This document shows positions 1-64,000 of a stretch of 64,000 bases of DNA, in pieces. Location of the stretch: positions 62,001 to 126,000 of the forward strand of contig JAEPQH010000002.1 of the NCBI GenBank assembly GCA_017640605.1, written 5' to 3'. This stretch comes from Balneolaceae bacterium (GTDB lineage: Bacteria; Bacteroidota; Rhodothermia; Balneolales; Balneolaceae). The notes below the pieces were generated by a model. The model was not told the origin of the DNA. It did no database searches and saw nothing but the letters and a program-made list of their open reading frames with translations. The stretch's first letter is position 1, and the number at the start of each line of letters is the position of its first letter. A program made the translations under genes and the position numbers.

Positions 1-3000
1 CTCGCCAAATCCTTCGATTAATAATCGTCTCTTATCGACACCGGCTGCTACCAAGTAAGCTCGAACGGCTAATGAACGGCGCTCAGATAAAGCCTCATTG
101 TAAGCAACAGAAGCTTTGGTATCGGTAAATCCATTCAAGTCGATGAGGTATTCGTCTTTGTTGATCAGATACTTTGCAAGCTTATCAAGCATTTGAGCTG
201 CAGAAGCGTTGATGTACGACATGTCGTTGTCGAAGTGAATCTGACGAGGCAGAATTACTAACGTGGCTAGCGGCTCGTATTCGAATACATCACGGGTTAA
301 GATAACCGGCTCCAGCTCGTGCGCAAGCATTTCAACCGGCATCGTCTTGATTTCCGGCATCTCGCAAGGCACACACTTTAGGTAAACCGACTCATCCAAT
401 AACTCCATGGCTCGATTCGGTGCAAGGTTTCTGAAAATCTGCTCATCAAACTTGTAGGCAAAGCCAAGGTAAGCTCCAGGCTGAGTATAATTGCTAGCAG
501 CAAGATCTTCATCTTCGTAACCAAAGAAATTAAACCCACCGGCTAATCGTAGGTTTGTAGCAACGATGTAACCCAACTCAACTCCCAATCCATAATTTTT
601 GGTAGAGAAATCGCTGTTTGCGAGTAAACTGGCATTAATTCCGGCATCCCATCTTTCATTTAAATCGTAAAGAACACGTCCGCTTATTAATTCGAGGAAG
701 CTGGTATCGCTGTTTAAATCATCTTCCGATTTGGTGTATTTAGCGGCAACTCGGCCAGAAATTACAAGATCAGATTGAGGCTTGTAGTTAGCATGTGTAG
801 AGAATACATGTGCGGTACGTGCAAAGTCAGGGGCAATGTTATCGTCTTTTTCAAACTTGAACTCATATCTGATCAATGCATCAAACATGTTGGTATGAGT
901 ATCGCGGTAGGCTGCGCCAAACTGGAAACGCTCCTGTATTTTCTGCACACCTGCTGCATTTTTGATACTATTTATAGAGATGATGTTTCGCGCAAGCATC
1001 GTCCAGTCATCCGATAAACGAACACCGTATCCTAAACTGTTTAAGTAAGTATCCTGATTCTGACCAAAACGAGCTTCGGCACGAGCAGTACCTTTCCAAC
1101 GGCTACTTCCGGTGTAATCAACCGCTGAAGAAATGGAAGTTCCATCGTTTCTGTTTGGTCCTTGAATGGTAAAGATTCGCTCGAATCCAACATTCATGCC
1201 TAAACCTTCCTTAATTACAAATCGGTTTCTTAAACCAAGAGAAGCCTGACCTGAGCGACCTTCAACAGCATCATTCATTCGATACTCGCTGAAAACCTGT
1301 CCGTTTTTCATGTAATTAGCATTTAAGCCAAATACGGTGCTATTTCTTTGAGCATTGCTTTGCAGTGTATATTGTCCACCAGTGCTCGAAATGAATTCGT
1401 GGCGAGCAAATGCTTTGGCAAAACTTCTGATTTTATACTCACCACCCACTGCAATCAGTTTTCGATCGGATGCATTTATATCCTGCTCATACTCACCGAA
1501 TGTTGATGCTCCTTTTACAAATGGCAGCTCTGCTGTAACCTTACCTCTTAAGTTGGTGTTTGTAACCGGTTCTGCGGTTTTACTGGTTTTATCAGAATAG
1601 CGGATTCCAACCTCGGCATTAACTCCGGTTGCTACGTTTTGTTGAAGTGAGAATAATCCTCCTAATGTTTGATCGCCAGTAGTGTCATTTCTTGAGAGCA
1701 AGAATTCAGCCCCGATTTTTGTTGATTTTGTGAGACTTACTCTAGCTCTTGATCGCGCTTCTGTTCTGGCCTGACCTAAGGTTGCTCCTTTATTGTCGAA
1801 GTTGTTACCCGATTTACCAACTTGAGTGAGCATATCGAATTTTTTACCACGATGGCGTAATTCAACTCGCCCTGCAGTTCCTGATCCACTTTCATCAGAA
1901 ATGGTATGAGCTACTTCGGCAATCACTTGCGTATTCTTACCGAGTTCAACATTCAAATTGCTGGTGGCTAGTGTAAATTCGTTGGTTGGGTTATTATCCT
2001 GCACGATACCTGCTCCAATATTCACGCCGTCTCGGAGTTCAAGATTTGTACTAACACCACCAATTAAGAAGCGCTCATCATCATTTTCTACTTCGTAGGT
2101 AACTCGTATGTACACAGGATTAAACTCGGCATCCACGCTTGAAACAGGTGATTTGAAGGTTATTACACCGGTAAATGGATCAACCACATAATCCGTAAAA
2201 CGAGTTAAACGCTCACGTTTCAGAATCATGCTAGGATCACTTGGAACTCCGGTCGAGTCTAATGTGCTGATCTGCTCCCGATCGTATGTGATAATCTCGA
2301 TAATCTCAGAGTTTTCGATCAAATCATTATCGGGTAATTCGTAGCGTGAAATTCCTTGTCCTCGGAATTCTTCGATTCTTCGTGCACTCACTGAACTCAC
2401 ACCAAAAGCATCCACTTGTAGTGCTCCTTGTTCAAAGTGTGTTTTAACCCCATTTTGCGCTCTGTTATAAGCACCTAATTGAATATCTGCATCGTTTTGC
2501 TGCGTGATGAAATCACCATATAGAACGTAGGTTTTACCACGATCTAAGCGAATGTATAATCTGCCAGAAGACTGTGCATCATATCCACGAATCGCTGCTT
2601 CACCGTAAATCGGGTAGTATTCTTCTGGACGGATATCACGGAATAAACGTTCTTCTTTTTCTTTCTCAGAATCGAAGCCGGCTGTTAATAATGTACGGCC
2701 AGATACTTTTCCTTTTAGGAAGAATGCGAAGCGAGCATCCGCAGTAAAGCTATTCATTGTGTAAGACAGCTCTTTCAACTCACGCTCGAATCCATCGTTT
2801 TCTACATTCGCAATATTTAAAGGCTCACGTAATCGAAGTGAACCTTCAATAATACCGGCAGCGATAAGTGGACGTAAATCTGGTAAAAATTCAATCGTAG
2901 CTTCGGCATACTTATCACCAACAGAAATTCTGGTTAATGAAGTTTGAGGCTGAACCGGAGCTTTTAATTGGAAAGTTGCACGCCCGCCTTCAACAAAAGT

Positions 3001-6000
3001 TTGCGTACCCGGCGTTTGTGCGTTGATGTCTTGCACCAACCAAGTTCCAAATTCGGTATCCAGTGTTACCGGTAATCTCGATCCTATTCTAATGCCATCT
3101 TTATCCACAAAATTGGCTTCGATTTCTGCGGTTGAGTTACCGTCAGCAGCTACATAATTGGTAATCACATTCAATTGAATATCATCCAAAGCACCCGGCA
3201 CATATACTTGCTTTGTATCGCTACCACGTAAATTCCCGAACGGATCACCTTCGTTCAATAGAATGGTGTTTATTCCGGGCTGTAGTTGAATACTTACATA
3301 TTCCCAAACCTGAAGTCCTTTTTCTGAAGATGACGAGCGCTGACCAATTCTTGAAGCCGGAATAATTTCGCCATTCACATATAAATCGAATACTCCACCA
3401 TTGGTACCTTTTGCGAGAATTGTAATCTGATCGATAGAGAGTGTATCCTGATCGATAATATTCAGAAGCTCGGTGCCCTTATCAGCGCCTACTAAAAGCT
3501 TCTCTATATTATATGTCGGAGTTTCTAATACAGAATCAGCAGCTACAACATCATCCGGACTACTTAAAACGTTAGCATTTTTCTCAGAAGCGTTGTTCTC
3601 AATTTTTGGAGCTTTTGCATTCCCAATAGTTCCACTTGCTTGATCGAAACGACCTGATCCGCGATTAGAATTTGATTCATTTACAGTAAACGACTGCTTA
3701 AGAGAAGTTGAAAGTGCATCGTCGCCTGAAGTAAGTGCATTGGCGCGTTTAGCAATTTCGTTATATACTTGCTCGGTACACTCACAAACCGCGAAATCTG
3801 CTCGGTGTAACTCACCTTTTTTCACATCTACAAAACGGCTGGAAGGATCGAAGGCATGGCGGTTATCAAGCACTTTCATCTTGCTGCCTTCCGGAAGCGA
3901 GTGATTATCGATTTTTAAAACATGCTTATTAGCTTTAACCGCATAGAACGAATATTTACCCTCGCTGTCAGTGATAACAAAGTTTCCATTTTCTAAATAC
4001 AGACGTACTCCCGGAATACCCACTTCAGATGGATCCTGCATGTTATTCTCATCACAATCGAGGAATACTTTACCTACAATCAGGGCTTCTTCGCTGAAAA
4101 CTCCACCACGAACTTCAACGTCTACTTTTGCTTCGTTTGATATTTTGATGATGAGGCTATCCCCTAATACCTGTGCCTTGTTAACACCATCACCTCTTTC
4201 TGCGCCAGGGCCAACATATACACGGTAAGTAAGTTCTTTCTTTCCGCCCGGCTCAATACTTCCAATATTGAACTCAAGATTTGGACCTTGTCCACCGTTT
4301 GGATCAGCCAAGGTATCTCCATCCACACGAGTGGTTCCTAATACATATTTGAAGCCAAATGGTAGAACATCATTTACACGCAGGTCATTTATTGTGTTTA
4401 CTGCTTTACTGTTTACTTCAATTTTGTAATTCAGATAATCGCCAATATCGGCCACTTTTCGATCTACTGTTTTTTGAGCAAACAGCACGCCGGTTGCTAA
4501 TGGATCTAGTGGAATATCCACATCTAAACCAATTGGATCACCAACTATGGTGAATTCTTGTCCGTATGATGCAAGGCTGTCTACTTTACGGCCGTCAGGT
4601 AGCTGACTTACGGTTAATTCAGAAGCAAATTCATATCCTGCAGGAGGAATTACTTCTAAACGATAAGTACCAGGACGTAAGAATGGGAAACGATATTTAC
4701 CTTGAACATCAGAGTTTTCGATGTTGTTGGTGATGTCACGGCCATTTGGACGATATACAGTTGCCAGTTCGCCAGGGTTTCCACCATTGTTCTGGCCGGT
4801 AACGTCAATGATTCTAATCTCGGCGCCTTGAATCACTTCATTTGTTTCACTATCAAATACAAATCCAAAAGGATCTACAATTACTGCTGCTTCGATAGTT
4901 GCAGGACCGCCAATTCCACCTCCAAGTCCGGCACAATTAAGTACCGCCGTTACAACGTCTTCTTCGGTAGTTTCAAGAATGCCATTGAATTGAACTACAT
5001 CAAATTCGTTTCCATCGCGAGTTGGTACAGGGTCTGGAATTCTGAAAACACCCGTGTTTCTTCCGGTTTCGATACCCTCAAACTCTTCTTCATCACCGGT
5101 CAATTCTGATAAGATGGTAATTCTTACACGTTCAATTCTGGCTCTGTTTTCGTTACAGGCTGATGCAGTTGCCTGAATATTCAGTGGATCACCAATACTT
5201 GAGGTGGCTGTTTTTTCTCCGAAACTCTCATCCGTAAAGTAATCGATTTCGGCAGTAGCACCATCAATTTGGGCAATAACATCGTTTGATGCTCCTTCCA
5301 CCATTACAGTTCCATCCGGATCTACATAAGTGATATCAGCGATGTTTACAATTTCGCCGGAAGCATTATCACTGATTCGCACTCCAAATGTAACTTGGAA
5401 AGTTTCTCCAACCTGAAGTGAATCGAAAGCAACTCCAATTTTATCAATATCATCTAAATCCGCAGGAGGTGTAGTTTGGAACTCATACTTACCTGTTTCA
5501 GCGATATGATATAGAGGTTGTCCTTTACTTAATGATTCAAATCGGGTGAACATCAAGTTAGCCGGAATAGAGTCTGTTAGAACTACTTTCTCCTGACTTA
5601 CTCCATCAATTGAAATTGTGATTGGGAATGCGGTAAAGTCACCGGTATTCTCTCCACTTATGATATAAGAGAATTCATCGCCGCGGTTTTTGTCTTCATT
5701 TCCCGTTTGATCTTTCTGCAACTCAACAACGGCACCAATTCTAATCTGAATCTCATCAATATTGATTTTAGTAGTACCGGTTGCTAAATCAGTAGCTTCA
5801 AATACCATTTGTGCCACCAACGAATCTTTCGGCTCATTGATTGAAATATCACCAAAATAAGAAACCTCGAATTGCTCGTTCGGTTCTAGTGTAACTTCAG
5901 TAGTTAACGTATCGTTATTGAACGTACTATTAACTTTAGCCTGTGTTACTTGTAGTGTATTCCATGTCAGGTTTTCAAGATCATATTCATCATCCTGTGC

Positions 6001-6348
6001 ATTATAACCTCGAATACGATAAGTAGCGGTTGTATTTCCTGAGTTCGTTAAAAAGTGAGTGATTTCAACTGTTTTACCACGGAATTCGGTGATACTGTTA
6101 TTAGGGAAGAAATTGAATTCAGGGTTAGATTCGATGTTTACAACCACTTCGTTGGTAAACTGAGTTACTTCCTGTCCCGAATCTCCTTCGGTATATGTTA
6201 GGCTGGCTTGATTGACTACCTGACTATTTGCAGGCGCAGTGTTTTGAGCAAACAATTCCCCTACCCCTGCTATAGTAAGCAGAGCGAAAAGAGTAATATG
6301 TAGGAAAATTTGTCTCAAAAAATTGTTTTTAAAAGGAGGGCAAGGCAT
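1..6348 (-). CDS. Giant outer-membrane protein: DUF11-like repeats, SdrD-B-like domain, invasin-like Ig domain, beta-barrel, OmpA tail (C-terminus beyond window)
   Basis: The minus frame is open from an ATG at 6348 to the left edge (at least 2116 codons), so it has no stop inside the window. A GAGG sits about 8 bases before the ATG and the first ~35 residues form a signal peptide ending ELFAQ. Residues ~35-740 are beta-rich DUF11/TIGR01451-like repeats. Residues ~757-816 resemble an SdrD-B domain (KVFLDCDENNMQDPSEVG, then GIPGVRLYLENG and GKYSFY). Residues ~1057-1123 resemble an invasin-type Big domain (NYVAADGNSTAEIEANF). About 800 residues (~1200-1977) have alternating polar/aromatic barrel-like strands. 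The last ~80 visible residues are OmpA-like (IHFDNDMSYINASAAQMLDK, NEALSERRSLAVRAYL). It is probably an outer-membrane barrel with a long adhesive region and a periplasmic peptidoglycan anchor. It is the last gene of a three-gene operon. The function is not known. Confidence 0.88.
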   Translation of the reverse strand, partial: MPCPPFKNNFLRQIFLHITLFALLTIAGVGELFAQNTAPANSQVVNQASLTYTEGDSGQEVTQFTNEVVVNIESNPEFNFFPNNSITEFRGKTVEITHFLTNSGNTTATYRIRGYNAQDDEYDLENLTWNTLQVTQAKVNSTFNNDTLTTEVTLEPNEQFEVSYFGDISINEPKDSLVAQMVFEATDLATGTTKINIDEIQIRIGAVVELQKDQTGNEDKNRGDEFSYIISGENTGDFTAFPITISIDGVSQEKVVLTDSIPANLMFTRFESLSKGQPLYHIAETGKYEFQTTPPADLDDIDKIGVAFDSLQVGETFQVTFGVRISDNASGEIVNIADITYVDPDGTVMVEGASNDVIAQIDGATAEIDYFTDESFGEKTATSSIGDPLNIQATASACNENRARIERVRITILSELTGDEEEFEGIETGRNTGVFRIPDPVPTRDGNEFDVVQFNGILETTEEDVVTAVLNCAGLGGGIGGPATIEAAVIVDPFGFVFDSETNEVIQGAEIRIIDVTGQNNGGNPGELATVYRPNGRDITNNIENSDVQGKYRFPFLRPGTYRLEVIPPAGYEFASELTVSQLPDGRKVDSLASYGQEFTIVGDPIGLDVDIPLDPLATGVLFAQKTVDRKVADIGDYLNYKIEVNSKAVNTINDLRVNDVLPFGFKYVLGTTRVDGDTLADPNGGQGPNLEFNIGSIEPGGKKELTYRVYVGPGAERGDGVNKAQVLGDSLIIKISNEAKVDVEVRGGVFSEEALIVGKVFLDCDENNMQDPSEVGIPGVRLYLENGNFVITDSEGKYSFYAVKANKHVLKIDNHSLPEGSKMKVLDNRHAFDPSSRFVDVKKGELHRADFAVCECTEQVYNEIAKRANALTSGDDALSTSLKQSFTVNESNSNRGSGRFDQASGTIGNAKAPKIENNASEKNANVLSSPDDVVAADSVLETPTYNIEKLLVGADKGTELLNIIDQDTLSIDQITILAKGTNGGVFDLYVNGEIIPASRIGQRSSSSEKGLQVWEYVSIQLQPGINTILLNEGDPFGNLRGSDTKQVYVPGALDDIQLNVITNYVAADGNSTAEIEANFVDKDGIRIGSRLPVTLDTEFGTWLVQDINAQTPGTQTFVEGGRATFQLKAPVQPQTSLTRISVGDKYAEATIEFLPDLRPLIAAGIIEGSLRLREPLNIANVENDGFERELKELSYTMNSFTADARFAFFLKGKVSGRTLLTAGFDSEKEKEERLFRDIRPEEYYPIYGEAAIRGYDAQSSGRLYIRLDRGKTYVLYGDFITQQNDADIQLGAYNRAQNGVKTHFEQGALQVDAFGVSSVSARRIEEFRGQGISRYELPDNDLIENSEIIEIITYDREQISTLDSTGVPSDPSMILKRERLTRFTDYVVDPFTGVITFKSPVSSVDAEFNPVYIRVTYEVENDDERFLIGGVSTNLELRDGVNIGAGIVQDNNPTNEFTLATSNLNVELGKNTQVIAEVAHTISDESGSGTAGRVELRHRGKKFDMLTQVGKSGNNFDNKGATLGQARTEARSRARVSLTKSTKIGAEFLLSRNDTTGDQTLGGLFSLQQNVATGVNAEVGIRYSDKTSKTAEPVTNTNLRGKVTAELPFVKGASTFGEYEQDINASDRKLIAVGGEYKIRSFAKAFARHEFISSTGGQYTLQSNAQRNSTVFGLNANYMKNGQVFSEYRMNDAVEGRSGQASLGLRNRFVIKEGLGMNVGFERIFTIQGPNRNDGTSISSAVDYTGSSRWKGTARAEARFGQNQDTYLNSLGYGVRLSDDWTMLARNIISINSIKNAAGVQKIQERFQFGAAYRDTHTNMFDALIRYEFKFEKDDNIAPDFARTAHVFSTHANYKPQSDLVISGRVAAKYTKSEDDLNSDTSFLELISGRVLYDLNERWDAGINASLLANSDFSTKNYGLGVELGYIVATNLRLAGGFNFFGYEDEDLAASNYTQPGAYLGFAYKFDEQIFRNLAPNRAMELLDESVYLKCVPCEMPEIKTMPVEMLAHELEPVILTRDVFEYEPLATLVILPRQIHFDNDMSYINASAAQMLDKLAKYLINKDEYLIDLNGFTDTKASVAYNEALSERRSLAVRAYLVAAGVDKRRLLIEGFGE

Positions 6349-6381
6349 TCAACCTCACCCTCATGTCTGGGTTAAGTTTGT

Positions 6382-9072
6382 TTATTCGTCAACTTTTACT
6401 GCGAAGAACAGAGTAAACTGCTCGGTTGGATCAAGTTGAGGTGCTGTTATTTTTACAACACCGGTATTGCCAGCGGTAGGATTGTTTCCGTCTAGCGTAA
6501 TACCCGGAATTGTACCGTTATCTACAGTGAATGAACCTGGCACTGCGATTAAGGTGTAAGACGGTACGTTATCCTGAATAACCACATTGGTTACAGGCTC
6601 AGAACCGTCATTTACGATGGTGATTTTATACCACACAGTATCACCAGGTAATACATTGAAATCAGCTTTCGTATACGTACCGGCAGCTCCACCAACAGTT
6701 GGTGCCTGGAACTTATCGATAGAAAGACGACCTGCCTGAACCTCAGTTTGGTCATCGTTAGATACAGTAGCTAATTGGCTGTTATCATCAGATACTTCGA
6801 TAGTAGTAGTTACAGTAGCACCATCATCAAGACCGGTACTTGCAGTAACCTGAACGATAAACTTCAATTGATCACCGAACTGAAGAGTACCAACACTTGA
6901 AGGCAGATCAACTGCATTCGGAGAAGCAGCACTTGTTAACAGTGAATCAACACCGGTTACCTGACCATCATTATTGGTATCCCAGTAAACTACGGCAGTC
7001 CAACCGGTTGGCACAGAGTTGCTTAGATCTAGGAACAGATCTGACTCAGTTCCGCCACCACCAACGTTTTCATCAACGTTAGAGTTGATAGTTAGGGTGT
7101 GAATGTAATCCACAGAACCACCCGGAGAAACCTGACCAGATTGACCGGTAACAAGCGTCATCTGACGAACGATCTGTACATTTACTGCTTCGTGCTTAAG
7201 ATCCTTCGCACCAGTAGTTTGAGAAAGTGCACGCACATACAAGTCCACTAAACCAGGCTGATAACCTGCAGGAATATTTACACGGAAGGTTACTTGTTTA
7301 GATAAACCAGCATCTACTTGGATCGAGTTGATGGTGTTATTGCCATTATTCGGATCTCTGAAAGTAGCTGTCCAACCACTTGGTAATGAACCGGCACCTT
7401 GCAAATCACCACCAGCGGTAGTATCAGTTGCAAAAGCTAATTGGTAAGTATCATCAACACTTGAAGTGTTATTGATGAACAATGTGAAGTTTACCGTAGT
7501 ATTTGGATTAGCAGCAATAGTGGTTACCGGAGCTGGTTCCGGACCTTCGCCCACACCAGTTTCACTTCCGTTTCCTAATGCAAAGTTGTTCGTGATATCT
7601 ACTGTTGGAGTAGTAATCTCACCTAATGCATCGGTATGGAAATCGCTGGCAGCAGGATCGTTGATCGAAGTAAGAGTTTTACGAACAGCAAAAGGTCCAC
7701 CTGATTGACCAGATGGTAATTGAACCTGCAGAATAACTCGAGCAGTATCACTTCCATTCACATGACTGATAGGACCTGTATCAGGAATACCATCATTGTT
7801 TGTATCGGTGTATGGAGAAGTTGGGTTTCCGCTACCATCTACTTTAAAGAAGGTAAAGGTTGTACCTGATGGGTAGTTAGACCCTGATAAGGTAATGTTA
7901 TATGTATCCGTAGCAGTACCATCATTCGTGAACAAGTTCAAGAAATTGATGATAGTACCTTGTTCAGCGGAAGCAACAGAAACTGTATCTGCACCAACAC
8001 GAGTAATATCGTAGTTTTCTTCAACTTCGATGCTCGCATTGTTCGTAGTTACAGGAGTAGGTGAATCATCGTGGCGAAACGTACCGTTGTTAACGATAGT
8101 GTTACCTTCGGTTCCTGCATCAACAGTAACTTTGAATTTAACATTACCTGATGCACCGGCATTGATGTTTGCAATCTCGATGATTACCGAGTCAGCTACA
8201 CCGCTATTGTCAAAGCGGTATAGAATACCACTTGCGTTTTCACCGGGAGATGCATCAGTAAGGGGAGTTCCTGCCGCACCAGACCAAGTACCAGAACCAG
8301 GCACGTAAGTTACGCCTGCTGGAAGTGGATCTTTAATTACAAGATTAGTAGCGTTTGAAGAACCACCACTTTCTGCATAAGCAAAGGTATATGTTACCGT
8401 ATCACCAACAGCAACGAATTGCTTATCACGGTTTTTCTGCACGTTTACAACGGCATCTTCATCCACATTAACAGTGTTAGTTGCAGAATCAGAAATGTTA
8501 CCATCAAAGGCACTAGTTGCAGTAATACTGAAGGTTTCAGATTCACCCTCATTGGCTGTAACCGGGATATCAGCTACAATTACGATACCAAAAGTGTTAC
8601 CGTTTGGTGACCCCGGAGGATCGATATTCGGCGTAACAGTTATTGGTGTAAAGTTATCAGGCACACCGTTTTGATCGTCATCGGCATAAATCACGATGTT
8701 ATCAAAATCGAAATCGCCCGAACCTTCCAGCACTGCTAGGTTGTAGCTATCAACGCCGTTACCGGTGTTGGTAATAGTGTGCGGGAATGTAACCTGACCA
8801 CCAGGGCTTGCTGTTAAGCTGATACCGTCAGAGATATCAACACCAGCAACTTGCTGCACGATCGTTTGAACCGTGTTAGAAGTAATAGATTGATTATTAC
8901 CTCCATTATCTACATAGGTTGCACTGGCTTGGTTACCAATTTGAGTATTGGCAGGTGGCACCTGAGCGAACACGTCTGACGACGAGACACCGAGTAATAC
9001 GCCAAAAACCAAAAACAACCCCACAAGGCGAGACACCTTGTTACTGAGTGTATGTTTTGTGTTTGTTTTCAT
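6382..9072 (-). CDS. Secreted DUF11-repeat surface protein with Asp-rich calcium-binding-like motifs
   Basis: This is about 896 residues if started at the ATG at 9072. An AGGA precedes that ATG by about 9 bases, and a clean signal peptide (MKTNTKHTLSNKVSRLVGLF ... VFAQ) follows. The frame extends upstream to another ATG at 9144 that overlaps the preceding gene, but that adds 24 residues ahead of the signal peptide and is less likely. The mature protein is a string of DUF11/TIGR01451-like domains (PLPAGVTYVPGSGTW; GDTVWYKITIVNDGSEPVTN near the C-terminus). Acidic loops such as DDDQNGVPDN, DTNNDGIPDTG and DTNNDGQVTGVDSL resemble thrombospondin-3/dockerin calcium loops. No transmembrane anchor, lipobox or obvious type 9 sorting domain is visible. 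It lies 33 bp ahead of the giant barrel gene, suggesting joint assembly on the surface. That is inference. Confidence 0.85.
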   Translation of the reverse strand: MKTNTKHTLSNKVSRLVGLFLVFGVLLGVSSSDVFAQVPPANTQIGNQASATYVDNGGNNQSITSNTVQTIVQQVAGVDISDGISLTASPGGQVTFPHTITNTGNGVDSYNLAVLEGSGDFDFDNIVIYADDDQNGVPDNFTPITVTPNIDPPGSPNGNTFGIVIVADIPVTANEGESETFSITATSAFDGNISDSATNTVNVDEDAVVNVQKNRDKQFVAVGDTVTYTFAYAESGGSSNATNLVIKDPLPAGVTYVPGSGTWSGAAGTPLTDASPGENASGILYRFDNSGVADSVIIEIANINAGASGNVKFKVTVDAGTEGNTIVNNGTFRHDDSPTPVTTNNASIEVEENYDITRVGADTVSVASAEQGTIINFLNLFTNDGTATDTYNITLSGSNYPSGTTFTFFKVDGSGNPTSPYTDTNNDGIPDTGPISHVNGSDTARVILQVQLPSGQSGGPFAVRKTLTSINDPAASDFHTDALGEITTPTVDITNNFALGNGSETGVGEGPEPAPVTTIAANPNTTVNFTLFINNTSSVDDTYQLAFATDTTAGGDLQGAGSLPSGWTATFRDPNNGNNTINSIQVDAGLSKQVTFRVNIPAGYQPGLVDLYVRALSQTTGAKDLKHEAVNVQIVRQMTLVTGQSGQVSPGGSVDYIHTLTINSNVDENVGGGGTESDLFLDLSNSVPTGWTAVVYWDTNNDGQVTGVDSLLTSAASPNAVDLPSSVGTLQFGDQLKFIVQVTASTGLDDGATVTTTIEVSDDNSQLATVSNDDQTEVQAGRLSIDKFQAPTVGGAAGTYTKADFNVLPGDTVWYKITIVNDGSEPVTNVVIQDNVPSYTLIAVPGSFTVDNGTIPGITLDGNNPTAGNTGVVKITAPQLDPTEQFTLFFAVKVDE

Positions 9073-9133
9073 GGTTTCTATCCTGTTTAGGTTTAGAATA
9101 TTTGATTTGTTTGTTGTTTGATTTTCCAAAAGA

Positions 9134-9619
9134 CTAGTTGTCAATCACCTTAACTCTGGCGACCAGAATGACTTGCTCCCCCGCCTCTAGTGACGGAACC
9201 AACCAGCGTAAACGCCGATATTCACGGCCCGGAACCAATTCTTCAATGGTGGTTCCGTCAGGTTGTCGCACTTGACGAGTTAAGGGAAGGTTTTGGAAAG
9301 TGTTGCCAGTATTTGAGAGGCTGGCACCCTCTGCGTTTGGAGTAGCACTTTCGAGCAGGTATTCCATGCCGATAGGAATCGGAAGAACTGGCCTTAGCTC
9401 TGTAATGCCATTATCCAAATTGTTTGTATAAGTAACCCGGTACACTAGTGTGTCGCCCGGCTTAGCCTCCTCGGTAGGAGTTAAAATTTCTTGTCCGTTT
9501 TCATCAACGGTTACCAGCAGTTGTTCAAGAACTGAAACAACGCCATTATTTTGCTGAGCCATCGCATTGGCTGCAAAACCCAGAAGCATCATCGTTAAAA
9601 AAATACACGTGTTTTTCAT
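9134..9619 (-). CDS. Small secreted DUF11-domain protein
   Basis: This is 161 residues, with a signal peptide (MKNTCIFLTMMLLGFAANAM, then AQQ) and one DUF11-like beta-sandwich domain. Typical elements are EAKPGDTLVYRVTYTNNLDN and LVPGREYRRLRWLVPSLEAG. It is the first gene of the minus-strand operon leading into the two larger repeat proteins and is followed by them at short spacing. Its C-terminal strand (ILVARVKVIDN) resembles the C-terminus of the next protein (FFAVKVDE). This may reflect a common domain edge used for assembly, but that is speculation. It could be a minor subunit, cap or chaperone-like partner of the larger repeat proteins. The exact role is unknown. Confidence 0.82.
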   Translation of the reverse strand: MKNTCIFLTMMLLGFAANAMAQQNNGVVSVLEQLLVTVDENGQEILTPTEEAKPGDTLVYRVTYTNNLDNGITELRPVLPIPIGMEYLLESATPNAEGASLSNTGNTFQNLPLTRQVRQPDGTTIEELVPGREYRRLRWLVPSLEAGEQVILVARVKVIDN

Positions 9620-9951
9620 AGCAGAGATTGTTTTGTGTGTTTAACCCATTTATGGTAAAACAAAAATACACCTATGCTTGAGAAACCGCTGTTAGAGTGC
9701 GTTAAGAATGAGGTGTTACATTAGGGGTGCAGTGTTAATCAATTCTAATGTAAATGTGCAGTTTTTAATTATCTAAGCTTGTTTTATTGAAATATTCATA
9801 ATCCAATAATGCCAAAATGAGAGCGCTTACATACATTAAACTATAATTAATTATTGATTATTTTATTATACATTTATTTATATTTTTGGAAGCATAATTT
9901 ATTTTTACTCCTCTCTCAATTAAATCTGCGTTATATTCTTCTCAAAAATTT
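9620..9951. promoter_or_regulatory. Divergent intergenic region with two candidate Bacteroidota-type -7 boxes
   Basis: This 332-bp AT-rich gap separates the DUF11 operon (minus) from the DUF58 gene (plus) and contains no gene I can support. A TATTTTTG box (TAnnTTTG pattern) lies on the minus strand at 9661-9668, about 42 bases before the 9619 start. Another lies on the plus strand at 9881-9888, about 64 bases before 9952. Neither has a well-spaced TTG -33 element, so both are tentative. Confidence 0.35.
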
Positions 9952-10827
9952 ATGATATCTAAAGAAGTTTTAAAGAAAATCAGAAAGCTGGAAATCCAGA
10001 CAAAAGGCTTAGTGAACACTTTGTTCGGCGGGGAATACCAATCGGCCTTTAAAGGGCGAGGAATGGCGTTTTCTGAGGTTCGGGCATACAACTATGGCGA
10101 CGATATCCGACAAATAGACTGGAACGTAACTGCTCGAACGGGCGACCCTTACATCAAAATATTTGAAGAGGAAAGGGAGCAAACTCTAATGCTTTGCGTA
10201 GATATTTCTGCAAGTGGAGTATTCGGTTCTAATCAACAAAGAAAGATGGATATTGCCATCGAAATTAGTGCCGTATTGGCATTTAGTGCCATCAATAATG
10301 GAGATAAAGTTGGACTGGTTTTATTCTCAGACAAAATTGAGAAAGTTGTGCCTCCTAAAAAGGGACGAACGCATGTTCTGAGATTAATCAGAGAGTTGTA
10401 TACCACAAAGCCTACCGGCAAAGGAACCAAAATTGCTGATGCTTTAAGTTACGTGAATCGATTGCTCGACCGTAGAGCGATTGTAGTTTTGGCTTCAGAT
10501 TTTCAAGATCAAAACTTCGAAAAACAGCTAAGAATCACCAATCAAAAACATGATTTAGTTAGTATCGTTATACATGATTCTTTTGAGGATGAGCTGCCTG
10601 ATATTGGAATTGTTCCGTTTAGAGACGCTGAGACCCAGCGAGAAATCCTGATTGATACTTCAAGTGAAACGGTAAGGGATGCCTACAAAAAGCGCCGGTT
10701 CATCCACAAAAAGGAACTTGACGAATCCCTTCTTAAAATGAAGGTTGATGCTGTTAATGTGTGCACGAACGAATCGTATGTTCGTCCGCTAATGAACTTC
10801 TTTAAACGACGTTTAAGTCGATACTAA
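9952..10827 (+). CDS. DUF58 domain protein (Bat/MoxR-associated)
   Basis: This is 291 residues. It carries the DUF58 signature in the order expected of the family: an N-terminal basic helix, FKGRGMAFSEVRAYNYGDD with IRQIDWNVTARTGDPYIK, then a VWA-like region beginning LMLCVDISASG. The last motif is a partial metal-ion-dependent adhesion site. DUF58 proteins are normally encoded next to MoxR-type AAA+ ATPases and BatA/BatB VWA proteins, and are thought to act in envelope-stress or protein-maturation complexes. Here a BatD-like and a BatA-like gene follow at 12257 and 13279, but no MoxR gene is in the window. The start has no clear Shine-Dalgarno sequence. No membrane segment is evident. Confidence 0.88.
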   Translation: MISKEVLKKIRKLEIQTKGLVNTLFGGEYQSAFKGRGMAFSEVRAYNYGDDIRQIDWNVTARTGDPYIKIFEEEREQTLMLCVDISASGVFGSNQQRKMDIAIEISAVLAFSAINNGDKVGLVLFSDKIEKVVPPKKGRTHVLRLIRELYTTKPTGKGTKIADALSYVNRLLDRRAIVVLASDFQDQNFEKQLRITNQKHDLVSIVIHDSFEDELPDIGIVPFRDAETQREILIDTSSETVRDAYKKRRFIHKKELDESLLKMKVDAVNVCTNESYVRPLMNFFKRRLSRY

Positions 10828-12138
10828 TTAGTTTAATGAAGCTATGATATTCGTAAGCTCATCTCTCATTAAATATCGATATCGCTCAATGTAAAGTTTA
10901 AAGGATTGAAGCTCTTCTCCTGCAAGTGACTTCGAAGCCGGTAATTCGATGGATAGCGGATTTACCGGTTTATCGTTTTTATAAATTCGATAATCTAAGT
11001 GAACGCCGGTAACACGCCCGGTTTTTCCTACATATCCTATAGTTTGTCCTTGCTTTACGCGTACACCTTTTCTAACTCCGGGAGCAAAACCATTCAAGTG
11101 CAAATAAGCCGTGGTGTACACCCCGTTATGCTTAATCTTAACAATGTTACCATTTGGTCCGCGATAGCGTGCTTCAATTACTTCCCCATCACCAACTGCA
11201 ATTACGGGAGTACCAATTGGCGCTGCATAATCAACACCGTAATGTGGCATATTTCGCTTTAGTACCGGATGAAATCTATTGTGCGAAAAGCCCGAGCTTA
11301 CCCGTTGATTGTATTTAAATGGCGCTTTTAAAAGTGCTTTTTGTAATCCTTTACCTTCTCTGTCAAAAAAAGCAGCACGTTCGTCATTTTCGTAATAGAA
11401 TGCTTCGTAAACTTTCCCTTTATGAGTAAATGTAGCCGCAACAATATCTCCAACTCCGTATGGCTCTTCATCTACAATAGGTTGCTCATACACAATGGTG
11501 AATTTATCATTGGGTTGTAAGCTAAAGAAATCAACCTGCCAGGCAAATATCTCACTTAATTTACTTCCAAGTAGCGGGTTAACCTCATTGTCTTTCAAAG
11601 CTTGATACAGTGATGAAGTAATAACGCCACTTGTTACCATTTGCAGTTTTGAAACATCTTTTGCGCCACGATCAACCCAGATTTTATCGGCCCAATCAAA
11701 TACAACATAATTGATCTTGTCGAAATGAATGATTAAACGATCAACCTTATCTGAAACTGGATTTTTATATACCAGATAACGTTGCCCAGGCCGCAAAGAA
11801 TTTGATCGGAATACCCCCTTCGCTTCTTCGTTGATGGCATAAATTGTTTGTGGGCTTACTCCAAACGAATTCAGAATTGTATAAATACTCTCATTTCGTT
11901 TGATCGTGTTATCATCAACCAATAAACGCTGTTTAAAACCGTATTCGTCGATTAGCTGTTGTTCCTTTATTTCTTGAAGGTTTGCAAGTGTAATAGCTGG
12001 AGCTTCTTCTGAAATAGATATTTCTTTTTCGGTCCACAACCCGCAAGCTGACAGACAGAATATTCCAATGATGACTAAAAATACAGTATTAACCCGACTC
12101 AAAATTATAAATGTATGGTAGATGATTAAGGCCGCCAA
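10828..12138 (-). CDS. M23-family peptidase lipoprotein (LysM/OapA-like N-terminus), altered zinc motif
   Basis: This is up to 436 residues. The N-terminus is a lipoprotein signal (IGIFCLSACG). The open frame starts at TTG 12138; a second TTG at 12102 gives a more typical lipoprotein leader, and no ATG is available. The middle (~residues 70-110) resembles the LysM-like/OapA region of murein endopeptidases (INEEAKGVFRSNSLRPGQRY). The C-terminal ~130 residues are a LytM/M23 fold: MPHYGVDYAAPIGTPV contains the HxxxD zinc pair and TTAYLHLNGFAPGV the catalytic His. The last motif reads GVHLDYRIYKND, so the second His of the usual HxH zinc motif is Asp. It probably acts on peptidoglycan at the outer-membrane inner face, or regulates an amidase if inactive. 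It is convergent with the DUF58 gene, with no gap. Confidence 0.87.
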   Translation of the reverse strand: MAALIIYHTFIILSRVNTVFLVIIGIFCLSACGLWTEKEISISEEAPAITLANLQEIKEQQLIDEYGFKQRLLVDDNTIKRNESIYTILNSFGVSPQTIYAINEEAKGVFRSNSLRPGQRYLVYKNPVSDKVDRLIIHFDKINYVVFDWADKIWVDRGAKDVSKLQMVTSGVITSSLYQALKDNEVNPLLGSKLSEIFAWQVDFFSLQPNDKFTIVYEQPIVDEEPYGVGDIVAATFTHKGKVYEAFYYENDERAAFFDREGKGLQKALLKAPFKYNQRVSSGFSHNRFHPVLKRNMPHYGVDYAAPIGTPVIAVGDGEVIEARYRGPNGNIVKIKHNGVYTTAYLHLNGFAPGVRKGVRVKQGQTIGYVGKTGRVTGVHLDYRIYKNDKPVNPLSIELPASKSLAGEELQSFKLYIERYRYLMRDELTNIIASLN

Positions 12139-12256
12139 TAATACAAATTTCTACCTTTTTTTCATATATGCCTATTTTTACATCTTTCAACCCGAAACCA
12201 ATTCCATTCTAACTTCAAGAACTGCTATTTTCAGCCTAAAAGATTGAACCTTTTAT

Positions 12257-13279
12257 ATGAAATCGAGACTAAAACGACTTCGTTTTTACCTACTATCTTT
12301 AGTGATTGCAACAGGTACATCATTACATGTACAAAGCCAAAATGTTGTTTTAAGTACTGATACCGATTCAGTTTCTGTAGGAGATGTGATTTCATTAAAT
12401 TTGAAAATTCAGCTCAATCAGTCGGCAGATGAATTGCTCTTTCCCGATTCAAGTTCTTTCCCGCCCGATCTAACCTATCTCGATCTACAACGATTTCAAC
12501 TCACTGATTTTGCTGATAGTCTTCGATATCGTGTTCAATATTTTGCAAATCAGGATGTTTACATTCCCGGATTTCCAATTGGGGTAGTTACCGGAACAGA
12601 TACTACTACGCTATATAGTAATTCTTTAACCATTCCATTCCGGTCGATTCTTCCGGCCGAGGATGCTGAACTCAAACCAATAAAACCCATTCTGCCTTTC
12701 GATAGATTCCCTTGGGCGGTTGTGTTGATAATTTTAGTTTTAATAGCTGCTGCAATCTGGGCTTATCTCACCTTCACCAAAAAAGAGGAACCTGCTGTTG
12801 TACAGAAAATTGTTCAACCAATTCCGTTTCAAAGTCCGGTTTTGCAGCTAGAGCAAACTCTTATTTCACTTAAAGAAGACTACAATCTTAGCCAAACAAA
12901 GGATTTTAAATATTTCTACTCGACCATCAGCGATTCAATCCGTAGATATTTTGAGGATTTATATGAGATTCCCGCACTCGAATCAACTTCACGTGAGGTT
13001 CTTCGGTATTTAGATGCTTTCGGTGTAGATCACGAGATGATTCAAAGTACCCGTAAAGTTCTTAACCGTTCGGATATGGTTAAATTCGCAAAATTTACTC
13101 CTACACTCGATAGCGCCTGGAATACTTACGCCGAAGCATTGGATTTTCTGGAGCGAGCTAAATTGATAGATGCTTCGAGGGTTGCTCGTAAGAAATCGGA
13201 GTATGAAGCCCGATGGGAAGAAGTTGAGCCTTCTTCAGAAAATATGGATGAAGAAGAACCAAAAGTGGAGGCAAATTAA
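12257..13279 (+). CDS. BatD/DUF4381-like membrane protein of the Bat cluster
   Basis: This is 340 residues: a signal peptide (LSLVIATGTSLHVQSQ), an exported beta-rich domain with the pattern of BatD-type proteins (VSVGDVISLNLKIQLNQ), one transmembrane helix around residues 152-172 (WAVVLIILVLIAAAIWAYL), and a cytoplasmic helical tail (FYSTISDSIRRYFEDLYEIP). The stop codon overlaps the ATG of the VWA protein (TAATG at 13278-13282), so the two are translationally coupled. In known Bat operons such a protein sits between DUF58 and BatA and is thought to anchor the complex in the inner membrane. The family assignment rests on topology and neighbours rather than a strong motif. Confidence 0.72.
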   Translation: MKSRLKRLRFYLLSLVIATGTSLHVQSQNVVLSTDTDSVSVGDVISLNLKIQLNQSADELLFPDSSSFPPDLTYLDLQRFQLTDFADSLRYRVQYFANQDVYIPGFPIGVVTGTDTTTLYSNSLTIPFRSILPAEDAELKPIKPILPFDRFPWAVVLIILVLIAAAIWAYLTFTKKEEPAVVQKIVQPIPFQSPVLQLEQTLISLKEDYNLSQTKDFKYFYSTISDSIRRYFEDLYEIPALESTSREVLRYLDAFGVDHEMIQSTRKVLNRSDMVKFAKFTPTLDSAWNTYAEALDFLERAKLIDASRVARKKSEYEARWEEVEPSSENMDEEEPKVEAN

Positions 13280-14274
13280 TGGAATGGGCTAATCCTGAAT
13301 GGCTTTGGGCACTAATTATTCTGCCGTGTATCATCGCACTTTATCTCTACCGACATTTTGCAAAAAAACATCCAGCACTAACCTTTTCTTCTGTCCGATA
13401 TTTTGAAGGGCTCGACGGCAATTGGCGTTCACATATTCATTGGCTAAACAAGTTGTTATTTGTAAGTGGTATAGCATGTTTGATTTTGGCACTAGCTCGG
13501 CCACAAAATAAACTCACTACTATAGAGCGAAATGCTGAAGGGATAGATATCGTGATGGTGCTTGATATGAGTTCAAGTATGAAAGCCGAGGACTTAAAAC
13601 CCAATAGATTTGAAGCTGCACGCGAAGTTGCTAAACAGTTTGTAGATAAACGAATTTCAGATAGAATTGGGCTTGTTACCTTCGCGATGAAAAGCTTTAC
13701 CGTTTGTCCTCCTACCCTAGATTATCGGCTATTAAAGCAACTAATCGACGAAGTTTCGATGGGAGTAATCGAAGACGGAACCGCCATTGGAATGGGAATT
13801 GCCACTGCCATCAACCGACTTAAAGACAGTGAAGCAACGAGTAAAGTAATTATTCTACTCACCGATGGGCAAAATAACGCCGGCGAAATCGATCCCGTTA
13901 CAGCTGCAGATTTAGCGGTTACTTACGGAATCAAAATTTATACCATTGGTGCCGGAACCCGTGGTACTGCACCCTACCCTGTTCAGGATCCTATTTTTGG
14001 GCGAAGATATCAAAACATCCAGGTTAATATTGATGAAGAAATGCTCACTTCGGTAGCCGAGCTAACCGGTGGTAAATACTACCGTGCTACCAATACCGAA
14101 CAGCTTGCCAGCATCTATGATGAAATTGATGAACTCGAACGCTCTAAAGTAGAAGAGCTCATCTACACCGATTATGAGGATAAATATTCTACCTACCTAT
14201 CGCTGGCACTTACTTTACTTATCCTTGGATTTCTTTCCGATAAAGTTTGGTTGAGGGGATTCACAGAAAAATAA
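13279..14274 (+). CDS. BatA-like von Willebrand factor A membrane protein
   Basis: This is 331 residues. Two N-terminal membrane segments (WLWALIILPCIIALYLY; LLFVSGIACLILALAR) precede a VWA domain, and one C-terminal helix ends the protein (YLSLALTLLILGFLS). The VWA domain has a complete metal site: DMSSSMKAEDL gives the DxSxS motif, a Thr follows in the ...DGTAIGMGI region, and TDGQNN supplies the second acidic group. The RPQNKL segment just before the VWA domain is typical of BatA. It follows the BatD-like gene with overlapping stop and start codons. BatA/BatB proteins form membrane complexes linked to MoxR ATPases and to aerotolerance or envelope-stress resistance in Bacteroides. A second VWA gene (BatB) and TPR gene (BatC) do not follow here. 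Confidence 0.9.
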   Translation: MEWANPEWLWALIILPCIIALYLYRHFAKKHPALTFSSVRYFEGLDGNWRSHIHWLNKLLFVSGIACLILALARPQNKLTTIERNAEGIDIVMVLDMSSSMKAEDLKPNRFEAAREVAKQFVDKRISDRIGLVTFAMKSFTVCPPTLDYRLLKQLIDEVSMGVIEDGTAIGMGIATAINRLKDSEATSKVIILLTDGQNNAGEIDPVTAADLAVTYGIKIYTIGAGTRGTAPYPVQDPIFGRRYQNIQVNIDEEMLTSVAELTGGKYYRATNTEQLASIYDEIDELERSKVEELIYTDYEDKYSTYLSLALTLLILGFLSDKVWLRGFTEK

Positions 14275-14302
14275 TTGGTTCTTTTTTTCTGTCGAAAAAC
14301 TG

Positions 14303-14332
14303 TTAATACTCGGCTTCAAAGTCTTATCTTTG
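14303..14332 (+). promoter_or_regulatory. Candidate Bacteroidota-type promoter for mfd
   Basis: A perfect TAnnTTTG -7 box (TATCTTTG, 14325-14332) lies 31 bases before the mfd ATG. A TTA occurs 19 bases upstream where a TTG -33 element would be expected. The spacing is right but the -33 element is imperfect. Confidence 0.45.
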
Positions 14333-14363
14333 GAGTCTTTGTTTCATTCTGAATAGGTACCGA

Positions 14364-17300
14364 ATGTCTGTAGCTGATTTTAAGCAAGCCATCCCAAAAA
14401 CTCCTTTTTATTCATCCTTAGCTGATCGTCTCACCAACAAAAACCGCATCCATCTGAAAGGTGTAGTGGGTTCATCAGCTTCATTTATTGCTGAACAACT
14501 CAGTATTTCGAGAACAACCTTAATACTCACCGATACCGACGAAAACGCTCGTTTTTTAAAATCAGATCTATCAATTATTTCTGATTCTGAGGTGATTTAT
14601 TTTCCGGCTACCAATCATAAACCCTACGATTCAGAGCAGATTCAGGATACTTCCCTTCTCGTTCAACGATCGGAAGCTTTACAACAGATTCAATCCGGGA
14701 AATCTTCAATAATTGTTACTTCTGCTGAGGCAATTTTTGATAAAGTAGCACCACCATCACAGATAAACGAAGTAAGTATCCACGTAGAACGAAATACAGA
14801 ACGCGATCCGGAAAAGCTTCGGGAGGAACTGGTAGATCAAGGGTATCAACCGGTACGTTTTGTGGATCAACCCGGAGAATTTGCTGTTCGTGGTGGGATT
14901 CTTGACATTTTTCCTTTCACAGGCGAGTACCCAATTCGTCTGGAGTTTTTTGGGGATGAAGTGGAATCAATTCGAGAATTCGATGCCAGCTCGCAACGAT
15001 CGATTTCCTTCATGAATGAAGTTAAAATCGTACCCGATTTAACTAACCTTCCTGATGTTGAGAAGAAAAATGTGCTCTCTTATTTCGATGAGAACGTCAT
15101 TCTACTCATCAAAGACCAGCCCATTGTAGATGCGGTAATCGATAAAAAATTTACTCAAGCCGAAAACGCCTTTGCTGAAACTAACGACGAGACTACCGAA
15201 CCCGATGAGTTATTTACTTCGCCGGAGAACTATCAAGAAGAGATTCATAAATTTTCTACTCAGATTTATTTCGGAAATACCCCTACTCAAACTGATTTAA
15301 TCCAACTTTCAGTAGATGCCAAGCCTCAGCCGGATTTTCATGGCAACTTTGAATTATTAAAGCAAAACATTGAGCAAAACTCTGAAAAGGGCATAAAAAC
15401 CATCATATTCTGTGATAATGATGGACAGCAAAAACGATTCACCGAACTTTTAGGAGATGCTCATCCAAGTTTCAATTATTCGCTGGTTGTTGAATCCATA
15501 CACGAAGGTTTTATTCTCGAATCGGTTCAGTTAGCATTATACACCGATCATCAGATTTTCAACCGATACCATCGCCCGAAAATAAAGAAACGCCGTTATT
15601 CGGGTGGCATTTCATTTAAAGAACTCAAAGACCTCTCGATTGGCGATTTCGTTGTTCACGTAGATTATGGGATTGGAAAATTTGCCGGGTTCAAGAAAAT
15701 TCAAGTAAAGAATTCTGAGCAGGAAGTTGTGGTGCTTCGCTATAAAGAAGATTCCCTGCTTTACGTAAATGTTTCTTCGCTTCACAAACTTCAAAAGTAC
15801 TCCGGTAAAGAAGGAACTGCGCCAAAAATCACCAAATTAGGTTCGGGAGAATGGGCTCGAAAAAAGGCGCAGACTAAGAAAAAAGTTAAAGATATAGCCC
15901 GCGAGCTCATCCAGCTTTATGCGAAACGTAAACTACAAAAAGCACACGCATTTTCGCCCGATTCAAATTGGCAAGTGGAGATGGAAGCCCGATTCGAGTA
16001 CGAAGAAACCCCCGATCAGGATGAAGCCATAAAAGCAGTAAAAGCAGACATGGAAACCAAACAGCCGATGGACCGACTGGTTTGTGGTGATGTTGGTTTT
16101 GGTAAAACCGAAGTAGCAGTACGTGCAGCGTTTAAATCCGTTATGGATCATAAACAAGTGGGCGTGTTGGTGCCAACTACTATCCTTGCTGAACAACATG
16201 CTAAAACCTTCATCAAGCGGATGAAAAACTTCCCGGTTCGAATAGAAGTATTGAGTCGTTTTCGAACAAAGGCTGAACAAACGCAGGTAATCAAAGCTTT
16301 AGAAAAAGGTGAAGTAGATATTGTGATTGGAACCCATAGAATCCTTTCTAAAGACATAAAATTCAAAGATCTTGGGTTGATCGTAGTAGACGAAGAACAG
16401 CGCTTTGGAGTAAGTGCTAAAGAGAAATTAAAGCAGTTTAGAGCAACCGTAGATGTTCTCACCCTCACTGCAACTCCCATCCCAAGAACCCTTCAATTTT
16501 CGTTGATGGGAGCTCGGGATCTAAGTGTCATCAATACCCCTCCCCCAAATCGCCAGCCTGTTTATACCGAAATACATTCCTTCAATGAAGAGCTCATCCG
16601 GGATGCAATTCTACAGGAAATGAGTCGGGGCGGACAAGTATTTTTTATTCATAATCGGGTAAAAAACATCGAAGAAACCGCTGAGATGATCCGAAGATTG
16701 GTACCGGACAGCCGGGTACGATTTGGACATGGACAAATGACCGGCCCACAGCTGGAAAAAATAATTGGAGATTTTTATGCCCATAAATTCGATGTGCTTG
16801 TATCCACAAATATTGTTGAAAACGGGATCGATATCGGAAATGCGAATACAATTATTATCAACAATGCCGATAACTTTGGGTTAGCCGAGCTTCATCAGTT
16901 GCGCGGGCGAGTCGGGCGATCTAATCGCAAAGCCTTTTGTTATTTAATTACGCGACCTATTGAGACCCTCACCACCGAAGCCCGAAAACGACTGCTTGCA
17001 TTAGAGGAGTTCTCCGATCTTGGATCCGGTTTTAACATTGCAATGCGTGATCTCGATATTCGCGGAGCCGGTGATATTCTGGGAGGCGAGCAAAGTGGAT
17101 TTATCAACGATATTGGCTTTGATCTATACACTAAGATATTAAACGATGCTGTTCGGGAATTAAAAGAAAGTGAATTTGCTGAGTTATTTGAAGGCGTTGA
17201 GGCTGAAATTGAATACCCCGAAACCAATGTAGAAATCGATAAGACCGCATTACTCCCTAATAGTTATGTCTTAGATAATGTGGAGCGTTTGAATTTGTAT

Positions 17301-17678
17301 CGAAAATTATCGCAGGCTAATTCAGAAAAAGAAATTGATGAATGGCGCGAGGAAATTGAAGATCGTTTTGGTCGCCCACCTGTAGAAGCCGAAACCTTAA
17401 TTACAGTTTCGAAAATTAAACTATTTGCGTCTCGTAACTTCTTCACTAAGGTTACCATCCGAGCGGACCGAATGTGGTGTGTGTGTCCAAAAACGGGATC
17501 TGAGATGGGTGAGTATTACTATAAACAGAAGATTTTTCAATCTACTTTAGAAAAGCTGGAGAAAACAAAGCCCGGTAAATTTCAATTAATCCAAAAGGAT
17601 GATATTGTTCGTTTTGTGATTCAGGACATTCCTGACTATGATGCTGCGCTGAAATTTCTTCAGAGATTGCTTGCTTAA
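14364..17678 (+). CDS. mfd: Transcription-repair coupling factor Mfd
   Basis: This is 1104 residues, close to the usual ~1150. Mfd removes RNA polymerase stalled at lesions and recruits UvrA. The order of domains is complete. UvrB-homology modules come first (DQPGEFAVRGGILDIFPFTG), then the CarD-like RNA-polymerase interaction domain near residue 421 (IGDFVVHVDYGIGKFAGF). The RecG-like translocase follows with Walker A (GDVGFGKTEVAVRAAF, ~574), DEEQRFGV, TATPIPRTLQF and GRVGRSNRKAF, and a C-terminal TRCF domain ends the protein. It begins 89 bp after the BatA-like gene behind a candidate promoter, so it is probably transcribed separately. Nothing appears missing or frameshifted. Confidence 0.97.
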   Translation: MSVADFKQAIPKTPFYSSLADRLTNKNRIHLKGVVGSSASFIAEQLSISRTTLILTDTDENARFLKSDLSIISDSEVIYFPATNHKPYDSEQIQDTSLLVQRSEALQQIQSGKSSIIVTSAEAIFDKVAPPSQINEVSIHVERNTERDPEKLREELVDQGYQPVRFVDQPGEFAVRGGILDIFPFTGEYPIRLEFFGDEVESIREFDASSQRSISFMNEVKIVPDLTNLPDVEKKNVLSYFDENVILLIKDQPIVDAVIDKKFTQAENAFAETNDETTEPDELFTSPENYQEEIHKFSTQIYFGNTPTQTDLIQLSVDAKPQPDFHGNFELLKQNIEQNSEKGIKTIIFCDNDGQQKRFTELLGDAHPSFNYSLVVESIHEGFILESVQLALYTDHQIFNRYHRPKIKKRRYSGGISFKELKDLSIGDFVVHVDYGIGKFAGFKKIQVKNSEQEVVVLRYKEDSLLYVNVSSLHKLQKYSGKEGTAPKITKLGSGEWARKKAQTKKKVKDIARELIQLYAKRKLQKAHAFSPDSNWQVEMEARFEYEETPDQDEAIKAVKADMETKQPMDRLVCGDVGFGKTEVAVRAAFKSVMDHKQVGVLVPTTILAEQHAKTFIKRMKNFPVRIEVLSRFRTKAEQTQVIKALEKGEVDIVIGTHRILSKDIKFKDLGLIVVDEEQRFGVSAKEKLKQFRATVDVLTLTATPIPRTLQFSLMGARDLSVINTPPPNRQPVYTEIHSFNEELIRDAILQEMSRGGQVFFIHNRVKNIEETAEMIRRLVPDSRVRFGHGQMTGPQLEKIIGDFYAHKFDVLVSTNIVENGIDIGNANTIIINNADNFGLAELHQLRGRVGRSNRKAFCYLITRPIETLTTEARKRLLALEEFSDLGSGFNIAMRDLDIRGAGDILGGEQSGFINDIGFDLYTKILNDAVRELKESEFAELFEGVEAEIEYPETNVEIDKTALLPNSYVLDNVERLNLYRKLSQANSEKEIDEWREEIEDRFGRPPVEAETLITVSKIKLFASRNFFTKVTIRADRMWCVCPKTGSEMGEYYYKQKIFQSTLEKLEKTKPGKFQLIQKDDIVRFVIQDIPDYDAALKFLQRLLA

Positions 17679-17734
17679 CGTGATTTATTAATCTCCATCA
17701 CATACCTTATTCCTATAGTACAATCTTACTCACA

Positions 17735-18655
17735 GTGAATCTAGACCGATACATTGATTTGATTAAATCCGGGGAGGTCGTTGCCTTCCCGACCGAAACC
17801 GTATATGGTTTGGGGACTGACGCCTGGAATCCGGATGCTATCGCGAAGGTTTTCAAAATTAAAGGGCGTCCGTCTGATAACCCCTTGATTGTACATATTT
17901 CGGATGAAGCCCAAATCGAAGATTTTGCGCTCGATATTCCTGATCATGCACATCGCTTAATCAAAGCTTTCTGGCCAGGCCCACTAACATTGGTTCTCCA
18001 TAAAAAACCTGAGGTATTAGACGCCGTTACTGCCGGATTAAATACGGTAGCCTTACGAATGCCTGAACACCCATTGGCTTTATCTTTAATAAAAGAAACC
18101 GGTGCTTTAGTTGCTCCAAGTGCTAATAAATCCGGGAGTCCATCACCTACCAAAGCTGCTCATGTTTTTGCTGATTTTGGCGATGATTTTCCTGTTATAG
18201 ATGGAGAAGCAACTCGTATTGGCTTAGAATCTACGGTTGTTGATCTAACAGAGTCTTTTCCTGCAATTTTACGTCCCGGAAGCATTAGTCGAAAACAAAT
18301 TGAAGAGGTGCTCGATACTTTTGTGGAAGAATCCTTTTTTCATCATATCGAAAAACCTAGAAGTCCGGGACAAAAGTACTCGCATTACAAACCTAAGGCA
18401 GAAGTACGTTGGCTGAGTGATGACGAAACCATGCATAATTCCAAAGCACTTTACCTAGTGCAATCGTCATCAGTAGAATCAAAAAATATTATCGTTTACC
18501 ATAACGACTTAACTCTTATGGCGAGGGAGTTGTACGACCGATTTAGAGAAGCAGATATCGAAGGTTTTACATCTGTTGTAATCGAACGTTTTGAAAGAAA
18601 ATCTCCTATTGCTGAAGCATTAATGAATCGGATTTCAAAGGCGATTAGTAATTAA
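17735..18655 (+). CDS. L-threonylcarbamoyladenylate synthase (Sua5/TsaC type)
   Basis: This is 306 residues from a GTG start. The YrdC fold fills the first ~200 residues, with FPTETVYGLGTDAWN, KIKGRPSDNPLIVHI (the basic K-x-R nucleotide-binding residues) and VAPSANKSGSPSPT. An extra ~100-residue C-terminal Sua5 domain follows, so this is the long Sua5 form rather than short TsaC. It makes threonylcarbamoyl-AMP from threonine, bicarbonate and ATP for the t6A37 modification of ANN-decoding tRNAs. The gene follows mfd by 56 bp on the same strand. The GTG start has no obvious Shine-Dalgarno sequence, but upstream alternatives would shorten or break the conserved N-terminus. Confidence 0.94.
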   Translation: MNLDRYIDLIKSGEVVAFPTETVYGLGTDAWNPDAIAKVFKIKGRPSDNPLIVHISDEAQIEDFALDIPDHAHRLIKAFWPGPLTLVLHKKPEVLDAVTAGLNTVALRMPEHPLALSLIKETGALVAPSANKSGSPSPTKAAHVFADFGDDFPVIDGEATRIGLESTVVDLTESFPAILRPGSISRKQIEEVLDTFVEESFFHHIEKPRSPGQKYSHYKPKAEVRWLSDDETMHNSKALYLVQSSSVESKNIIVYHNDLTLMARELYDRFREADIEGFTSVVIERFERKSPIAEALMNRISKAISN

Positions 18656-18885
18656 AATAAGTATTCATAACGCGCCTCTTTAAAATTCTACGCGTACCAG
18701 CAATCCTATCAAATCATTCTGATATTTAGAAAGCTAAGGTCTGAGTTCTTTCAGAATCCTTTTATTAATAGGTGTACTTCAGGCTTGCGGAGTAAATTAC
18801 CATAATTACAAGCGCCCCAAACGTTTAATAAATTTTATTCCTATATGGTTAATAATATTTTACATGAAAATAGATTAAATCTGTA

Positions 18886-18924
18886 GAAGCGATTCCAAAT
18901 CTAGGAACTCTGCTTCCTTTTTTT
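18886..18924 (+). terminator. Terminator-like hairpin just before the fasciclin gene
   Basis: GAAGC (18886-18890) pairs with GCTTC (18912-18916) and TTCC with GGAA inside it, around a 7-base loop. A run of seven T follows (18918-18924). It can end the tsaC transcript or act as a leader attenuator, because the fasciclin ATG at 18973 is under 50 bases downstream. The rest of 18656-18885 is AT-rich with no gene visible. Confidence 0.5.
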
Positions 18925-18972
18925 CTTTTGATGCTCTCAACTATTCATCAACATAAACAAACAATCAACTAT

Positions 18973-21132
18973 ATGAAGAGAGCTATTAACTATATATCAT
19001 CAAATGTATTACCGGTGCTGCTATTTTCAGCATTATTCGTTTTCGCATCCTGCGACGATAGCACTAGTGATGGACCAAATAGTCCAACTATTGAAGGTGA
19101 ACAAACCATCACCGAAGTAACTCAGGTAAATGAAGCCTATACAACTCTGGGCGAAGCTATTGCTGCTGCAAACTTGAGTGATGCATTAAATGGATCAGGT
19201 CCGTTTACAATTTTCGCACCAACAGATGCTGCCTTCGAAGCATTGGGTGAAGAAACACTCGCTAGCTTAACTACCGAAGAATTAGCCCAAATATTACAAT
19301 ACCATGTGGTAGAAGGCTCTATTACTTCAGGCGACTTAGCATCAACACAAGATGTAAATACACTGCTGGGTGAAGAACTGTTGGTAACAACCGGTGGTGG
19401 AGTTTCTATAAATAACGCCGCAAGTGTTGTTGCTGCAGATTTTATGGCTAGTAACGGAGTGATTCATGCAATCGATCAAGTATTATTGCCTAAAGGTTTT
19501 CGTGATGCGAATATCGTTGATGTGGCGGAAGATCTGGGGTCATTTACAACATTAACCGGTGCTTTAGCAACAGTTGGATTGGAGACTACTTTTCAATTCA
19601 CCGGAAATTATACGGTATTCGCTCCTACTGATGATGCTTTTAATGCTCTTCCTGAAGGGTTGTTAGCCAGTTTAACTACAGATCAACTTACTGAAGTACT
19701 TTCTTACCATGTACTACCGGATGTGATTCCGTCCTCAGCAATTACTGAGAACGTTACAGTAGAAGCACTTAACGGAGAATCAGTGTTTGTTGAGATTGAT
19801 TCTGAATCAGCATTATCATTAAACAATAGCGCCGATGTAGTAACCACAGACGTAGAGGTTAGCAACGGTATCATTCACGCCATCAACAAAGTAATTTTAC
19901 CCGATGCATTTGGTACCATAGTTGATGCTGCTGCTAAACGATACGAGTTAGAAACGTTAGTTAATGCAGTTATTACTGCTGGATTAGCTGATGCCCTGTC
20001 TGCTTCGGATGCTTCATTAACGGTTTTTGCACCAACCGAAGAAGCCTTTGCCAAACTACCGGCCGGATTGCTTGACAATCTAACCGTTGAGCAATTAACA
20101 GAAATCTTACAATATCATGTAGTTCCCACAGCTGTTGCTTCTACCGATTTATCAGCATCTCAAAATGTTGCTACTTTGAATGGTGAAGAATTATTTGTTA
20201 CAGCAGATGGTGGGGTTTCTGTAAACCAACTAGCTAATGTTGTTACTGCCGATATTGTAACACAAAATGGAGTCATCCACACCATCGATGAGGTTTTGCT
20301 ACCTGCGGGATACCGTGAAGCAAATGTAATAGATAAAGCTAACGAGTTAGGTACATTTACCACTCTGGTAGATGCAGTTGAATCTGCTGGTTTGACCTCT
20401 ACACTTAAATATACCGGCGATTACACCGTATTTGCTCCAACCGATGATGCTTTTTCTAAATTACCGGCTGGGCTATTAGCAAGTTTAACCACCGATCAGC
20501 TCACCACTATTTTAACCTATCATGTAATTGGCGCTGAAGTATTCTCAGCAGATTTAGATTCTGCACAGGCACCACTTGCCCTTTCCGGTGAAGCTTTGTT
20601 TGTTACAAAAGATGGAATGGATGTATCAGTAAATGGTTCAGCCTCAGTAATAACCGCTGATGTTGATGTGAGCAATGGCGTGGTTCATGCGATTGATGAA
20701 GTATTACTGCCCAACGAATTTTTGAATATCGTACAGATTGCCTCTAAAGATTATGACCTATCAACCTTAGTTCAATTAGTATCCGATCAAGGCTTAGTAC
20801 CAACATTGGAAGGCGACGGTCCATTTACCTTATTCGCCCCGGTTGATACTGCCTTTGCAGCAATCAGTGAAACTCTGGCTGGTTTAACATCAGAACAAGT
20901 AACAGAAGTACTCACTTACCATGTAATTGCATCGCAAGCACTTTCAGGTGATTTATCAGATGGACAAACTATCGAAACTTTCCAGGGTGAGGATATTACC
21001 GTAGCAATCGATGCATCTGGTACTGTAACGCTAAATGGATCAGTTACTGTAACCTCCGTAGACATCGAAGGAACGAATGGTGTAATTCATCTTATCGATG
21101 GCGTATTATTACCACCAAGCTACCAAAATTAA
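18973..21132 (+). CDS. Lipoprotein with five fasciclin (FAS1) domains
   Basis: The start at 18973 places a standard lipoprotein signal at the N-terminus (LLFSALFVFASC, lipobox FASC). The frame is open upstream to 18928, but that would add residues ahead of the leader. Five consecutive FAS1 domains of ~130 residues follow. Each has the pattern TIFAPTDAAF/TVFAPTDDAF, then LTTEELAQILQYHVV-like text, and ends in a variant of GVIHAIDQVLLP. Domains 2 and 4 resemble each other closely, as do 3 and 5 in part, which suggests internal duplication. FAS1 domains mediate surface adhesion in many organisms. The protein is probably a surface or periplasmic lipoprotein for cell-cell or matrix contact. It appears monocistronic, between a leader hairpin and a strong terminator. 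Confidence 0.93.
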   Translation: MKRAINYISSNVLPVLLFSALFVFASCDDSTSDGPNSPTIEGEQTITEVTQVNEAYTTLGEAIAAANLSDALNGSGPFTIFAPTDAAFEALGEETLASLTTEELAQILQYHVVEGSITSGDLASTQDVNTLLGEELLVTTGGGVSINNAASVVAADFMASNGVIHAIDQVLLPKGFRDANIVDVAEDLGSFTTLTGALATVGLETTFQFTGNYTVFAPTDDAFNALPEGLLASLTTDQLTEVLSYHVLPDVIPSSAITENVTVEALNGESVFVEIDSESALSLNNSADVVTTDVEVSNGIIHAINKVILPDAFGTIVDAAAKRYELETLVNAVITAGLADALSASDASLTVFAPTEEAFAKLPAGLLDNLTVEQLTEILQYHVVPTAVASTDLSASQNVATLNGEELFVTADGGVSVNQLANVVTADIVTQNGVIHTIDEVLLPAGYREANVIDKANELGTFTTLVDAVESAGLTSTLKYTGDYTVFAPTDDAFSKLPAGLLASLTTDQLTTILTYHVIGAEVFSADLDSAQAPLALSGEALFVTKDGMDVSVNGSASVITADVDVSNGVVHAIDEVLLPNEFLNIVQIASKDYDLSTLVQLVSDQGLVPTLEGDGPFTLFAPVDTAFAAISETLAGLTSEQVTEVLTYHVIASQALSGDLSDGQTIETFQGEDITVAIDASGTVTLNGSVTVTSVDIEGTNGVIHLIDGVLLPPSYQN

Positions 21133-21161
21133 GTACTGATCAATTACCCATTGTAATTCTT

Positions 21162-21190
21162 AAGCCCAGCTCTTTGAGTTGGGCTTTTTT
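21162..21190 (+). terminator. Rho-independent terminator after the fasciclin gene
   Basis: An 11-bp stem (AAGCCCAGCTC / GAGTTGGGCTT, with one G-U pair) has a TTT loop and is followed by TTTTTT. It lies between the convergent fasciclin and M42 peptidase genes and could also work for the minus strand, less well. Confidence 0.9.
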
Positions 21191-21199
21191 GGTTCTGAT

Positions 21200-22279
21200 T
21201 TAATCCTCAAAAACCGAAAAAGTCTGATCTGGTCGCATGGCCAATACTGCTTCCACCATGATTTGAATCAAGTGTTCCACATCGTTAATCGAGCACATTT
21301 CTACCGGCGAATGCATGTAGCGCAGTGGTAAAGAAATAAGCGCACTAGGAATCCCTGTTTGCTGATAGAAAATGCTGTCAGTATCTGTTCCGGTTCGAAT
21401 ACTTGTTGCTTCGTGCTGTACGGTAATTTCAGCTTTCTCACATACATCTTCCAGAAAATCTACCACTCTGGGGTGATTTGCTCCCCCATGTTGAATGGTT
21501 GGTCCACCCCCAAGCAAAACACGGCCATGATCTTTTTGTTCTATACCGGGGCTGTCGGTTGCATGCGTTACATCTGTTACTAAAGCAACATCCGGCATAA
21601 ATCGGTAACTCATCATGCGAGCGCCAAATCCGCCCACCTCCTCTTGAATAGAGTTTAAGGCAATCACATTCACCTTTAACTCCGATCGCCTGTCTGAGAG
21701 CCTTTTCATAGCTTCAGCAATAATAAAACCACCGATGCGATTATCTAATGCGCGACCTGTTAATATCTCATCATTCAAAAACTCAGAATCGGTTGCATAC
21801 GTAATGGGATCCCCTATTTGTACCAATTCCAGAGCTTCTTCCCGTGAACTAACTCCGATATCTACATAAATATCTTTCCAAGCAGGTTGACTTCCACCAC
21901 CATTTTTATTGGTTTGTAAATGAATAGCCGTATTACCGGTTACTCCAACTACACGCCCTTTTTTATTGTGGATATATACTTTTTTAGCTCGAGCTATGGT
22001 TGAATCGGATCCACCTAATTTATTCACATACACGAATCCCTTTTCAGTGATGTGCTGAACCACCATCCCAATTTCATCGCAATGTGCTTCCAGCATTACT
22101 GTGGCAACATCACCGCTCGTAGTGAGTTTTGCTGCACAGGAACCATAAGCATCGGTTACCACTTCATCAACAAAATCATCTACGTAGCTTTTCCACACTT
22201 TCACTCCTTCTTTTTCCCAGCCTGTAGGTGATGGAGTGATTAATAAATTATCTAAAAATGTTTTCGATGATTCCGTCAT
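21200..22279 (-). CDS. M42-family metallopeptidase (glutamyl/general aminopeptidase-like)
   Basis: This is 359 residues, the normal length for the family. The metal and catalytic residues are in place: EAHCDEIGMVVQ (His and general Asp), LDNRIGGF (bridging Asp), NSIQEEVGGFGARM (Glu base and Glu ligand), LVTDVTHATD (Asp ligand), and a late His in RYMHSPVEM. M42 enzymes are dodecameric cytosolic aminopeptidases with two divalent metals, acting on short peptides. The gene stands alone, convergent with the fasciclin gene and divergent from the thioesterase. The specificity cannot be deduced from sequence alone. Confidence 0.93.
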   Translation of the reverse strand: MTESSKTFLDNLLITPSPTGWEKEGVKVWKSYVDDFVDEVVTDAYGSCAAKLTTSGDVATVMLEAHCDEIGMVVQHITEKGFVYVNKLGGSDSTIARAKKVYIHNKKGRVVGVTGNTAIHLQTNKNGGGSQPAWKDIYVDIGVSSREEALELVQIGDPITYATDSEFLNDEILTGRALDNRIGGFIIAEAMKRLSDRRSELKVNVIALNSIQEEVGGFGARMMSYRFMPDVALVTDVTHATDSPGIEQKDHGRVLLGGGPTIQHGGANHPRVVDFLEDVCEKAEITVQHEATSIRTGTDTDSIFYQQTGIPSALISLPLRYMHSPVEMCSINDVEHLIQIMVEAVLAMRPDQTFSVFED

Positions 22280-22555
22280 GACGAACTTTTAAGTTTAAAA
22301 TTTTTCGATCTCTAAGATATAAAAACTAATGCTTGCGGTGAACATCAGTTAAAACGATTTATTCAAAACTGTTCTTGGTCAGCTTCTAATCAGATTGACA
22401 ATTAATTGCTGAAATCAAAAACTAAATATCAAGGAATAGACTACCAATCACTCAAAACTAAACACTGAAAACTCAAAACTAATCATAAAGCTCATAACCC
22501 ATAAAATACTTTGATTTCGCTGTTGCTAATCGCATCTTCCTACCAAAAAAAATTG
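22280..22555. other. Divergent intergenic region with short direct repeats
   Basis: This 276-bp AT-rich gap contains no supportable gene. The 12-mer ACTCAAAACTAA occurs at 22450-22461 and again at 22471-22482, 21 bp apart, within a stretch rich in AAAACT words. Promoters for the two flanking genes must lie here, but I see no convincing box. Confidence 0.5.
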
Positions 22556-22996
22556 ATGGCAAAACTTAGCTACGATCCCGACCTATTTTATCACTGGCAC
22601 ACTATTAAAACTCGATTCAGAGATCTTGATCCTTTGAGTCATGTAAATAATGCTGTATTCAATTCTTATTTTGAAGAAGCTCGAATCCATTTCGTAGAAA
22701 GTGTTCCTGAATTAGCAAACAGTTTCGAACGGGGAGCCTCGTTTGTGCTGGTAAAAAGCACCATCGAATACATAAAACCGATTTTATATCCACAAACACT
22801 CTTAATTGGGACGGGATGCTTGTCGGTAGGCAATTCAAGTGTTGAAGCATATCAGGCAATTTTTGACAAAGATTCTCATAGCCTTCATGCAATTGCAACT
22901 ACAACCGGAGTTTGGTTCGATTTAAAGAAACAGCGACCCACAAGAGTTCCCGAAGTTGCCAACTTGGATGAAATGATGGTAAATCTTGATGGATAA
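22556..22996 (+). CDS. Acyl-CoA thioesterase, 4HBT/YbgC-FadM type
   Basis: The first ATG (22556) gives 146 residues; the frame extends to a TTG at 22511, but the extra 15 residues look unlike the family. The hot-dog thioesterase core is clear: KTRFRDLDPLSHVNNAVFNS with the catalytic Asp, then YFEEARIHF. It probably hydrolyses acyl-CoA thioesters in the cytoplasm. The next gene begins 8 bp before this one ends, so they are co-transcribed. The specific acyl chain is not evident. Confidence 0.88.
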   Translation: MAKLSYDPDLFYHWHTIKTRFRDLDPLSHVNNAVFNSYFEEARIHFVESVPELANSFERGASFVLVKSTIEYIKPILYPQTLLIGTGCLSVGNSSVEAYQAIFDKDSHSLHAIATTTGVWFDLKKQRPTRVPEVANLDEMMVNLDG

Positions 22997-24239
22997 AAGT
23001 ACACGCTATAAAATTTTTAACGATCCTGTCCAAGGTTTCATTACGGTGCCAAAGGGTATTATACTTAGGTTAATTGATCACCCATATGTGCAACGCTTGC
23101 GGCGAATTCGGCAACTTGGTCTGGGATATCTTGTTTTTCCGGGTGCAGAACACTCTCGATTCTCCCATGCTTTGGGGGCACTGGAATTAGGACAAAGAGT
23201 GCTTCAGAATCTGCGCGAAAAAGATACTACCATCAGCGATAAAGAATATGAAGGCACACTCATTGCCTTGCTTTTGCATGATGTTGGTCATGGCCCTCTC
23301 TCCCATACCTTAGAGCATACGCTCATAAAAAATTTTACGCACGAGATGATGAGCCTTGCCATTATGAAGGAGTTAAACAAACAATTTGATGGTGCTCTGG
23401 AAACCGCGATTCAGATCTTCACGAATCAATACCCTAAGAAATTTCTGCATCAGTTAGTTAGCTCTCAGTTAGATCTTGACCGACTCGATTACCTACGCAG
23501 GGATAGTTTTTTTACGGGCGTTTCGGAAGGTACTGTGGGAATAAATCGGATATTGAAAACCATGCGTGTATTTAACGGAAACATTGTGATCGAGAAAAAA
23601 GGCATCTATGCCTTAGAGAACTATATTATTGCTCGTCGCTTGATGTACATGCAGGTTTATTTACACAAAACCGTATTAAGTGCCGACTCCCTTTTGCGCA
23701 TGATTTTTAAACGTGTAAGTGATGTACTGGAGGCAGGCATTGATCTTCATTTTGCTTCCCCTAAGCTCGAGTATTTTGTTAAGGAAAAACCATCAGCGAA
23801 AAAAAAGATCTCCAAGAAAGCCATTGATCTTTATGCAGCTTTAGATGACTACGATGTGTACCAAAATATCAAAGACTGGCAATATTCTAACGATATCATT
23901 TTGGCAGATTTATGTACACGTTTCCTAAACCGAGATTTATTTCGAACTACGTTCATCGAGCCGAAACCTAGCGAACTGTTAAAAGAAGAAGTGCTTGAAA
24001 AAACCTATAAGCATTTGGTTGAATCCGGCTTTCCAATTACGAAAGAACAAGCTGCCTATTACTATCAATTTGATGTGAACAAAACCGAAGCCTATAAATA
24101 TCGCAATGAAAGTATCTGGATTTTAGACGATAACGAAGCGATTGAATTTTCTAAAGCAGCTGATACAAAAAATATTATTGCACTCACCGAACCCATTGTC
24201 CGGCATTTTGTAGTGCACCTAAAATCAATTACTATCTAG
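22989..24239 (+). CDS. HD-superfamily hydrolase (COG1078, dGTPase-like)
   Basis: The ATG at 22989 overlaps the thioesterase stop by 8 bp and gives 416 residues. The HD metal site is intact: SRFSHALGALELGQRVL (first His), LLLHDVGHGPLSHTLEH (HD pair and following His), and DLDRLDYLRRDSFF (distal Asp). The N-terminal KIFNDPVQGFITVP is typical of COG1078 proteins, which are related to SAMHD1 and dGTP triphosphohydrolases. Many hydrolyse dNTPs. Pairing with a thioesterase is not informative. The C-terminal ~150 residues are a helical regulatory region. The last bases overlap the convergent histidine kinase gene. Confidence 0.9.
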   Translation: MDKSTRYKIFNDPVQGFITVPKGIILRLIDHPYVQRLRRIRQLGLGYLVFPGAEHSRFSHALGALELGQRVLQNLREKDTTISDKEYEGTLIALLLHDVGHGPLSHTLEHTLIKNFTHEMMSLAIMKELNKQFDGALETAIQIFTNQYPKKFLHQLVSSQLDLDRLDYLRRDSFFTGVSEGTVGINRILKTMRVFNGNIVIEKKGIYALENYIIARRLMYMQVYLHKTVLSADSLLRMIFKRVSDVLEAGIDLHFASPKLEYFVKEKPSAKKKISKKAIDLYAALDDYDVYQNIKDWQYSNDIILADLCTRFLNRDLFRTTFIEPKPSELLKEEVLEKTYKHLVESGFPITKEQAAYYYQFDVNKTEAYKYRNESIWILDDNEAIEFSKAADTKNIIALTEPIVRHFVVHLKSITI

Positions 24240-26568
24240 TTGGCTCGTCAGTTTCTTTAAGGTGAGTTAGAACTTTATTAAGGAAACTAAAATCATATTC
24301 CTCGGCCGCTACGGCTAGTAATTGTTCCGCATCAGATAAAGTATGTACTTCTAATAATTGAGGTAATTTTTTTCCGGTAAGTTTTTGTAAATATTGCTGC
24401 TCTAATAAGTTAGTCAGCTCTTCGGCCTTGTCAGGATGGACTACTAAAAAATACTCTGCAACTTCTCTTGGGGATGATATAAGCTGTTTAAACTCGATCT
24501 CATGATCGGTAAGCATACGTGCAAGATTCTGATTTAAACTGTTTTCTATCATCATGATCAGTTCTTGCTCTCTGTACGGTTTTTGCAAATAATCAGAAAA
24601 GCCTTTTTCAAGTAGTTCAGCTTTACCACCACGATCTCCCGCTGTAACCGCAATAATGGGCATATTTTGATACTTCCAATCTCTTGAGCGAATTTTTAAC
24701 ATGGCTTCAATACCATCCATTACCGGCATATTAATATCCATTAGGATTACATCCGGATCAAAATGTTCGATCATCGATAATGCTTCCAGCCCGTCTTCTG
24801 CTTCTTTATATTCAAATCCGTTTTCCTTCAAAATGATGCGAGTAATCGTACGATTTGGTGCCAAATCATCCACAATTAAAACGCGCACCGGAGCGTCTCG
24901 ATGAATGTTAACTTCCGTTTGTCCTGTAGCTCGATTAATACGAAGTGATCGATCTTTAGATAAACTGTAACGTGCTTTTACCGGGATTCGGCAAGAAACC
25001 TCTACTCCACCTTCCGCTCTATTTTGAGTTTCAATGGTTCCTCCAAAAAATTCAATAATGCGTTTACAAAGCGTGAGACCTAATCCGGTACCAGCCTTCT
25101 TTAAAGGTTCGCGTTGCCAAAATGGATCATAAATATGTTCAAGTTCGTCTTCTTTAATCCCAATACCGGTGTCTGAAATCTTGATAGATAACCATTGATT
25201 TTGCGACAATTGGTCTTCAATATTGTATTTAAGTTGAATACTTCCTTTTTCAGTGAACTTGATTGCATTATCAAGCAGATTCTTTAGCACCATTGACAAA
25301 CGATTGAAATCTGTGGTGACTAAATCAGGGATATCTTCAGGATGCTCTACATCAAAACTGAGCTCTTTCGCTTTTGCCAATTTATTAAATCGAAGGCTAA
25401 ATGTTTCGATGTATTCTCTGACATTCTGTTCCTCTTCTTTGGCCTGATTATGTTGAGCATCTAAGGAAGTAAGTTCCAAAATGTCGTCCACCATCGACAG
25501 TAATTGCTCACCCGCCGACTTAATTTCTCCGATATGAACCTTTTCGTCCGGTAAAATTGTAGAATTTCTCTCTAATATTTGAGAGTAGCCCAAAATTGCA
25601 TTTAACGGAGTACGAAATTCGTGCGATAGACTAGATATAAAATTCGATTTGGCCGCACTTGCGTTTTCTGCTATTTCTTTTGCGCGAATGAGTTCTTTTT
25701 CTGCATCTATTTTAGAAGTGATATCTCTTGCTACCGACTGCAAGCCTATGATAACTTCACCATCTTTAATAACAGAGGATGTTTGTCCTAACCACTTTGT
25801 GCTCCCATCACGGGTAATTACTCGATACTCTATATAGTTTTGATCTTTGATCTCATTAAGTTGACTGGTGAAATAATCGGTTATTGCTGAAAGGTCGTCT
25901 TCGTGTACAAAATCTAAAATATTGATGGCGCCCGGCATGTCAAGATCGTAACCCAGTAATTTATTCAACGCTTTATTGGAATAAGTTACATTTCCGGCAA
26001 TGTCCGATTTATAAATCACATCATTCGCCGACTCAACCAGTTGCTTGTACTGAACTTGTGCATTGAATAATCTTTCTTCTACCTTTTTCTTATCGGTGAT
26101 GTCGGTGATGATAAGCTGTATGTAGTACTTGGTTTTTTCGGGTAAACGTAATGTCCTTTTCTGAATATTTAACCAACACACTTCTTTGAAAAGCGTCACA
26201 CGATGGTTATAACTAATGTGTGTACTGGTTTCCGGGTTGATCTTTTCATCGCTCTTAGTGAGTGCAGCAATTAGATCTTGTCTGATGGGAAGATCGGGAA
26301 CTTTACTTCCTAAAATTCTTTCCTTGGTGAGCCCAAGTAATTCATTGAATTTATGATTCGTAAATACGATTTCACCTTTCGAATCTAGAATACAAATAAG
26401 TTGATCGTGCTCATCAACAATAGTATCGATAAGCAATTGTTTGAATTTAAGCTCAAAAACACGGTTTAAAATTCGATAGGTAAGAAAAAGTATAACTACA
26501 AGTAATGAACCAAGCAGAACCATTTCTGCAAAGGAAAGAGATGCGATAAATAATGGAATGATGTTCAC
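24232..26568 (-). CDS. Hybrid sensor histidine kinase with two PAS domains and a receiver domain
   Basis: This is 778 residues from a GTG start. One N-terminal membrane segment (~10-33) is followed by two PAS domains (~45-165 and ~170-290; ICILDSKGEIVFTNHKF, VIYKSDIAGNVTYSNKAL). The HisKA phosphosite is His316 in SLSHEFRTPLNAILGYSQ. The HATPase carries DNAIKFTEKG, DTGIGIKEDELE and GTGLGLTLCKR. A REC domain follows with phospho-acceptor Asp611 in VILMDINMPVMDG and the KP motif in DYLQKPYRE. About 100 further residues at the C-terminus match no family I recognise. No response regulator or output gene is adjacent, so the partner is unknown. It overlaps the convergent HD gene by 8 bp. Confidence 0.93.
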   Translation of the reverse strand: MNIIPLFIASLSFAEMVLLGSLLVVILFLTYRILNRVFELKFKQLLIDTIVDEHDQLICILDSKGEIVFTNHKFNELLGLTKERILGSKVPDLPIRQDLIAALTKSDEKINPETSTHISYNHRVTLFKEVCWLNIQKRTLRLPEKTKYYIQLIITDITDKKKVEERLFNAQVQYKQLVESANDVIYKSDIAGNVTYSNKALNKLLGYDLDMPGAINILDFVHEDDLSAITDYFTSQLNEIKDQNYIEYRVITRDGSTKWLGQTSSVIKDGEVIIGLQSVARDITSKIDAEKELIRAKEIAENASAAKSNFISSLSHEFRTPLNAILGYSQILERNSTILPDEKVHIGEIKSAGEQLLSMVDDILELTSLDAQHNQAKEEEQNVREYIETFSLRFNKLAKAKELSFDVEHPEDIPDLVTTDFNRLSMVLKNLLDNAIKFTEKGSIQLKYNIEDQLSQNQWLSIKISDTGIGIKEDELEHIYDPFWQREPLKKAGTGLGLTLCKRIIEFFGGTIETQNRAEGGVEVSCRIPVKARYSLSKDRSLRINRATGQTEVNIHRDAPVRVLIVDDLAPNRTITRIILKENGFEYKEAEDGLEALSMIEHFDPDVILMDINMPVMDGIEAMLKIRSRDWKYQNMPIIAVTAGDRGGKAELLEKGFSDYLQKPYREQELIMMIENSLNQNLARMLTDHEIEFKQLISSPREVAEYFLVVHPDKAEELTNLLEQQYLQKLTGKKLPQLLEVHTLSDAEQLLAVAAEEYDFSFLNKVLTHLKETDEPTR

Positions 26569-26629
26569 TACATAGATTATTTACCTGCAAAATTACGTAA
26601 ACTTTTAAAGGGAATGCAGTTAGCATTTC

Positions 26630-27106
26630 CTAATCCTGAGGTAACCTACGATACTCAAGAAACCGTAAATCATCGGTGTTTTTCTCAGAAACGAGCTCCC
26701 AATCAACCCCAATTTTATCACGGTATTCAGGAAAAAAGGTATCTCCTTCGTATTCTTTTTTTATCTCAGTTATCAGTAGGCGATGAGCAACCGAAAGTGT
26801 TTGCTTGTAAAGGACTCCTCCACCAATAATCATTACTTCCGGTTCATCCACTTCCGAAAGTGCGTCATCCAGAGATGTATAGGTATCTACCGAATCGTAT
26901 TTTTTTGAAGTTGAGAGCACGATGTTTTTACGACCGGGAAGTGGTTTTTCTCCTAATTCTTCGAATACTCCACGCCCCATGATCATGGTTTTTCCCATCG
27001 TTTGTTGCTTGAAGTGCTTTAAATCTTCACTGTATCGCCAAGGTAACTCACCATCTTTTCCGATCACTAAATTCGGATCATGTGCTGCAATAAGAGTGAT
27101 TATCAT
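26630..27106 (-). CDS. folA: Dihydrofolate reductase
   Basis: This is 158 residues, the typical length. The fold markers are present: LIAAHDPNLVIGKDGELPW (substrate loop), the acidic residue in SEDLKHFKQQTMGKTMIMGR, KPLPGRKNIVLS and the NADPH loop VMIIGGGVLYKQ. It reduces dihydrofolate to tetrahydrofolate, recycling the product of thymidylate synthase. Its start overlaps the thyA stop by 4 bp (ATGA), so translation is coupled and the pair forms a folate/dTMP module. Confidence 0.97.
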   Translation of the reverse strand: MIITLIAAHDPNLVIGKDGELPWRYSEDLKHFKQQTMGKTMIMGRGVFEELGEKPLPGRKNIVLSTSKKYDSVDTYTSLDDALSEVDEPEVMIIGGGVLYKQTLSVAHRLLITEIKKEYEGDTFFPEYRDKIGVDWELVSEKNTDDLRFLEYRRLPQD

Positions 27107-27936
27107 ACTGCAACCTCAAAACGAATGCCCGGATCCGGATTGTAATTTTCTAGCTTAAAGTCATCGAAGGTGAGCTCATCAACAGGTTTATTGGCAATGG
27201 TTAGCGTTGGTAATTTTTTTGGCTCTCGTTTTAACTGCTCTTTTAATCCATCCACATGATTTACATAGATATGTGCATCCACAATAGTGTGGGCAAAAGT
27301 TCCGGGTTTTAATCCTACTTCTTGTGCAATAGCCATTGTTAATGCTGCATAACATGCCAAATTAAATGGAATTCCCAATGCAATATCACCCGATCGTTGC
27401 GTGAGGTGGCAGTTAAGTTTTCCATCTGCAACATTGAAAATATACATCAAATGGCACGGTGGTAAGGCCATTTCTCCTAACAAACCGGGATGCCAAGTGC
27501 TCACTACAATTCGTCGGCTATTTGGATTAGTCTTTAACATATCGATGGCTCGCTGCACCTGATCAAATTCCTTACGAACCCACTGAAATTCATCTTCTTT
27601 TCCGGCAACTGCTTCTTTTTGCAGATAAGGAAATCTTCGCCACAAAACCGGATAGATAGGACCAACATGACCATCTTCATCAGCCCAGGCATCCCAAATA
27701 TGGCAATCATTTTCATCTCTTAGCCATCGGATGTGATCTTCGCCGCGTAAATACCAAAGTAGTTCCAAAATAACCGATCGAAAGTATACTTTTTTAGTAG
27801 TGAGAAGAGGAAATCCTTCTGCTAAATCTACTTTATAAAATTCTGCGAACCCTGAGATAGTATCTGTTCCTGTTCTGTTTTCTTTTCTGACTCCATTTTC
27901 CAGAACATTTCGAACTAAATCGTGATAAACTTTCAT
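27103..27936 (-). CDS. thyA: Thymidylate synthase
   Basis: This is 277 residues. ThyA makes dTMP from dUMP using methylene-tetrahydrofolate. The catalytic Cys is in ALPPCHLMYIFN, with RSGDIALGIPFNLACYA (dUMP contacts) and THTIVDAH-like text (AHTIVDAHIYVNHVDGL) around it. The N-terminus has RTGTDTISGFAEFY. The C-terminus ends IRFEVAV, whereas the canonical ThyA ends in AxxV, so it is essentially intact. It lies 8 bp after mgtE and overlaps folA by 4 bp, as part of an mgtE-thyA-folA transcript. Confidence 0.97.
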   Translation of the reverse strand: MKVYHDLVRNVLENGVRKENRTGTDTISGFAEFYKVDLAEGFPLLTTKKVYFRSVILELLWYLRGEDHIRWLRDENDCHIWDAWADEDGHVGPIYPVLWRRFPYLQKEAVAGKEDEFQWVRKEFDQVQRAIDMLKTNPNSRRIVVSTWHPGLLGEMALPPCHLMYIFNVADGKLNCHLTQRSGDIALGIPFNLACYAALTMAIAQEVGLKPGTFAHTIVDAHIYVNHVDGLKEQLKREPKKLPTLTIANKPVDELTFDDFKLENYNPDPGIRFEVAV

Positions 27937-27944
27937 ATCTAAAA

Positions 27945-29327
27945 CTATAATATTATGCCACTTAATAGTAGTATGGCGATTGAAAAATAAATGATAATAC
28001 CGGACACATCCACAATAGTGGCAACAAACGGTGCGGACGAAACTGCGGGATCCAAGCCCAATCGGGATAAAATGAACGGCAACATTGCACCAACAAAATT
28101 ACCAAACAGAACAATAGAAAGCAGGCTTAATCCAATTACTAAAGCCGTCATCACCATCTCGTAACCAAACGGACTTCCTTCGATCAAATCCCAGCCAATC
28201 ATCGTAACAAAACCGAGTAAACCAATTAACCCACCCAGCATTAAACCCGATGTAAACTCGCGCTTGAACACCATTTTCCAGTCATCAGATTTAATATCAT
28301 CGGTAGCTAAGGCACGAATTACTAGCGTTGCTGCTTGTGCACCGGAGTTCCCACCACTAGAGATAATCAGCGGAACAAAAAATGACAGAAATACAACCTG
28401 ACTTAACAACTCTTCGTATTGCCCCATTGTTAAAGCTGTAAGAATCTGGCCAATAAATAAAACAACTAACCAGCCTAATCTTTTCTTCACCATTAAACCG
28501 ATGGAAGTTTGAGAGTAATAATCATCGAGGGCGTCCATCGCAGCCATTTTCTGCATATCCTCGGTAGTTTCCTCTTCTGCTACATCGATTACATCATCCA
28601 CCGTTACAATGCCTACCAAAACTCCATCGGTATCGATAACCGGCAATGCTACCCGATCATATTTCGCAAACATCTTTACCGCATCCTCTTGATCATCATA
28701 CACATGCAAGGCATTAAATGAGTCATCCATCAATGTTTCGATGGTGGTTTCCAGCTCTGCTACAATTAACTGAGTGATTCGCAAATCGTCGATCAAACGT
28801 TCTTTATCATCAACAACATAAATTACGTTCAGTGTCTCTGCAACATTGGCATATTTTCTAATGTGTTCCATGCTGCGGGCAACAGACCAATCAGACTTTA
28901 CCCGAACGTATCTTGGCGTCATCAAACGCCCGATCGATTCCTCTGGATAACCTAACAATTTCTTCACCTGCTTCTGATCATCCACATGCATGGTATTCAT
29001 TACCATTTGCGTGAGATGCCCGGGAAGCTCTTCCAGAAGTGCTACTTGCTCATCAGGCTCCAGATTGCCCATTACATCGGTGAGCTGCTGTTTAGTAAAG
29101 AGCTCAATTAACTCAACTCCTTTCCCCGATGGCAATTCTGCAAAGACATCGGCCGCTTTCGCTTTTTTTAGTAACCGAAATACAACTACGGCAATATCAC
29201 CCGGCAGCTCTACTAGTAATTCCGAAATATCAGCAGCCGGCACATCGGTGAGCACCTCTTTTAAGGCAACCCAATTTTTTGCCTCAATAAGCTCTTGAAA
29301 TTCCGGTTTTAGTAGCTGAACGAGCAT
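27945..29327 (-). CDS. mgtE: Magnesium transporter MgtE
   Basis: This is 460 residues with the full MgtE layout: an N-terminal helical superhelix (~20-130; LEPDEQVALLEELPGHL), two CBS domains (~135-255; IVTVDDVIDVAEEET), and five membrane helices from ~285 to the C-terminus. The pore region includes FFVPLIISSGGNSGAQAATL, the typical MgtE signature, and GLDPAVSSAPFVATIVDVSG. It is a Mg2+-gated magnesium channel of the inner membrane. It begins 96 bp after rnc, with a hairpin in between. That gap is too short for a standard M-box riboswitch. Confidence 0.96.
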   Translation of the reverse strand: MLVQLLKPEFQELIEAKNWVALKEVLTDVPAADISELLVELPGDIAVVVFRLLKKAKAADVFAELPSGKGVELIELFTKQQLTDVMGNLEPDEQVALLEELPGHLTQMVMNTMHVDDQKQVKKLLGYPEESIGRLMTPRYVRVKSDWSVARSMEHIRKYANVAETLNVIYVVDDKERLIDDLRITQLIVAELETTIETLMDDSFNALHVYDDQEDAVKMFAKYDRVALPVIDTDGVLVGIVTVDDVIDVAEEETTEDMQKMAAMDALDDYYSQTSIGLMVKKRLGWLVVLFIGQILTALTMGQYEELLSQVVFLSFFVPLIISSGGNSGAQAATLVIRALATDDIKSDDWKMVFKREFTSGLMLGGLIGLLGFVTMIGWDLIEGSPFGYEMVMTALVIGLSLLSIVLFGNFVGAMLPFILSRLGLDPAVSSAPFVATIVDVSGIIIYFSIAILLLSGIIL

Positions 29328-29366
29328 CTTTGCCTCTTTAAAAGATGAGAGTTATTTACCTGATGA

Positions 29367-29388
29367 ATGCACGCTAAGAATCGTGCAT
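29367..29388 (-). terminator. Small perfect hairpin between rnc and mgtE
   Basis: ATGCACG (29367-29373) pairs with CGTGCAT (29382-29388) around an 8-base loop. No T-run follows on the minus strand, so it may be a weak terminator after rnc, a processing site or a leader structure of mgtE. Confidence 0.35.
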
Positions 29389-29423
29389 AATCACTCAAAA
29401 AACAAGTGTTGTACAGGAATTGT

Positions 29424-30167
29424 TTACGCTTGATTTAGCGATTGCAGAGCTACTTCTGCAGCTAATTGCTCGGCTTTCTTTTTACTTTTACCTATTCCGG
29501 TACCGAGTTCGTCTTGTCCGACAATCACTTTTACTTCAAACGTTCGATTGTGACCAGGACCCGATTCATTAATGAGTTGATACTGTGGCAAAGGTAAGCG
29601 TTCTGCCTGAGTATATTCGAGAAGTGCACTCTTGTAGTTATCGATGGTGGTTACGAGATCTTCGAAATTTATGTATTCGCTATATACTCGTTCAACAAAC
29701 TTAAATGCGTGTGTATATCCTTTGGTGATATAAATGGCTGCCACTAGAGATTCAAATACATCAGCCAGTATACTTTTTGAGATCTTGACCACACTATTGT
29801 TTTCCCCAATTTCCATGAGGTCTTCAAATCCTAGTTTGGTAGACAAAAGTGCAAGAGTTTCACCTCTAACCAACTTGGCTCTGGTTTTTGTTAAAAATCC
29901 TTCGTCTTTCTCCGGATATTTTTCGAACAGGATTTCTGCTGCAATAAGATCAAGTACGGCATCCCCTAAAAACTCCAGCCGTTCGTAACTGTCGAACTTA
30001 GCATATTGTTCTTGGGATAGCATAGAACGGTGTCGCAATGCTCTTTGATACAAAGATGGCTCGTCGATTTCTATGCCAAGTATTGATTCAAGCTGTGCTA
30101 GACGATCTGACTTTACAGTGGTTTTTTTTCCGATTTTATTAAATAGCGACCGGAAAATTGCCCTCAT
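29424..30167 (-). CDS. rnc: Ribonuclease III
   Basis: This is 247 residues. The RNase III signature (DSYERLEFLGDAVLDLIAAE) carries the catalytic acidic residues, with ADVFESLVAAIYI providing the second acidic cluster. A C-terminal double-stranded-RNA-binding domain begins near residue 180 (NYKSALLEYTQAERLPLPQY; GKSKKKAEQLAAEVAL). It processes rRNA and structured transcripts as a homodimer. An N-terminal extension of ~20 residues precedes the domain. It lies one base after fabF and is the last gene of the fatty-acid operon, an arrangement common in many bacteria. Confidence 0.96.
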   Translation of the reverse strand: MRAIFRSLFNKIGKKTTVKSDRLAQLESILGIEIDEPSLYQRALRHRSMLSQEQYAKFDSYERLEFLGDAVLDLIAAEILFEKYPEKDEGFLTKTRAKLVRGETLALLSTKLGFEDLMEIGENNSVVKISKSILADVFESLVAAIYITKGYTHAFKFVERVYSEYINFEDLVTTIDNYKSALLEYTQAERLPLPQYQLINESGPGHNRTFEVKVIVGQDELGTGIGKSKKKAEQLAAEVALQSLNQA

Positions 30168-30168
30168 A

Positions 30169-31413
30169 TTATTCCTCGAACTTCTTAAAAACTAAGGTCG
30201 AGTTGTGTCCGCCAAAACCAAATGCATTATTCAATGCATATCTGATATCACGAACTACCGCTTTATTTGCTGTGTAGTTTAAATCGCACTCAGGATCTTG
30301 ATTATCAACATTGATGGTTGGTGGAACCATGCCATGGTAAATTGCTAACAACGCCGCAACCGATTCTATCGCTCCGGCTGCACCCAAAGTGTGACCGGTC
30401 ATAGATTTGGTTGAGTTTAAATTGATAGAATAGGCATGCTCGCCAAACACTTTTTTTATGGAATTTGTCTCTGCAATGTCGCCTAGAGGAGTAGAAGTTC
30501 CATGCATGTTAATATGGTCGACATCTTCGGGAGTAATCCCTGCGGCAGTTAGCGCATTATTCATCGCGAGCATCACTCCGCCACCATCCGGATCAGGAGC
30601 TGTTATATGATAGGCATCCGCTGAATAACCATAACCAACGATTTCGCCATAAATACGTGCACCACGAGAAAGCGCAGATTCTAATTCTTCGAGAATAAAA
30701 ATCCCTGAGCCTTCGCCTAACACAAATCCATCTCTATCGGTATCAAATGGACGGGAAGCACGTTCGGGTTCGTCATTTCTGGTCGACATCGCTTTCATGG
30801 CATTGAAACCTGAAATACCGATTCGGGTAACAGGTGCTTCTGTTCCACCGGTTACGGCATAATCAGATTGGCCGTAGCGTATCATATCGTAAGCAATACC
30901 AATATTGTGAGAACCGGTTGCACATGCCGATACAGCGCAGAAATTCGGCCCTCTGAATCCATGTCTGATTGAGATTTGCCCGGAAACGATATCCGGAATC
31001 AACATGGGTATAAAGAACGGAGAAACCCCGCGGGGTCCTCGTTCATGGAAAGAAATAGACTGATCGTAGAATGTTTTCATCCCACCAATTCCGGTTCCAA
31101 CGATAACAGCAACGCGGTCTTTATTGATTTCTTCCAGATCTAAACCTGAATCGTCAATGGCCTCGTTGCTCGCTACAATTGCATACTGTGCAACCAAATC
31201 AAGTCGGCGTGCTTCCTTACGCTCGAAATAATCCTCAGAATTATAATTCTCAAGTTGAGCAGCAAATTTGGTTGGAAAATCGGTGGTATCGAAATGTTCG
31301 ATGGTACGGGCACCACTTGATCCTGAAACTAAACCATTCCAGAAATCGGGTGCGCTCTTACCAATTGGGGTAAGAGCGCCAATACCCGTAATTACGACTC
31401 TACGTTCACTCAT
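30169..31413 (-). CDS. fabF: Beta-ketoacyl-ACP synthase II
   Basis: This is 414 residues, the standard length. The Cys-His-His triad is present: AVSACATGSHNIGIAYDMI (nucleophile), INMHGTSTPLGDIAETN and STKSMTGHTLGAAGAIES. FabF condenses malonyl-ACP with acyl-ACP in fatty-acid elongation. The gene lies 21 bp after acpP and one base before rnc. Nothing unusual is visible. Confidence 0.97.
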   Translation of the reverse strand: MSERRVVITGIGALTPIGKSAPDFWNGLVSGSSGARTIEHFDTTDFPTKFAAQLENYNSEDYFERKEARRLDLVAQYAIVASNEAIDDSGLDLEEINKDRVAVIVGTGIGGMKTFYDQSISFHERGPRGVSPFFIPMLIPDIVSGQISIRHGFRGPNFCAVSACATGSHNIGIAYDMIRYGQSDYAVTGGTEAPVTRIGISGFNAMKAMSTRNDEPERASRPFDTDRDGFVLGEGSGIFILEELESALSRGARIYGEIVGYGYSADAYHITAPDPDGGGVMLAMNNALTAAGITPEDVDHINMHGTSTPLGDIAETNSIKKVFGEHAYSINLNSTKSMTGHTLGAAGAIESVAALLAIYHGMVPPTINVDNQDPECDLNYTANKAVVRDIRYALNNAFGFGGHNSTLVFKKFEE

Positions 31414-31434
31414 AATTAAATTGTAAGAGTGAGA

Positions 31435-31674
31435 TTAAGATAGTTTACCGGAAAGGTAAGTTACCGCATCACCAACAGTTGCAATGTTTTCTGCGTCTTC
31501 GTCAGGAATGCTAAGATCAAATTCTTTTTCGAACTCCATAATTAGCTCAACGGTATCCAAAGAATCTGCGCCAAGATCGTTTGTGAAGTTAGCATCTGCG
31601 GTTACTTCAGAATCGTCAACTCCTAATTTATCAACGATAATGGCTTTTACTTTTGATTCTACATCTTGTGACAT
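31435..31674 (-). CDS. acpP: Acyl carrier protein
   Basis: This is 79 residues, acidic and four-helical, with the phosphopantetheine site at Ser38 in the canonical [19 protein letters not shown]. It carries the growing acyl chain in fatty-acid and lipid A synthesis. An AGGA about 14 bases before the ATG is a possible ribosome site. It sits between fabG and fabF. The 86-bp gap before it, longer than the others in this operon, could hold an internal promoter supporting its high expression. That is inference. Confidence 0.97.
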
Positions 31675-31760
31675 AATAATGTGTCCTGTTATATAATGTT
31701 AAGGGTGTTTATTTGTAAAACTTGGGAAAATTAAACATTCGGGGTTGGATGCGCAACCAT

Positions 31761-32510
31761 TTACATGGCCATCCCGCCATCCACACGAATAACCTCGCCT
31801 GTAATGTATGTACTCATATCAGAGGCGAGAAAAACTACAGCATCAGCAATTTCTTTTGCTTCTCCGGCTCTACCCAGAGGTGTTGCTGCTTTAATTCCAT
31901 CTAAAACTTTGTCGCTTAATGCGTCTGTCATATCGGTAGTAATGTATCCCGGAGCAATCACATTTGCTCGTATATTTCTAGACGCCAATTCTTTAGCATA
32001 GGATTTTGTAAATCCGATAATACCCGCTTTAGAAGCCGAATAATTGCTTTGACCGGCATTTCCATTAAGACCAACCACCGAACTAATATTAATGATTGAA
32101 CCACTTCGGTTTTTCATCATTGGACGCGCTACCGCTTTCGAGTAATTGAAAATACTCTTTAAATTTGTGGTGATCACATCATCCCACTCTTCTTCACTCA
32201 TTCTAAGAATAAGATTATCACGGGTAATTCCTGCATTATTTACTAGAATATCCAGTTTACCCCATTCGCCAACGATTTCGTCGATAACAGTGGTTGCAGC
32301 CTCAAAACTAACGGCATCAGCCTGCATGCTTTTGGCTTTTCTTCCTTTGGCTTCAATTTCTGCTTTTACTTGTTCCGCTGCGTCGGCCGAGCGTGCGTAA
32401 GTAATCGCTACATCAGCACCAAAATCAGCCAGTGCTAAAGCAATAGCTTTACCAATTCCACGGCTTCCACCGGTTACTAAACATGTTTTGCCTTCTAGTG
32501 ATAATCCCAT
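31761..32510 (-). CDS. fabG: 3-oxoacyl-ACP reductase
   Basis: This is a 249-residue short-chain dehydrogenase. The NADPH site is TGGSRGIGKAIALALADFG, the NNAG motif is in LVNNAGITRDN, and the Ser-Tyr-Lys triad is in ISSVVGLNGNAGQSNYSASK. The C-terminal YITGEVIRVDGGMAM is typical of FabG. It reduces beta-ketoacyl-ACP in each elongation cycle. It begins 6 bp after fabD in the fab operon. Confidence 0.97.
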   Translation of the reverse strand: MGLSLEGKTCLVTGGSRGIGKAIALALADFGADVAITYARSADAAEQVKAEIEAKGRKAKSMQADAVSFEAATTVIDEIVGEWGKLDILVNNAGITRDNLILRMSEEEWDDVITTNLKSIFNYSKAVARPMMKNRSGSIINISSVVGLNGNAGQSNYSASKAGIIGFTKSYAKELASRNIRANVIAPGYITTDMTDALSDKVLDGIKAATPLGRAGEAKEIADAVVFLASDMSTYITGEVIRVDGGMAM

Positions 32511-32516
32511 AATGAT

Positions 32517-33404
32517 TTATTGATGACCTGAAATTTCTGCTTGTCTGTGTGTTCTTTTAACTAATCCCTGGAGCACTCTGCCGGGACCAACTTCTACAAA
32601 TGACTCAGCACCTTGCTCAATCATATTCTGAATGGTTTGAGTCCAACGTACCGGGTTAAGTAATTGATTGAGTACATTCGAACGAATTTCTTCAGGATCG
32701 GTAGTTGGCTTAGCAGTGTAATTACTGTAAACTGGACATTTTGGAGTGCTAAATGATGCGTGTTCCAATTCTGACTTCAAGCCATCAAATGCAGGTTGCA
32801 TTAGCGAAGAATGGAAGGCACCGGAAACGGGTAATAATTTCGCCATTCTTGCTCCTTGTTCTGTCGCCATTTCTACTGCTTTTTCCACAGCTTCGATGTA
32901 CCCTGATATCACTAATTGCCCAGGACAATTATAATTTGCTGCTACTGCTTCTTTTCCAGTTAATTTTGATGCATCCTCGCACAACGCCTCTACTGCTTCG
33001 TCTTCCATGCCAATGATGGCGGCCATTGTACCCGGATTATCAGTTCCGGCTTGTTGCATTAATTGCCCGCGTTTACGCACAATTTTCAACGCACTATCAA
33101 AATCCAAAGCTCCACATGCAACTAAAGCTGAAAACTCACCTAAACTGTGGCCTGCAACCATATTAGGATTTGCATCGAGAGTATTAAATAAAGCTACGGA
33201 ATGTAGAAAAATAGCAGGTTGAGTAAATTCCGTTTGTTTGAGTTTATCTTCCGGTCCTTCAAACATAATGGTAGTCAAATCTATACCAAGTACCTCGTTA
33301 GCTCGATCGCAAAGTGCCTTAAATTCATCAGATTGCTCGTAATGGGTTAGCCCCATTCCTACAAATTGTGATCCTTGTCCCGGAAATAAATAAGCGGTAC
33401 TCAT
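32517..33404 (-). CDS. fabD: Malonyl-CoA:ACP transacylase
   Basis: This is 295 residues. The active-site Ser is in VAGHSLGEFSALVACG, the oxyanion Gln in the N-terminal YLFPGQGSQFVGMG, and the catalytic His in PVSGAFHSSLMQPA. It loads malonate from CoA to ACP. Its ATG follows the fabH stop by one base, so the two are coupled. Confidence 0.97.
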   Translation of the reverse strand: MSTAYLFPGQGSQFVGMGLTHYEQSDEFKALCDRANEVLGIDLTTIMFEGPEDKLKQTEFTQPAIFLHSVALFNTLDANPNMVAGHSLGEFSALVACGALDFDSALKIVRKRGQLMQQAGTDNPGTMAAIIGMEDEAVEALCEDASKLTGKEAVAANYNCPGQLVISGYIEAVEKAVEMATEQGARMAKLLPVSGAFHSSLMQPAFDGLKSELEHASFSTPKCPVYSNYTAKPTTDPEEIRSNVLNQLLNPVRWTQTIQNMIEQGAESFVEVGPGRVLQGLVKRTHRQAEISGHQ

Positions 33405-33405
33405 T

Positions 33406-34395
33406 TTATAAACTCCATTTTACGTAAACAGCGCCCCAAGTAAATCCGCCGCCAAAAGCAGCTAAAATCAAATCATCACCTTTATTCAGTTTATTTTTCC
33501 AATCATATAAACACAAAGGAATGGTACCGGCTGTAGTGTTACCATATTTGTTGATGTTAATCATCACTTTATCAGAAGTTACGCCCATACGGTTAGCGGT
33601 AGCCTCAATAATGCGAAGATTTGCCTGATGCGGCACCAACCAATCAACATCATCTGCAGTAAGGTTATTCTTCTGCATAATTTCAAGTGATACATCGGCC
33701 ATACCCATTGTTGCTTTCTTAAAAACAGCTCTTCCATCCTGGGTGATATAATGCTGACGAGCTTTTACTGATTCAACCGTAGCAGGATTTAAAGAACCAC
33801 CCGCATGTTGATAAAGGCTGCAATTTACGTCTCCTTCGGTGTGATGGATACTATTAATAACTCCGGTTTCGTCTTCCGATTCTTCGAGTATAACGGCGCC
33901 GGCACCATCTCCGAACAAAATACACGTGTTGCGATCGGTATAATCTAAAATAGATGACATCTTATCCGCGCCAATCACCAAAACCTTCTTCGCATTACCT
34001 GATTCTATAAACGAAGCACCGGTAGTTAAAGCATAGATAAATCCGGAACAAGCAGCAGATAAATCAAAAGCAAAAGCGTTTTTTGCGCCAATCATTTCCT
34101 GAACAAGGCAAGCTGTAGCCGGAAACATGTAATCTGGAGTTACTGTGGCAAGTACTACCAAATCTATTTCAAGCGGATCTACCCCAGCCTCTTCCAACGC
34201 TTCTTTTGCTGCTTCTGCGCCCATAAAGGCCGTGGCTTTATCCGGATCTTTCAGGATTCTACGCTCACTGATTCCGGTGCGAGTTCTGATCCATTCATCA
34301 TTGGTGTCTACCATTTTCTCGAGCTCGAAATTGGTTAGACGATACTCTGGAAGATAATGCCCTACAGCAGATATCTTTGCTCGTTTAATACTCAT
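33406..34395 (-). CDS. fabH: Beta-ketoacyl-ACP synthase III
   Basis: This is 329 residues. The Cys-His-Asn triad is present: FDLSAACSGFIYALTTG, WLVPHQANLRIIEATA and INKYGNTTAGTIPL. It starts fatty-acid synthesis by condensing an acyl-CoA primer with malonyl-ACP. It follows plsX by 13 bp. Primer preference (acetyl or branched) cannot be told by eye. Confidence 0.97.
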   Translation of the reverse strand: MSIKRAKISAVGHYLPEYRLTNFELEKMVDTNDEWIRTRTGISERRILKDPDKATAFMGAEAAKEALEEAGVDPLEIDLVVLATVTPDYMFPATACLVQEMIGAKNAFAFDLSAACSGFIYALTTGASFIESGNAKKVLVIGADKMSSILDYTDRNTCILFGDGAGAVILEESEDETGVINSIHHTEGDVNCSLYQHAGGSLNPATVESVKARQHYITQDGRAVFKKATMGMADVSLEIMQKNNLTADDVDWLVPHQANLRIIEATANRMGVTSDKVMININKYGNTTAGTIPLCLYDWKNKLNKGDDLILAAFGGGFTWGAVYVKWSL

Positions 34396-34408
34396 AGATA
34401 GAGATTGA

Positions 34409-35392
34409 TCAGTTTAGAGATGCAACAATTTTGCCGTTAATATCACTTTCAACACAGTCTACGGCGGCTTTAATCATATTTTTAATGGCCAATGCAGAAC
34501 TCCCGCCATGGCCTACAATACTTACCCCATTAACACCTAAGAAAGGCAACCCACCCACATTCTCGTAATTGAATGGATTTAATGCAGTTTTTAATACTGT
34601 TTGTACATTTTTAATTTCTTTCTCATCCAGTTGAACCTGTGAGAAAGCGCTGTGCACCATTTTAAAAAGTGCATCCGGGATCGATTCACCGAATTTTAGC
34701 AAAATATTTCCAACCATACCGTCTGTGATAAACACATCAGCCTTGGCGGGGAATATATCTCTTCCTTCCACATTTCCAATAAATCCTTCCAGCGATTTCA
34801 AGGCTGAATGAATTTCTTTGGTGTTTTCAGTGCCTTTCTCGTCCTCTTCACCCACGTTCATCAAGCCAACTTTTGGGCTTTCTATACCCATTATCGCCTG
34901 AGAATAAACCTGAGCCATTTTTGCAAATTGAACTGCCATTTCCGGCTTTAATTCCAAATTTGCACCGGCATCAACAAGAAGTCTAAATCCTTTTAATGTG
35001 GGATAATAGGCTGCGATGGTTGGTCGTGAAACTCCTTCGAGTTTACCTAAAATAAAGATTGAAGCGGCTAATAAGGCTCCGGTGTTTCCGGCTGAAACGA
35101 ATGCATGGCACTTGCCGGCTTTGTGCATGCCAATTCCAATTGTGATGGAAGAATTTCGTTTGTTTTTAACTGCTGATGAGGGAGAATCTTCCATACCAAT
35201 GATCTCAGGAGCATCCTGAACATGAACACGCTGCTCGTCATAGGTATGTTTCGACAATTCATCACGAACCATCGATTCTGGTCCAACAAAAATAATTTGA
35301 AGATCCGGATTCTCAGTTAGTGCTAGAAGTCCTCCTTCAATAGGATTTGCTGGGTAAAAATCTCCGCCGGCTGCATCTACAGCTATTATCAT
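34409..35392 (-). CDS. plsX: Phosphate acyltransferase PlsX
   Basis: This is 327 residues with the PlsX signature: the N-terminal IAVDAAGGDFYPANPIEG, FVSAGNTGALLAASIFILGK and RLLVDAGANLELKPEMAVQF. It converts acyl-ACP to acyl-phosphate for phospholipid synthesis with PlsY, which is not in this window. It lies 4 bp after rpmF, the widespread rpmF-plsX-fabH order. Confidence 0.97.
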   Translation of the reverse strand: MIIAVDAAGGDFYPANPIEGGLLALTENPDLQIIFVGPESMVRDELSKHTYDEQRVHVQDAPEIIGMEDSPSSAVKNKRNSSITIGIGMHKAGKCHAFVSAGNTGALLAASIFILGKLEGVSRPTIAAYYPTLKGFRLLVDAGANLELKPEMAVQFAKMAQVYSQAIMGIESPKVGLMNVGEEDEKGTENTKEIHSALKSLEGFIGNVEGRDIFPAKADVFITDGMVGNILLKFGESIPDALFKMVHSAFSQVQLDEKEIKNVQTVLKTALNPFNYENVGGLPFLGVNGVSIVGHGGSSALAIKNMIKAAVDCVESDINGKIVASLN

Positions 35393-35396
35393 GGTA

Positions 35397-35579
35397 TTAC
35401 GCGTTTGCTACGTTAACTACCTGACGTCCTCTGTAATATCCGCATGAAGCGCATGCATGGTGGTAACGGTGCATTTCGCCGCAGTTTGAGCATTTAGCAA
35501 GAGTTACATCTGCAATTGCATGATGTGAACGTCTTTTATCTCTTCTGGCTTTAGAAGTTTTTCGTTTTGGATGTGCCAT
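35397..35579 (-). CDS. rpmF: Ribosomal protein L32
   Basis: This is 60 residues, basic at the start ([19 protein letters not shown]), with a four-cysteine zinc ribbon formed by [17 protein letters not shown]. It is a structural protein of the large subunit. It lies between the DUF177 gene and plsX, coupling ribosome and membrane synthesis as in many bacteria. Confidence 0.97.
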
Positions 35580-35588
35580 GATCTGTAA

Positions 35589-36095
35589 CTATTTTTTCTT
35601 TAAATCTTTCAGTGCTTCCCATCTAGGATCAATGGCATCCTTTTCCTCCTCATCAGCTTCGCCAAACGACTCAGCAACGAATTCTTTAGGATTGCCATCC
35701 TCATCCAAAAAACGGGGATGTAATTTCTTTACCGGTAAATGAACTAGTAAAGTATCTAACACATCTTGTTCGATACTCAACTCATTCTTTTGATGATCTA
35801 TACTTCTGACAGCGCCATTTTCGTCTTCTGATTCTTCAACCTGATCGAATTTAAACAGAATATCATAAGGTCGATTCACTTTATAATCAAAAGATTCGAG
35901 CGAACGATCGCAAATTAATTCTAAGGTTGCTTCAATATCGAGCTCAGCACGAATGAAACGAGGGTTTTTATCGAAATCGATTTCTACTTTTCCATCCTTT
36001 AACGTTACATCGCCAAGATCTAACGAATCGGGTTGAATTTGAATCGAATTCTGGCTTTTGCCATCAGGTATTTCAAAGATCTTAAAGGTAAACAT
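35589..36095 (-). CDS. DUF177/YceD family protein
   Basis: This is a 168-residue acidic protein. The pattern ATLELICDRSLESFDYKV resembles the C-R-C region of DUF177 proteins, though with only one Cys here. The acidic C-terminus IDPRWEALKDLKKK matches the usual family ending. DUF177 genes almost always precede rpmF, and their products are linked to 23S rRNA metabolism. Here it is 9 bp ahead of rpmF and begins the lipid-synthesis operon. The call rests on position as much as sequence. Confidence 0.88.
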   Translation of the reverse strand: MFTFKIFEIPDGKSQNSIQIQPDSLDLGDVTLKDGKVEIDFDKNPRFIRAELDIEATLELICDRSLESFDYKVNRPYDILFKFDQVEESEDENGAVRSIDHQKNELSIEQDVLDTLLVHLPVKKLHPRFLDEDGNPKEFVAESFGEADEEEKDAIDPRWEALKDLKKK

Positions 36096-36148
36096 AGTTC
36101 ATTTACTTTACAGCTTACAAAGATAAGGAACTTAGCCTTGTAGTACAA

Positions 36149-36784
36149 TTAGTTAAATAATCCGTACAAGCGTTGCTCAATGAGCGCGATTATCTTACCA
36201 AGGTCTTCGGGATCGTTAACAAAATCAAGATCATCGGTATCGATAATTAACTTTTCGTATGGATAACGATCTATCCAGTCTTCATATAAACGATTTAATC
36301 GTTCGAGATAATCGATGCGGATTGTGTTTTCATAATCCCTGCCGCGCTGTTGAATTTGCCGGACCAATGTTGGTACTTGCGCGCGTAGATAGATTAATAA
36401 ATCGGGTGGACGCAAATAGTGGCTCATTTCATGAAAAAGAGCTTCATAGTTTGCAAAATCCCTATCACTCATCAAATTCATCTCGTGCAGGTTTTTAGCA
36501 AAAATTTCTACATCCTCGTATATGGTTCTATCCTGAATGAGACTGATCTGCTGTTCTAACATTTCTTTTTGATGCCGAAACCGGCTTGATAAAAAGTAAA
36601 TTTGAAGATTAAAACTCCATCGAAGCATATCTTCGTAGAAATCAGCTAAATATGGATTGTCATCTACTGATTCGTAGAACGCTTCCCAATTAAAATGTTT
36701 GGCTAACAATCCTGTAAGCGACGATTTCCCTGCCCCGATGTTACCTGCTACGGCTATGTATTTTGATTTTTTTTGTTCTTGCAC
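36149..36784 (-). CDS. Deoxynucleoside kinase
   Basis: This is 211 residues from a GTG start. The P-loop AGNIGAGKSSLTGLLAKHF, the catalytic E-x-R-like region (VDDNPYLADFYEDMLRWSF), DRTIYEDVEIF and the lid segment RGRDYEN identify a dCK/dGK-family kinase. It phosphorylates purine or pyrimidine deoxynucleosides for salvage. It follows pgi by 13 bp on the same strand. Deoxyadenosine or deoxyguanosine specificity is likely for bacterial members but not proven here. Confidence 0.93.
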   Translation of the reverse strand: MQEQKKSKYIAVAGNIGAGKSSLTGLLAKHFNWEAFYESVDDNPYLADFYEDMLRWSFNLQIYFLSSRFRHQKEMLEQQISLIQDRTIYEDVEIFAKNLHEMNLMSDRDFANYEALFHEMSHYLRPPDLLIYLRAQVPTLVRQIQQRGRDYENTIRIDYLERLNRLYEDWIDRYPYEKLIIDTDDLDFVNDPEDLGKIIALIEQRLYGLFN

Positions 36785-36797
36785 GTTTGTCTTGTTC

Positions 36798-38087
36798 TTA
36801 ATCTTTGCCGAGTAAACGATACATAGCTTTTTTGTAATCCTCTACTCCCGGCTGGTTGAATGGATTCACACCTAAGCTATAAACAAATACCCCAGTTGCT
36901 AACTCAAAGAAATAGATTAACGCACCTAAATTCTCTTCGTTTAAAGCTTCTATTGTTAAGTTTATGATAGGAACATTCCCGTCCTGATGCGCCTCGGTAG
37001 TACCTAATCTTGCCTTTGTATTGATATCATGGAAGGTCTTCCCTGCCAGATAATTCAATTTATCATCATCCCCTTCAAGCGTTTCAACTTCAATCGAAGA
37101 AAACGAATTCTCTACGATCAAAAAGGTTTCCATCAGGCTACGTTTACCCTGTTGTATAAACTGTCCAAGACTGTGCAAATCAGTTGAAAAAGATGCCACT
37201 GTTGGGAAAATACCTTTTCCTTCTTTTCCTTCACTTTCGCCCATTAATTGCTGAATCCAGCCACCGAAGGAAGCTAACTCCGGTTCGAAGCAGGAAATAA
37301 CGTCGATGGTTTTTCCCGCTTTGTGTAGAGCATTTCTGAGTGAAGTATACTCAATGATGTCTTCGATATCTTCTTCATACCTGTTATATGCTGAAACTGC
37401 ACCATAATACAATGCTTTAATATCAATACCTGCAACAGCTATCGGGATCAATCCAACAGGTGTTAGTACAGAAAACCTACCGCCGATATCATTCGGGATT
37501 ACAAATTTCTTATATCCTTTAGCATCAATAAGTTGATTTAGAATCCCACCTTCATCGCTAGTTGTACAAATAATGTGATTGGCAGCTTCATCACCATACA
37601 TACTTTCGAGTGTACTTCGTATAGCTCTGAAGGAGAGTGCTGTCTCAAGTGTGGAGCCGGATTTCGAAATCACATTCACATATACTTTTTTCTGTCCACC
37701 ATCAGCTTTAGGCGCTTTTATGTGTTGCAGTAATTCTTCTAGATACTTCCCTCCCATGTGATGACCGGCATACAATATCTCTGGGCCTTTAGAGGAAAAG
37801 TGAGGTTTTAGCGCATCAATAATTGCTTTTGCACCCAAATAACTCCCACCAATTCCACATACGATAAATATATCCGCATCCGATCTGATCGAAGTTGCCA
37901 GTGATTCAATTTCTTCAAGAATGGCATCGTTAGGATTAGCTAAAATATCTCTCCAACCTAACCATTCTGAACCTGGTCCTGATTTTTCACTTAATTGCTT
38001 GTAGCCCTGGCTTACTTTTCCATGAGCCGAAATGTATTCTTCGTCTGAGATGAAGGATCTTGCAATCCTTACGTCACATTTAATCAT
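36798..38087 (-). CDS. pgi: Glucose-6-phosphate isomerase
   Basis: This is 429 residues, the shorter Bacillus-like form rather than the ~550-residue enterobacterial form. Signatures include VISKSGSTLETALSFRAI (sugar-phosphate loop), GGRFSVLTPVGLIPIAV and WIQQLMGESEGKEGKG with its active-site Glu. It interconverts glucose 6-phosphate and fructose 6-phosphate. It follows pfkA by 2 bp, so the two glycolytic steps are co-transcribed. Confidence 0.96.
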   Translation of the reverse strand: MIKCDVRIARSFISDEEYISAHGKVSQGYKQLSEKSGPGSEWLGWRDILANPNDAILEEIESLATSIRSDADIFIVCGIGGSYLGAKAIIDALKPHFSSKGPEILYAGHHMGGKYLEELLQHIKAPKADGGQKKVYVNVISKSGSTLETALSFRAIRSTLESMYGDEAANHIICTTSDEGGILNQLIDAKGYKKFVIPNDIGGRFSVLTPVGLIPIAVAGIDIKALYYGAVSAYNRYEEDIEDIIEYTSLRNALHKAGKTIDVISCFEPELASFGGWIQQLMGESEGKEGKGIFPTVASFSTDLHSLGQFIQQGKRSLMETFLIVENSFSSIEVETLEGDDDKLNYLAGKTFHDINTKARLGTTEAHQDGNVPIINLTIEALNEENLGALIYFFELATGVFVYSLGVNPFNQPGVEDYKKAMYRLLGKD

Positions 38088-38089
38088 AA

Positions 38090-39079
38090 TTACCTAAGAA
38101 GTTTTGCGAGTTGTACCAGAGTGTAATCCAAGTTCTTTTTCTTGGAAACAGCCACTCTCATTGGGGTTATTTTTAGTGCATTGTTTACGATTCCCACCAT
38201 TATCTCGCTATGTCCTTCCAGTAAAACTTTAACTGCAGAAGCTCCAAGTCTACTTGCCAATACCCGATCTCGTGCCGATGGCGAACCACCACGTTGGGTG
38301 TGCCCAAGAATACAAACACGAACATCGTATTGAGCAAAATCACCTTTTATATTTTCAGCGAGTTTTAATGCTCCGCCGGTTTCATCGCCTTCGGCTACAA
38401 CCACCAAGCTACTGCGCTTTTGCTCTTTTAACATGTTTTTGAGCAAGGTTTTAACCTCACCGATATTTGTGAGCTCTTCTGGTAATAATGCGATTTCGGC
38501 ACCACCTGCTATCGAGGTTTCGAGTGCGATAAATCCCGCATCTCTACCCATCACTTCTACTAGAAACATGCGTTCGTGAGCATCGGCAGTATCGCGAATT
38601 TTATCAATCGCTTCGGTTGCGGTGTTTAGTGCAGTATCATATCCAATGGTTTCATCGGTACCAATAATATCATTGTCGATGGTGGCTGGAATTCCAACCA
38701 CATTGATACCGTGTTCTTTACTTAGAATATTACCACCGGTAAACGTACCGTCGCCACCTATTACAACTAGTGCGTCGATTCCTTTTTCTTTTAGATTCTT
38801 TGCCGCTTTAGCACGTCCTTCTTCGGTTCGAAATTCTTCCGAGCGAGCAGATTTAAGAATAGTACCACCACGTTGTATAATATTGGAAACATCGTGGGTA
38901 TGGAATTCCTTAAAATCTCCATCTATTAAACCTTGGTAACCACGATAAACGGCGTATACTGTAATTGAATTTGCTGCGGCACTTCGAACTACTGCGCGAA
39001 CAGCTGCGTTCATGCCGGGAGAGTCACCTCCACTTGTTAAGACTGCAATTGATTTTACTTCAGTAACTGGGTCAAGCAT
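38090..39079 (-). CDS. pfkA: ATP-dependent 6-phosphofructokinase
   Basis: This is 329 residues. LTSGGDSPGMNAAVRAVV binds ATP, VVIGGDGTFTGGNIL keeps the Gly of ATP-dependent enzymes (PPi enzymes carry Asp there), and GIPATIDNDIIGTDETIGYD holds the catalytic Asp residues. EVMGRDAGFIAL binds the sugar phosphate. It commits fructose 6-phosphate to glycolysis. It is the first gene of the pfkA-pgi-kinase transcript and diverges from the prenyl synthase gene. Confidence 0.96.
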   Translation of the reverse strand: MLDPVTEVKSIAVLTSGGDSPGMNAAVRAVVRSAAANSITVYAVYRGYQGLIDGDFKEFHTHDVSNIIQRGGTILKSARSEEFRTEEGRAKAAKNLKEKGIDALVVIGGDGTFTGGNILSKEHGINVVGIPATIDNDIIGTDETIGYDTALNTATEAIDKIRDTADAHERMFLVEVMGRDAGFIALETSIAGGAEIALLPEELTNIGEVKTLLKNMLKEQKRSSLVVVAEGDETGGALKLAENIKGDFAQYDVRVCILGHTQRGGSPSARDRVLASRLGASAVKVLLEGHSEIMVGIVNNALKITPMRVAVSKKKNLDYTLVQLAKLLR

Positions 39080-39197
39080 AATTAAATACTTATTTATGAT
39101 AATGAGTGAGAAAAACGCTTTAATTTTTTGTTAGCATTATTGACTAACTTAAAGCATCCAAGTTTAAGAAAATTTGAACACAATTAATGATCGATTA

Positions 39198-40217
39198 ATG
39201 ATCGATAATGCAATACTAGAAAGAATTAATTCGGAAACGGTTTCCAGGAAATCACTTCAAGAGATAACCGAACCGGTAAAGGCTCATCTGGAAGAGTTTC
39301 GTGGTTTTTTTAAAGAAACCATTAAAACCGATGTGTTCTTATTGGATAAAATTTTACAGTACTTAAGTAAACAAAAAGGAAAAGAAGTACGACCAACTCT
39401 GGTGTTTATGTCGGCCAATTTGTTCGGCAATATCAATCAAAAAAGTCATGTTGCAGCCACGATGATTGAATTACTTCATACTGCAACGCTTATACATGAC
39501 GATGTAGTAGATGAAGCAAACTCGCGGCGTGGCTTTGTAAGTATCAATAAAATCTGGAAAAATAAAGCCGGTGTTCTATTAGGTGATTTTCTACTCGCAA
39601 AAGGATTGCAGGTTGCCTTGCAACATCAAGAGTATAGAATGCTGGAAATTCAATCGAAGGCAGTCCAAAAAATGAGTGAGGGCGAACTCCGGCAGTTAAA
39701 AACCGCTGGGTTGTTCAATATGACGGAAGAGCGCTATTTCCAGATCATATCAGAAAAAACAGCCAGTCTGATTTCTACTTGCTGTGAAGTAGGAGCTGTT
39801 TCATCCACCGATAATGTTGAGCACCAACAGATTATGCGTGATGTTGGTATGTGCGTTGGAATTGCCTTTCAAATTCGCGACGATCTCTTTGACTATGGTA
39901 AATATGACATCGGCAAACCCAAGCGAAATGATATTCAGGAGCGCAAAGTAACCCTCCCTTTGATTAAAGCGATTGAACACGCGGAAAAGAAAGAAGGCGT
40001 GAAAATTCGAGCTTTGATGAAAAAGCGCAAGAAACGCTCGAAAGACGTAGATAGAATTGTGGATTTTGTACACGCGAATGGTGGAATGGACTACGCTAAA
40101 AAAACCATGTATCAATATGCCAATCAGGCGATTGAAAAATTGGAACTACTTCCTCCCTCTCCACACACTTCAGACTTCGTTGATCTCATTCACTTCATCA
40201 TCACCAGAAAGAAATAG
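39198..40217 (+). CDS. Polyprenyl diphosphate synthase (trans-isoprenyl type)
   Basis: This is 339 residues from the ATG at 39198; the frame extends eight codons to a TTG at 39174, so the start is uncertain. Both aspartate-rich motifs are present: TATLIHDDVVDEANSRRG (first DDxxD) and FQIRDDLFDYGKYDIG (second). KGKEVRPTLVFMSA supplies the pyrophosphate-binding basic residues. It makes a long prenyl diphosphate, probably for the menaquinone side chain. The residues before the first DDxxD motif, which set chain length, are small, consistent with a long product. It abuts lpxH directly. Confidence 0.93.
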   Translation: MIDNAILERINSETVSRKSLQEITEPVKAHLEEFRGFFKETIKTDVFLLDKILQYLSKQKGKEVRPTLVFMSANLFGNINQKSHVAATMIELLHTATLIHDDVVDEANSRRGFVSINKIWKNKAGVLLGDFLLAKGLQVALQHQEYRMLEIQSKAVQKMSEGELRQLKTAGLFNMTEERYFQIISEKTASLISTCCEVGAVSSTDNVEHQQIMRDVGMCVGIAFQIRDDLFDYGKYDIGKPKRNDIQERKVTLPLIKAIEHAEKKEGVKIRALMKKRKKRSKDVDRIVDFVHANGGMDYAKKTMYQYANQAIEKLELLPPSPHTSDFVDLIHFIITRKK

Positions 40218-40994
40218 GTGGCAAACGAGCATTTATTTATATCAGATGCTCATTTAGGAGCGCATCCACCGAAACAAGAACAACAGGTGCAGCAATCATT
40301 AATTAAATTGATTGAATATGCCACACGCCAAAAGGCAAAGTTGTACATACTAGGTGATCTTTTTGATTATTGGATGGAATTCCCCAACTCTGAAATCCGA
40401 CCTCGCATTGGTGATGAAGTTTTAACTGCATTTGGCACCTATCATAAGTTGGTTGGTGCTAGTTTATTTATTACCGGTAATCACGATAACTGGACGCTTG
40501 GATATTTTGATTCACTCGGTTTTGACGTTGAACCCAATTTTCGGTTAATATCTATTTTTGATAGACAGATTCATCTTATGCATGGGGATGGGCTCTGGAA
40601 ACCTGATAATTCGCTTAAGCGTCCGTTTATGCACCGAATATTGCGCTCAAACTCATTTCTATCGGTGTACCGTAACATATTGCCAAATAAAATTGCACTT
40701 TCTTTAATGCAAAGCTTTTCGAATACAACTCGAAAAATTGATCGTAGAGATCCGGCACCATTAAATGAAAATGCAAAATTAATTCTTGATCATACTAAAG
40801 CTGATATCGTACTTACCGGTCATGATCATATTCCTCGAGTGGAAACTTTTAATTCAGGATTGTATATAAATCTGGGTACCTTTTTCCATCATTGCACGTT
40901 AGTACGAGGGTTTGAGCACTCAATCGAGTTAGTACAATGGGATTCAGCATCAAGTACATTCACTTCATTTGAAAAATATCATCAACATTCATGA
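40218..40994 (+). CDS. lpxH: UDP-2,3-diacylglucosamine diphosphatase (LpxH-type)
   Basis: This is 258 residues from a GTG immediately after the previous stop. The metallophosphoesterase ligands are present in order: FISDAHLGAH, LGDLFDYWMEF, ITGNHDNWTLG, LMHGDGLW and LTGHDHIPRVE. LpxH cleaves UDP-diacylglucosamine to lipid X in lipid A synthesis at the inner face of the inner membrane. It therefore shows that the organism makes LPS. It lies between an isoprenoid gene and a penicillin-binding protein and overlaps the latter by 4 bp. LpxG-like or other calcineurin-type functions are less likely. Confidence 0.9.
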   Translation: MANEHLFISDAHLGAHPPKQEQQVQQSLIKLIEYATRQKAKLYILGDLFDYWMEFPNSEIRPRIGDEVLTAFGTYHKLVGASLFITGNHDNWTLGYFDSLGFDVEPNFRLISIFDRQIHLMHGDGLWKPDNSLKRPFMHRILRSNSFLSVYRNILPNKIALSLMQSFSNTTRKIDRRDPAPLNENAKLILDHTKADIVLTGHDHIPRVETFNSGLYINLGTFFHHCTLVRGFEHSIELVQWDSASSTFTSFEKYHQHS

Positions 40995-43348
40995 GTTCAT
41001 CTAAACGAGAACCTATCGATCAACACCGATATTTCAATGATCCGGAATATCGTAGCAAAATTCTTGCTGAGCGCAATAATGCAGAGTCTCCAGACAACAG
41101 AAATGATACCGGTTCGAAAAGCCCCCGCTCGGGGAATGATGTAACACGAGCCATTTTTAAATTTACAGGAATCTTTCTTCTCGTTTGTTTCTTGGGCGCT
41201 TCAGGATATATCTACTTTTTGTTTCAAGGATTACCAAGTATTGAACAGCTAGAAAATCCGGACACTGCAATTGCAACAGAAGTTCGCAGTAGAGACGGTG
41301 TTGTACTGGATAAATACTTTACTGAAAACAGAACCTGGGTTCGATACGATGATATTTCACCCCACGCCATTGATGCCCTCGTAGCTACCGAAGATCACCG
41401 ATTCTTCAATCATTGGGGTATGGATATGGTTAGAACACTTGCTATCCCCTATCACTTAATTCAAGGCAGGCGTCAGGGTGGTTCAACCATTAGCCAACAA
41501 CTTGCAAGAAACTTATATAAAGAAATCGGACAGGCATTTTCGGTTTCCCGAAAGTTTCGTGAAATGATCACTGCCGTTCAGATCGAAAAAAATTACACGA
41601 AGCGTGAAATCATCGAAATGTACTTAAATACGGTAGAGTACAGTAACAGCGCCTTTGGTATCGAAGCTGCTGCAAGAACTCACTTTAATAAACCAGCGGC
41701 GGAACTAAATGTAACCGAGGCCGCAACTTTAGTGGGAAGTGTGAATGCGGTGTATGCCTACAATCCAAGACTTTTTCCGGAGAAATCAAAACAACGACGC
41801 GATATTGTACTTACTCTGATGAATCGCCAAGGCTTTATTGATGCAAACACAATGCAGGCTTTGAAAAGCGAACCTATAAATTTAGACTACCAGCCACCAA
41901 GTAAAGCAGGAAGAGTTTCTCGTTATTTTGGTGAATATGTTCGCCAAAACGTGACCGAATGGGCCAAAGAAAACGGATATGATATTTATACAGATGGATT
42001 GGTGATTTACACAACCATCGATTCTCGATTGCAACGCCACGCAGAACGTGCCATGCGTACCAAACTTGATTCACTTCAAAAAATATTTGAACGTGAGTGG
42101 ACTTCCCGAGGAAGTGGCGTGTATATGGATAAGCTTTGGGAAGAATACCCAACTTTTAAAGATAGTTTCTTAGAAGATACCGACGAGTACAAAAATGGAT
42201 TCAAAAACTACAACACAAACATTCGAAAAGTAGTTTTGGATAGCTTAAAAGCCGATTCCATGTTTGTGGATTCGGTGATGAAATCACGAACTCGATTAGA
42301 AGCAGGCTTTGTTGCAGTTGATCCGACGAATGGAAATGTTTTAGCCTGGGTAGGTGGATCAAATTACGGAAACGTGCAATTTGATCATGTGTATCAATCG
42401 AGGCGGCAGGCTGGTTCTACTTTTAAACCTTTCGTATATGCCGTAGCCATTGATAATGGATATAAACCTTATCACAAATTTTCGAAATACCCCACTAAGT
42501 TCTACGATCGCAACGGAAATGTATGGGCGCCAAAGGATCAAACCGTGGGTTCTGGTCCAATTATGGTTTCACTTAGAGAAGCGCTGGCTCGTAGTATGAA
42601 TAATGTTACCGTACGCTTACTCCCCGAAATTGCCGGTGCTCCCGACACTAATGAATTATGGCGACTTGATCCCGCTGCTCGGAAGATTAAAGAAATGGCC
42701 TCCAATTTAGGTATCGATATGTCCAATTCTCCGGCCTATCCATCCATTGCGTTAGGAACAGCCGAAGTTTCGCTTCTTGAGATTACCAGTGCCTATACTA
42801 CTTTTGCAAATCAAGGTGTACATATCGATCCAATTGCAATAACCAGAATTGAAGATCGTGAAGGAAATGTATTGATAGAATATCATCCGGATTACCGACA
42901 AGAAGTAATCAGCCCGGAAACAGCCTATATAATGACTGATTTAATGCGTGGCGTTATTCGTGGCGGTGAAGGATATAATGGCACTGGTGTTCGATTGAGA
43001 AATGTATATGGTGTTCGGCAGGATATTGCAGGCAAAACCGGAACCACTCAAAATTCTGCAGATAACTGGTTCATTGCTATGACCCCACACATTGTGATGG
43101 GAGCCTGGGTTGGTGGCGAGGATCGTCGAATTCGTTTCCCAACCGATAACCCGAACAGTATTGGTCAAGGTGCCAGAACAGCCCTACCGATTGTTGGAGA
43201 ATTTATAAACATGGTAACTGCAGATCCCGACGCGTATTGGGGCTATGATTCGTTCACTCCTCCGCCCGGATTCATAATGCCCGAAGATCCGGAAGAAGCA
43301 CGGAATGAGATGCTGAGAGATAATGAACGAGGAAGAATTGGTTGGTAG
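40991..43348 (+). CDS. Class A penicillin-binding protein (PBP1A-like)
   Basis: This is 785 residues. A cytoplasmic N-terminus and one membrane helix (~52-74) precede a GT51 glycosyltransferase (ATEDHRFFNHWGMD with the catalytic Glu; GGSTISQQLARNLY; EMYLNTVEYSNSAFG). The transpeptidase follows with the Ser nucleophile in AGSTFKPFVYAVAI (~478), SMNN and AGKTGTTQNSADNWF (~681). A charged insertion of about 75-80 residues (roughly residues 350-430) separates the two catalytic halves. It polymerises and cross-links peptidoglycan. The ATG overlaps the lpxH stop (ATGA), so lipid A and cell-wall genes are coupled. Confidence 0.96.
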   Translation: MSSSKREPIDQHRYFNDPEYRSKILAERNNAESPDNRNDTGSKSPRSGNDVTRAIFKFTGIFLLVCFLGASGYIYFLFQGLPSIEQLENPDTAIATEVRSRDGVVLDKYFTENRTWVRYDDISPHAIDALVATEDHRFFNHWGMDMVRTLAIPYHLIQGRRQGGSTISQQLARNLYKEIGQAFSVSRKFREMITAVQIEKNYTKREIIEMYLNTVEYSNSAFGIEAAARTHFNKPAAELNVTEAATLVGSVNAVYAYNPRLFPEKSKQRRDIVLTLMNRQGFIDANTMQALKSEPINLDYQPPSKAGRVSRYFGEYVRQNVTEWAKENGYDIYTDGLVIYTTIDSRLQRHAERAMRTKLDSLQKIFEREWTSRGSGVYMDKLWEEYPTFKDSFLEDTDEYKNGFKNYNTNIRKVVLDSLKADSMFVDSVMKSRTRLEAGFVAVDPTNGNVLAWVGGSNYGNVQFDHVYQSRRQAGSTFKPFVYAVAIDNGYKPYHKFSKYPTKFYDRNGNVWAPKDQTVGSGPIMVSLREALARSMNNVTVRLLPEIAGAPDTNELWRLDPAARKIKEMASNLGIDMSNSPAYPSIALGTAEVSLLEITSAYTTFANQGVHIDPIAITRIEDREGNVLIEYHPDYRQEVISPETAYIMTDLMRGVIRGGEGYNGTGVRLRNVYGVRQDIAGKTGTTQNSADNWFIAMTPHIVMGAWVGGEDRRIRFPTDNPNSIGQGARTALPIVGEFINMVTADPDAYWGYDSFTPPPGFIMPEDPEEARNEMLRDNERGRIGW

Positions 43349-43373
43349 GAACTTTTTAAAAAAGTCGATCTAT

Positions 43374-43403
43374 AACGATCAAATTAATTAGAATTTGATC
43401 GTT
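43374..43403 (+). terminator. Perfect 12-bp hairpin after the PBP gene
   Basis: AACGATCAAATT (43374-43385) pairs perfectly with AATTTGATCGTT (43392-43403) around a 6-base loop. Only a short T-run follows, so it may be a terminator or an operator-like palindrome. The remaining bases to 43548 hold no gene I can support. Confidence 0.6.
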
Positions 43404-43548
43404 TTAAATGATTACAAATCGTTATTTATTGGGCTATTGAATACGTAAAGTCTCACGCGCAATTGATAAATATATTTTTCGATTTAAAGCATTTAAATAG
43501 TAAAATTCTCAACAACAAAAATTTAACCTAAACCTAAAAGGGTAACTT

Positions 43549-44151
43549 ATGAACAAGGGGAAATTCACCACTCCAAATACCTTATTAGTAGCACTAGCTT
43601 TGCTAGTAACTGTATCAGCAATCGGTTGCGGTTCATCCAATAAAATGACAAAAGCTGAAGCCGCCGCACAGCGTGAGATCGATAAAATGCCGGGTTGGTA
43701 TCTCAATCCACCCGAAGATAATGACGAATACCTATACGAGATTGCAGAAGTAACTATGAGCAGACGTAGTTCGGCCCGGCAATCGGCTATCATTCAAGGG
43801 CGTACTGCATTAAGTGCAAAATTGGGCGTTAAAGTAGAAGCGCTGCAAAAATTATTCGAAGAAGAAGTTACCAATGGTAACGAATCGGTTTATAGCGCTG
43901 CATTTACTGCTGCCAATCAAAATGTGATTTCACAAGATTTACGCGCTGCTTCGGTTGCAGAGCAGGCGTTTGTTCCAACTGCTAGCGGACAATACACCTC
44001 ATATGTACTAATGCGTTTACCCATTGGTGATGCAAGAGAGATAATTGACAATGCATTATCTCAGGATGAAGAGCTCTATATTCGCTTTAAAGAATCGAAA
44101 GCTTTTGAAGAATTGATGGAAAACTTAGAGCGACTAGGTTACGATCAATAG
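43549..44151 (+). CDS. LPP20-family lipoprotein
   Basis: This is 200 residues. A lipoprotein leader (LLVTVSAIGCGSS) with the lipobox AIGC precedes an LPP20-like domain. KMPGWYLNPPEDNDEYLYEI is followed by AEVTMSRRSSARQSAIIQGR and LSAKLGVKV, the typical aromatic stretch then Ala-rich helix then AxL pattern. AAGGG about 9 bases before the ATG may be the ribosome site. It is monocistronic, ended by a strong terminator. LPP20 relatives occur as surface lipoproteins and in flagellar outer-ring proteins, but the role here is unknown. Three more LPP20-like modules are encoded within the next 6 kb. Confidence 0.88.
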   Translation: MNKGKFTTPNTLLVALALLVTVSAIGCGSSNKMTKAEAAAQREIDKMPGWYLNPPEDNDEYLYEIAEVTMSRRSSARQSAIIQGRTALSAKLGVKVEALQKLFEEEVTNGNESVYSAAFTAANQNVISQDLRAASVAEQAFVPTASGQYTSYVLMRLPIGDAREIIDNALSQDEELYIRFKESKAFEELMENLERLGYDQ

Positions 44152-44168
44152 AACGGGTTGAGTTTTTA

Positions 44169-44202
44169 AACAGGAGCTACAATCGCTCCTGTTTTATTTT
44201 TT
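44169..44202 (+). terminator. Strong rho-independent terminator after the LPP20 gene
   Basis: AACAGGAGC pairs with GCTCCTGTT around a 7-base loop and is followed by a T-rich run to 44202. It separates the LPP20 gene from the PEGA operon, so that operon needs its own promoter in 44203-44302. Confidence 0.92.
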
Positions 44203-44302
44203 CTAATCCGTCTCTCAATTACATTAGTGTTGATTGATAATCGGCATAAGTAATAGGAATTATTCAAAACATCCACTTTTCGCCTATCCAAACAGTTACG
44301 CC

Positions 44303-46135
44303 ATGTTTAGGACTACTATTTTTTCGGGTTTACAATATCGTTTAGCATCCTGCTTTCTCGGCATTCTATTTATGTGTTCATGTACTATAAATGCTCAACA
44401 ATTGGATGATCTCGTAGTATCACCTATTGAAAACCCCTTATCAACCATTCCGGTATTTGTGGATTTTCCCGACGATGCTGCCATCATTATTACCTCTTCC
44501 CTAACCAACTTACGATTTGATTCGAATGTAGAAATCATCGCAGATCGTAGTGAGCCGGCAAGTGGTGAGTATCGCCTGATTATCCCACCATTCCGACAAA
44601 CTATTGCCGTTTATGCTGATAATTACAAGCAATTACGTTTTACGGTTCCGGTTTCTGAGGCTCGACAGGTTTTATTTTACTCGATTGAGCCCAAAGAAGA
44701 AGACGTAAATGTTGTACCTACTTTTTTTGCTGTTAGTCCTGCACAGGCCATGGATGCCACAGTTTTTATTGACGATCAGGTGGTTGATATAAACCGAGCG
44801 GTTAATCTTGAGGAAGGAACACATCAACTACGCATCGAAAAAACCGGTTATCGCACTATTACGGAAGAAATTATTATCTCGGCAGATCAGAATATCCGCA
44901 AATATGAGATGGAGCCCATGCAAACGCAATTAGTTACGGTCACTTCATCTCCCGAAAATGCCCGCATCGAAATAAATGATGTGGAGCGCGGATCAACCGA
45001 TTATCAGGGATTTCTATTTCCGGGCAATTATTTTATTCGGGTAGCAAAGAACGGTTATAAAACGATACAACAATCTATCGAAGTGGTTGATGGTGACACC
45101 AATGCATTTCACTTTGAATTGGAGGAATATGGGGGCGACTTGATGCTTACTCTCTCTCCTTCAAATGCTAGAGTTACGTTAAATGATCAACCTGTTGATT
45201 TAACCAATGGTTGGGCTAAAGTTCATCCGGGCACATATAATATGGTGGTTGCGGCTACAGGATATGAAACATATTCTGAGCCGATTGTTGTGCTAGAAAA
45301 TGAAGTTATAGAACGCAATATTTCGCTTCGAAAACTAGTGGGAACGCTTCAACAAACCATTCGACCAATTTTTGCGACGGTTACATTACTCGATGAAAAT
45401 GGAGTGTTGGTGGATGAATGGCAGGGTGCAAATCGAATAAATGATTTGCCCGTTGGCACCTACACCATCGAAGCGGTTGCCAGCGATTACAAACGATATC
45501 GGCGAACCATCACTATCAGAGAAGGTGAAATCGAAGAGCATGACATACGCTTAGAGTTACTCAATCCTGTTGCGCTGAGCGAGGATACCGCTTTGGAAGA
45601 ATCCTCTACCGGAAATGAGCGCAATGATGTTTATCGCGAAGATCGTGGTGGTTTTTTCAATTATCCCGATTTTGAAGGCATGTATCTTCACTACAACCTC
45701 TTTGAGCCCAATACAAATGCATTTGCTTCGAATGTAGAGGAAGGTGTGGGATTTGGAATTGGCTTTTATAAACATCGAGGCATCATAACTACAAGTTTTG
45801 ATTTAGTTTATAATCGATATCAATTTGTTAATTCTGAATTGTTACCGGAAGAAATCAGATCCTATAACGTTTCCACTTCTTTGGTTCCAACGCTCTCTTT
45901 CGGTCCTGTATTGATTGGCTACGGCGTAGGATTAGATTTTACTCAATACGAAGAACCTGCCAGCCAATCTTTCGATTACACCTACGATGCATTCACAGCA
46001 TTTCAAATCACCTTTAAGCCAAAAAGTTGGGGACTTGGATTTATGATTGATAATCGAAAAAGTTGGGATATTGGCTTTGCTGAGGAGTATCGCGAATGGG
46101 CACAGCTTAAATACAGTATTGTTTTGGAGATTTAA
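44303..46135 (+). CDS. PEGA-repeat outer-membrane protein with C-terminal barrel-like domain
   Basis: The ATG at 44303 gives 610 residues; upstream codons to 44234 lie ahead of the leader. The leader (LGILFMCSCTINAQQ) could be cut by signal peptidase I after NAQ, or by signal peptidase II at Cys. Then come four or five PEGA-like modules of ~70-80 residues. Examples are VTSSPENARIEINDVERGST with PGNYFIRVAKNGYK, TLSPSNARVTLNDQPVDL with HPGTYNMVVAATGYE, and DLPVGTYTIEAVASDYKRY. The last ~170 residues are beta-barrel-like (VGFGIGFYKHRGIITTSFDL; WAQLKYSIVLEI). PEGA domains resemble pilus-adhesin or S-layer associated folds. It begins an operon of secreted proteins. Confidence 0.82.
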   Translation: MFRTTIFSGLQYRLASCFLGILFMCSCTINAQQLDDLVVSPIENPLSTIPVFVDFPDDAAIIITSSLTNLRFDSNVEIIADRSEPASGEYRLIIPPFRQTIAVYADNYKQLRFTVPVSEARQVLFYSIEPKEEDVNVVPTFFAVSPAQAMDATVFIDDQVVDINRAVNLEEGTHQLRIEKTGYRTITEEIIISADQNIRKYEMEPMQTQLVTVTSSPENARIEINDVERGSTDYQGFLFPGNYFIRVAKNGYKTIQQSIEVVDGDTNAFHFELEEYGGDLMLTLSPSNARVTLNDQPVDLTNGWAKVHPGTYNMVVAATGYETYSEPIVVLENEVIERNISLRKLVGTLQQTIRPIFATVTLLDENGVLVDEWQGANRINDLPVGTYTIEAVASDYKRYRRTITIREGEIEEHDIRLELLNPVALSEDTALEESSTGNERNDVYREDRGGFFNYPDFEGMYLHYNLFEPNTNAFASNVEEGVGFGIGFYKHRGIITTSFDLVYNRYQFVNSELLPEEIRSYNVSTSLVPTLSFGPVLIGYGVGLDFTQYEEPASQSFDYTYDAFTAFQITFKPKSWGLGFMIDNRKSWDIGFAEEYREWAQLKYSIVLEI

Positions 46136-46693
46136 ATGAGGGGTAAATCGATAAATAAATTATGCGTTCTGTTCGGTATAACTTTGCTGTTGATGCAATG
46201 CGAAGAAACTCCCGAAGGTATCCAAAGAGCTTTGTTTGATGATATCGCCGCTCAGGATATTAAACTTCAACTCTCGATGCCCATCATTACGGATGTTTCG
46301 TTAACTGGAAATGATCCAAAAGCCAACAACGGAATGGCTAATTGGGGAGAAGTTGTCTATTTCGATGCCACGCTCGGGAATCCATTACCTGAATCAGTAT
46401 CCGATGTAGAACTCGAAATTCTTGGCGTAAATAATACCACACACATTGTTGATTGGTACGATGATCGATTAGATTACGGCGCAATTCTCCCCTACACTTC
46501 TCGGGCTCCGGAAGATTATTTGTGCTTATTATGCAACGATCCGGAAGAAATCTATTTGGGTAGAACTTGGGTGGAAATTAATGCGAACAATCTGGGCACT
46601 TCCTCTATTACTTTGGATATACAGATAACGTTCGATTTCAGAGAAACAGAATTCGTACAAATGGCTACGCATACCTTCACCATATTTCCATGA
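46136..46693 (+). CDS. Putative lipoprotein of unknown function
   Basis: This is 185 residues, with the ATG directly after the previous TAA. The leader LCVLFGITLLLMQCEET ends in a Cys preceded by MQ, an atypical lipobox, so lipidation is likely but not certain. The rest is a single beta-rich domain (VVYFDATLGNPLPESVSDVE, ITLDIQITFDFRE) with three Cys around residues 129-132. No family is recognised. It sits between the PEGA barrel and the LPP20-containing protein, co-transcribed and with spacing of a few bases, so it probably belongs to the same envelope assembly. Confidence 0.75.
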   Translation: MRGKSINKLCVLFGITLLLMQCEETPEGIQRALFDDIAAQDIKLQLSMPIITDVSLTGNDPKANNGMANWGEVVYFDATLGNPLPESVSDVELEILGVNNTTHIVDWYDDRLDYGAILPYTSRAPEDYLCLLCNDPEEIYLGRTWVEINANNLGTSSITLDIQITFDFRETEFVQMATHTFTIFP

Positions 46694-46696
46694 ATT

Positions 46697-48253
46697 ATGT
46701 TTCTTAAAAGTCACATACGCCTGTTATTGCTTGGATTCGTTCTTTTGAGTTCATCGGCAGTACATGTTGTGTATGGGCAAATCTCAGAAAAAGAGATAAA
46801 ATTGAGTGGTAATTATTATTGGGGACAAGGTTATGGAGAACAACGAGAAGGCGCGATTAACAATGCAAAACGTGATTTGATTGAAAAACTGATTGTGCGT
46901 GTCGAGTCCGAATCCCGTTTTACTGAGCGAGATACCAATGAGGAATACTCGGTGGAACTACAATCCACCACTCAAACTTCGAGTAGAATTGAGCTCCGTG
47001 GATTAAACTATTTTCCCGCAAAAGAACGCCGAGATGGGACATGGGAAACCATAGCCTATCTCTCAAAAAGCGCATTCAACCAAAGTATTAACGATGCCGA
47101 ACAGCGCTTTCTTAGCGCCCTCTCCTATGCCTTGGAAGACGAACGAACCGGCAATATGAATGCCGCAATTCCGGTATATATGGATTTACTTGCTTCCACC
47201 TATTTCTATCCCGTTTCATTTTACACCACACCGGATGTTAATGGCGAACAGTTTGAACTACGCTCATTTTTAGTTCGAAAATTGAATAACTGGATCAATA
47301 CCATAGATTGGGAAGTTACAGCCATCCGAAATCTTAGTTCTGAATCGCATACCGAAATCTATTTTGATCTCTTTTTTACTTATAAAAACGAGCCGGTTTC
47401 GAATCTTTTGTTGAGTTTAAATAAACCAGGCTATCCCGTGCATAATGTTCAGCGAGGCCTGACCTCTGTTTTCTACGATTACAAACCTGATGAGCTCATA
47501 GAACGGTTTCAGACCAATCTCAATCCAGAAATTTACCCTGTAATCGAAGAAGAGAAACAAGAATTACTTTCAGAGATTCTCCCACAACGAGCAATAGTAC
47601 TGGAAGTAGATTTCAGCGATATCATCAACATCGATATCGAACTGGATAATACAAACGAAAATACCTGGGTTGCCTACCCTGAGGTAAAAAACCTGAGTGT
47701 ATTTGATGTACAATGGACATACAAAGGTGAATTATATTCAACCAATACTCTCACTATCAATCCGTCTTTGTTGAATACGGATACCCCCATACAGTTGACC
47801 TTAAATGCTTCGGAAGCATTAAGTATACAGCGCATTATCACTCCAAGTGGAATGTTGGTTAAACCTTCTGATGCCATTATAACCAATAATTCATCCACTG
47901 AAAATGAGTTATTAATCCTGCAATCTCAGGATGTTATTATTGAAATCCCGAGTGATAAAAACCAGTATCTCGAACAGATTTTGAAGTTTAAAAACGGAAC
48001 TCGCCTCACTCAATACTTAAATCGTTTGAAATCACGTGGAGTTATCAAGCAGGTAGGAAATAAAGCTTCAATGCCTGATTCAGAGTTAAGTTATATTGCC
48101 ATCATTGAACCCCGAAATCGGAAAGTTGAAGCCGTACTCAGTCCGGTTGTAGAAGGTTATCGAACAGATCTGAATAACGAAAAAACCGTTGCTAATACCA
48201 CGTTATCCGAAACTTATGCCGGCATGGGTTCCATTTGGTTTCAGTTTAATTGA
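46697..48253 (+). CDS. Secreted protein with N-terminal LPP20-like domain
   Basis: This is 518 residues with a signal peptide (LLLLGFVLLSSSAVHVVYGQ). The first ~130 mature residues fit the LPP20/FlgT-N pattern: LSGNYYWGQGYGEQREGAIN, then AKRDLIEKLIVRVESESRF. The rest consists of a helical TPR-like stretch (FLSALSYALEDERTGNMNAA) and beta-rich domains, including IEDPSDK-like sensor segments (LILQSQDVIIEIPSDKNQY). No known family covers it. It follows the small lipoprotein by 3 bp. A role in an outer-membrane complex analogous to FlgT-P is possible, but no flagellar gene is present in this window. Confidence 0.75.
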   Translation: MFLKSHIRLLLLGFVLLSSSAVHVVYGQISEKEIKLSGNYYWGQGYGEQREGAINNAKRDLIEKLIVRVESESRFTERDTNEEYSVELQSTTQTSSRIELRGLNYFPAKERRDGTWETIAYLSKSAFNQSINDAEQRFLSALSYALEDERTGNMNAAIPVYMDLLASTYFYPVSFYTTPDVNGEQFELRSFLVRKLNNWINTIDWEVTAIRNLSSESHTEIYFDLFFTYKNEPVSNLLLSLNKPGYPVHNVQRGLTSVFYDYKPDELIERFQTNLNPEIYPVIEEEKQELLSEILPQRAIVLEVDFSDIINIDIELDNTNENTWVAYPEVKNLSVFDVQWTYKGELYSTNTLTINPSLLNTDTPIQLTLNASEALSIQRIITPSGMLVKPSDAIITNNSSTENELLILQSQDVIIEIPSDKNQYLEQILKFKNGTRLTQYLNRLKSRGVIKQVGNKASMPDSELSYIAIIEPRNRKVEAVLSPVVEGYRTDLNNEKTVANTTLSETYAGMGSIWFQFN

Positions 48254-48269
48254 TGTTGTTTAACAAACT

Positions 48270-49229
48270 ATGAATCTATCGTTCAAACATAGCTTCCTCA
48301 CTTTTTTGGCTTGTATTTGTACCTTTGTGCCGCTATTTGCTAAACAAGATGTAGAAGTTTTTGTTGCGGATTTTGCCAACGACGAACTCAGATTAAACAT
48401 TGAGCAAAATGCGAGCGCATTCCTATCCACTATAAATTCCTCTTCACCCCGATCAGAAATCAATTTCTCGGATACTGCGAAGTTCGCAGACCGATTTAAC
48501 GATGCATTTAATGAGCTGTGGGAAAACACCCCGTTTTATATTCCTGAAACTACCATCATCGAAACGGTAAATCGGCTAACGAATGGCACGTACGAAATGC
48601 GCAATATTCCTGCATATTTCCTTACTCCTGAGGGAGAAGAATTGTATGAAGAAACCGTGCTTCAATTTGATGCTGATGGCCGCATTATAAATTTCCGAAT
48701 TGGCTTGCCTGCACATCGCTATCAAAACCTGATGCTGGAAGGTGAAGATGTAACCGATCAGGCAAATCGAGCTGTAATTCTGCAATTTGTAGAACAAGTT
48801 CGTACAGCATACAATCGAAAGGATCTGGAATTCATCAACACTGTTTTTTCCGATCAGGCGCTAATCATCGTAGGAAGTGTAATACAAAATACCGGTGATG
48901 AATCGGCCTATCAGCAACAAGTAGAATACCTGCAATTCACTAAAGATGAGTACATTCAACGACTGAGTGGAATCTTTTCGCGCAACGAGTGGATTGATGT
49001 AGGCTACGAAGATATCGGGATATTCAGACACCCCAAACATCCGGAGATTTATGGAGTTTCTCTTACTCAGTATTATAACTCCTCTACCTACAGCGATGAA
49101 GGGTATCTGTTTTTATTGATCGATTTTAAAAATCCCGATCAGCCTATGATTCACGTTAGAACCTGGCAGCCTAAAAATTCCACGCCGGAAGATGAAATTT
49201 TCCACATTGGATATATGGAGATTTTCTAA
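48270..49229 (+). CDS. Exported protein with NTF2/SnoaL-like domain
   Basis: This is 319 residues, with a signal peptide (FLTFLACICTFVPLFAKQD). The C-terminal half begins LQFVEQVRTAYNRKDLEFIN, then TVFSDQALIIVGSVI, and ends in beta strands with HVRTWQPKN, the layout of NTF2-like domains. The N-terminal half is an alpha/beta region of unknown type. Its stop overlaps the next start (TAATG), so it is coupled to the tandem-LPP20 gene. A similar protein could bind a ligand or act as a scaffold; no enzyme motif is visible. Confidence 0.72.
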   Translation: MNLSFKHSFLTFLACICTFVPLFAKQDVEVFVADFANDELRLNIEQNASAFLSTINSSSPRSEINFSDTAKFADRFNDAFNELWENTPFYIPETTIIETVNRLTNGTYEMRNIPAYFLTPEGEELYEETVLQFDADGRIINFRIGLPAHRYQNLMLEGEDVTDQANRAVILQFVEQVRTAYNRKDLEFINTVFSDQALIIVGSVIQNTGDESAYQQQVEYLQFTKDEYIQRLSGIFSRNEWIDVGYEDIGIFRHPKHPEIYGVSLTQYYNSSTYSDEGYLFLLIDFKNPDQPMIHVRTWQPKNSTPEDEIFHIGYMEIF

Positions 49230-49999
49230 TGCTGCGTTTCACTCTCATATTTTTGACGGGATCAATCTTGCTCACTTCTTGCCGATCCTCTAAATCAGCT
49301 ACGGTGATACAATCATCCAACGATCTACAAAAAGTGCAACCTGTGAGTTCTCCGTCAAAGATACATGGAGCTGGATTTGCTCGACTCTCAAACTACAACC
49401 CAGATAGATCGTTTAAACAGGCTAAACAAAATGCCATTGTTGATTTGGAAGCAGCGCTTCTGACTAGTGTATATCTGGAATATTACGGAAATAATACCAT
49501 CAGCTCGAAGCTTCGTGCAGAATTTGCCATCGCCGACGACTTGAATGAATTTGAGTACATTGCAATCGACTCACTGGTGGTAGGTGATTGGGCGGTTTAC
49601 TTTGTAAGTGAACCTAATGCAACCTCACTACCTTTAAAAACGGTAGCGAAAGCACAGAATTCATCTTGGACGGCCCCATATTTTGAGCCTCATATGATTG
49701 ATGGTTTTTGGATTGCATCTGGATCACATCCTCAAACTCGATTTAATCCTAATCGTGGTTGGACAAAAGCTCGGCAAGAGGCGCTAAAGAACCTATCGGA
49801 ATATTTGAATACTAAAGTTCAAGCATTAGAACGTACCTACGATAACGATTATTCGTCGGTACATTATGTTACCTCAAAACACGTTTTTCAATCGATCAGT
49901 GTGATTGATCGGTTACAGATAGATGATGAATATCACGTGTTAATTATGATTCGTGAAAGTGATATTATCCGCATAGATGAACCTGTCAGCGAGAAATAA
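49229..49999 (+). CDS. Tandem LPP20-like lipoprotein
   Basis: This is 256 residues with a clear lipobox (SILLTSCRSSKS). Two LPP20-like modules lie head to tail: GAGFARLSNYNPDRSFKQAK with NAIVDLEAALLTSVYLEYYG, and WIASGSHPQTRFNPNRGWTK with ARQEALKNLSEYLNTKV. The two share the aromatic-Asn-P-R-x-W/F-K-A pattern, consistent with an internal duplication. It ends the LPP20/PEGA operon and overlaps the gluconokinase start by 23 bp, an unexpected junction between an envelope operon and a sugar-catabolic one. Confidence 0.8.
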   Translation: MLRFTLIFLTGSILLTSCRSSKSATVIQSSNDLQKVQPVSSPSKIHGAGFARLSNYNPDRSFKQAKQNAIVDLEAALLTSVYLEYYGNNTISSKLRAEFAIADDLNEFEYIAIDSLVVGDWAVYFVSEPNATSLPLKTVAKAQNSSWTAPYFEPHMIDGFWIASGSHPQTRFNPNRGWTKARQEALKNLSEYLNTKVQALERTYDNDYSSVHYVTSKHVFQSISVIDRLQIDDEYHVLIMIRESDIIRIDEPVSEK

Positions 50000-50489
50000 C
50001 TACCAAACTATTCCCCGAATTATTGTAATTGGTGTGAGTGGATGCGGCAAAAGCACCGTTGCGTCCCTCCTTGCAAAATCACTAGAAGTTTCGTTCATCG
50101 AAGCCGACGAATTCCACCCCAAGGCGAACATCCACAAAATGAAAAGCGGGACTCCACTTAACGATGAAGACCGAAAACCTTGGTTAGATACTTTGAACTC
50201 AGAGTTACACAAACGATCAGAAACCGGTTTTGTACTTGCTTGTTCGGCGTTGAAAGAACAATACCGCAAGTTGTTAAGTGATGGAATCTGGGGTATTAGG
50301 TGGATTTATCTGGATGGATCGTTTGATACAATTTTTAAGCGAATGAAAGAACGGGAGCATTTTATGAAGCCTGAAATGCTTCAAAGTCAATTCGATGCGC
50401 TCGAAATTCCCGAGTATGGAATTCACTGCTCAATTGAGTATCCTCCCGAGGAAATTGTGAACCAAATTCTAGAGCAACTTAGTGAGTAA
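49977..50489 (+). CDS. gntK: Gluconokinase
   Basis: This is 170 residues. IIVIGVSGCGKSTVASLLAK is the Walker A loop typical of GntK, ADEFHPKANIHKMKSGTPLN the gluconate site, and ACSALKEQYRKLL with IYLDGSF complete the family pattern. It phosphorylates gluconate to 6-phosphogluconate. The ATG lies inside the preceding lipoprotein gene, and its 3' end overlaps gnd by 8 bp. It is followed by gnd and a gluconate transporter, so the substrate assignment is strong. Confidence 0.95.
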   Translation: MNLSARNNYQTIPRIIVIGVSGCGKSTVASLLAKSLEVSFIEADEFHPKANIHKMKSGTPLNDEDRKPWLDTLNSELHKRSETGFVLACSALKEQYRKLLSDGIWGIRWIYLDGSFDTIFKRMKEREHFMKPEMLQSQFDALEIPEYGIHCSIEYPPEEIVNQILEQLSE

Positions 50490-51879
50490 TCTACAATCGG
50501 AAATCGGGGTAGTCGGACTTGGAGTGATGGGCGCGGCCCTTAGTTTAAATTTAGCAAGTAACACGTTTCGAGTAGCTGTTTTTAATCGTGATACAGGAAC
50601 AGAAAAAGGAACTGTTTCTAATTTCATTTCGAGAAATTCCTCACTTACCAATCTTCAGGGATTTACGGATCTCAAATCATTTATTTCGAACCTTGAACGC
50701 CCTCGAAAAATCATCCTGATGATTTCTGCAAATGCGGTGGATATCGTCCTCGACGACCTCCTTCCCCTTCTTGATGCCAACGACATCATCATTGATGCAG
50801 GAAATTCGCACTTTAAAGAAACCGAAGATCGACAATCCCGATGTGCAAAATCCGGAATCGAGTTTGTTGGATGTGGCGTTTCGGGTGGTGAACGTGGCGC
50901 TCGATTCGGTCCTTCGATTATGCCCGGAGGCTCTAAATCTGCATATGCTTCCATCGAGCCATATCTCAAGGCCATCGCTGCAAAAGATGTTCACTCCAAA
51001 CCTTGTGTGAGTTACATTGGAGCGGGCGGTTCCGGTCATTTCGTAAAAATGGTGCATAACGGCATCGAATATGTGGAAATGCAATTGCTTGCTGAACTGT
51101 ATCAACTACTCCGAAATTATTGGAGCAACGAGCAAATCTCGGAGCTGTTCGAAGAATGGAATCAGACCGATTTGCAAAGTTACCTGCTTGAAATCACAGC
51201 AAACATTCTCATCAAAAAAGAGGACGACGGATTCTTGTTGAGTTCTATTCTGGATAAAGCCGGCAACAAAGGAACCGGAAGTTGGAGCAGTATTGCTGCC
51301 CTCGAACTCGGCTCCGAAAACTCGATGATGAGCGCCGCCGTTTTTGCTCGATATCTGTCCTCTCAAAAGGAAACTCGCGCTCGACTAGATCATATTCGAG
51401 TCACTAAAGAATTTGCCGATTTTGATGTCGATGCCTTAAAAAACGCCTACAATGCCGCACGACGTCTCAATCACTTGCAAGGATTTGAGTTAATTCGTTA
51501 TGTTGCCAAAGAATTTGATTGGGACATCAATTTCAGTGAACTCGCCCGAATCTGGACCAACGGCTGCATCATCCGCTCTAACTTGATGGAAAACCTCTCC
51601 CATCGTTTTAAGAATGTTCATTCATTAATAGATGATGATGAAATTATCCAAGGGTTGAATGATCAAGAAGATGCACTTTCGGAAGTACTACAGTCATTTA
51701 TTGATTACCGAGTGGCTGCTCCGGCGTTTTCAGTGGCATGGAATTATTGGATTGGACTTACCACCGGCAACGGTCCTGCAAACCTGATCCAGGCCCAACG
51801 GGATTATTTCGGGGCACATACCTATCAACGAGTGGATGACCCGAACGGAGCATCCCATCACACAAACTGGGAGCAATAA
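50482..51879 (+). CDS. gnd: 6-phosphogluconate dehydrogenase, decarboxylating
   Basis: This is 465 residues from a GTG overlapping the gntK stop. The NADP site is IGVVGLGVMGAALSLNLASN. Active-site text includes GNSHFKETEDRQSRCAKSGI, GCGVSGGERGARFGPSIMPG and HFVKMVHNGIEYVEMQLL (Lys and Asn-Gly), and the C-terminal tail is QRDYFGAHTYQRVDDPNGAS. It converts 6-phosphogluconate to ribulose 5-phosphate and CO2. With gntK and the transporter it routes external gluconate into the pentose-phosphate pathway. No edd/eda genes are nearby. Confidence 0.97.
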   Translation: MSNLQSEIGVVGLGVMGAALSLNLASNTFRVAVFNRDTGTEKGTVSNFISRNSSLTNLQGFTDLKSFISNLERPRKIILMISANAVDIVLDDLLPLLDANDIIIDAGNSHFKETEDRQSRCAKSGIEFVGCGVSGGERGARFGPSIMPGGSKSAYASIEPYLKAIAAKDVHSKPCVSYIGAGGSGHFVKMVHNGIEYVEMQLLAELYQLLRNYWSNEQISELFEEWNQTDLQSYLLEITANILIKKEDDGFLLSSILDKAGNKGTGSWSSIAALELGSENSMMSAAVFARYLSSQKETRARLDHIRVTKEFADFDVDALKNAYNAARRLNHLQGFELIRYVAKEFDWDINFSELARIWTNGCIIRSNLMENLSHRFKNVHSLIDDDEIIQGLNDQEDALSEVLQSFIDYRVAAPAFSVAWNYWIGLTTGNGPANLIQAQRDYFGAHTYQRVDDPNGASHHTNWEQ

Positions 51880-53216
51880 TGCTTGATATTGGATTACTCG
51901 GCGCTGTGTTAGCCGGAATCGTTGTGTTACTGGTTTTGATCTTGCGATTCAAAATCCAAGCCTTCATTAGTTTATTGATTTCGAGCATTCTGGTGGGTTT
52001 ACTGGCAGGATTATCACCAAGCGAAGTCATTGCCACTATTCAGGAAGGAATGGGCAGCACACTGGGTTTTGTGGCCACGGTGGTTGGACTTGGAGCCATG
52101 TTCGGTGCGATTTTAGAGCATTCGGGCGGAGCAGAAGCCCTTGCCCGATCATTGATCGCAAAGTTCGGCGAAGACAAAGCGCCGTGGGCGTTAATGCTTA
52201 CCGGACTTGTGGTTGCCATCCCGGTTTTTTTCGATGTAGCCTTCATCATCCTGGTTCCCATTGTGTACGCCTTGCAGCGTAAAACCGGTAAATCGTTGTT
52301 GTTTTATGCCTTTCCATTGCTGGCGGGATTGGGAGCCGCTCACGTGTTCATCCCTCCAACTCCCGGTCCGGTTGCCGTTGCAGATATCCTCAATGCCGAC
52401 TTAGGCTGGGTGATCGTGTTCGGAATTATTGCAGGTTTACCGGCTGCAATTGTGGGCGGACCTATTTTCACTCGGTTTCTTACCAAACGGATGCAAGTCA
52501 CCGCCCCCGAACCCATCGAAGAAAAAGAAACCGCCTCCCTACCCTCTTTTGGGTTGATTGAATTCATCATTGGAAGCCCGATTCTGTTAATCGTTCTGAA
52601 TACGTTGTTAAACAGTCCGGGCATGGCTGCTTATTCCGGATTAGATTCGCTACGTGCTGTCTTTCAGTTGATTGGTCACCCTTTTACAGCTTTGATCATC
52701 GCCAATTTACTTGCATGGATTGTGCTGGGATTAAAGCGAGGATCATCCAAAGAAACCCTGCTCGATATCATGACAAAATCGATGGGTCCTGCCGGAATTA
52801 TCATCCTGCTAACAGGAGCCGGTGGCGTGTTTAAGCAAATGCTGGTGAATACCGGAGCGGGAGAAATGATGGCCACTTTTTTTGCCGACAAAGGGCTTGG
52901 CACCCTCTTTTTTGCCTACATCTCCGCCATTTTGATTCGCGTGTTACAAGGCTCTGCTACGGTTGCCATGATTACCGCCGCGGGTTTAGTTGCCCCTGTG
53001 TTAGTGGGGATGTCATCGATCGAAGCATCGTTGGTTGTAATCGCCATTGCTGCCGGAGCGACCATTCTTTCTCATGTAAACGACAGCGGTTTTTGGCTAG
53101 TGAGCAAATACCTCGGCTTAACCGAAGTGCAAACCCTCAAAAGTTGGTCGGTAGCCACCACCTTAATTTCAGTGACCGGCTTTATGATGGTGTTGGTGAT
53201 GAGTGTTTTTGTTTAG
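51879..53216 (+). CDS. Gluconate:H+ symporter (GntP family)
   Basis: This is 445 residues and very hydrophobic, with about 12-14 membrane segments. The family text FGAILEHSGGAEALARSLIA, PVFFDVAFIILVPIVYAL and HVFIPPTPGPVAVADILNAD matches the conserved GntP core. It imports gluconate across the inner membrane. The stop of gnd overlaps its ATG (TAATG). The operon carries no GntR-type regulator in this window, and the region after 53216 is full of repeats. Confidence 0.96.
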   Translation: MLDIGLLGAVLAGIVVLLVLILRFKIQAFISLLISSILVGLLAGLSPSEVIATIQEGMGSTLGFVATVVGLGAMFGAILEHSGGAEALARSLIAKFGEDKAPWALMLTGLVVAIPVFFDVAFIILVPIVYALQRKTGKSLLFYAFPLLAGLGAAHVFIPPTPGPVAVADILNADLGWVIVFGIIAGLPAAIVGGPIFTRFLTKRMQVTAPEPIEEKETASLPSFGLIEFIIGSPILLIVLNTLLNSPGMAAYSGLDSLRAVFQLIGHPFTALIIANLLAWIVLGLKRGSSKETLLDIMTKSMGPAGIIILLTGAGGVFKQMLVNTGAGEMMATFFADKGLGTLFFAYISAILIRVLQGSATVAMITAAGLVAPVLVGMSSIEASLVVIAIAAGATILSHVNDSGFWLVSKYLGLTEVQTLKSWSVATTLISVTGFMMVLVMSVFV

Positions 53217-53223
53217 GAATGAG

Positions 53224-53258
53224 GTGTGAGGTGTGAGGTTTGAGGTGTGAGGTTTGAG
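53224..53258 (+). repeat. Five tandem heptamers GTKTGAG
   Basis: GTGTGAG, GTGTGAG, GTTTGAG, GTGTGAG and GTTTGAG run end to end just after the gntP stop. The third base is G or T. This is a short tandem repeat that could vary in copy number by slippage. Confidence 0.9.
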
Positions 53259-53273
53259 GGAGAAGTGAAAAGG

Positions 53274-53327
53274 CAAAAGTGAAAAATGGAGCCTTTATTT
53301 TTTTTCGCTTTTCATTTTTCACTTTTG
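53274..53327. repeat. Perfect 15-bp inverted repeat after gntP
   Basis: CAAAAGTGAAAAATG (53274-53288) is the exact reverse complement of CATTTTTCACTTTTG (53313-53327). A 24-base loop rich in T separates them. It may help end transcription of the gluconate operon or be a repetitive extragenic palindrome. Confidence 0.85.
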
Positions 53328-53484
53328 AATTTATTCATCATATTCCTGAAAATTAGGGGGATAAAGTGAATAGAGTCAAGCATATACCAATTATAGCTTT
53401 ATAAGCAGAACGGTTTTTTAAATTAATTCAACCGATTTAAATTTCTGATACTGAATGCCAACTAATCACAAAAATAAGTAAGAG

Positions 53485-53661
53485 ATGGACAATCAAACCG
53501 CATAGTTAATAATCGGAATCGGTATCGCATCCATGTTAGCCGGGGTTTATACAGCATATCGAACAAGGGAAATTATGGAATCGGTAAGTGGAATTATTTT
53601 TGGCATTGCACTTATTGGAACGGTAATAATCGATCGAAATAAAAAGGATAAGACTGATTAA
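53485..53661 (+). pseudogene. Small membrane-protein reading frame interrupted by an amber codon
   Basis: Starting at ATG 53485 the frame reads MDNQTA, then TAG (53503-53505), then stays open for 51 codons to TAA at 53659-53661. The downstream part encodes a hydrophobic helix (LIIGIGIASMLAGVYTAYR) and a second one (GIIFGIALIGTVIIDRNKK). This looks like a small two-helix membrane protein broken by one nonsense change (CAG or similar to TAG). Translation could also begin at the ATG at 53533 to give a 42-residue protein. No family is recognised. The sequence around it is intergenic and repeat-rich. Confidence 0.5.
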
Positions 53662-53705
53662 TAAAAAGTGCTGGTTTCTCAACATCTCAACCTAGCGAAA
53701 GATTG

Positions 53706-53827
53706 CACTTATGCACCACTGAGTTCACGGAGGAATGAATTTGAGTCAAAGCGAAGAGAATATTAGTACACTGCTTATTGCTTGTTGATCTACTACGCCA
53801 AAGGCTTTGTAGATTATAAATATTGAA
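53706..53827 (+). repeat. Long direct repeat, copy 1 (flanks the nucleotidyltransferase pair)
   Basis: About 122 bp beginning CACTTATGCACCACTGAG and ending near TATTGAA. It matches 54604-54729 closely, with only scattered substitutions visible. It contains the imperfect hairpin ATCTACTACGCC AAA GGCTTTGTAGAT. No coding capacity can be supported. Confidence 0.88.
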
Positions 53828-53988
53828 TATTGTAAACGCGTCCGCTTGAGAGATTTTACCAACCACAAGCCCTAAGCACATAAACTGTAAGTAATGAACC
53901 TAAACAGGAAAAGGGAATTCATGTTCTCTAATTTCCTAGATATAAAAGTGTTTTAGTGATCTAATTCGAATTTCAATACATTTAAGGC

Positions 53989-54171
53989 ATGGAAAAGAAT
54001 ATCGTCCAAATCAACCCTTTAAAGTCTTCTAATTCTGATGCTAATTATTGGAAAAATAAATCCGTATCAGAAAGACTTGAAGCCCTTGAAATGCTAAGAC
54101 AACAGTATGCAACAGAAACTGATTCTCCCCAAAGACTTCAAAGAGTTTATCGCATTATTAAACAAAAATGA
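53989..54171 (+). CDS. Small partner protein of a nucleotidyltransferase (antitoxin-like)
   Basis: This is a 60-residue charged protein. Its C-terminal half, KSVSERLEALEMLRQQYATE followed by SPQRLQRVYRIIKQK, resembles small proteins encoded just upstream of DUF6036-type nucleotidyltransferases (from memory of such gene pairs). It overlaps the next gene by 65 bp, so the two are translated from one mRNA. An antitoxin or partner role is plausible but inferred from the arrangement. It lies between two long direct repeats. Confidence 0.7.
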   Translation: MEKNIVQINPLKSSNSDANYWKNKSVSERLEALEMLRQQYATETDSPQRLQRVYRIIKQK

Positions 54172-54559
54172 GGTTCAGTATTTAGTTGTTGGCGGATATG
54201 CATTAGCAGTGTATGGTCACCCAAGATTCACCGGAGATATTGATATCTGGATTCAAACTAATGTAGATAATGCATCTAAACTAATATCGACCCTATCCGA
54301 ATTTGGATTTAGTTCTATTAAGCTAGAACCTTCCGATCTTATAACACCAAATCAAGTGATACAGTTAGGTTACCCACCCTTGAGAATTGATATACTCACC
54401 TCCCTAGATGGTATTAAATTTGACAATGCATATTCAAACGTAAACAATGTAGAAGTGGACAACTTATCGATCAACTTTATAAGCAAATCGGACCTCATCA
54501 CAAACAAAAAAGCTTCAGGTAGATATCAGGATTTAGCTGATTTAGAAAAACTTGAATAA
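54107..54559 (+). CDS. Nucleotidyltransferase (DUF6036/MNT-like), possible toxin-antitoxin component
   Basis: This is 150 residues. The nucleotidyltransferase core is clear: YLVVGGYALAVYGHPRFTGD, then IDIWIQT, giving the GG motif and the DxD metal pair. A third Asp lies in PLRIDILTSLDGI. The C-terminal segment SDLITNKKASGRYQDLADLE is typical of this group. Relatives add nucleotides to proteins or RNA, and many are toxin-antitoxin or abortive-infection components. Its ATG is inside the small upstream gene. No HEPN gene is seen. The pair is flanked by direct repeats and lies in a repeat-rich interval, consistent with horizontal acquisition. Confidence 0.8.
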   Translation: MQQKLILPKDFKEFIALLNKNEVQYLVVGGYALAVYGHPRFTGDIDIWIQTNVDNASKLISTLSEFGFSSIKLEPSDLITPNQVIQLGYPPLRIDILTSLDGIKFDNAYSNVNNVEVDNLSINFISKSDLITNKKASGRYQDLADLEKLE

Positions 54560-54560
54560 A

Positions 54561-54583
54561 AAAGCCGATACGTTAATATCGGC
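54561..54583 (-). terminator. Minus-strand terminator-like hairpin after the nucleotidyltransferase
   Basis: GCCGATA (54564-54570) pairs with TATCGGC (54577-54583). Read on the minus strand it is followed by TTTTTT. It resembles the atpC terminator at 54865-54900 in sequence and orientation, so it may be a second stop for readthrough or a duplicated copy. Confidence 0.5.
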
Positions 54584-54603
54584 CCCAACCAAGCTAAAAC
54601 GTC

Positions 54604-54729
54604 CACTTATGCACCACTGAGATCACGGAGGAATGAATTTAAGCCACAGCGAAGATATTATTTGTACACTGCTTATTGCTTGTTGATCTACTACGCCAAA
54701 GGCTTTGTAGATTAAAAATATTGAAAACG
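54604..54729 (+). repeat. Long direct repeat, copy 2 (flanks the nucleotidyltransferase pair)
   Basis: This repeats 53706-53827 in the same orientation, beginning CACTTATGCACCACTGAG and including GCTTATTGCTTGTTGATCTA without change. Small insertions and substitutions near GTCAAAGC versus GCCACAGC distinguish the copies. The 54730-54864 remainder is AT-rich with no gene visible. Confidence 0.88.
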
Positions 54730-54864
54730 CCCGTCTCTACCACCAACTAATTATTTCTCCTTCGCAGGTGCTCATTCGAAATGACGAAAATTGGGGTTTT
54801 GCTCTGAGACCACTTGAACACTTTATATTCCTTGTTGAATATTGAACATTGAAATCCCCACTCC

Positions 54865-54900
54865 ACAAAAAAAAAGCCGATGCGTTTCCACATCGGCTTT
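54865..54900 (-). terminator. Rho-independent terminator of atpDC
   Basis: On the minus strand AAAGCCGATG pairs with CATCGGCTTT around an 8-base loop and is followed by a T-run (the A-run at 54867-54875 on the plus strand). It lies 25 bases after the atpC stop. Confidence 0.92.
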
Positions 54901-54925
54901 CGAATTTTTACTAAATGAGATGCTG

Positions 54926-55186
54926 TTACTCTTCAGTAATAACTGATTCTGCGAGTAACGTAAGCTTGTTATTCGCTACTTCTACAAATCCGCTGGAGAT
55001 GGTTACGTTTATCTCTTCGCTTCCTTGTCGGATGAGTACTTTGCCTTTCTCCAATGCAGAAACAATAGGTGCGTGATTTGCTTTTACTTCAAAGCTTCCC
55101 ATCACTCCCGGCATTTGCACACCGGTTACTTCACCTTCGAACAGCGAACCATTTGGAGTTAATATTTGCGCCTGGAAACCTGCCAT
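54926..55186 (-). CDS. atpC: ATP synthase F1 epsilon subunit (short form)
   Basis: This is 86 residues: the N-terminal beta-sandwich of epsilon only (QILTPNGSLFEGEVTGVQMP, ANHAPIVSALEKGKVLIRQG). The usual C-terminal helical hairpin is absent, as in several Bacteroidota. A strong AGGAG site precedes the ATG at 8 bases. It links the gamma subunit to the F0 ring. It lies 14 bp after atpD and is followed by a terminator. Confidence 0.96.
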   Translation of the reverse strand: MAGFQAQILTPNGSLFEGEVTGVQMPGVMGSFEVKANHAPIVSALEKGKVLIRQGSEEINVTISSGFVEVANNKLTLLAESVITEE

Positions 55187-55200
55187 GCTTATTCTCCTGT

Positions 55201-56697
<1,497 letters not shown>

Positions 56698-56765
56698 CTA
56701 ACTGCGATTAGATTAAAAATTTTGAGTCTCAAAATGAATGAAAATTGCAAAGCTGCAAAGGCTGG

Positions 56766-56796
56766 TAAAGATAGCGAGATATAAAACGATTGGCAA
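56766..56796 (-). promoter_or_regulatory. Candidate Bacteroidota-type promoter for atpDC
   Basis: On the minus strand TTG (56794-56796) is followed after exactly 20 bases by TATCTTTA (56766-56773), one base off the TAnnTTTG -7 box. It lies ~72 bases before the atpD ATG. The rest of the 56695-57026 gap is AT-rich with no other feature I can support. Confidence 0.5.
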
Positions 56797-57026
56797 CGAG
56801 TAAAACCATGGTTTTTTCTGTTTTGTTTTTATGGATGATTTATGATTAACTATCAGAATACCATAACCATTGAAAATTGAAATAGCTTTCTGATTACAAG
56901 CTATTAAAATACCAATTCTTAAAACTGGTGAATTGTTTAGATAGCTCAGAAACTAAGCTATCGATTCTTGCAACTTTATGACAATCTTATGCATATTGCA
57001 GGTAATATCAACTATTTTTTTCGGGC

Positions 57027-58859
57027 TTGAACTTTACATCGCTTTCACTTTTATCAGGGATATTAATTTTTGTACTAGGAAGTTGTTATTCGCCTTCTGG
57101 TGAAAATTTCAACGATATTGAACTACCGGAAGCACCACCTCTGACCGTAAATCTGTCAGGGATCGAAGGAGATACGATTGGAGTAGCTGCTGCCACCCAA
57201 TTTCAATATTCGATCTCTACTCCAAATGAAATATTTGTAATCCAGATAGAAATCAATAATCGTGTAGTTGAAGAATCATTCAATCAATCAGATATTGACA
57301 TCTACATAGATCCTGATCAATTCAATAAAGGTATTCATAGATTGGAATTGCTGGTATACGTTAAGAGTAATACTGGTAGTATTGCTGATGGATTTGATGC
57401 CGAACAATTTCTCTATAATGGAGTGTGGTTTTTAGAGATCGATAAATCCCCACCTGAACCTATAGAAATCTCTAATATGTCTGTTGATCAGTCTGGCTTA
57501 ACTATTGAATGGGAAAAGTATGAGAAGTCAACTATACAGGAATATCAAATAAATTTCCATGATTTGAGTGAACCATATACGATCAATCGCAGCTTTTCCA
57601 TAGAAAACAGAAATACAACCAGCCATACCTTCACCGATTATATTGGGCAGGAACTGAGGGTTTCACTTTCTGTGGTTACAGATTTTGGTACTGCTACCGG
57701 CAATCAAATCACTATTGATGAAAAAACTACCAGATTATTGCCTTCCGTAATTGTTGGTGACAGAGTTCAATTGAGATGGAATAAGAATCAGTTTCCTAAC
57801 CACTTTCGAAGCTATAAATTATACACAAACACCCCTGATAATCCCGAATTCAGAATCCAATTATTCAACTCTGAGAACATAAATGACACAACATTTACCT
57901 TTGAACAAGAAGTTTTCATTGGAGATATAGATTTAAAACTAGAAGTATGGCCTAAGGAAGTTAGTTTTTTTGGACACCCTATTATTGATATAAGCACAAT
58001 ACCAGTTTCAGAGCCTACCTTTGAAATTCCTAATAATGGCAGAATGTATCTCCAGTCAGGTAATATTATAGCTGCGTACGATTCCTCGATTTCTATTATC
58101 GATACAACCGACAACAACATTATCAATCAGGTTCAAGCTAATAATGCTTCTAAAACTCGCATTTTTATGCTTGCGGGAAGAACATTGGAAGATGGAACAG
58201 AAACCATTGTAACCCTTAACAGTTCAACCCTGGAGGTTGAGAATTCTGTTACTATGAGAAGAATAACAGGTGTCAATATTAAGCCACAAAAAATTAAGGC
58301 ATCTAGGAATAGTGCATTGGCTATACTATCAACAGGTACAACTGCATACATTTTCAATTCCGCAACAGGAAGCACACAACGAACCTATCCATTATCAAGC
58401 GAATCTGCACGTGTAGATATTTCAGCTGATGGAAACCTAGTATTAATTGACAGGATGCTTTATGCACTTGAAAATGGTGAGTTAGTTAGAGTTAATAACA
58501 ATACAGACAATATTATTGTTTTTTCAAATACTGGGGATTTCTACTACGAAATTGAACCATTCTTCAATACTGTAATAACAAAGTATGAAAACAATAATAG
58601 AACGCCATTAAGTACTACAGAGGTAAGACGATATCGAACTACTTCTATTAACAATAATCAGGATGAAAATGTATTTATTGCCAGAGGATATTATACAAAT
58701 GTTAACTCTCCTGTAGATGAACCAACTTATGTAGTTATTGATCCTGAACAAGGTATTTCGAAAGATATCCGAGTATTTAATCGGTTTGCTAATTACTACT
58801 ATCTAGACGGAGATCTTTACACTACCGACAACTTCAAAAAGAGGTTCGATTTTGATTAA
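57027..58859 (+). CDS. Large lipoprotein with Ig/FnIII-like and propeller-like regions
   Basis: This is 610 residues from a TTG start. A TAA lies in frame just upstream (57003-57005), so no earlier start exists. The leader LLSGILIFVLGSCYSPSG ends in a good lipobox (VLGSC). Then come beta-sandwich domains: IEISNMSVDQSGLTIEWEKY and VIVGDRVQLRWNKNQF are fibronectin-III-like. A C-terminal ~300-residue stretch has WD/propeller-like repeats (NIIAAYDSSISIIDTTDNNI; ARVDISADGNLVLIDRMLYA). I do not recognise a family. It overlaps the following barrel gene by 8 bp, so the two probably form an outer-membrane lipoprotein/barrel pair. Confidence 0.8.
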   Translation: MNFTSLSLLSGILIFVLGSCYSPSGENFNDIELPEAPPLTVNLSGIEGDTIGVAAATQFQYSISTPNEIFVIQIEINNRVVEESFNQSDIDIYIDPDQFNKGIHRLELLVYVKSNTGSIADGFDAEQFLYNGVWFLEIDKSPPEPIEISNMSVDQSGLTIEWEKYEKSTIQEYQINFHDLSEPYTINRSFSIENRNTTSHTFTDYIGQELRVSLSVVTDFGTATGNQITIDEKTTRLLPSVIVGDRVQLRWNKNQFPNHFRSYKLYTNTPDNPEFRIQLFNSENINDTTFTFEQEVFIGDIDLKLEVWPKEVSFFGHPIIDISTIPVSEPTFEIPNNGRMYLQSGNIIAAYDSSISIIDTTDNNIINQVQANNASKTRIFMLAGRTLEDGTETIVTLNSSTLEVENSVTMRRITGVNIKPQKIKASRNSALAILSTGTTAYIFNSATGSTQRTYPLSSESARVDISADGNLVLIDRMLYALENGELVRVNNNTDNIIVFSNTGDFYYEIEPFFNTVITKYENNNRTPLSTTEVRRYRTTSINNNQDENVFIARGYYTNVNSPVDEPTYVVIDPEQGISKDIRVFNRFANYYYLDGDLYTTDNFKKRFDFD

Positions 58860-59562
58860 AAAGACTCTTTTAGCCCTGATAGTGATATCGATAGGACATA
58901 CTTTTCCTAACATGTCATTTGCCCAAACTGCCGGATTCAAAATCGGATATGGCTCGTATGGAATGAAAGATCTAAAGAATATTCAAAGTGATGTTCTCAG
59001 AGATGTTGGTATTCAGAGTGCTACAATCACAGAATCTTTTCCCATGTATTTTAATTATGCTTTAACAATCATTACCAAACCACAAATGAATCGTTCACTA
59101 AAATTCGAAATTGGGATGAGTAGTACAGGAAGCAGAATTGCAGCTGCTGATTATTCAGGAAATTTCAGGTTTGATCAATTAGCCCTTCAATACTATTTCC
59201 AAGTTGGACAGAGGTATTACATTAAACGCTATCAGAACAATACTCAATCATTTATTGAATGGAATAGCGGATATAGTTATTCAAGCGTTGAGTTTATTAC
59301 TTCACTTACCCTTTCAGATCAAAACACAAAAGATAATGTTGATTTGGTTGAACACTCCGCATACGTACAACCCCTCTTTGGTATATCGATCCCTGCCAAT
59401 CAATTTATTTTAGAACCATATATCGGATTCTATTATGATATTTACTTCAGTGGATTAGCTCTCAAAGAAAACAACGATGCTAAACTTAATAATGGTGAGC
59501 GAGATCTACATGCATATTGGAGAGGATTTCGTTTTGGATTCAATGTCCTTTTACAACTGTAA
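58852..59562 (+). CDS. Outer-membrane beta-barrel-like protein
   Basis: This is 236 residues from a TTG start overlapping the previous stop. A signal peptide (LLALIVISIGHTFPNMSFAQ) is followed by short amphipathic strands: FKIGYGSYGMKDLK, RFDQLALQYYFQVGQRYYIK, FILEPYIGFYYDIYFSG and AYWRGFRFGFNVLLQL. The protein ends in a barrel-type final strand. It is small enough for an 8-10 strand barrel. Its coupling to the upstream lipoprotein suggests a shared surface complex. The family is unrecognised. Confidence 0.8.
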   Translation: MIKKTLLALIVISIGHTFPNMSFAQTAGFKIGYGSYGMKDLKNIQSDVLRDVGIQSATITESFPMYFNYALTIITKPQMNRSLKFEIGMSSTGSRIAAADYSGNFRFDQLALQYYFQVGQRYYIKRYQNNTQSFIEWNSGYSYSSVEFITSLTLSDQNTKDNVDLVEHSAYVQPLFGISIPANQFILEPYIGFYYDIYFSGLALKENNDAKLNNGERDLHAYWRGFRFGFNVLLQL

Positions 59563-59646
59563 AAAACAACTTCACACAATCTTCATATTCACTCCTTTTC
59601 TTGTTGCCTTTTACGATCACAGCAATAAAATTATTCATCATTTACT

Positions 59647-60354
59647 ATGCCTCTAGTAGCGTATATTCCTATTTCTACTACTCTTTTTTGTGTCTATTTC
59701 TTTTACGTAATCTATAATCACTGGCGACAAAAACCCGAAGCCACTTATCTGCTATGGTGGACAATCGGTGTGGTTTGTTATGGGATCGGCACGTTGGTCG
59801 AAAGCATCCACACTATTTACGGATGGAGTCCATTCATCTTTAAAGCCTGGTACATTGCAGGTGCATTTTTAGGCGGAGTTCCACTTGCCCAAGGCACCAT
59901 TTATTTGTTGATGAAGAAATCAACCGCCAATAAACTCACCGTAGGATTAGTAATCATACTTATTATTTCTGCTATTCTCGTAATCCTCTCCCCGCTTGAT
60001 GTGAGCAAAGTTTCTGAAAAATTAAATGGAAACGTGCTTGAGTGGACCTTCATCCGAGCGATCACTCCGTTCATCAATATTTATGCTTTAATTTTCTTAG
60101 TGGGTGGAGCGTTCTACTCGGCCTGGAAATATTATAAAACACAGGATTTCCGTGGACGTTTCTGGGGTAATTTGTTTATCGCTATTGGTGGATTACTTCC
60201 TGGAATTGGTGGAACAGCAACCAAATTCGGCTATACCTATGTATTGTACGTAACCGAGCTACTTGGCATCCTTCTCATCTTCTGGGGATACATGGTGATT
60301 AAAAACGATAGATCGCTTTCTGTGCATCAGAATCAGGTGAGTACTGCAGCATAA
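59647..60354 (+). CDS. Polytopic membrane protein of unknown function (about 7 helices)
   Basis: This is 235 residues with hydrophobic segments at about 5-22, 36-56, 64-86, 95-118, 130-155, 170-190 and 197-218. Recognisable text includes LWWTIGVVCYGIGTLVESIH and FWGNLFIAIGGLLPGIGGTA. The short Gly-rich helices and seven-helix count resemble small 7TM proteins, but no retinal Lys or other diagnostic residue is identified. It stands between the lipoprotein/barrel pair and a tandem repeat array. The function is unknown. Confidence 0.78.
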   Translation: MPLVAYIPISTTLFCVYFFYVIYNHWRQKPEATYLLWWTIGVVCYGIGTLVESIHTIYGWSPFIFKAWYIAGAFLGGVPLAQGTIYLLMKKSTANKLTVGLVIILIISAILVILSPLDVSKVSEKLNGNVLEWTFIRAITPFINIYALIFLVGGAFYSAWKYYKTQDFRGRFWGNLFIAIGGLLPGIGGTATKFGYTYVLYVTELLGILLIFWGYMVIKNDRSLSVHQNQVSTAA

Positions 60355-60359
60355 CAAAA

Positions 60360-60806
60360 TCATCCAGATACGCCTGCTGGCGGAGAAGGATCTACAAAAT
60401 GTAATTTCCAGCTCGGTTTATGGTTTGGCAGACTCTTTGCTGCGCCTACCTACGCTGAAGCTACGGTCGGCTTGTGCTATGAGTGACTAATATCTTCTGG
60501 GGGTTTCTATTTCAAGTCATCCAGAGGAGGAGCATAAGCGACGATCGATGGATCTGCCAAATGTATTTTCCAGCACGGTTTATATTTAAGCAGACTCTTC
60601 ACTGCGCCTACCTGCGCTAAAGCTTCGGCCGGCTTGCTCTGAGTGACTAATATCTACTAGGTTTTAAATTTTAAGTCATCCAGAGGAGAAGCATAAGCGA
60701 CGATCGATGGATCTGCCAAATGTATTTCCCAGCTCGGTTTATGGTTTAGCAGACTCTTCACTGCGCCTTCCTACGCTAAAGCTTAGGCCTGCTTGCTCTG
60801 AGTGAC
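60360..60806 (+). repeat. Three tandem copies of a ~158-bp repeat
   Basis: Copies begin at about 60360, 60516 and 60675; the later two share GTCATCCAGAGGAGRAGCAT, the segment up to GATCGATGGATCTGCCAAAT and CAGACTCTTCACTGCGCC. Each unit ends in GAGTGAC (60481-60487, 60641-60647, 60800-60806), an imperfect inversion of the initial GTCATCC. The first copy is the most divergent. No ORF spans them. This explains most of the 643-bp gene-free gap; 60807-60997 is AT-rich with no gene seen. Confidence 0.9.
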
Positions 60807-60997
60807 TTATTATCACAAGGATCAAATAAAGCAAAGCTCTATGAAAACATGATTTCAGTATCAATTTGAATCGATGCTAGCCGAGAAGTCCTTCTCTAAA
60901 TTCTATGTTAGCATTTGTTTACATAGCATGACTATGCAGGTGTAAGGCTATGTTTTATTCATCACTTTTTTGATGAACTCTAACGAACCTTACCAAT

Positions 60998-62902
60998 ATG
61001 TTTGCACTTCTACTATCCATACTTACACTTTCAGGGCCCCTTCAAACCGATTCCATTAAAGTAAACACTCAAATCGATCATGTTACGGTCTATCAAAATC
61101 AGGCTCAGGTACATCGCTCCTATCAACATCAACTTTCTGTTGGTGAATCAACGCTTATTTTTGAAAATCTTTCGGAATTCCTGCTTGAAGAAAGTATTCA
61201 GCTCACCGGTTCTGGAGCATGGACCTTAGTTTCTCTGAGCGTACAACAGAGTTTTAAAGATCAATTGCCATCAACGTCGAAAATTAACGCTTTAAATCAG
61301 CGGAAAGAAGAACTACAGGATCAAATCGTTGCAAAACAATCTGAATTAGAAGTCATAAAGAAAGAAATCGCATTTATCGATCAGTCGAAAAATATTGTGG
61401 CGGGGAATAAGCTTTCAGCTGATGAAATAAACAGCTTGCTCTCTACCTATCGTGAAAATCTTACAAGTGCCCTGCAACGTCAGGATCTGGCTAATAAAGA
61501 ACTCAACAATCTTCAATCGAAGTTAAGCAATGTAATTTGGCAAATCGATGAAAGCGGAAGAACCAACAGGAGTTATTCAAAAAAAGTAATTGCTGTTGTA
61601 TCAACTTCAAAACCACAGGAAATAAATTTCGAATTAACCTATTTGGTTAATAATGCCGGGTGGTATCCTACTTATGATTTTAGATCTTCTTCAATTGATG
61701 AGCCGATCGAGCTCACTTATAAGGCAAACATCTATCAACAAACAGGTACAGATTGGGAGCATGTCTCATTCACCATTAATTCAGGTGATCCTTCATCAAA
61801 TGCCGTAAAGCCATCACTAGATCCTCTCCTTTTAGGTTATTCGTTTCCGTCTGCCTTACCTACTATGCGAGGGTTAAACACATTTAAACCTGCCAATCGA
61901 ATTGTAAAAACCATGCACAATGGTCTTGTTACAGGTAAAGTAATTGATGCTGAATCAGGCGAGTCACTTCCAGGCGCAACCGTAAGTATTGAAGGGACAA
62001 ATAATGGAACCTCAACCGATACGAATGGTAATTTCATACTGTCCAATCTGAGTAATGGCGTCCACATTTTAAACGTTGGGTTTGTGGGCTTTACAACCAA
62101 TCGGTTTCCGATTAACATCCAGAGAAATGGTTTTGAAATTATCGTTTACATGAATGCGGATCTTGTTGGCCTGGATGATGTTATAGTCACTGCAGCCGGA
62201 ATCCGGCGAGAAAGAAACGCTCTTGGCTACAGCATGCACAAACCGGAAGTTCCTCATGAAAAACCATCAATAATTCAAAATAACGTAACCAGAAATCAAA
62301 CTAGTTTCAGTTATGAGTTATCCGATCCATATTCCGTGCCTTCAGATGGCAAAACGCACACTGTTGACATCAAGCGGGAGTACATTTCCGGAGATTTCAA
62401 ATATGGATCCGTTCCTAAATTATCTGAGTTTGCATATCTCGAAGCTAAAATCAAAAATTCCTCAACGCTGAATTTGTTATCTGGTGAGGCTAATATTTAC
62501 TTCGAAAATCGCTTTGTGGGCACCAGTTTCTTAGATCCTAATAGTACACAAGACAGTCTTTCGGTTTCTTTAGGAAAAGATGAGCAAATCGTGATCAACC
62601 GGGAAAAACTCAACGACTATTCCTCCAAAAATTTCTTTCGCAGTAGAATACGTGAGCTTGAAGTCTACGAGATATCCATTAAGAATACCAAAAGTGAGCC
62701 TATAGTACTGATGATAGAGGATCAGATACCAGTTTCGACAAACGAAGAGATCGAAATTAAAATAAAGGAGTTATCAAATGGTAAAGTAGACGAAGAAACA
62801 GGTATTATCACGTGGGATTTAGAACTCGCGCCCGGTGAGTTGAAAACACTTCGATTGGCATTTGAAATTGAATACCAAAAAGGAAAGCGGTTGAATATGT
62901 AG
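60998..62902 (+). CDS. DUF4139/MuiA-like protein with embedded carboxypeptidase-regulatory and SusC-plug-like segment
   Basis: This is 634 residues. A short N-terminal hydrophobic leader (MFALLLSILTLSGPLQ) precedes the DUF4140 domain (HVTVYQNQAQVHRSYQHQL), a coiled coil (~95-175) and the first half of DUF4139 (LTYLVNNAGWYPTYDFRSS). At about residues 310-390 comes a CarboxypepD_reg-like domain: VTGKVIDAESGESLPGATVS with GTSTDTNGNFILSNL. It ends in LVGLDDVIVTAAGIRRERNA, the text that follows this domain in SusC/RagA-type TonB receptors. DUF4139 then resumes and ends ITWDLELAPGELKTLRLAFE. Known MuiA proteins are envelope proteins of unclear role. The insertion is unusual. Confidence 0.88.
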   Translation: MFALLLSILTLSGPLQTDSIKVNTQIDHVTVYQNQAQVHRSYQHQLSVGESTLIFENLSEFLLEESIQLTGSGAWTLVSLSVQQSFKDQLPSTSKINALNQRKEELQDQIVAKQSELEVIKKEIAFIDQSKNIVAGNKLSADEINSLLSTYRENLTSALQRQDLANKELNNLQSKLSNVIWQIDESGRTNRSYSKKVIAVVSTSKPQEINFELTYLVNNAGWYPTYDFRSSSIDEPIELTYKANIYQQTGTDWEHVSFTINSGDPSSNAVKPSLDPLLLGYSFPSALPTMRGLNTFKPANRIVKTMHNGLVTGKVIDAESGESLPGATVSIEGTNNGTSTDTNGNFILSNLSNGVHILNVGFVGFTTNRFPINIQRNGFEIIVYMNADLVGLDDVIVTAAGIRRERNALGYSMHKPEVPHEKPSIIQNNVTRNQTSFSYELSDPYSVPSDGKTHTVDIKREYISGDFKYGSVPKLSEFAYLEAKIKNSSTLNLLSGEANIYFENRFVGTSFLDPNSTQDSLSVSLGKDEQIVINREKLNDYSSKNFFRSRIRELEVYEISIKNTKSEPIVLMIEDQIPVSTNEEIEIKIKELSNGKVDEETGIITWDLELAPGELKTLRLAFEIEYQKGKRLNM

Positions 62903-62921
62903 TTTGCCTAGTATGGCAAAC
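62902..62921 (+). terminator. Hairpin overlapping the stop of the DUF4139 gene
   Basis: GTTTGCC (62902-62908) pairs with GGCAAAC (62915-62921). The stem starts within the TAG stop. No T-run follows, so it is at most part of a termination or processing region. Confidence 0.4.
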
Positions 62922-62980
62922 GAATTATTAACGATTCAAAACTAGCAAATCAGCCTACAAAACTTTATCTTTCTTGTTCG

Positions 62981-63009
62981 CAAGCCGGTCTAATCCATCG
63001 GCTTGTTTT
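62981..63009 (+). terminator. Rho-independent terminator downstream of the DUF4139 gene
   Basis: CAAGCCG (62981-62987) pairs with CGGCTTG (62999-63005) and is followed by TTTT. It is the first of two terminator-like hairpins before rsmB. Confidence 0.75.
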
Positions 63010-63028
63010 ATTGGATGCATGCAACCCG

Positions 63029-63053
63029 AAGGTGACCGCAAATCACCTTTTTT
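63029..63053 (+). terminator. Second terminator-like hairpin, 37 bases before rsmB
   Basis: AAGGTGA (63029-63035) pairs with TCACCTT (63043-63049), loop CCGCAAA, followed by TTTT. Its position right before the rsmB start leaves very little room for a downstream promoter, so it could be a leader attenuator. Confidence 0.65.
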
Positions 63054-63089
63054 CATACATATAAATTCGAATCACAAACCGGTACTCCC

Positions 63090-64000
63090 TTGGAAACTGA
63101 ATTCTCAGAACGCTCAGCAAGTATTGATATACTCATAGAATTTGATCTTAAAAAAATTCTAGACTACTCCTATGCCGATGAATTAGAACCACGCGAACGT
63201 GCCCAAGTGCGCGAATACGTGCAAAATATCTTTCGTCGCAGAAGTTATCTCGATTTCTTGATCGACCACTATTCGAGCATCGGTGTGGATGAGATGAAGG
63301 CCGAACTGAAGAATATTTTACGTCTTGGTATCTACGATCTGCTGTTTATGGATAGTACTCCAGATTATGCTGCCATCAATGAAGCAGTAGAAATTGCAAA
63401 AGCAATGCTAGGTTCCAAAACCGGTGACCTTGTGAATGCGATTATGCGAAACTTACAGCGTGATATCGAAAACCTACCAAAGCCTGCCTACAAAGACCGT
63501 ACGAAATTGGTTGCTACTACTTTCTCTCACCCTGAGTGGATGGTTGCCCGTTGGAGTAAGCGTTTCGGTGAGCGTGAAGCGTTTCAGTTGATGCAAGCCA
63601 ATAACACTCGCCCAAATTATTATGTGCGAGTAAACACCCTACGTACCAAGCCGGAAAACTTCGAGCTACGTATGGACAAAATGGGAGTAGAATTTGAAGC
63701 CAGTGATTGGTTACCAAATTTCTACAAAGTGGATAGCGTGCAACCATTCATCGAGAAAGGATTGCTTGCCAAAGGACTTTGCCAGGTTCAGGATATTGCT
63801 GCCGGTCTTGCTCCATTTGTACTCGATCCTCAGCCGGGCGAAAAAATTTATGATTTGTGTGCAGCGCCCGGAACCAAATCCATCATGATTTCTGATCTCA
63901 CGGAAGCTCAAAGTGATATTCTTTCTGTGGATATTTCTGCCGATCGACTCGAAAAACTGGCGGAGAGTGCCATCAGTCATGGTGCTGAGAATATCAAAAT
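63090..64000 (+). CDS. rsmB: 16S rRNA m5C967 methyltransferase RsmB, 3' end beyond window
   Basis: The frame is open from TTG 63090 to the right edge, 303 codons. The N-terminus is a NusB-like RNA-binding domain (ELEPRERAQVREYVQNIFRR, LRLGIYDLLFMDSTPDYAAI, NEAVEIAKAMLGSKTGDLVN). The methyltransferase follows with HPEWMVARWSKRFGEREAFQ, YVRVNTLRTKPENFEL and CQVQDIAAGLAPFVLDPQPG. The SAM-binding motif is IYDLCAAPGTKSIMISDL with LSVDISADRLEKL. The two catalytic Cys residues lie further on, outside the window. It methylates C967 of 16S rRNA. The TTG start is chosen because no ATG precedes the conserved N-terminus. Confidence 0.92.
   Translation, partial: METEFSERSASIDILIEFDLKKILDYSYADELEPRERAQVREYVQNIFRRRSYLDFLIDHYSSIGVDEMKAELKNILRLGIYDLLFMDSTPDYAAINEAVEIAKAMLGSKTGDLVNAIMRNLQRDIENLPKPAYKDRTKLVATTFSHPEWMVARWSKRFGEREAFQLMQANNTRPNYYVRVNTLRTKPENFELRMDKMGVEFEASDWLPNFYKVDSVQPFIEKGLLAKGLCQVQDIAAGLAPFVLDPQPGEKIYDLCAAPGTKSIMISDLTEAQSDILSVDISADRLEKLAESAISHGAENIK

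What the first reader, a model, noticed from the sequence alone, without database searches (positions are those of the whole stretch)
43549..49999. LPP20/PEGA envelope cluster: a candidate undescribed outer-membrane system
Six secreted or lipidated proteins in 6.5 kb: four LPP20-like modules in three proteins, a PEGA-stack plus barrel protein, an NTF2-like exported protein and an orphan lipoprotein, the last five in one tightly spaced operon. LPP20/FlgP/FlgT-type domains build outer-membrane rings in flagellar systems, but no flagellar gene is visible. Inference: a non-flagellar outer-membrane ring or trans-envelope complex.
Basis: partly seen in the sequence, partly recalled or inferred. Interest (0 to 1): 0.75.

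Follow-up and report, generated by a model that had tools for sequence, protein, structure and literature searches.

The report
Conserved non-flagellar LPP20/PEGA envelope module
A Balneolaceae bacterium carries a set of cell-envelope genes, found in similar form in scattered relatives across the Bacteroidota, whose outer-membrane lipoproteins resemble parts of a flagellar support disk but are kept by species without flagella, pointing to an undescribed outer-membrane scaffold whose job is still inferred.

Summary
Six exported proteins lie at 43549-49999: four LPP20-like modules in three proteins, a PEGA stack with a probable C-terminal barrel, an NTF2-like protein and a lipoprotein, all under purifying selection. 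The last five form an operon; the first is a separate unit behind a class A PBP gene. The neighbourhood is not strain-specific: 25 of 395 sampled phylum genomes carry the NTF2 family, and in ten GTDB families it sits beside or fused to the LPP20-PKD protein, usually with a PEGA gene. The 49229 product has no Pfam LPP20 match, but AlphaFold gives two SHS2 repeats with long hairpins, and its best PDB match is the FlgP-sized chain of the Campylobacter motor scaffold. Single- and double-LPP20 lipoproteins recur as neighbours, like FlgP and FlgQ. Gene contexts point to peptidoglycan enzymes (PBP1A, LpoB, lytic transglycosylase) for the lipoproteins and to giant T9SS-exported proteins for the NTF2/PEGA part. 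Best reading: a non-flagellar outer-membrane scaffold. A ring is not shown.

The parts
40991..43348 (+). class A penicillin-binding protein (PBP1A type), directly upstream of the LPP20 lipoprotein gene
   Evidence: Transgly E 2.5e-53, Transpeptidase 2.2e-29; the PBP1A-LPP20 lipoprotein pair is kept in all three genomes of the genus
43549..44151 (+). single-LPP20 lipoprotein (lipobox IGC-GSS), FlgP-like role proposed; own transcription unit
   Evidence: LPP20 15.7 bits, relatives above cut-off; 95% identical in the nearest relative; family in 39 of 245 class genomes
44168..44194 (+). intrinsic terminator-like stem-loop between 43549 and the operon
   Evidence: 10-pair stem followed by TATTTTTTCT
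44303..46135 (+). PEGA-stack protein with probable 8-stranded C-terminal outer-membrane barrel; the C-terminal domain is swapped in relatives
   Evidence: PEGA 2e-31; AlphaFold beta domains 37-416 confident, eight strands 458-609 low confidence; relatives end in GLLF, LGF or GFGF
46136..46693 (+). small lipoprotein (lipobox LMQC), beta-rich; not an orphan, homologues in G001, G002 and G080
46697..48253 (+). exported LPP20-PKD protein (LPP20 about 39-120, degenerate PKD in the middle)
   Evidence: LPP20 E 0.001; PKD in 11 of 17 family members; family profile hits collagenase PKD and LPP20 entry 4kzs among PDB sequences
48270..49229 (+). exported protein with C-terminal NTF2-like domain; widely conserved member
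   Evidence: Cds6_C E 4.7e-5; 26 of 245 class genomes, 25 of 395 phylum genomes
49229..49999 (+). tandem-LPP20 lipoprotein (lipobox LTSC), FlgQ-like role proposed
   Evidence: AlphaFold two SHS2 repeats with long beta-hairpins, pLDDT 77, pTM 0.70; Foldseek top hit 9hmf_A prob 0.97

Best explanation
The locus encodes a conserved, non-flagellar, outer-membrane-attached periplasmic scaffold of Bacteroidota. Shown: the parts exist, carry export or lipidation signals, are under selection, co-occur and cluster in distant families. Inferred: the single-LPP20 (43549) and double-LPP20 (49229) lipoproteins sit under the outer membrane like FlgP and FlgQ and associate side by side through their beta-hairpins; the PEGA protein anchors the assembly to the outer membrane by its barrel and projects a stack of beta domains; the LPP20-PKD and NTF2-like proteins (fused into one protein in eight loci) are periplasmic adaptors. 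The scaffold works where peptidoglycan and outer membrane must be coordinated, probably to let very large T9SS-exported surface proteins be displayed or anchored, together with local peptidoglycan enzymes (PBP1A, LpoB, MltC-like transglycosylase) and, in many species, a transglutaminase-like cysteine enzyme (TG514).
For: LPP20-PKD is immediately beside or fused to NTF2 in 32 of 45 NTF2 loci; fusions in four GTDB families. Same operon with PEGA and LPP20 lipoprotein in f22, and with TG514, PEGA and LPP20 lipoprotein in f57. 49229-type genes occur only where 43549-type genes occur: 17 of 17, against 39 of 245 genomes overall. 49229 fold and FlgP match. Ten NTF2 loci are directly next to a T9SS-cargo giant of 2126-3074 aa, and six more have a giant a few genes along; this genome has only four cargo frames over 2000 aa. 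LpoB, LPP20 or MltC-like genes flank the lipoprotein pair or trio in three GTDB families. Module present without FlgI and FlhA in G077 (one-contig genome), G071, G080, G014.
Against: No ring, complex, localisation or phenotype was observed. A FlgP-like fold does not imply a disk (HP1456, PMC11756786). Foldseek E is only 0.027. In this genome no T9SS cargo lies in the window and TG514 is on another contig, beside flagellins. The T9SS-linked loci of genus g7 lack LPP20-PKD and PEGA next to NTF2, so the two links may be separate functions. Module carriers are enriched for FlgI (18 of 26 against 72 of 219), so a flagellar tie is not excluded for some lineages. Genome matches are phylogenetically correlated.
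Confidence: 0.42

Rival explanations
1. Peptidoglycan-synthase control: the LPP20 lipoproteins reach from the outer membrane to class A PBPs and lytic enzymes, as LpoB does, and the five-gene operon is an added regulator of wall growth.
For: 43549 follows PBP1A in G000, G001 and G002; lipoprotein family members lie beside LpoB, MltC-like transglycosylase and a second LPP20 lipoprotein in g7, near LpoB in g24 and beside an MltC-like gene in G069; 43549 is as constrained as the PBP (dN 0.047 and 0.048).
Against: None of the six window proteins matched LpoB in Pfam. In f22 and others the same lipoprotein sits with PEGA/NTF2 and no PBP. Direct PBP1A pairing seen only in one genus.
Confidence: 0.25
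2. Giant-adhesin helper: the LPP20-PKD/NTF2/PEGA set is a dedicated export, folding or anchoring partner of giant T9SS cargo, and the lipoproteins are incidental neighbours.
For: Ten immediate and six near T9SS giants, including the distant family f27 (L212, FG-GAP and Por_Secre_tail).
Against: No giant at the window locus, at g24 loci or at most phylum loci; lipoprotein co-occurrence is too strong to be incidental (22 of 26 NTF2 genomes).
Confidence: 0.15
3. Flagellar accessory: a FlgP/FlgQ/FlgT-like disk of the Balneolota flagellar motor.
For: FlgP-like fold; carriers enriched for FlgI; TG514 adjoins a flagellin array in G000 and G001.
Against: FlgI and FlhA absent from G077, G071, G080, G014, G056, G008 and G201, which keep module genes; no flagellar gene found in any of the operons examined.
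Confidence: 0.1
4. A periplasmic signalling or caspase-linked stress or defence module.
For: In G102 (L032) the PEGA stack is fused to a C14 caspase, next to an LPP20-DUF4384 protein; PKD/NTF2 adaptors could fit such systems.
Against: Seen once; no toxin or effector recognised in the other loci.
Confidence: 0.05

Closest known systems
Campylobacter FlgP/FlgQ basal disk
   Same: Outer-membrane lipoproteins with SHS2 fold and a long hairpin; one single-domain and one double-domain partner (PMC12222027)
   Different: Kept in genomes without flagella; partners are PEGA, NTF2, PKD and TG514 proteins; no disk shown
Vibrio FlgT (FlgT_N) and H. pylori Lpp20
   Same: LPP20/SHS2 domain; one 49229 relative hits FlgT_N
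   Different: No FlgT_M or FlgT_C match in the window proteins; Lpp20 is not a disk part (PMC11756786)
LpoB activator of PBP1B
   Same: Outer-membrane lipoprotein genes near a class A PBP or LpoB
   Different: Different domain; activation not tested
T9SS cargo-linked partners such as SprF/PorP with SprB-type adhesins (from own knowledge)
   Same: Envelope gene next to a giant T9SS cargo gene
   Different: No PorP/SprF match in the window proteins; NTF2/PEGA/LPP20 instead

Membership tests
LPP20 lipoprotein (PF02169) | profile match above the gathering score | tested here: not met
   43549 15.7, 46697 19.9-23.5 bits, cut-off 25.9; 49229 none. Close relatives of 43549 do pass
LPP20 lipoprotein (PF02169) | SHS2 fold: strand, long helix, strands | tested here: met
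   AlphaFold of 49229, twice; not folded for 43549 and 46697
FlgP/FlgQ-type disk | hairpin insert between the SHS2 helix and the next strands | tested here: met
   49229 strands 78-88/91-101 and 196-204/207-221; match to 9hmf_A prob 0.97, E 0.027
FlgP/FlgQ-type disk | forms rings on the flagellar motor | not testable with these tools
   needs cryo-ET
Flagellar system part | confined to flagellated genomes | tested here: not met
   no FlgI or FlhA in G077, G071, G080, G014
PEGA protein | PF08308 match | tested here: met
   E 2e-31
Outer-membrane barrel protein | amphipathic antiparallel strands ending in a beta-signal | tested here: inconclusive
   eight strands, low pLDDT; several relatives end in F
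LpoB | PF13036 match | tested here: not met
   no match in the six window proteins
T9SS component | encoded with, or needed by, T9SS cargo | tested here: inconclusive
   16 of 45 NTF2 loci near T9SS giants, not the window locus

The most novel reading that the evidence does not exclude
A non-flagellar FlgP/FlgQ-like ring or disk under the outer membrane of Bacteroidota, built with PEGA, PKD and NTF2 parts, that opens or shapes the peptidoglycan-outer membrane space for giant T9SS surface proteins.
Probability: 0.2. Interest if true: 0.85.

Novelty: new variant of a known kind. Interest (0 to 1): 0.6.

Why it matters
To my knowledge FlgP-type disks have been described only as flagellar accessories. 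A conserved module of the same fold in genomes without flagella would show either that such disks began as general outer-membrane scaffolds or were reused, and it offers a testable candidate for how Bacteroidota fit peptidoglycan growth and giant surface proteins together. It also gives function hypotheses for several protein families that have no Pfam model (TG514, X397, the tandem-LPP20 lipoprotein).

Tried and rejected
Direct Pfam and NCBIfam assignment of 46136 and 49229: nothing useful. PDB sequence searches with profiles of 43549, 49229, NTF2 and TG514: only chance-level hits. Foldseek with the PEGA model: only Ig/PEGA-like stacks such as 6fwv, no barrel match, as expected from the poor C-terminus. 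The genome-contig scan gave one locus. Reading the L029-type 514-residue protein as a 46697 homologue was rejected: the alignment shows it is a separate family, TG514, with invariant C433, H460 and D488; alignment A4, which included it, was replaced by A9. The gluconate genes downstream (GntK-Gnd-GntP) overlap the operon end but were not found beside the operon in G002, so they were set aside. Literature searches found no description of an LPP20-PEGA system. The giant in L031 is counted by homology; its C-terminus was not fetched.

Full report
WHAT IS THERE. The window lies in a 3.74 Mb genome of 34 contigs; the nearest relative, L021 (Balneolaceae MAG HXMU1420-13), has the same gene order over 36.8-53 kb. 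Nonsynonymous change is 0.05-0.27 against saturated synonymous change for all six genes, so they are real genes under purifying selection. The PEGA gene probably begins at ATG 44303. A strong terminator-like stem at 44168-44194 parts the 43549 gene, which follows a class A PBP gene, from the operon 44303-49999.

DOMAINS. 43549: single LPP20, sub-threshold, but relatives pass the cut-off. 44303: several PEGA-type domains and probably an eight-stranded barrel. In relatives the C-terminal part is exchanged for a different membrane-type tail (L029, L078) or for a domain that looks like Fib_succ_major (L215, L217, L027, by eye), and in L032 the protein carries an N-terminal caspase, so the PEGA protein behaves as an adaptor or anchor. 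46136: a small lipoprotein with relatives in G001, G002 and G080. 46697: LPP20 then a PKD domain, which is recognised in 11 of 17 family members and degenerate here. 48270: C-terminal NTF2-like domain. 49229: two LPP20-like repeats. Its AlphaFold model (15 sequences, pLDDT 77, pTM 0.70) has strand-helix(20)-hairpin-strand-strand twice. Against 350,542 PDB chains the top match, and the only one of the 50 listed with probability above 0.2, is 9hmf chain A (probability 0.97, E 0.027). 9HMF is the Campylobacter jejuni periplasmic scaffold (PMC12222027). Chain A has 106 residues, the size of mature FlgP (11.5 kDa); that it is FlgP is my inference from size. The same paper describes the FlgP hairpin insert and FlgQ as a two-FlgP repeat. 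The pair 43549/49229 therefore resembles FlgP/FlgQ in architecture.

CONSERVATION. The NTF2 family is in 26 of 245 genomes of the GTDB class and 25 of 395 sampled over the phylum. The 43549 type is in 39 of 245 and the 49229 type in 17 of 245. All 17 of the latter also have the 43549 type, and 22 of 26 NTF2 genomes do. In 45 NTF2 loci examined, 32 have the LPP20-PKD gene directly beside NTF2 or fused to it; the eight fusions lie in families f1, f2, f25 and f57. In f22 the order is X397, LPP20-PKD, NTF2, PEGA, LPP20 lipoprotein; in f57 one operon holds TG514, PEGA, LPP20-NTF2 fusion and LPP20 lipoprotein (L223).

FLAGELLA. Carriers of the NTF2 family are enriched for FlgI (18 of 26 against 72 of 219, uncorrected Fisher p 4e-4), which may be common descent. 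But G077 (one contig), G071, G080 and G014 have NTF2, LPP20 lipoprotein and 49229-type genes with neither FlgI nor FlhA, while G074, of the same genus as G077, has flagellar genes and no NTF2 match. The module is not simply flagellar.

CONTEXT 1, PEPTIDOGLYCAN. The 43549 gene follows PBP1A in all three genomes of the genus. In genus g7 the 43549-type gene is in a row with MltC-like transglycosylase, a second LPP20 lipoprotein, a TPR-like protein and LpoB; in g24 (L136, L137) the trio 43549-type, TG514, 49229-type is one gene away from the TPR-like, LPP20 and LpoB genes; in G069 the pair is followed by an MltC-like gene. TG514 has invariant Cys, His and Asp in a transglutaminase-like arrangement, an inference from motif only; it has no Pfam or PDB match. 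In this genome it is on another contig directly after the flagellin array.

CONTEXT 2, GIANT T9SS CARGO. Ten NTF2 loci (genera g7, g17, g39 and distant family f27) have the NTF2 gene directly next to a 2126-3074 residue protein with a T9SS sorting domain; in g4, g13 and f2 six more have one a few genes along, of which L031's C-terminus was not read. Por_Secre_tail was found by Pfam in L080 (just below its cut-off), L083, L084, L085, L088 and L212; the others show the same C-terminal pattern by eye and by a profile built from these tails, which is partly circular. This genome holds 73 Por_Secre_tail proteins over cut-off but only four in frames above 2000 residues, so by chance direct adjacency to such a giant would be expected in well under 1% of loci (estimate, assuming some 3,300 genes). 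The loci are related by descent, so the number of independent events is smaller, perhaps three or four. The window locus itself has no such neighbour.

MECHANISM. Shown: parts, selection, co-occurrence, fusion, predicted fold of 49229. Inferred: outer-membrane attachment by lipid and barrel, sideways assembly through hairpins, adaptor role of PEGA, PKD and NTF2 domains, and a task at the peptidoglycan-outer membrane interface, probably for large T9SS surface proteins. The main caution is that H. pylori Lpp20 (HP1456), of the same fold, proved not to be a disk part (PMC11756786).

VERDICT. The ring remains a hypothesis. I file the lipoproteins as LPP20/SHS2-like by fold and family relatives, not as members of PF02169 by its cut-off, and not as FlgP.

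Noticed in passing
L188:9195-17944 (G000:C33): Six tandem flagellin-like genes followed directly, same strand, by a TG514 transglutaminase-like protein; similar arrangement in G001 (L189).
   Followed up: partly
L032:424-3006 (G102): PEGA stack fused to a C14 caspase domain, close to an LPP20-DUF4384 protein.
   Followed up: no
L035:8293-11284 (G000:C11): A second LPP20 lipoprotein (above cut-off) next to LpoB and a 439-residue protein in the same genome.
   Followed up: partly
G000 genome: 73 proteins with a T9SS Por_Secre_tail above cut-off, in frames of up to 2916 residues.
   Followed up: no
window 49977-53216: GntK, Gnd and GntP genes overlap the end of the envelope operon and may be co-transcribed; not found beside it in G002.
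   Followed up: partly
L213:11700-12893, also L216, L218, L219: A conserved 355-397 residue exported protein (X397) with no Pfam domain heads the operon in family f22 but is missing from the window locus.
   Followed up: partly
L026:4710-6363 (G099): An AbiE-type toxin-antitoxin pair lies beside the LPP20-PKD gene.
   Followed up: no
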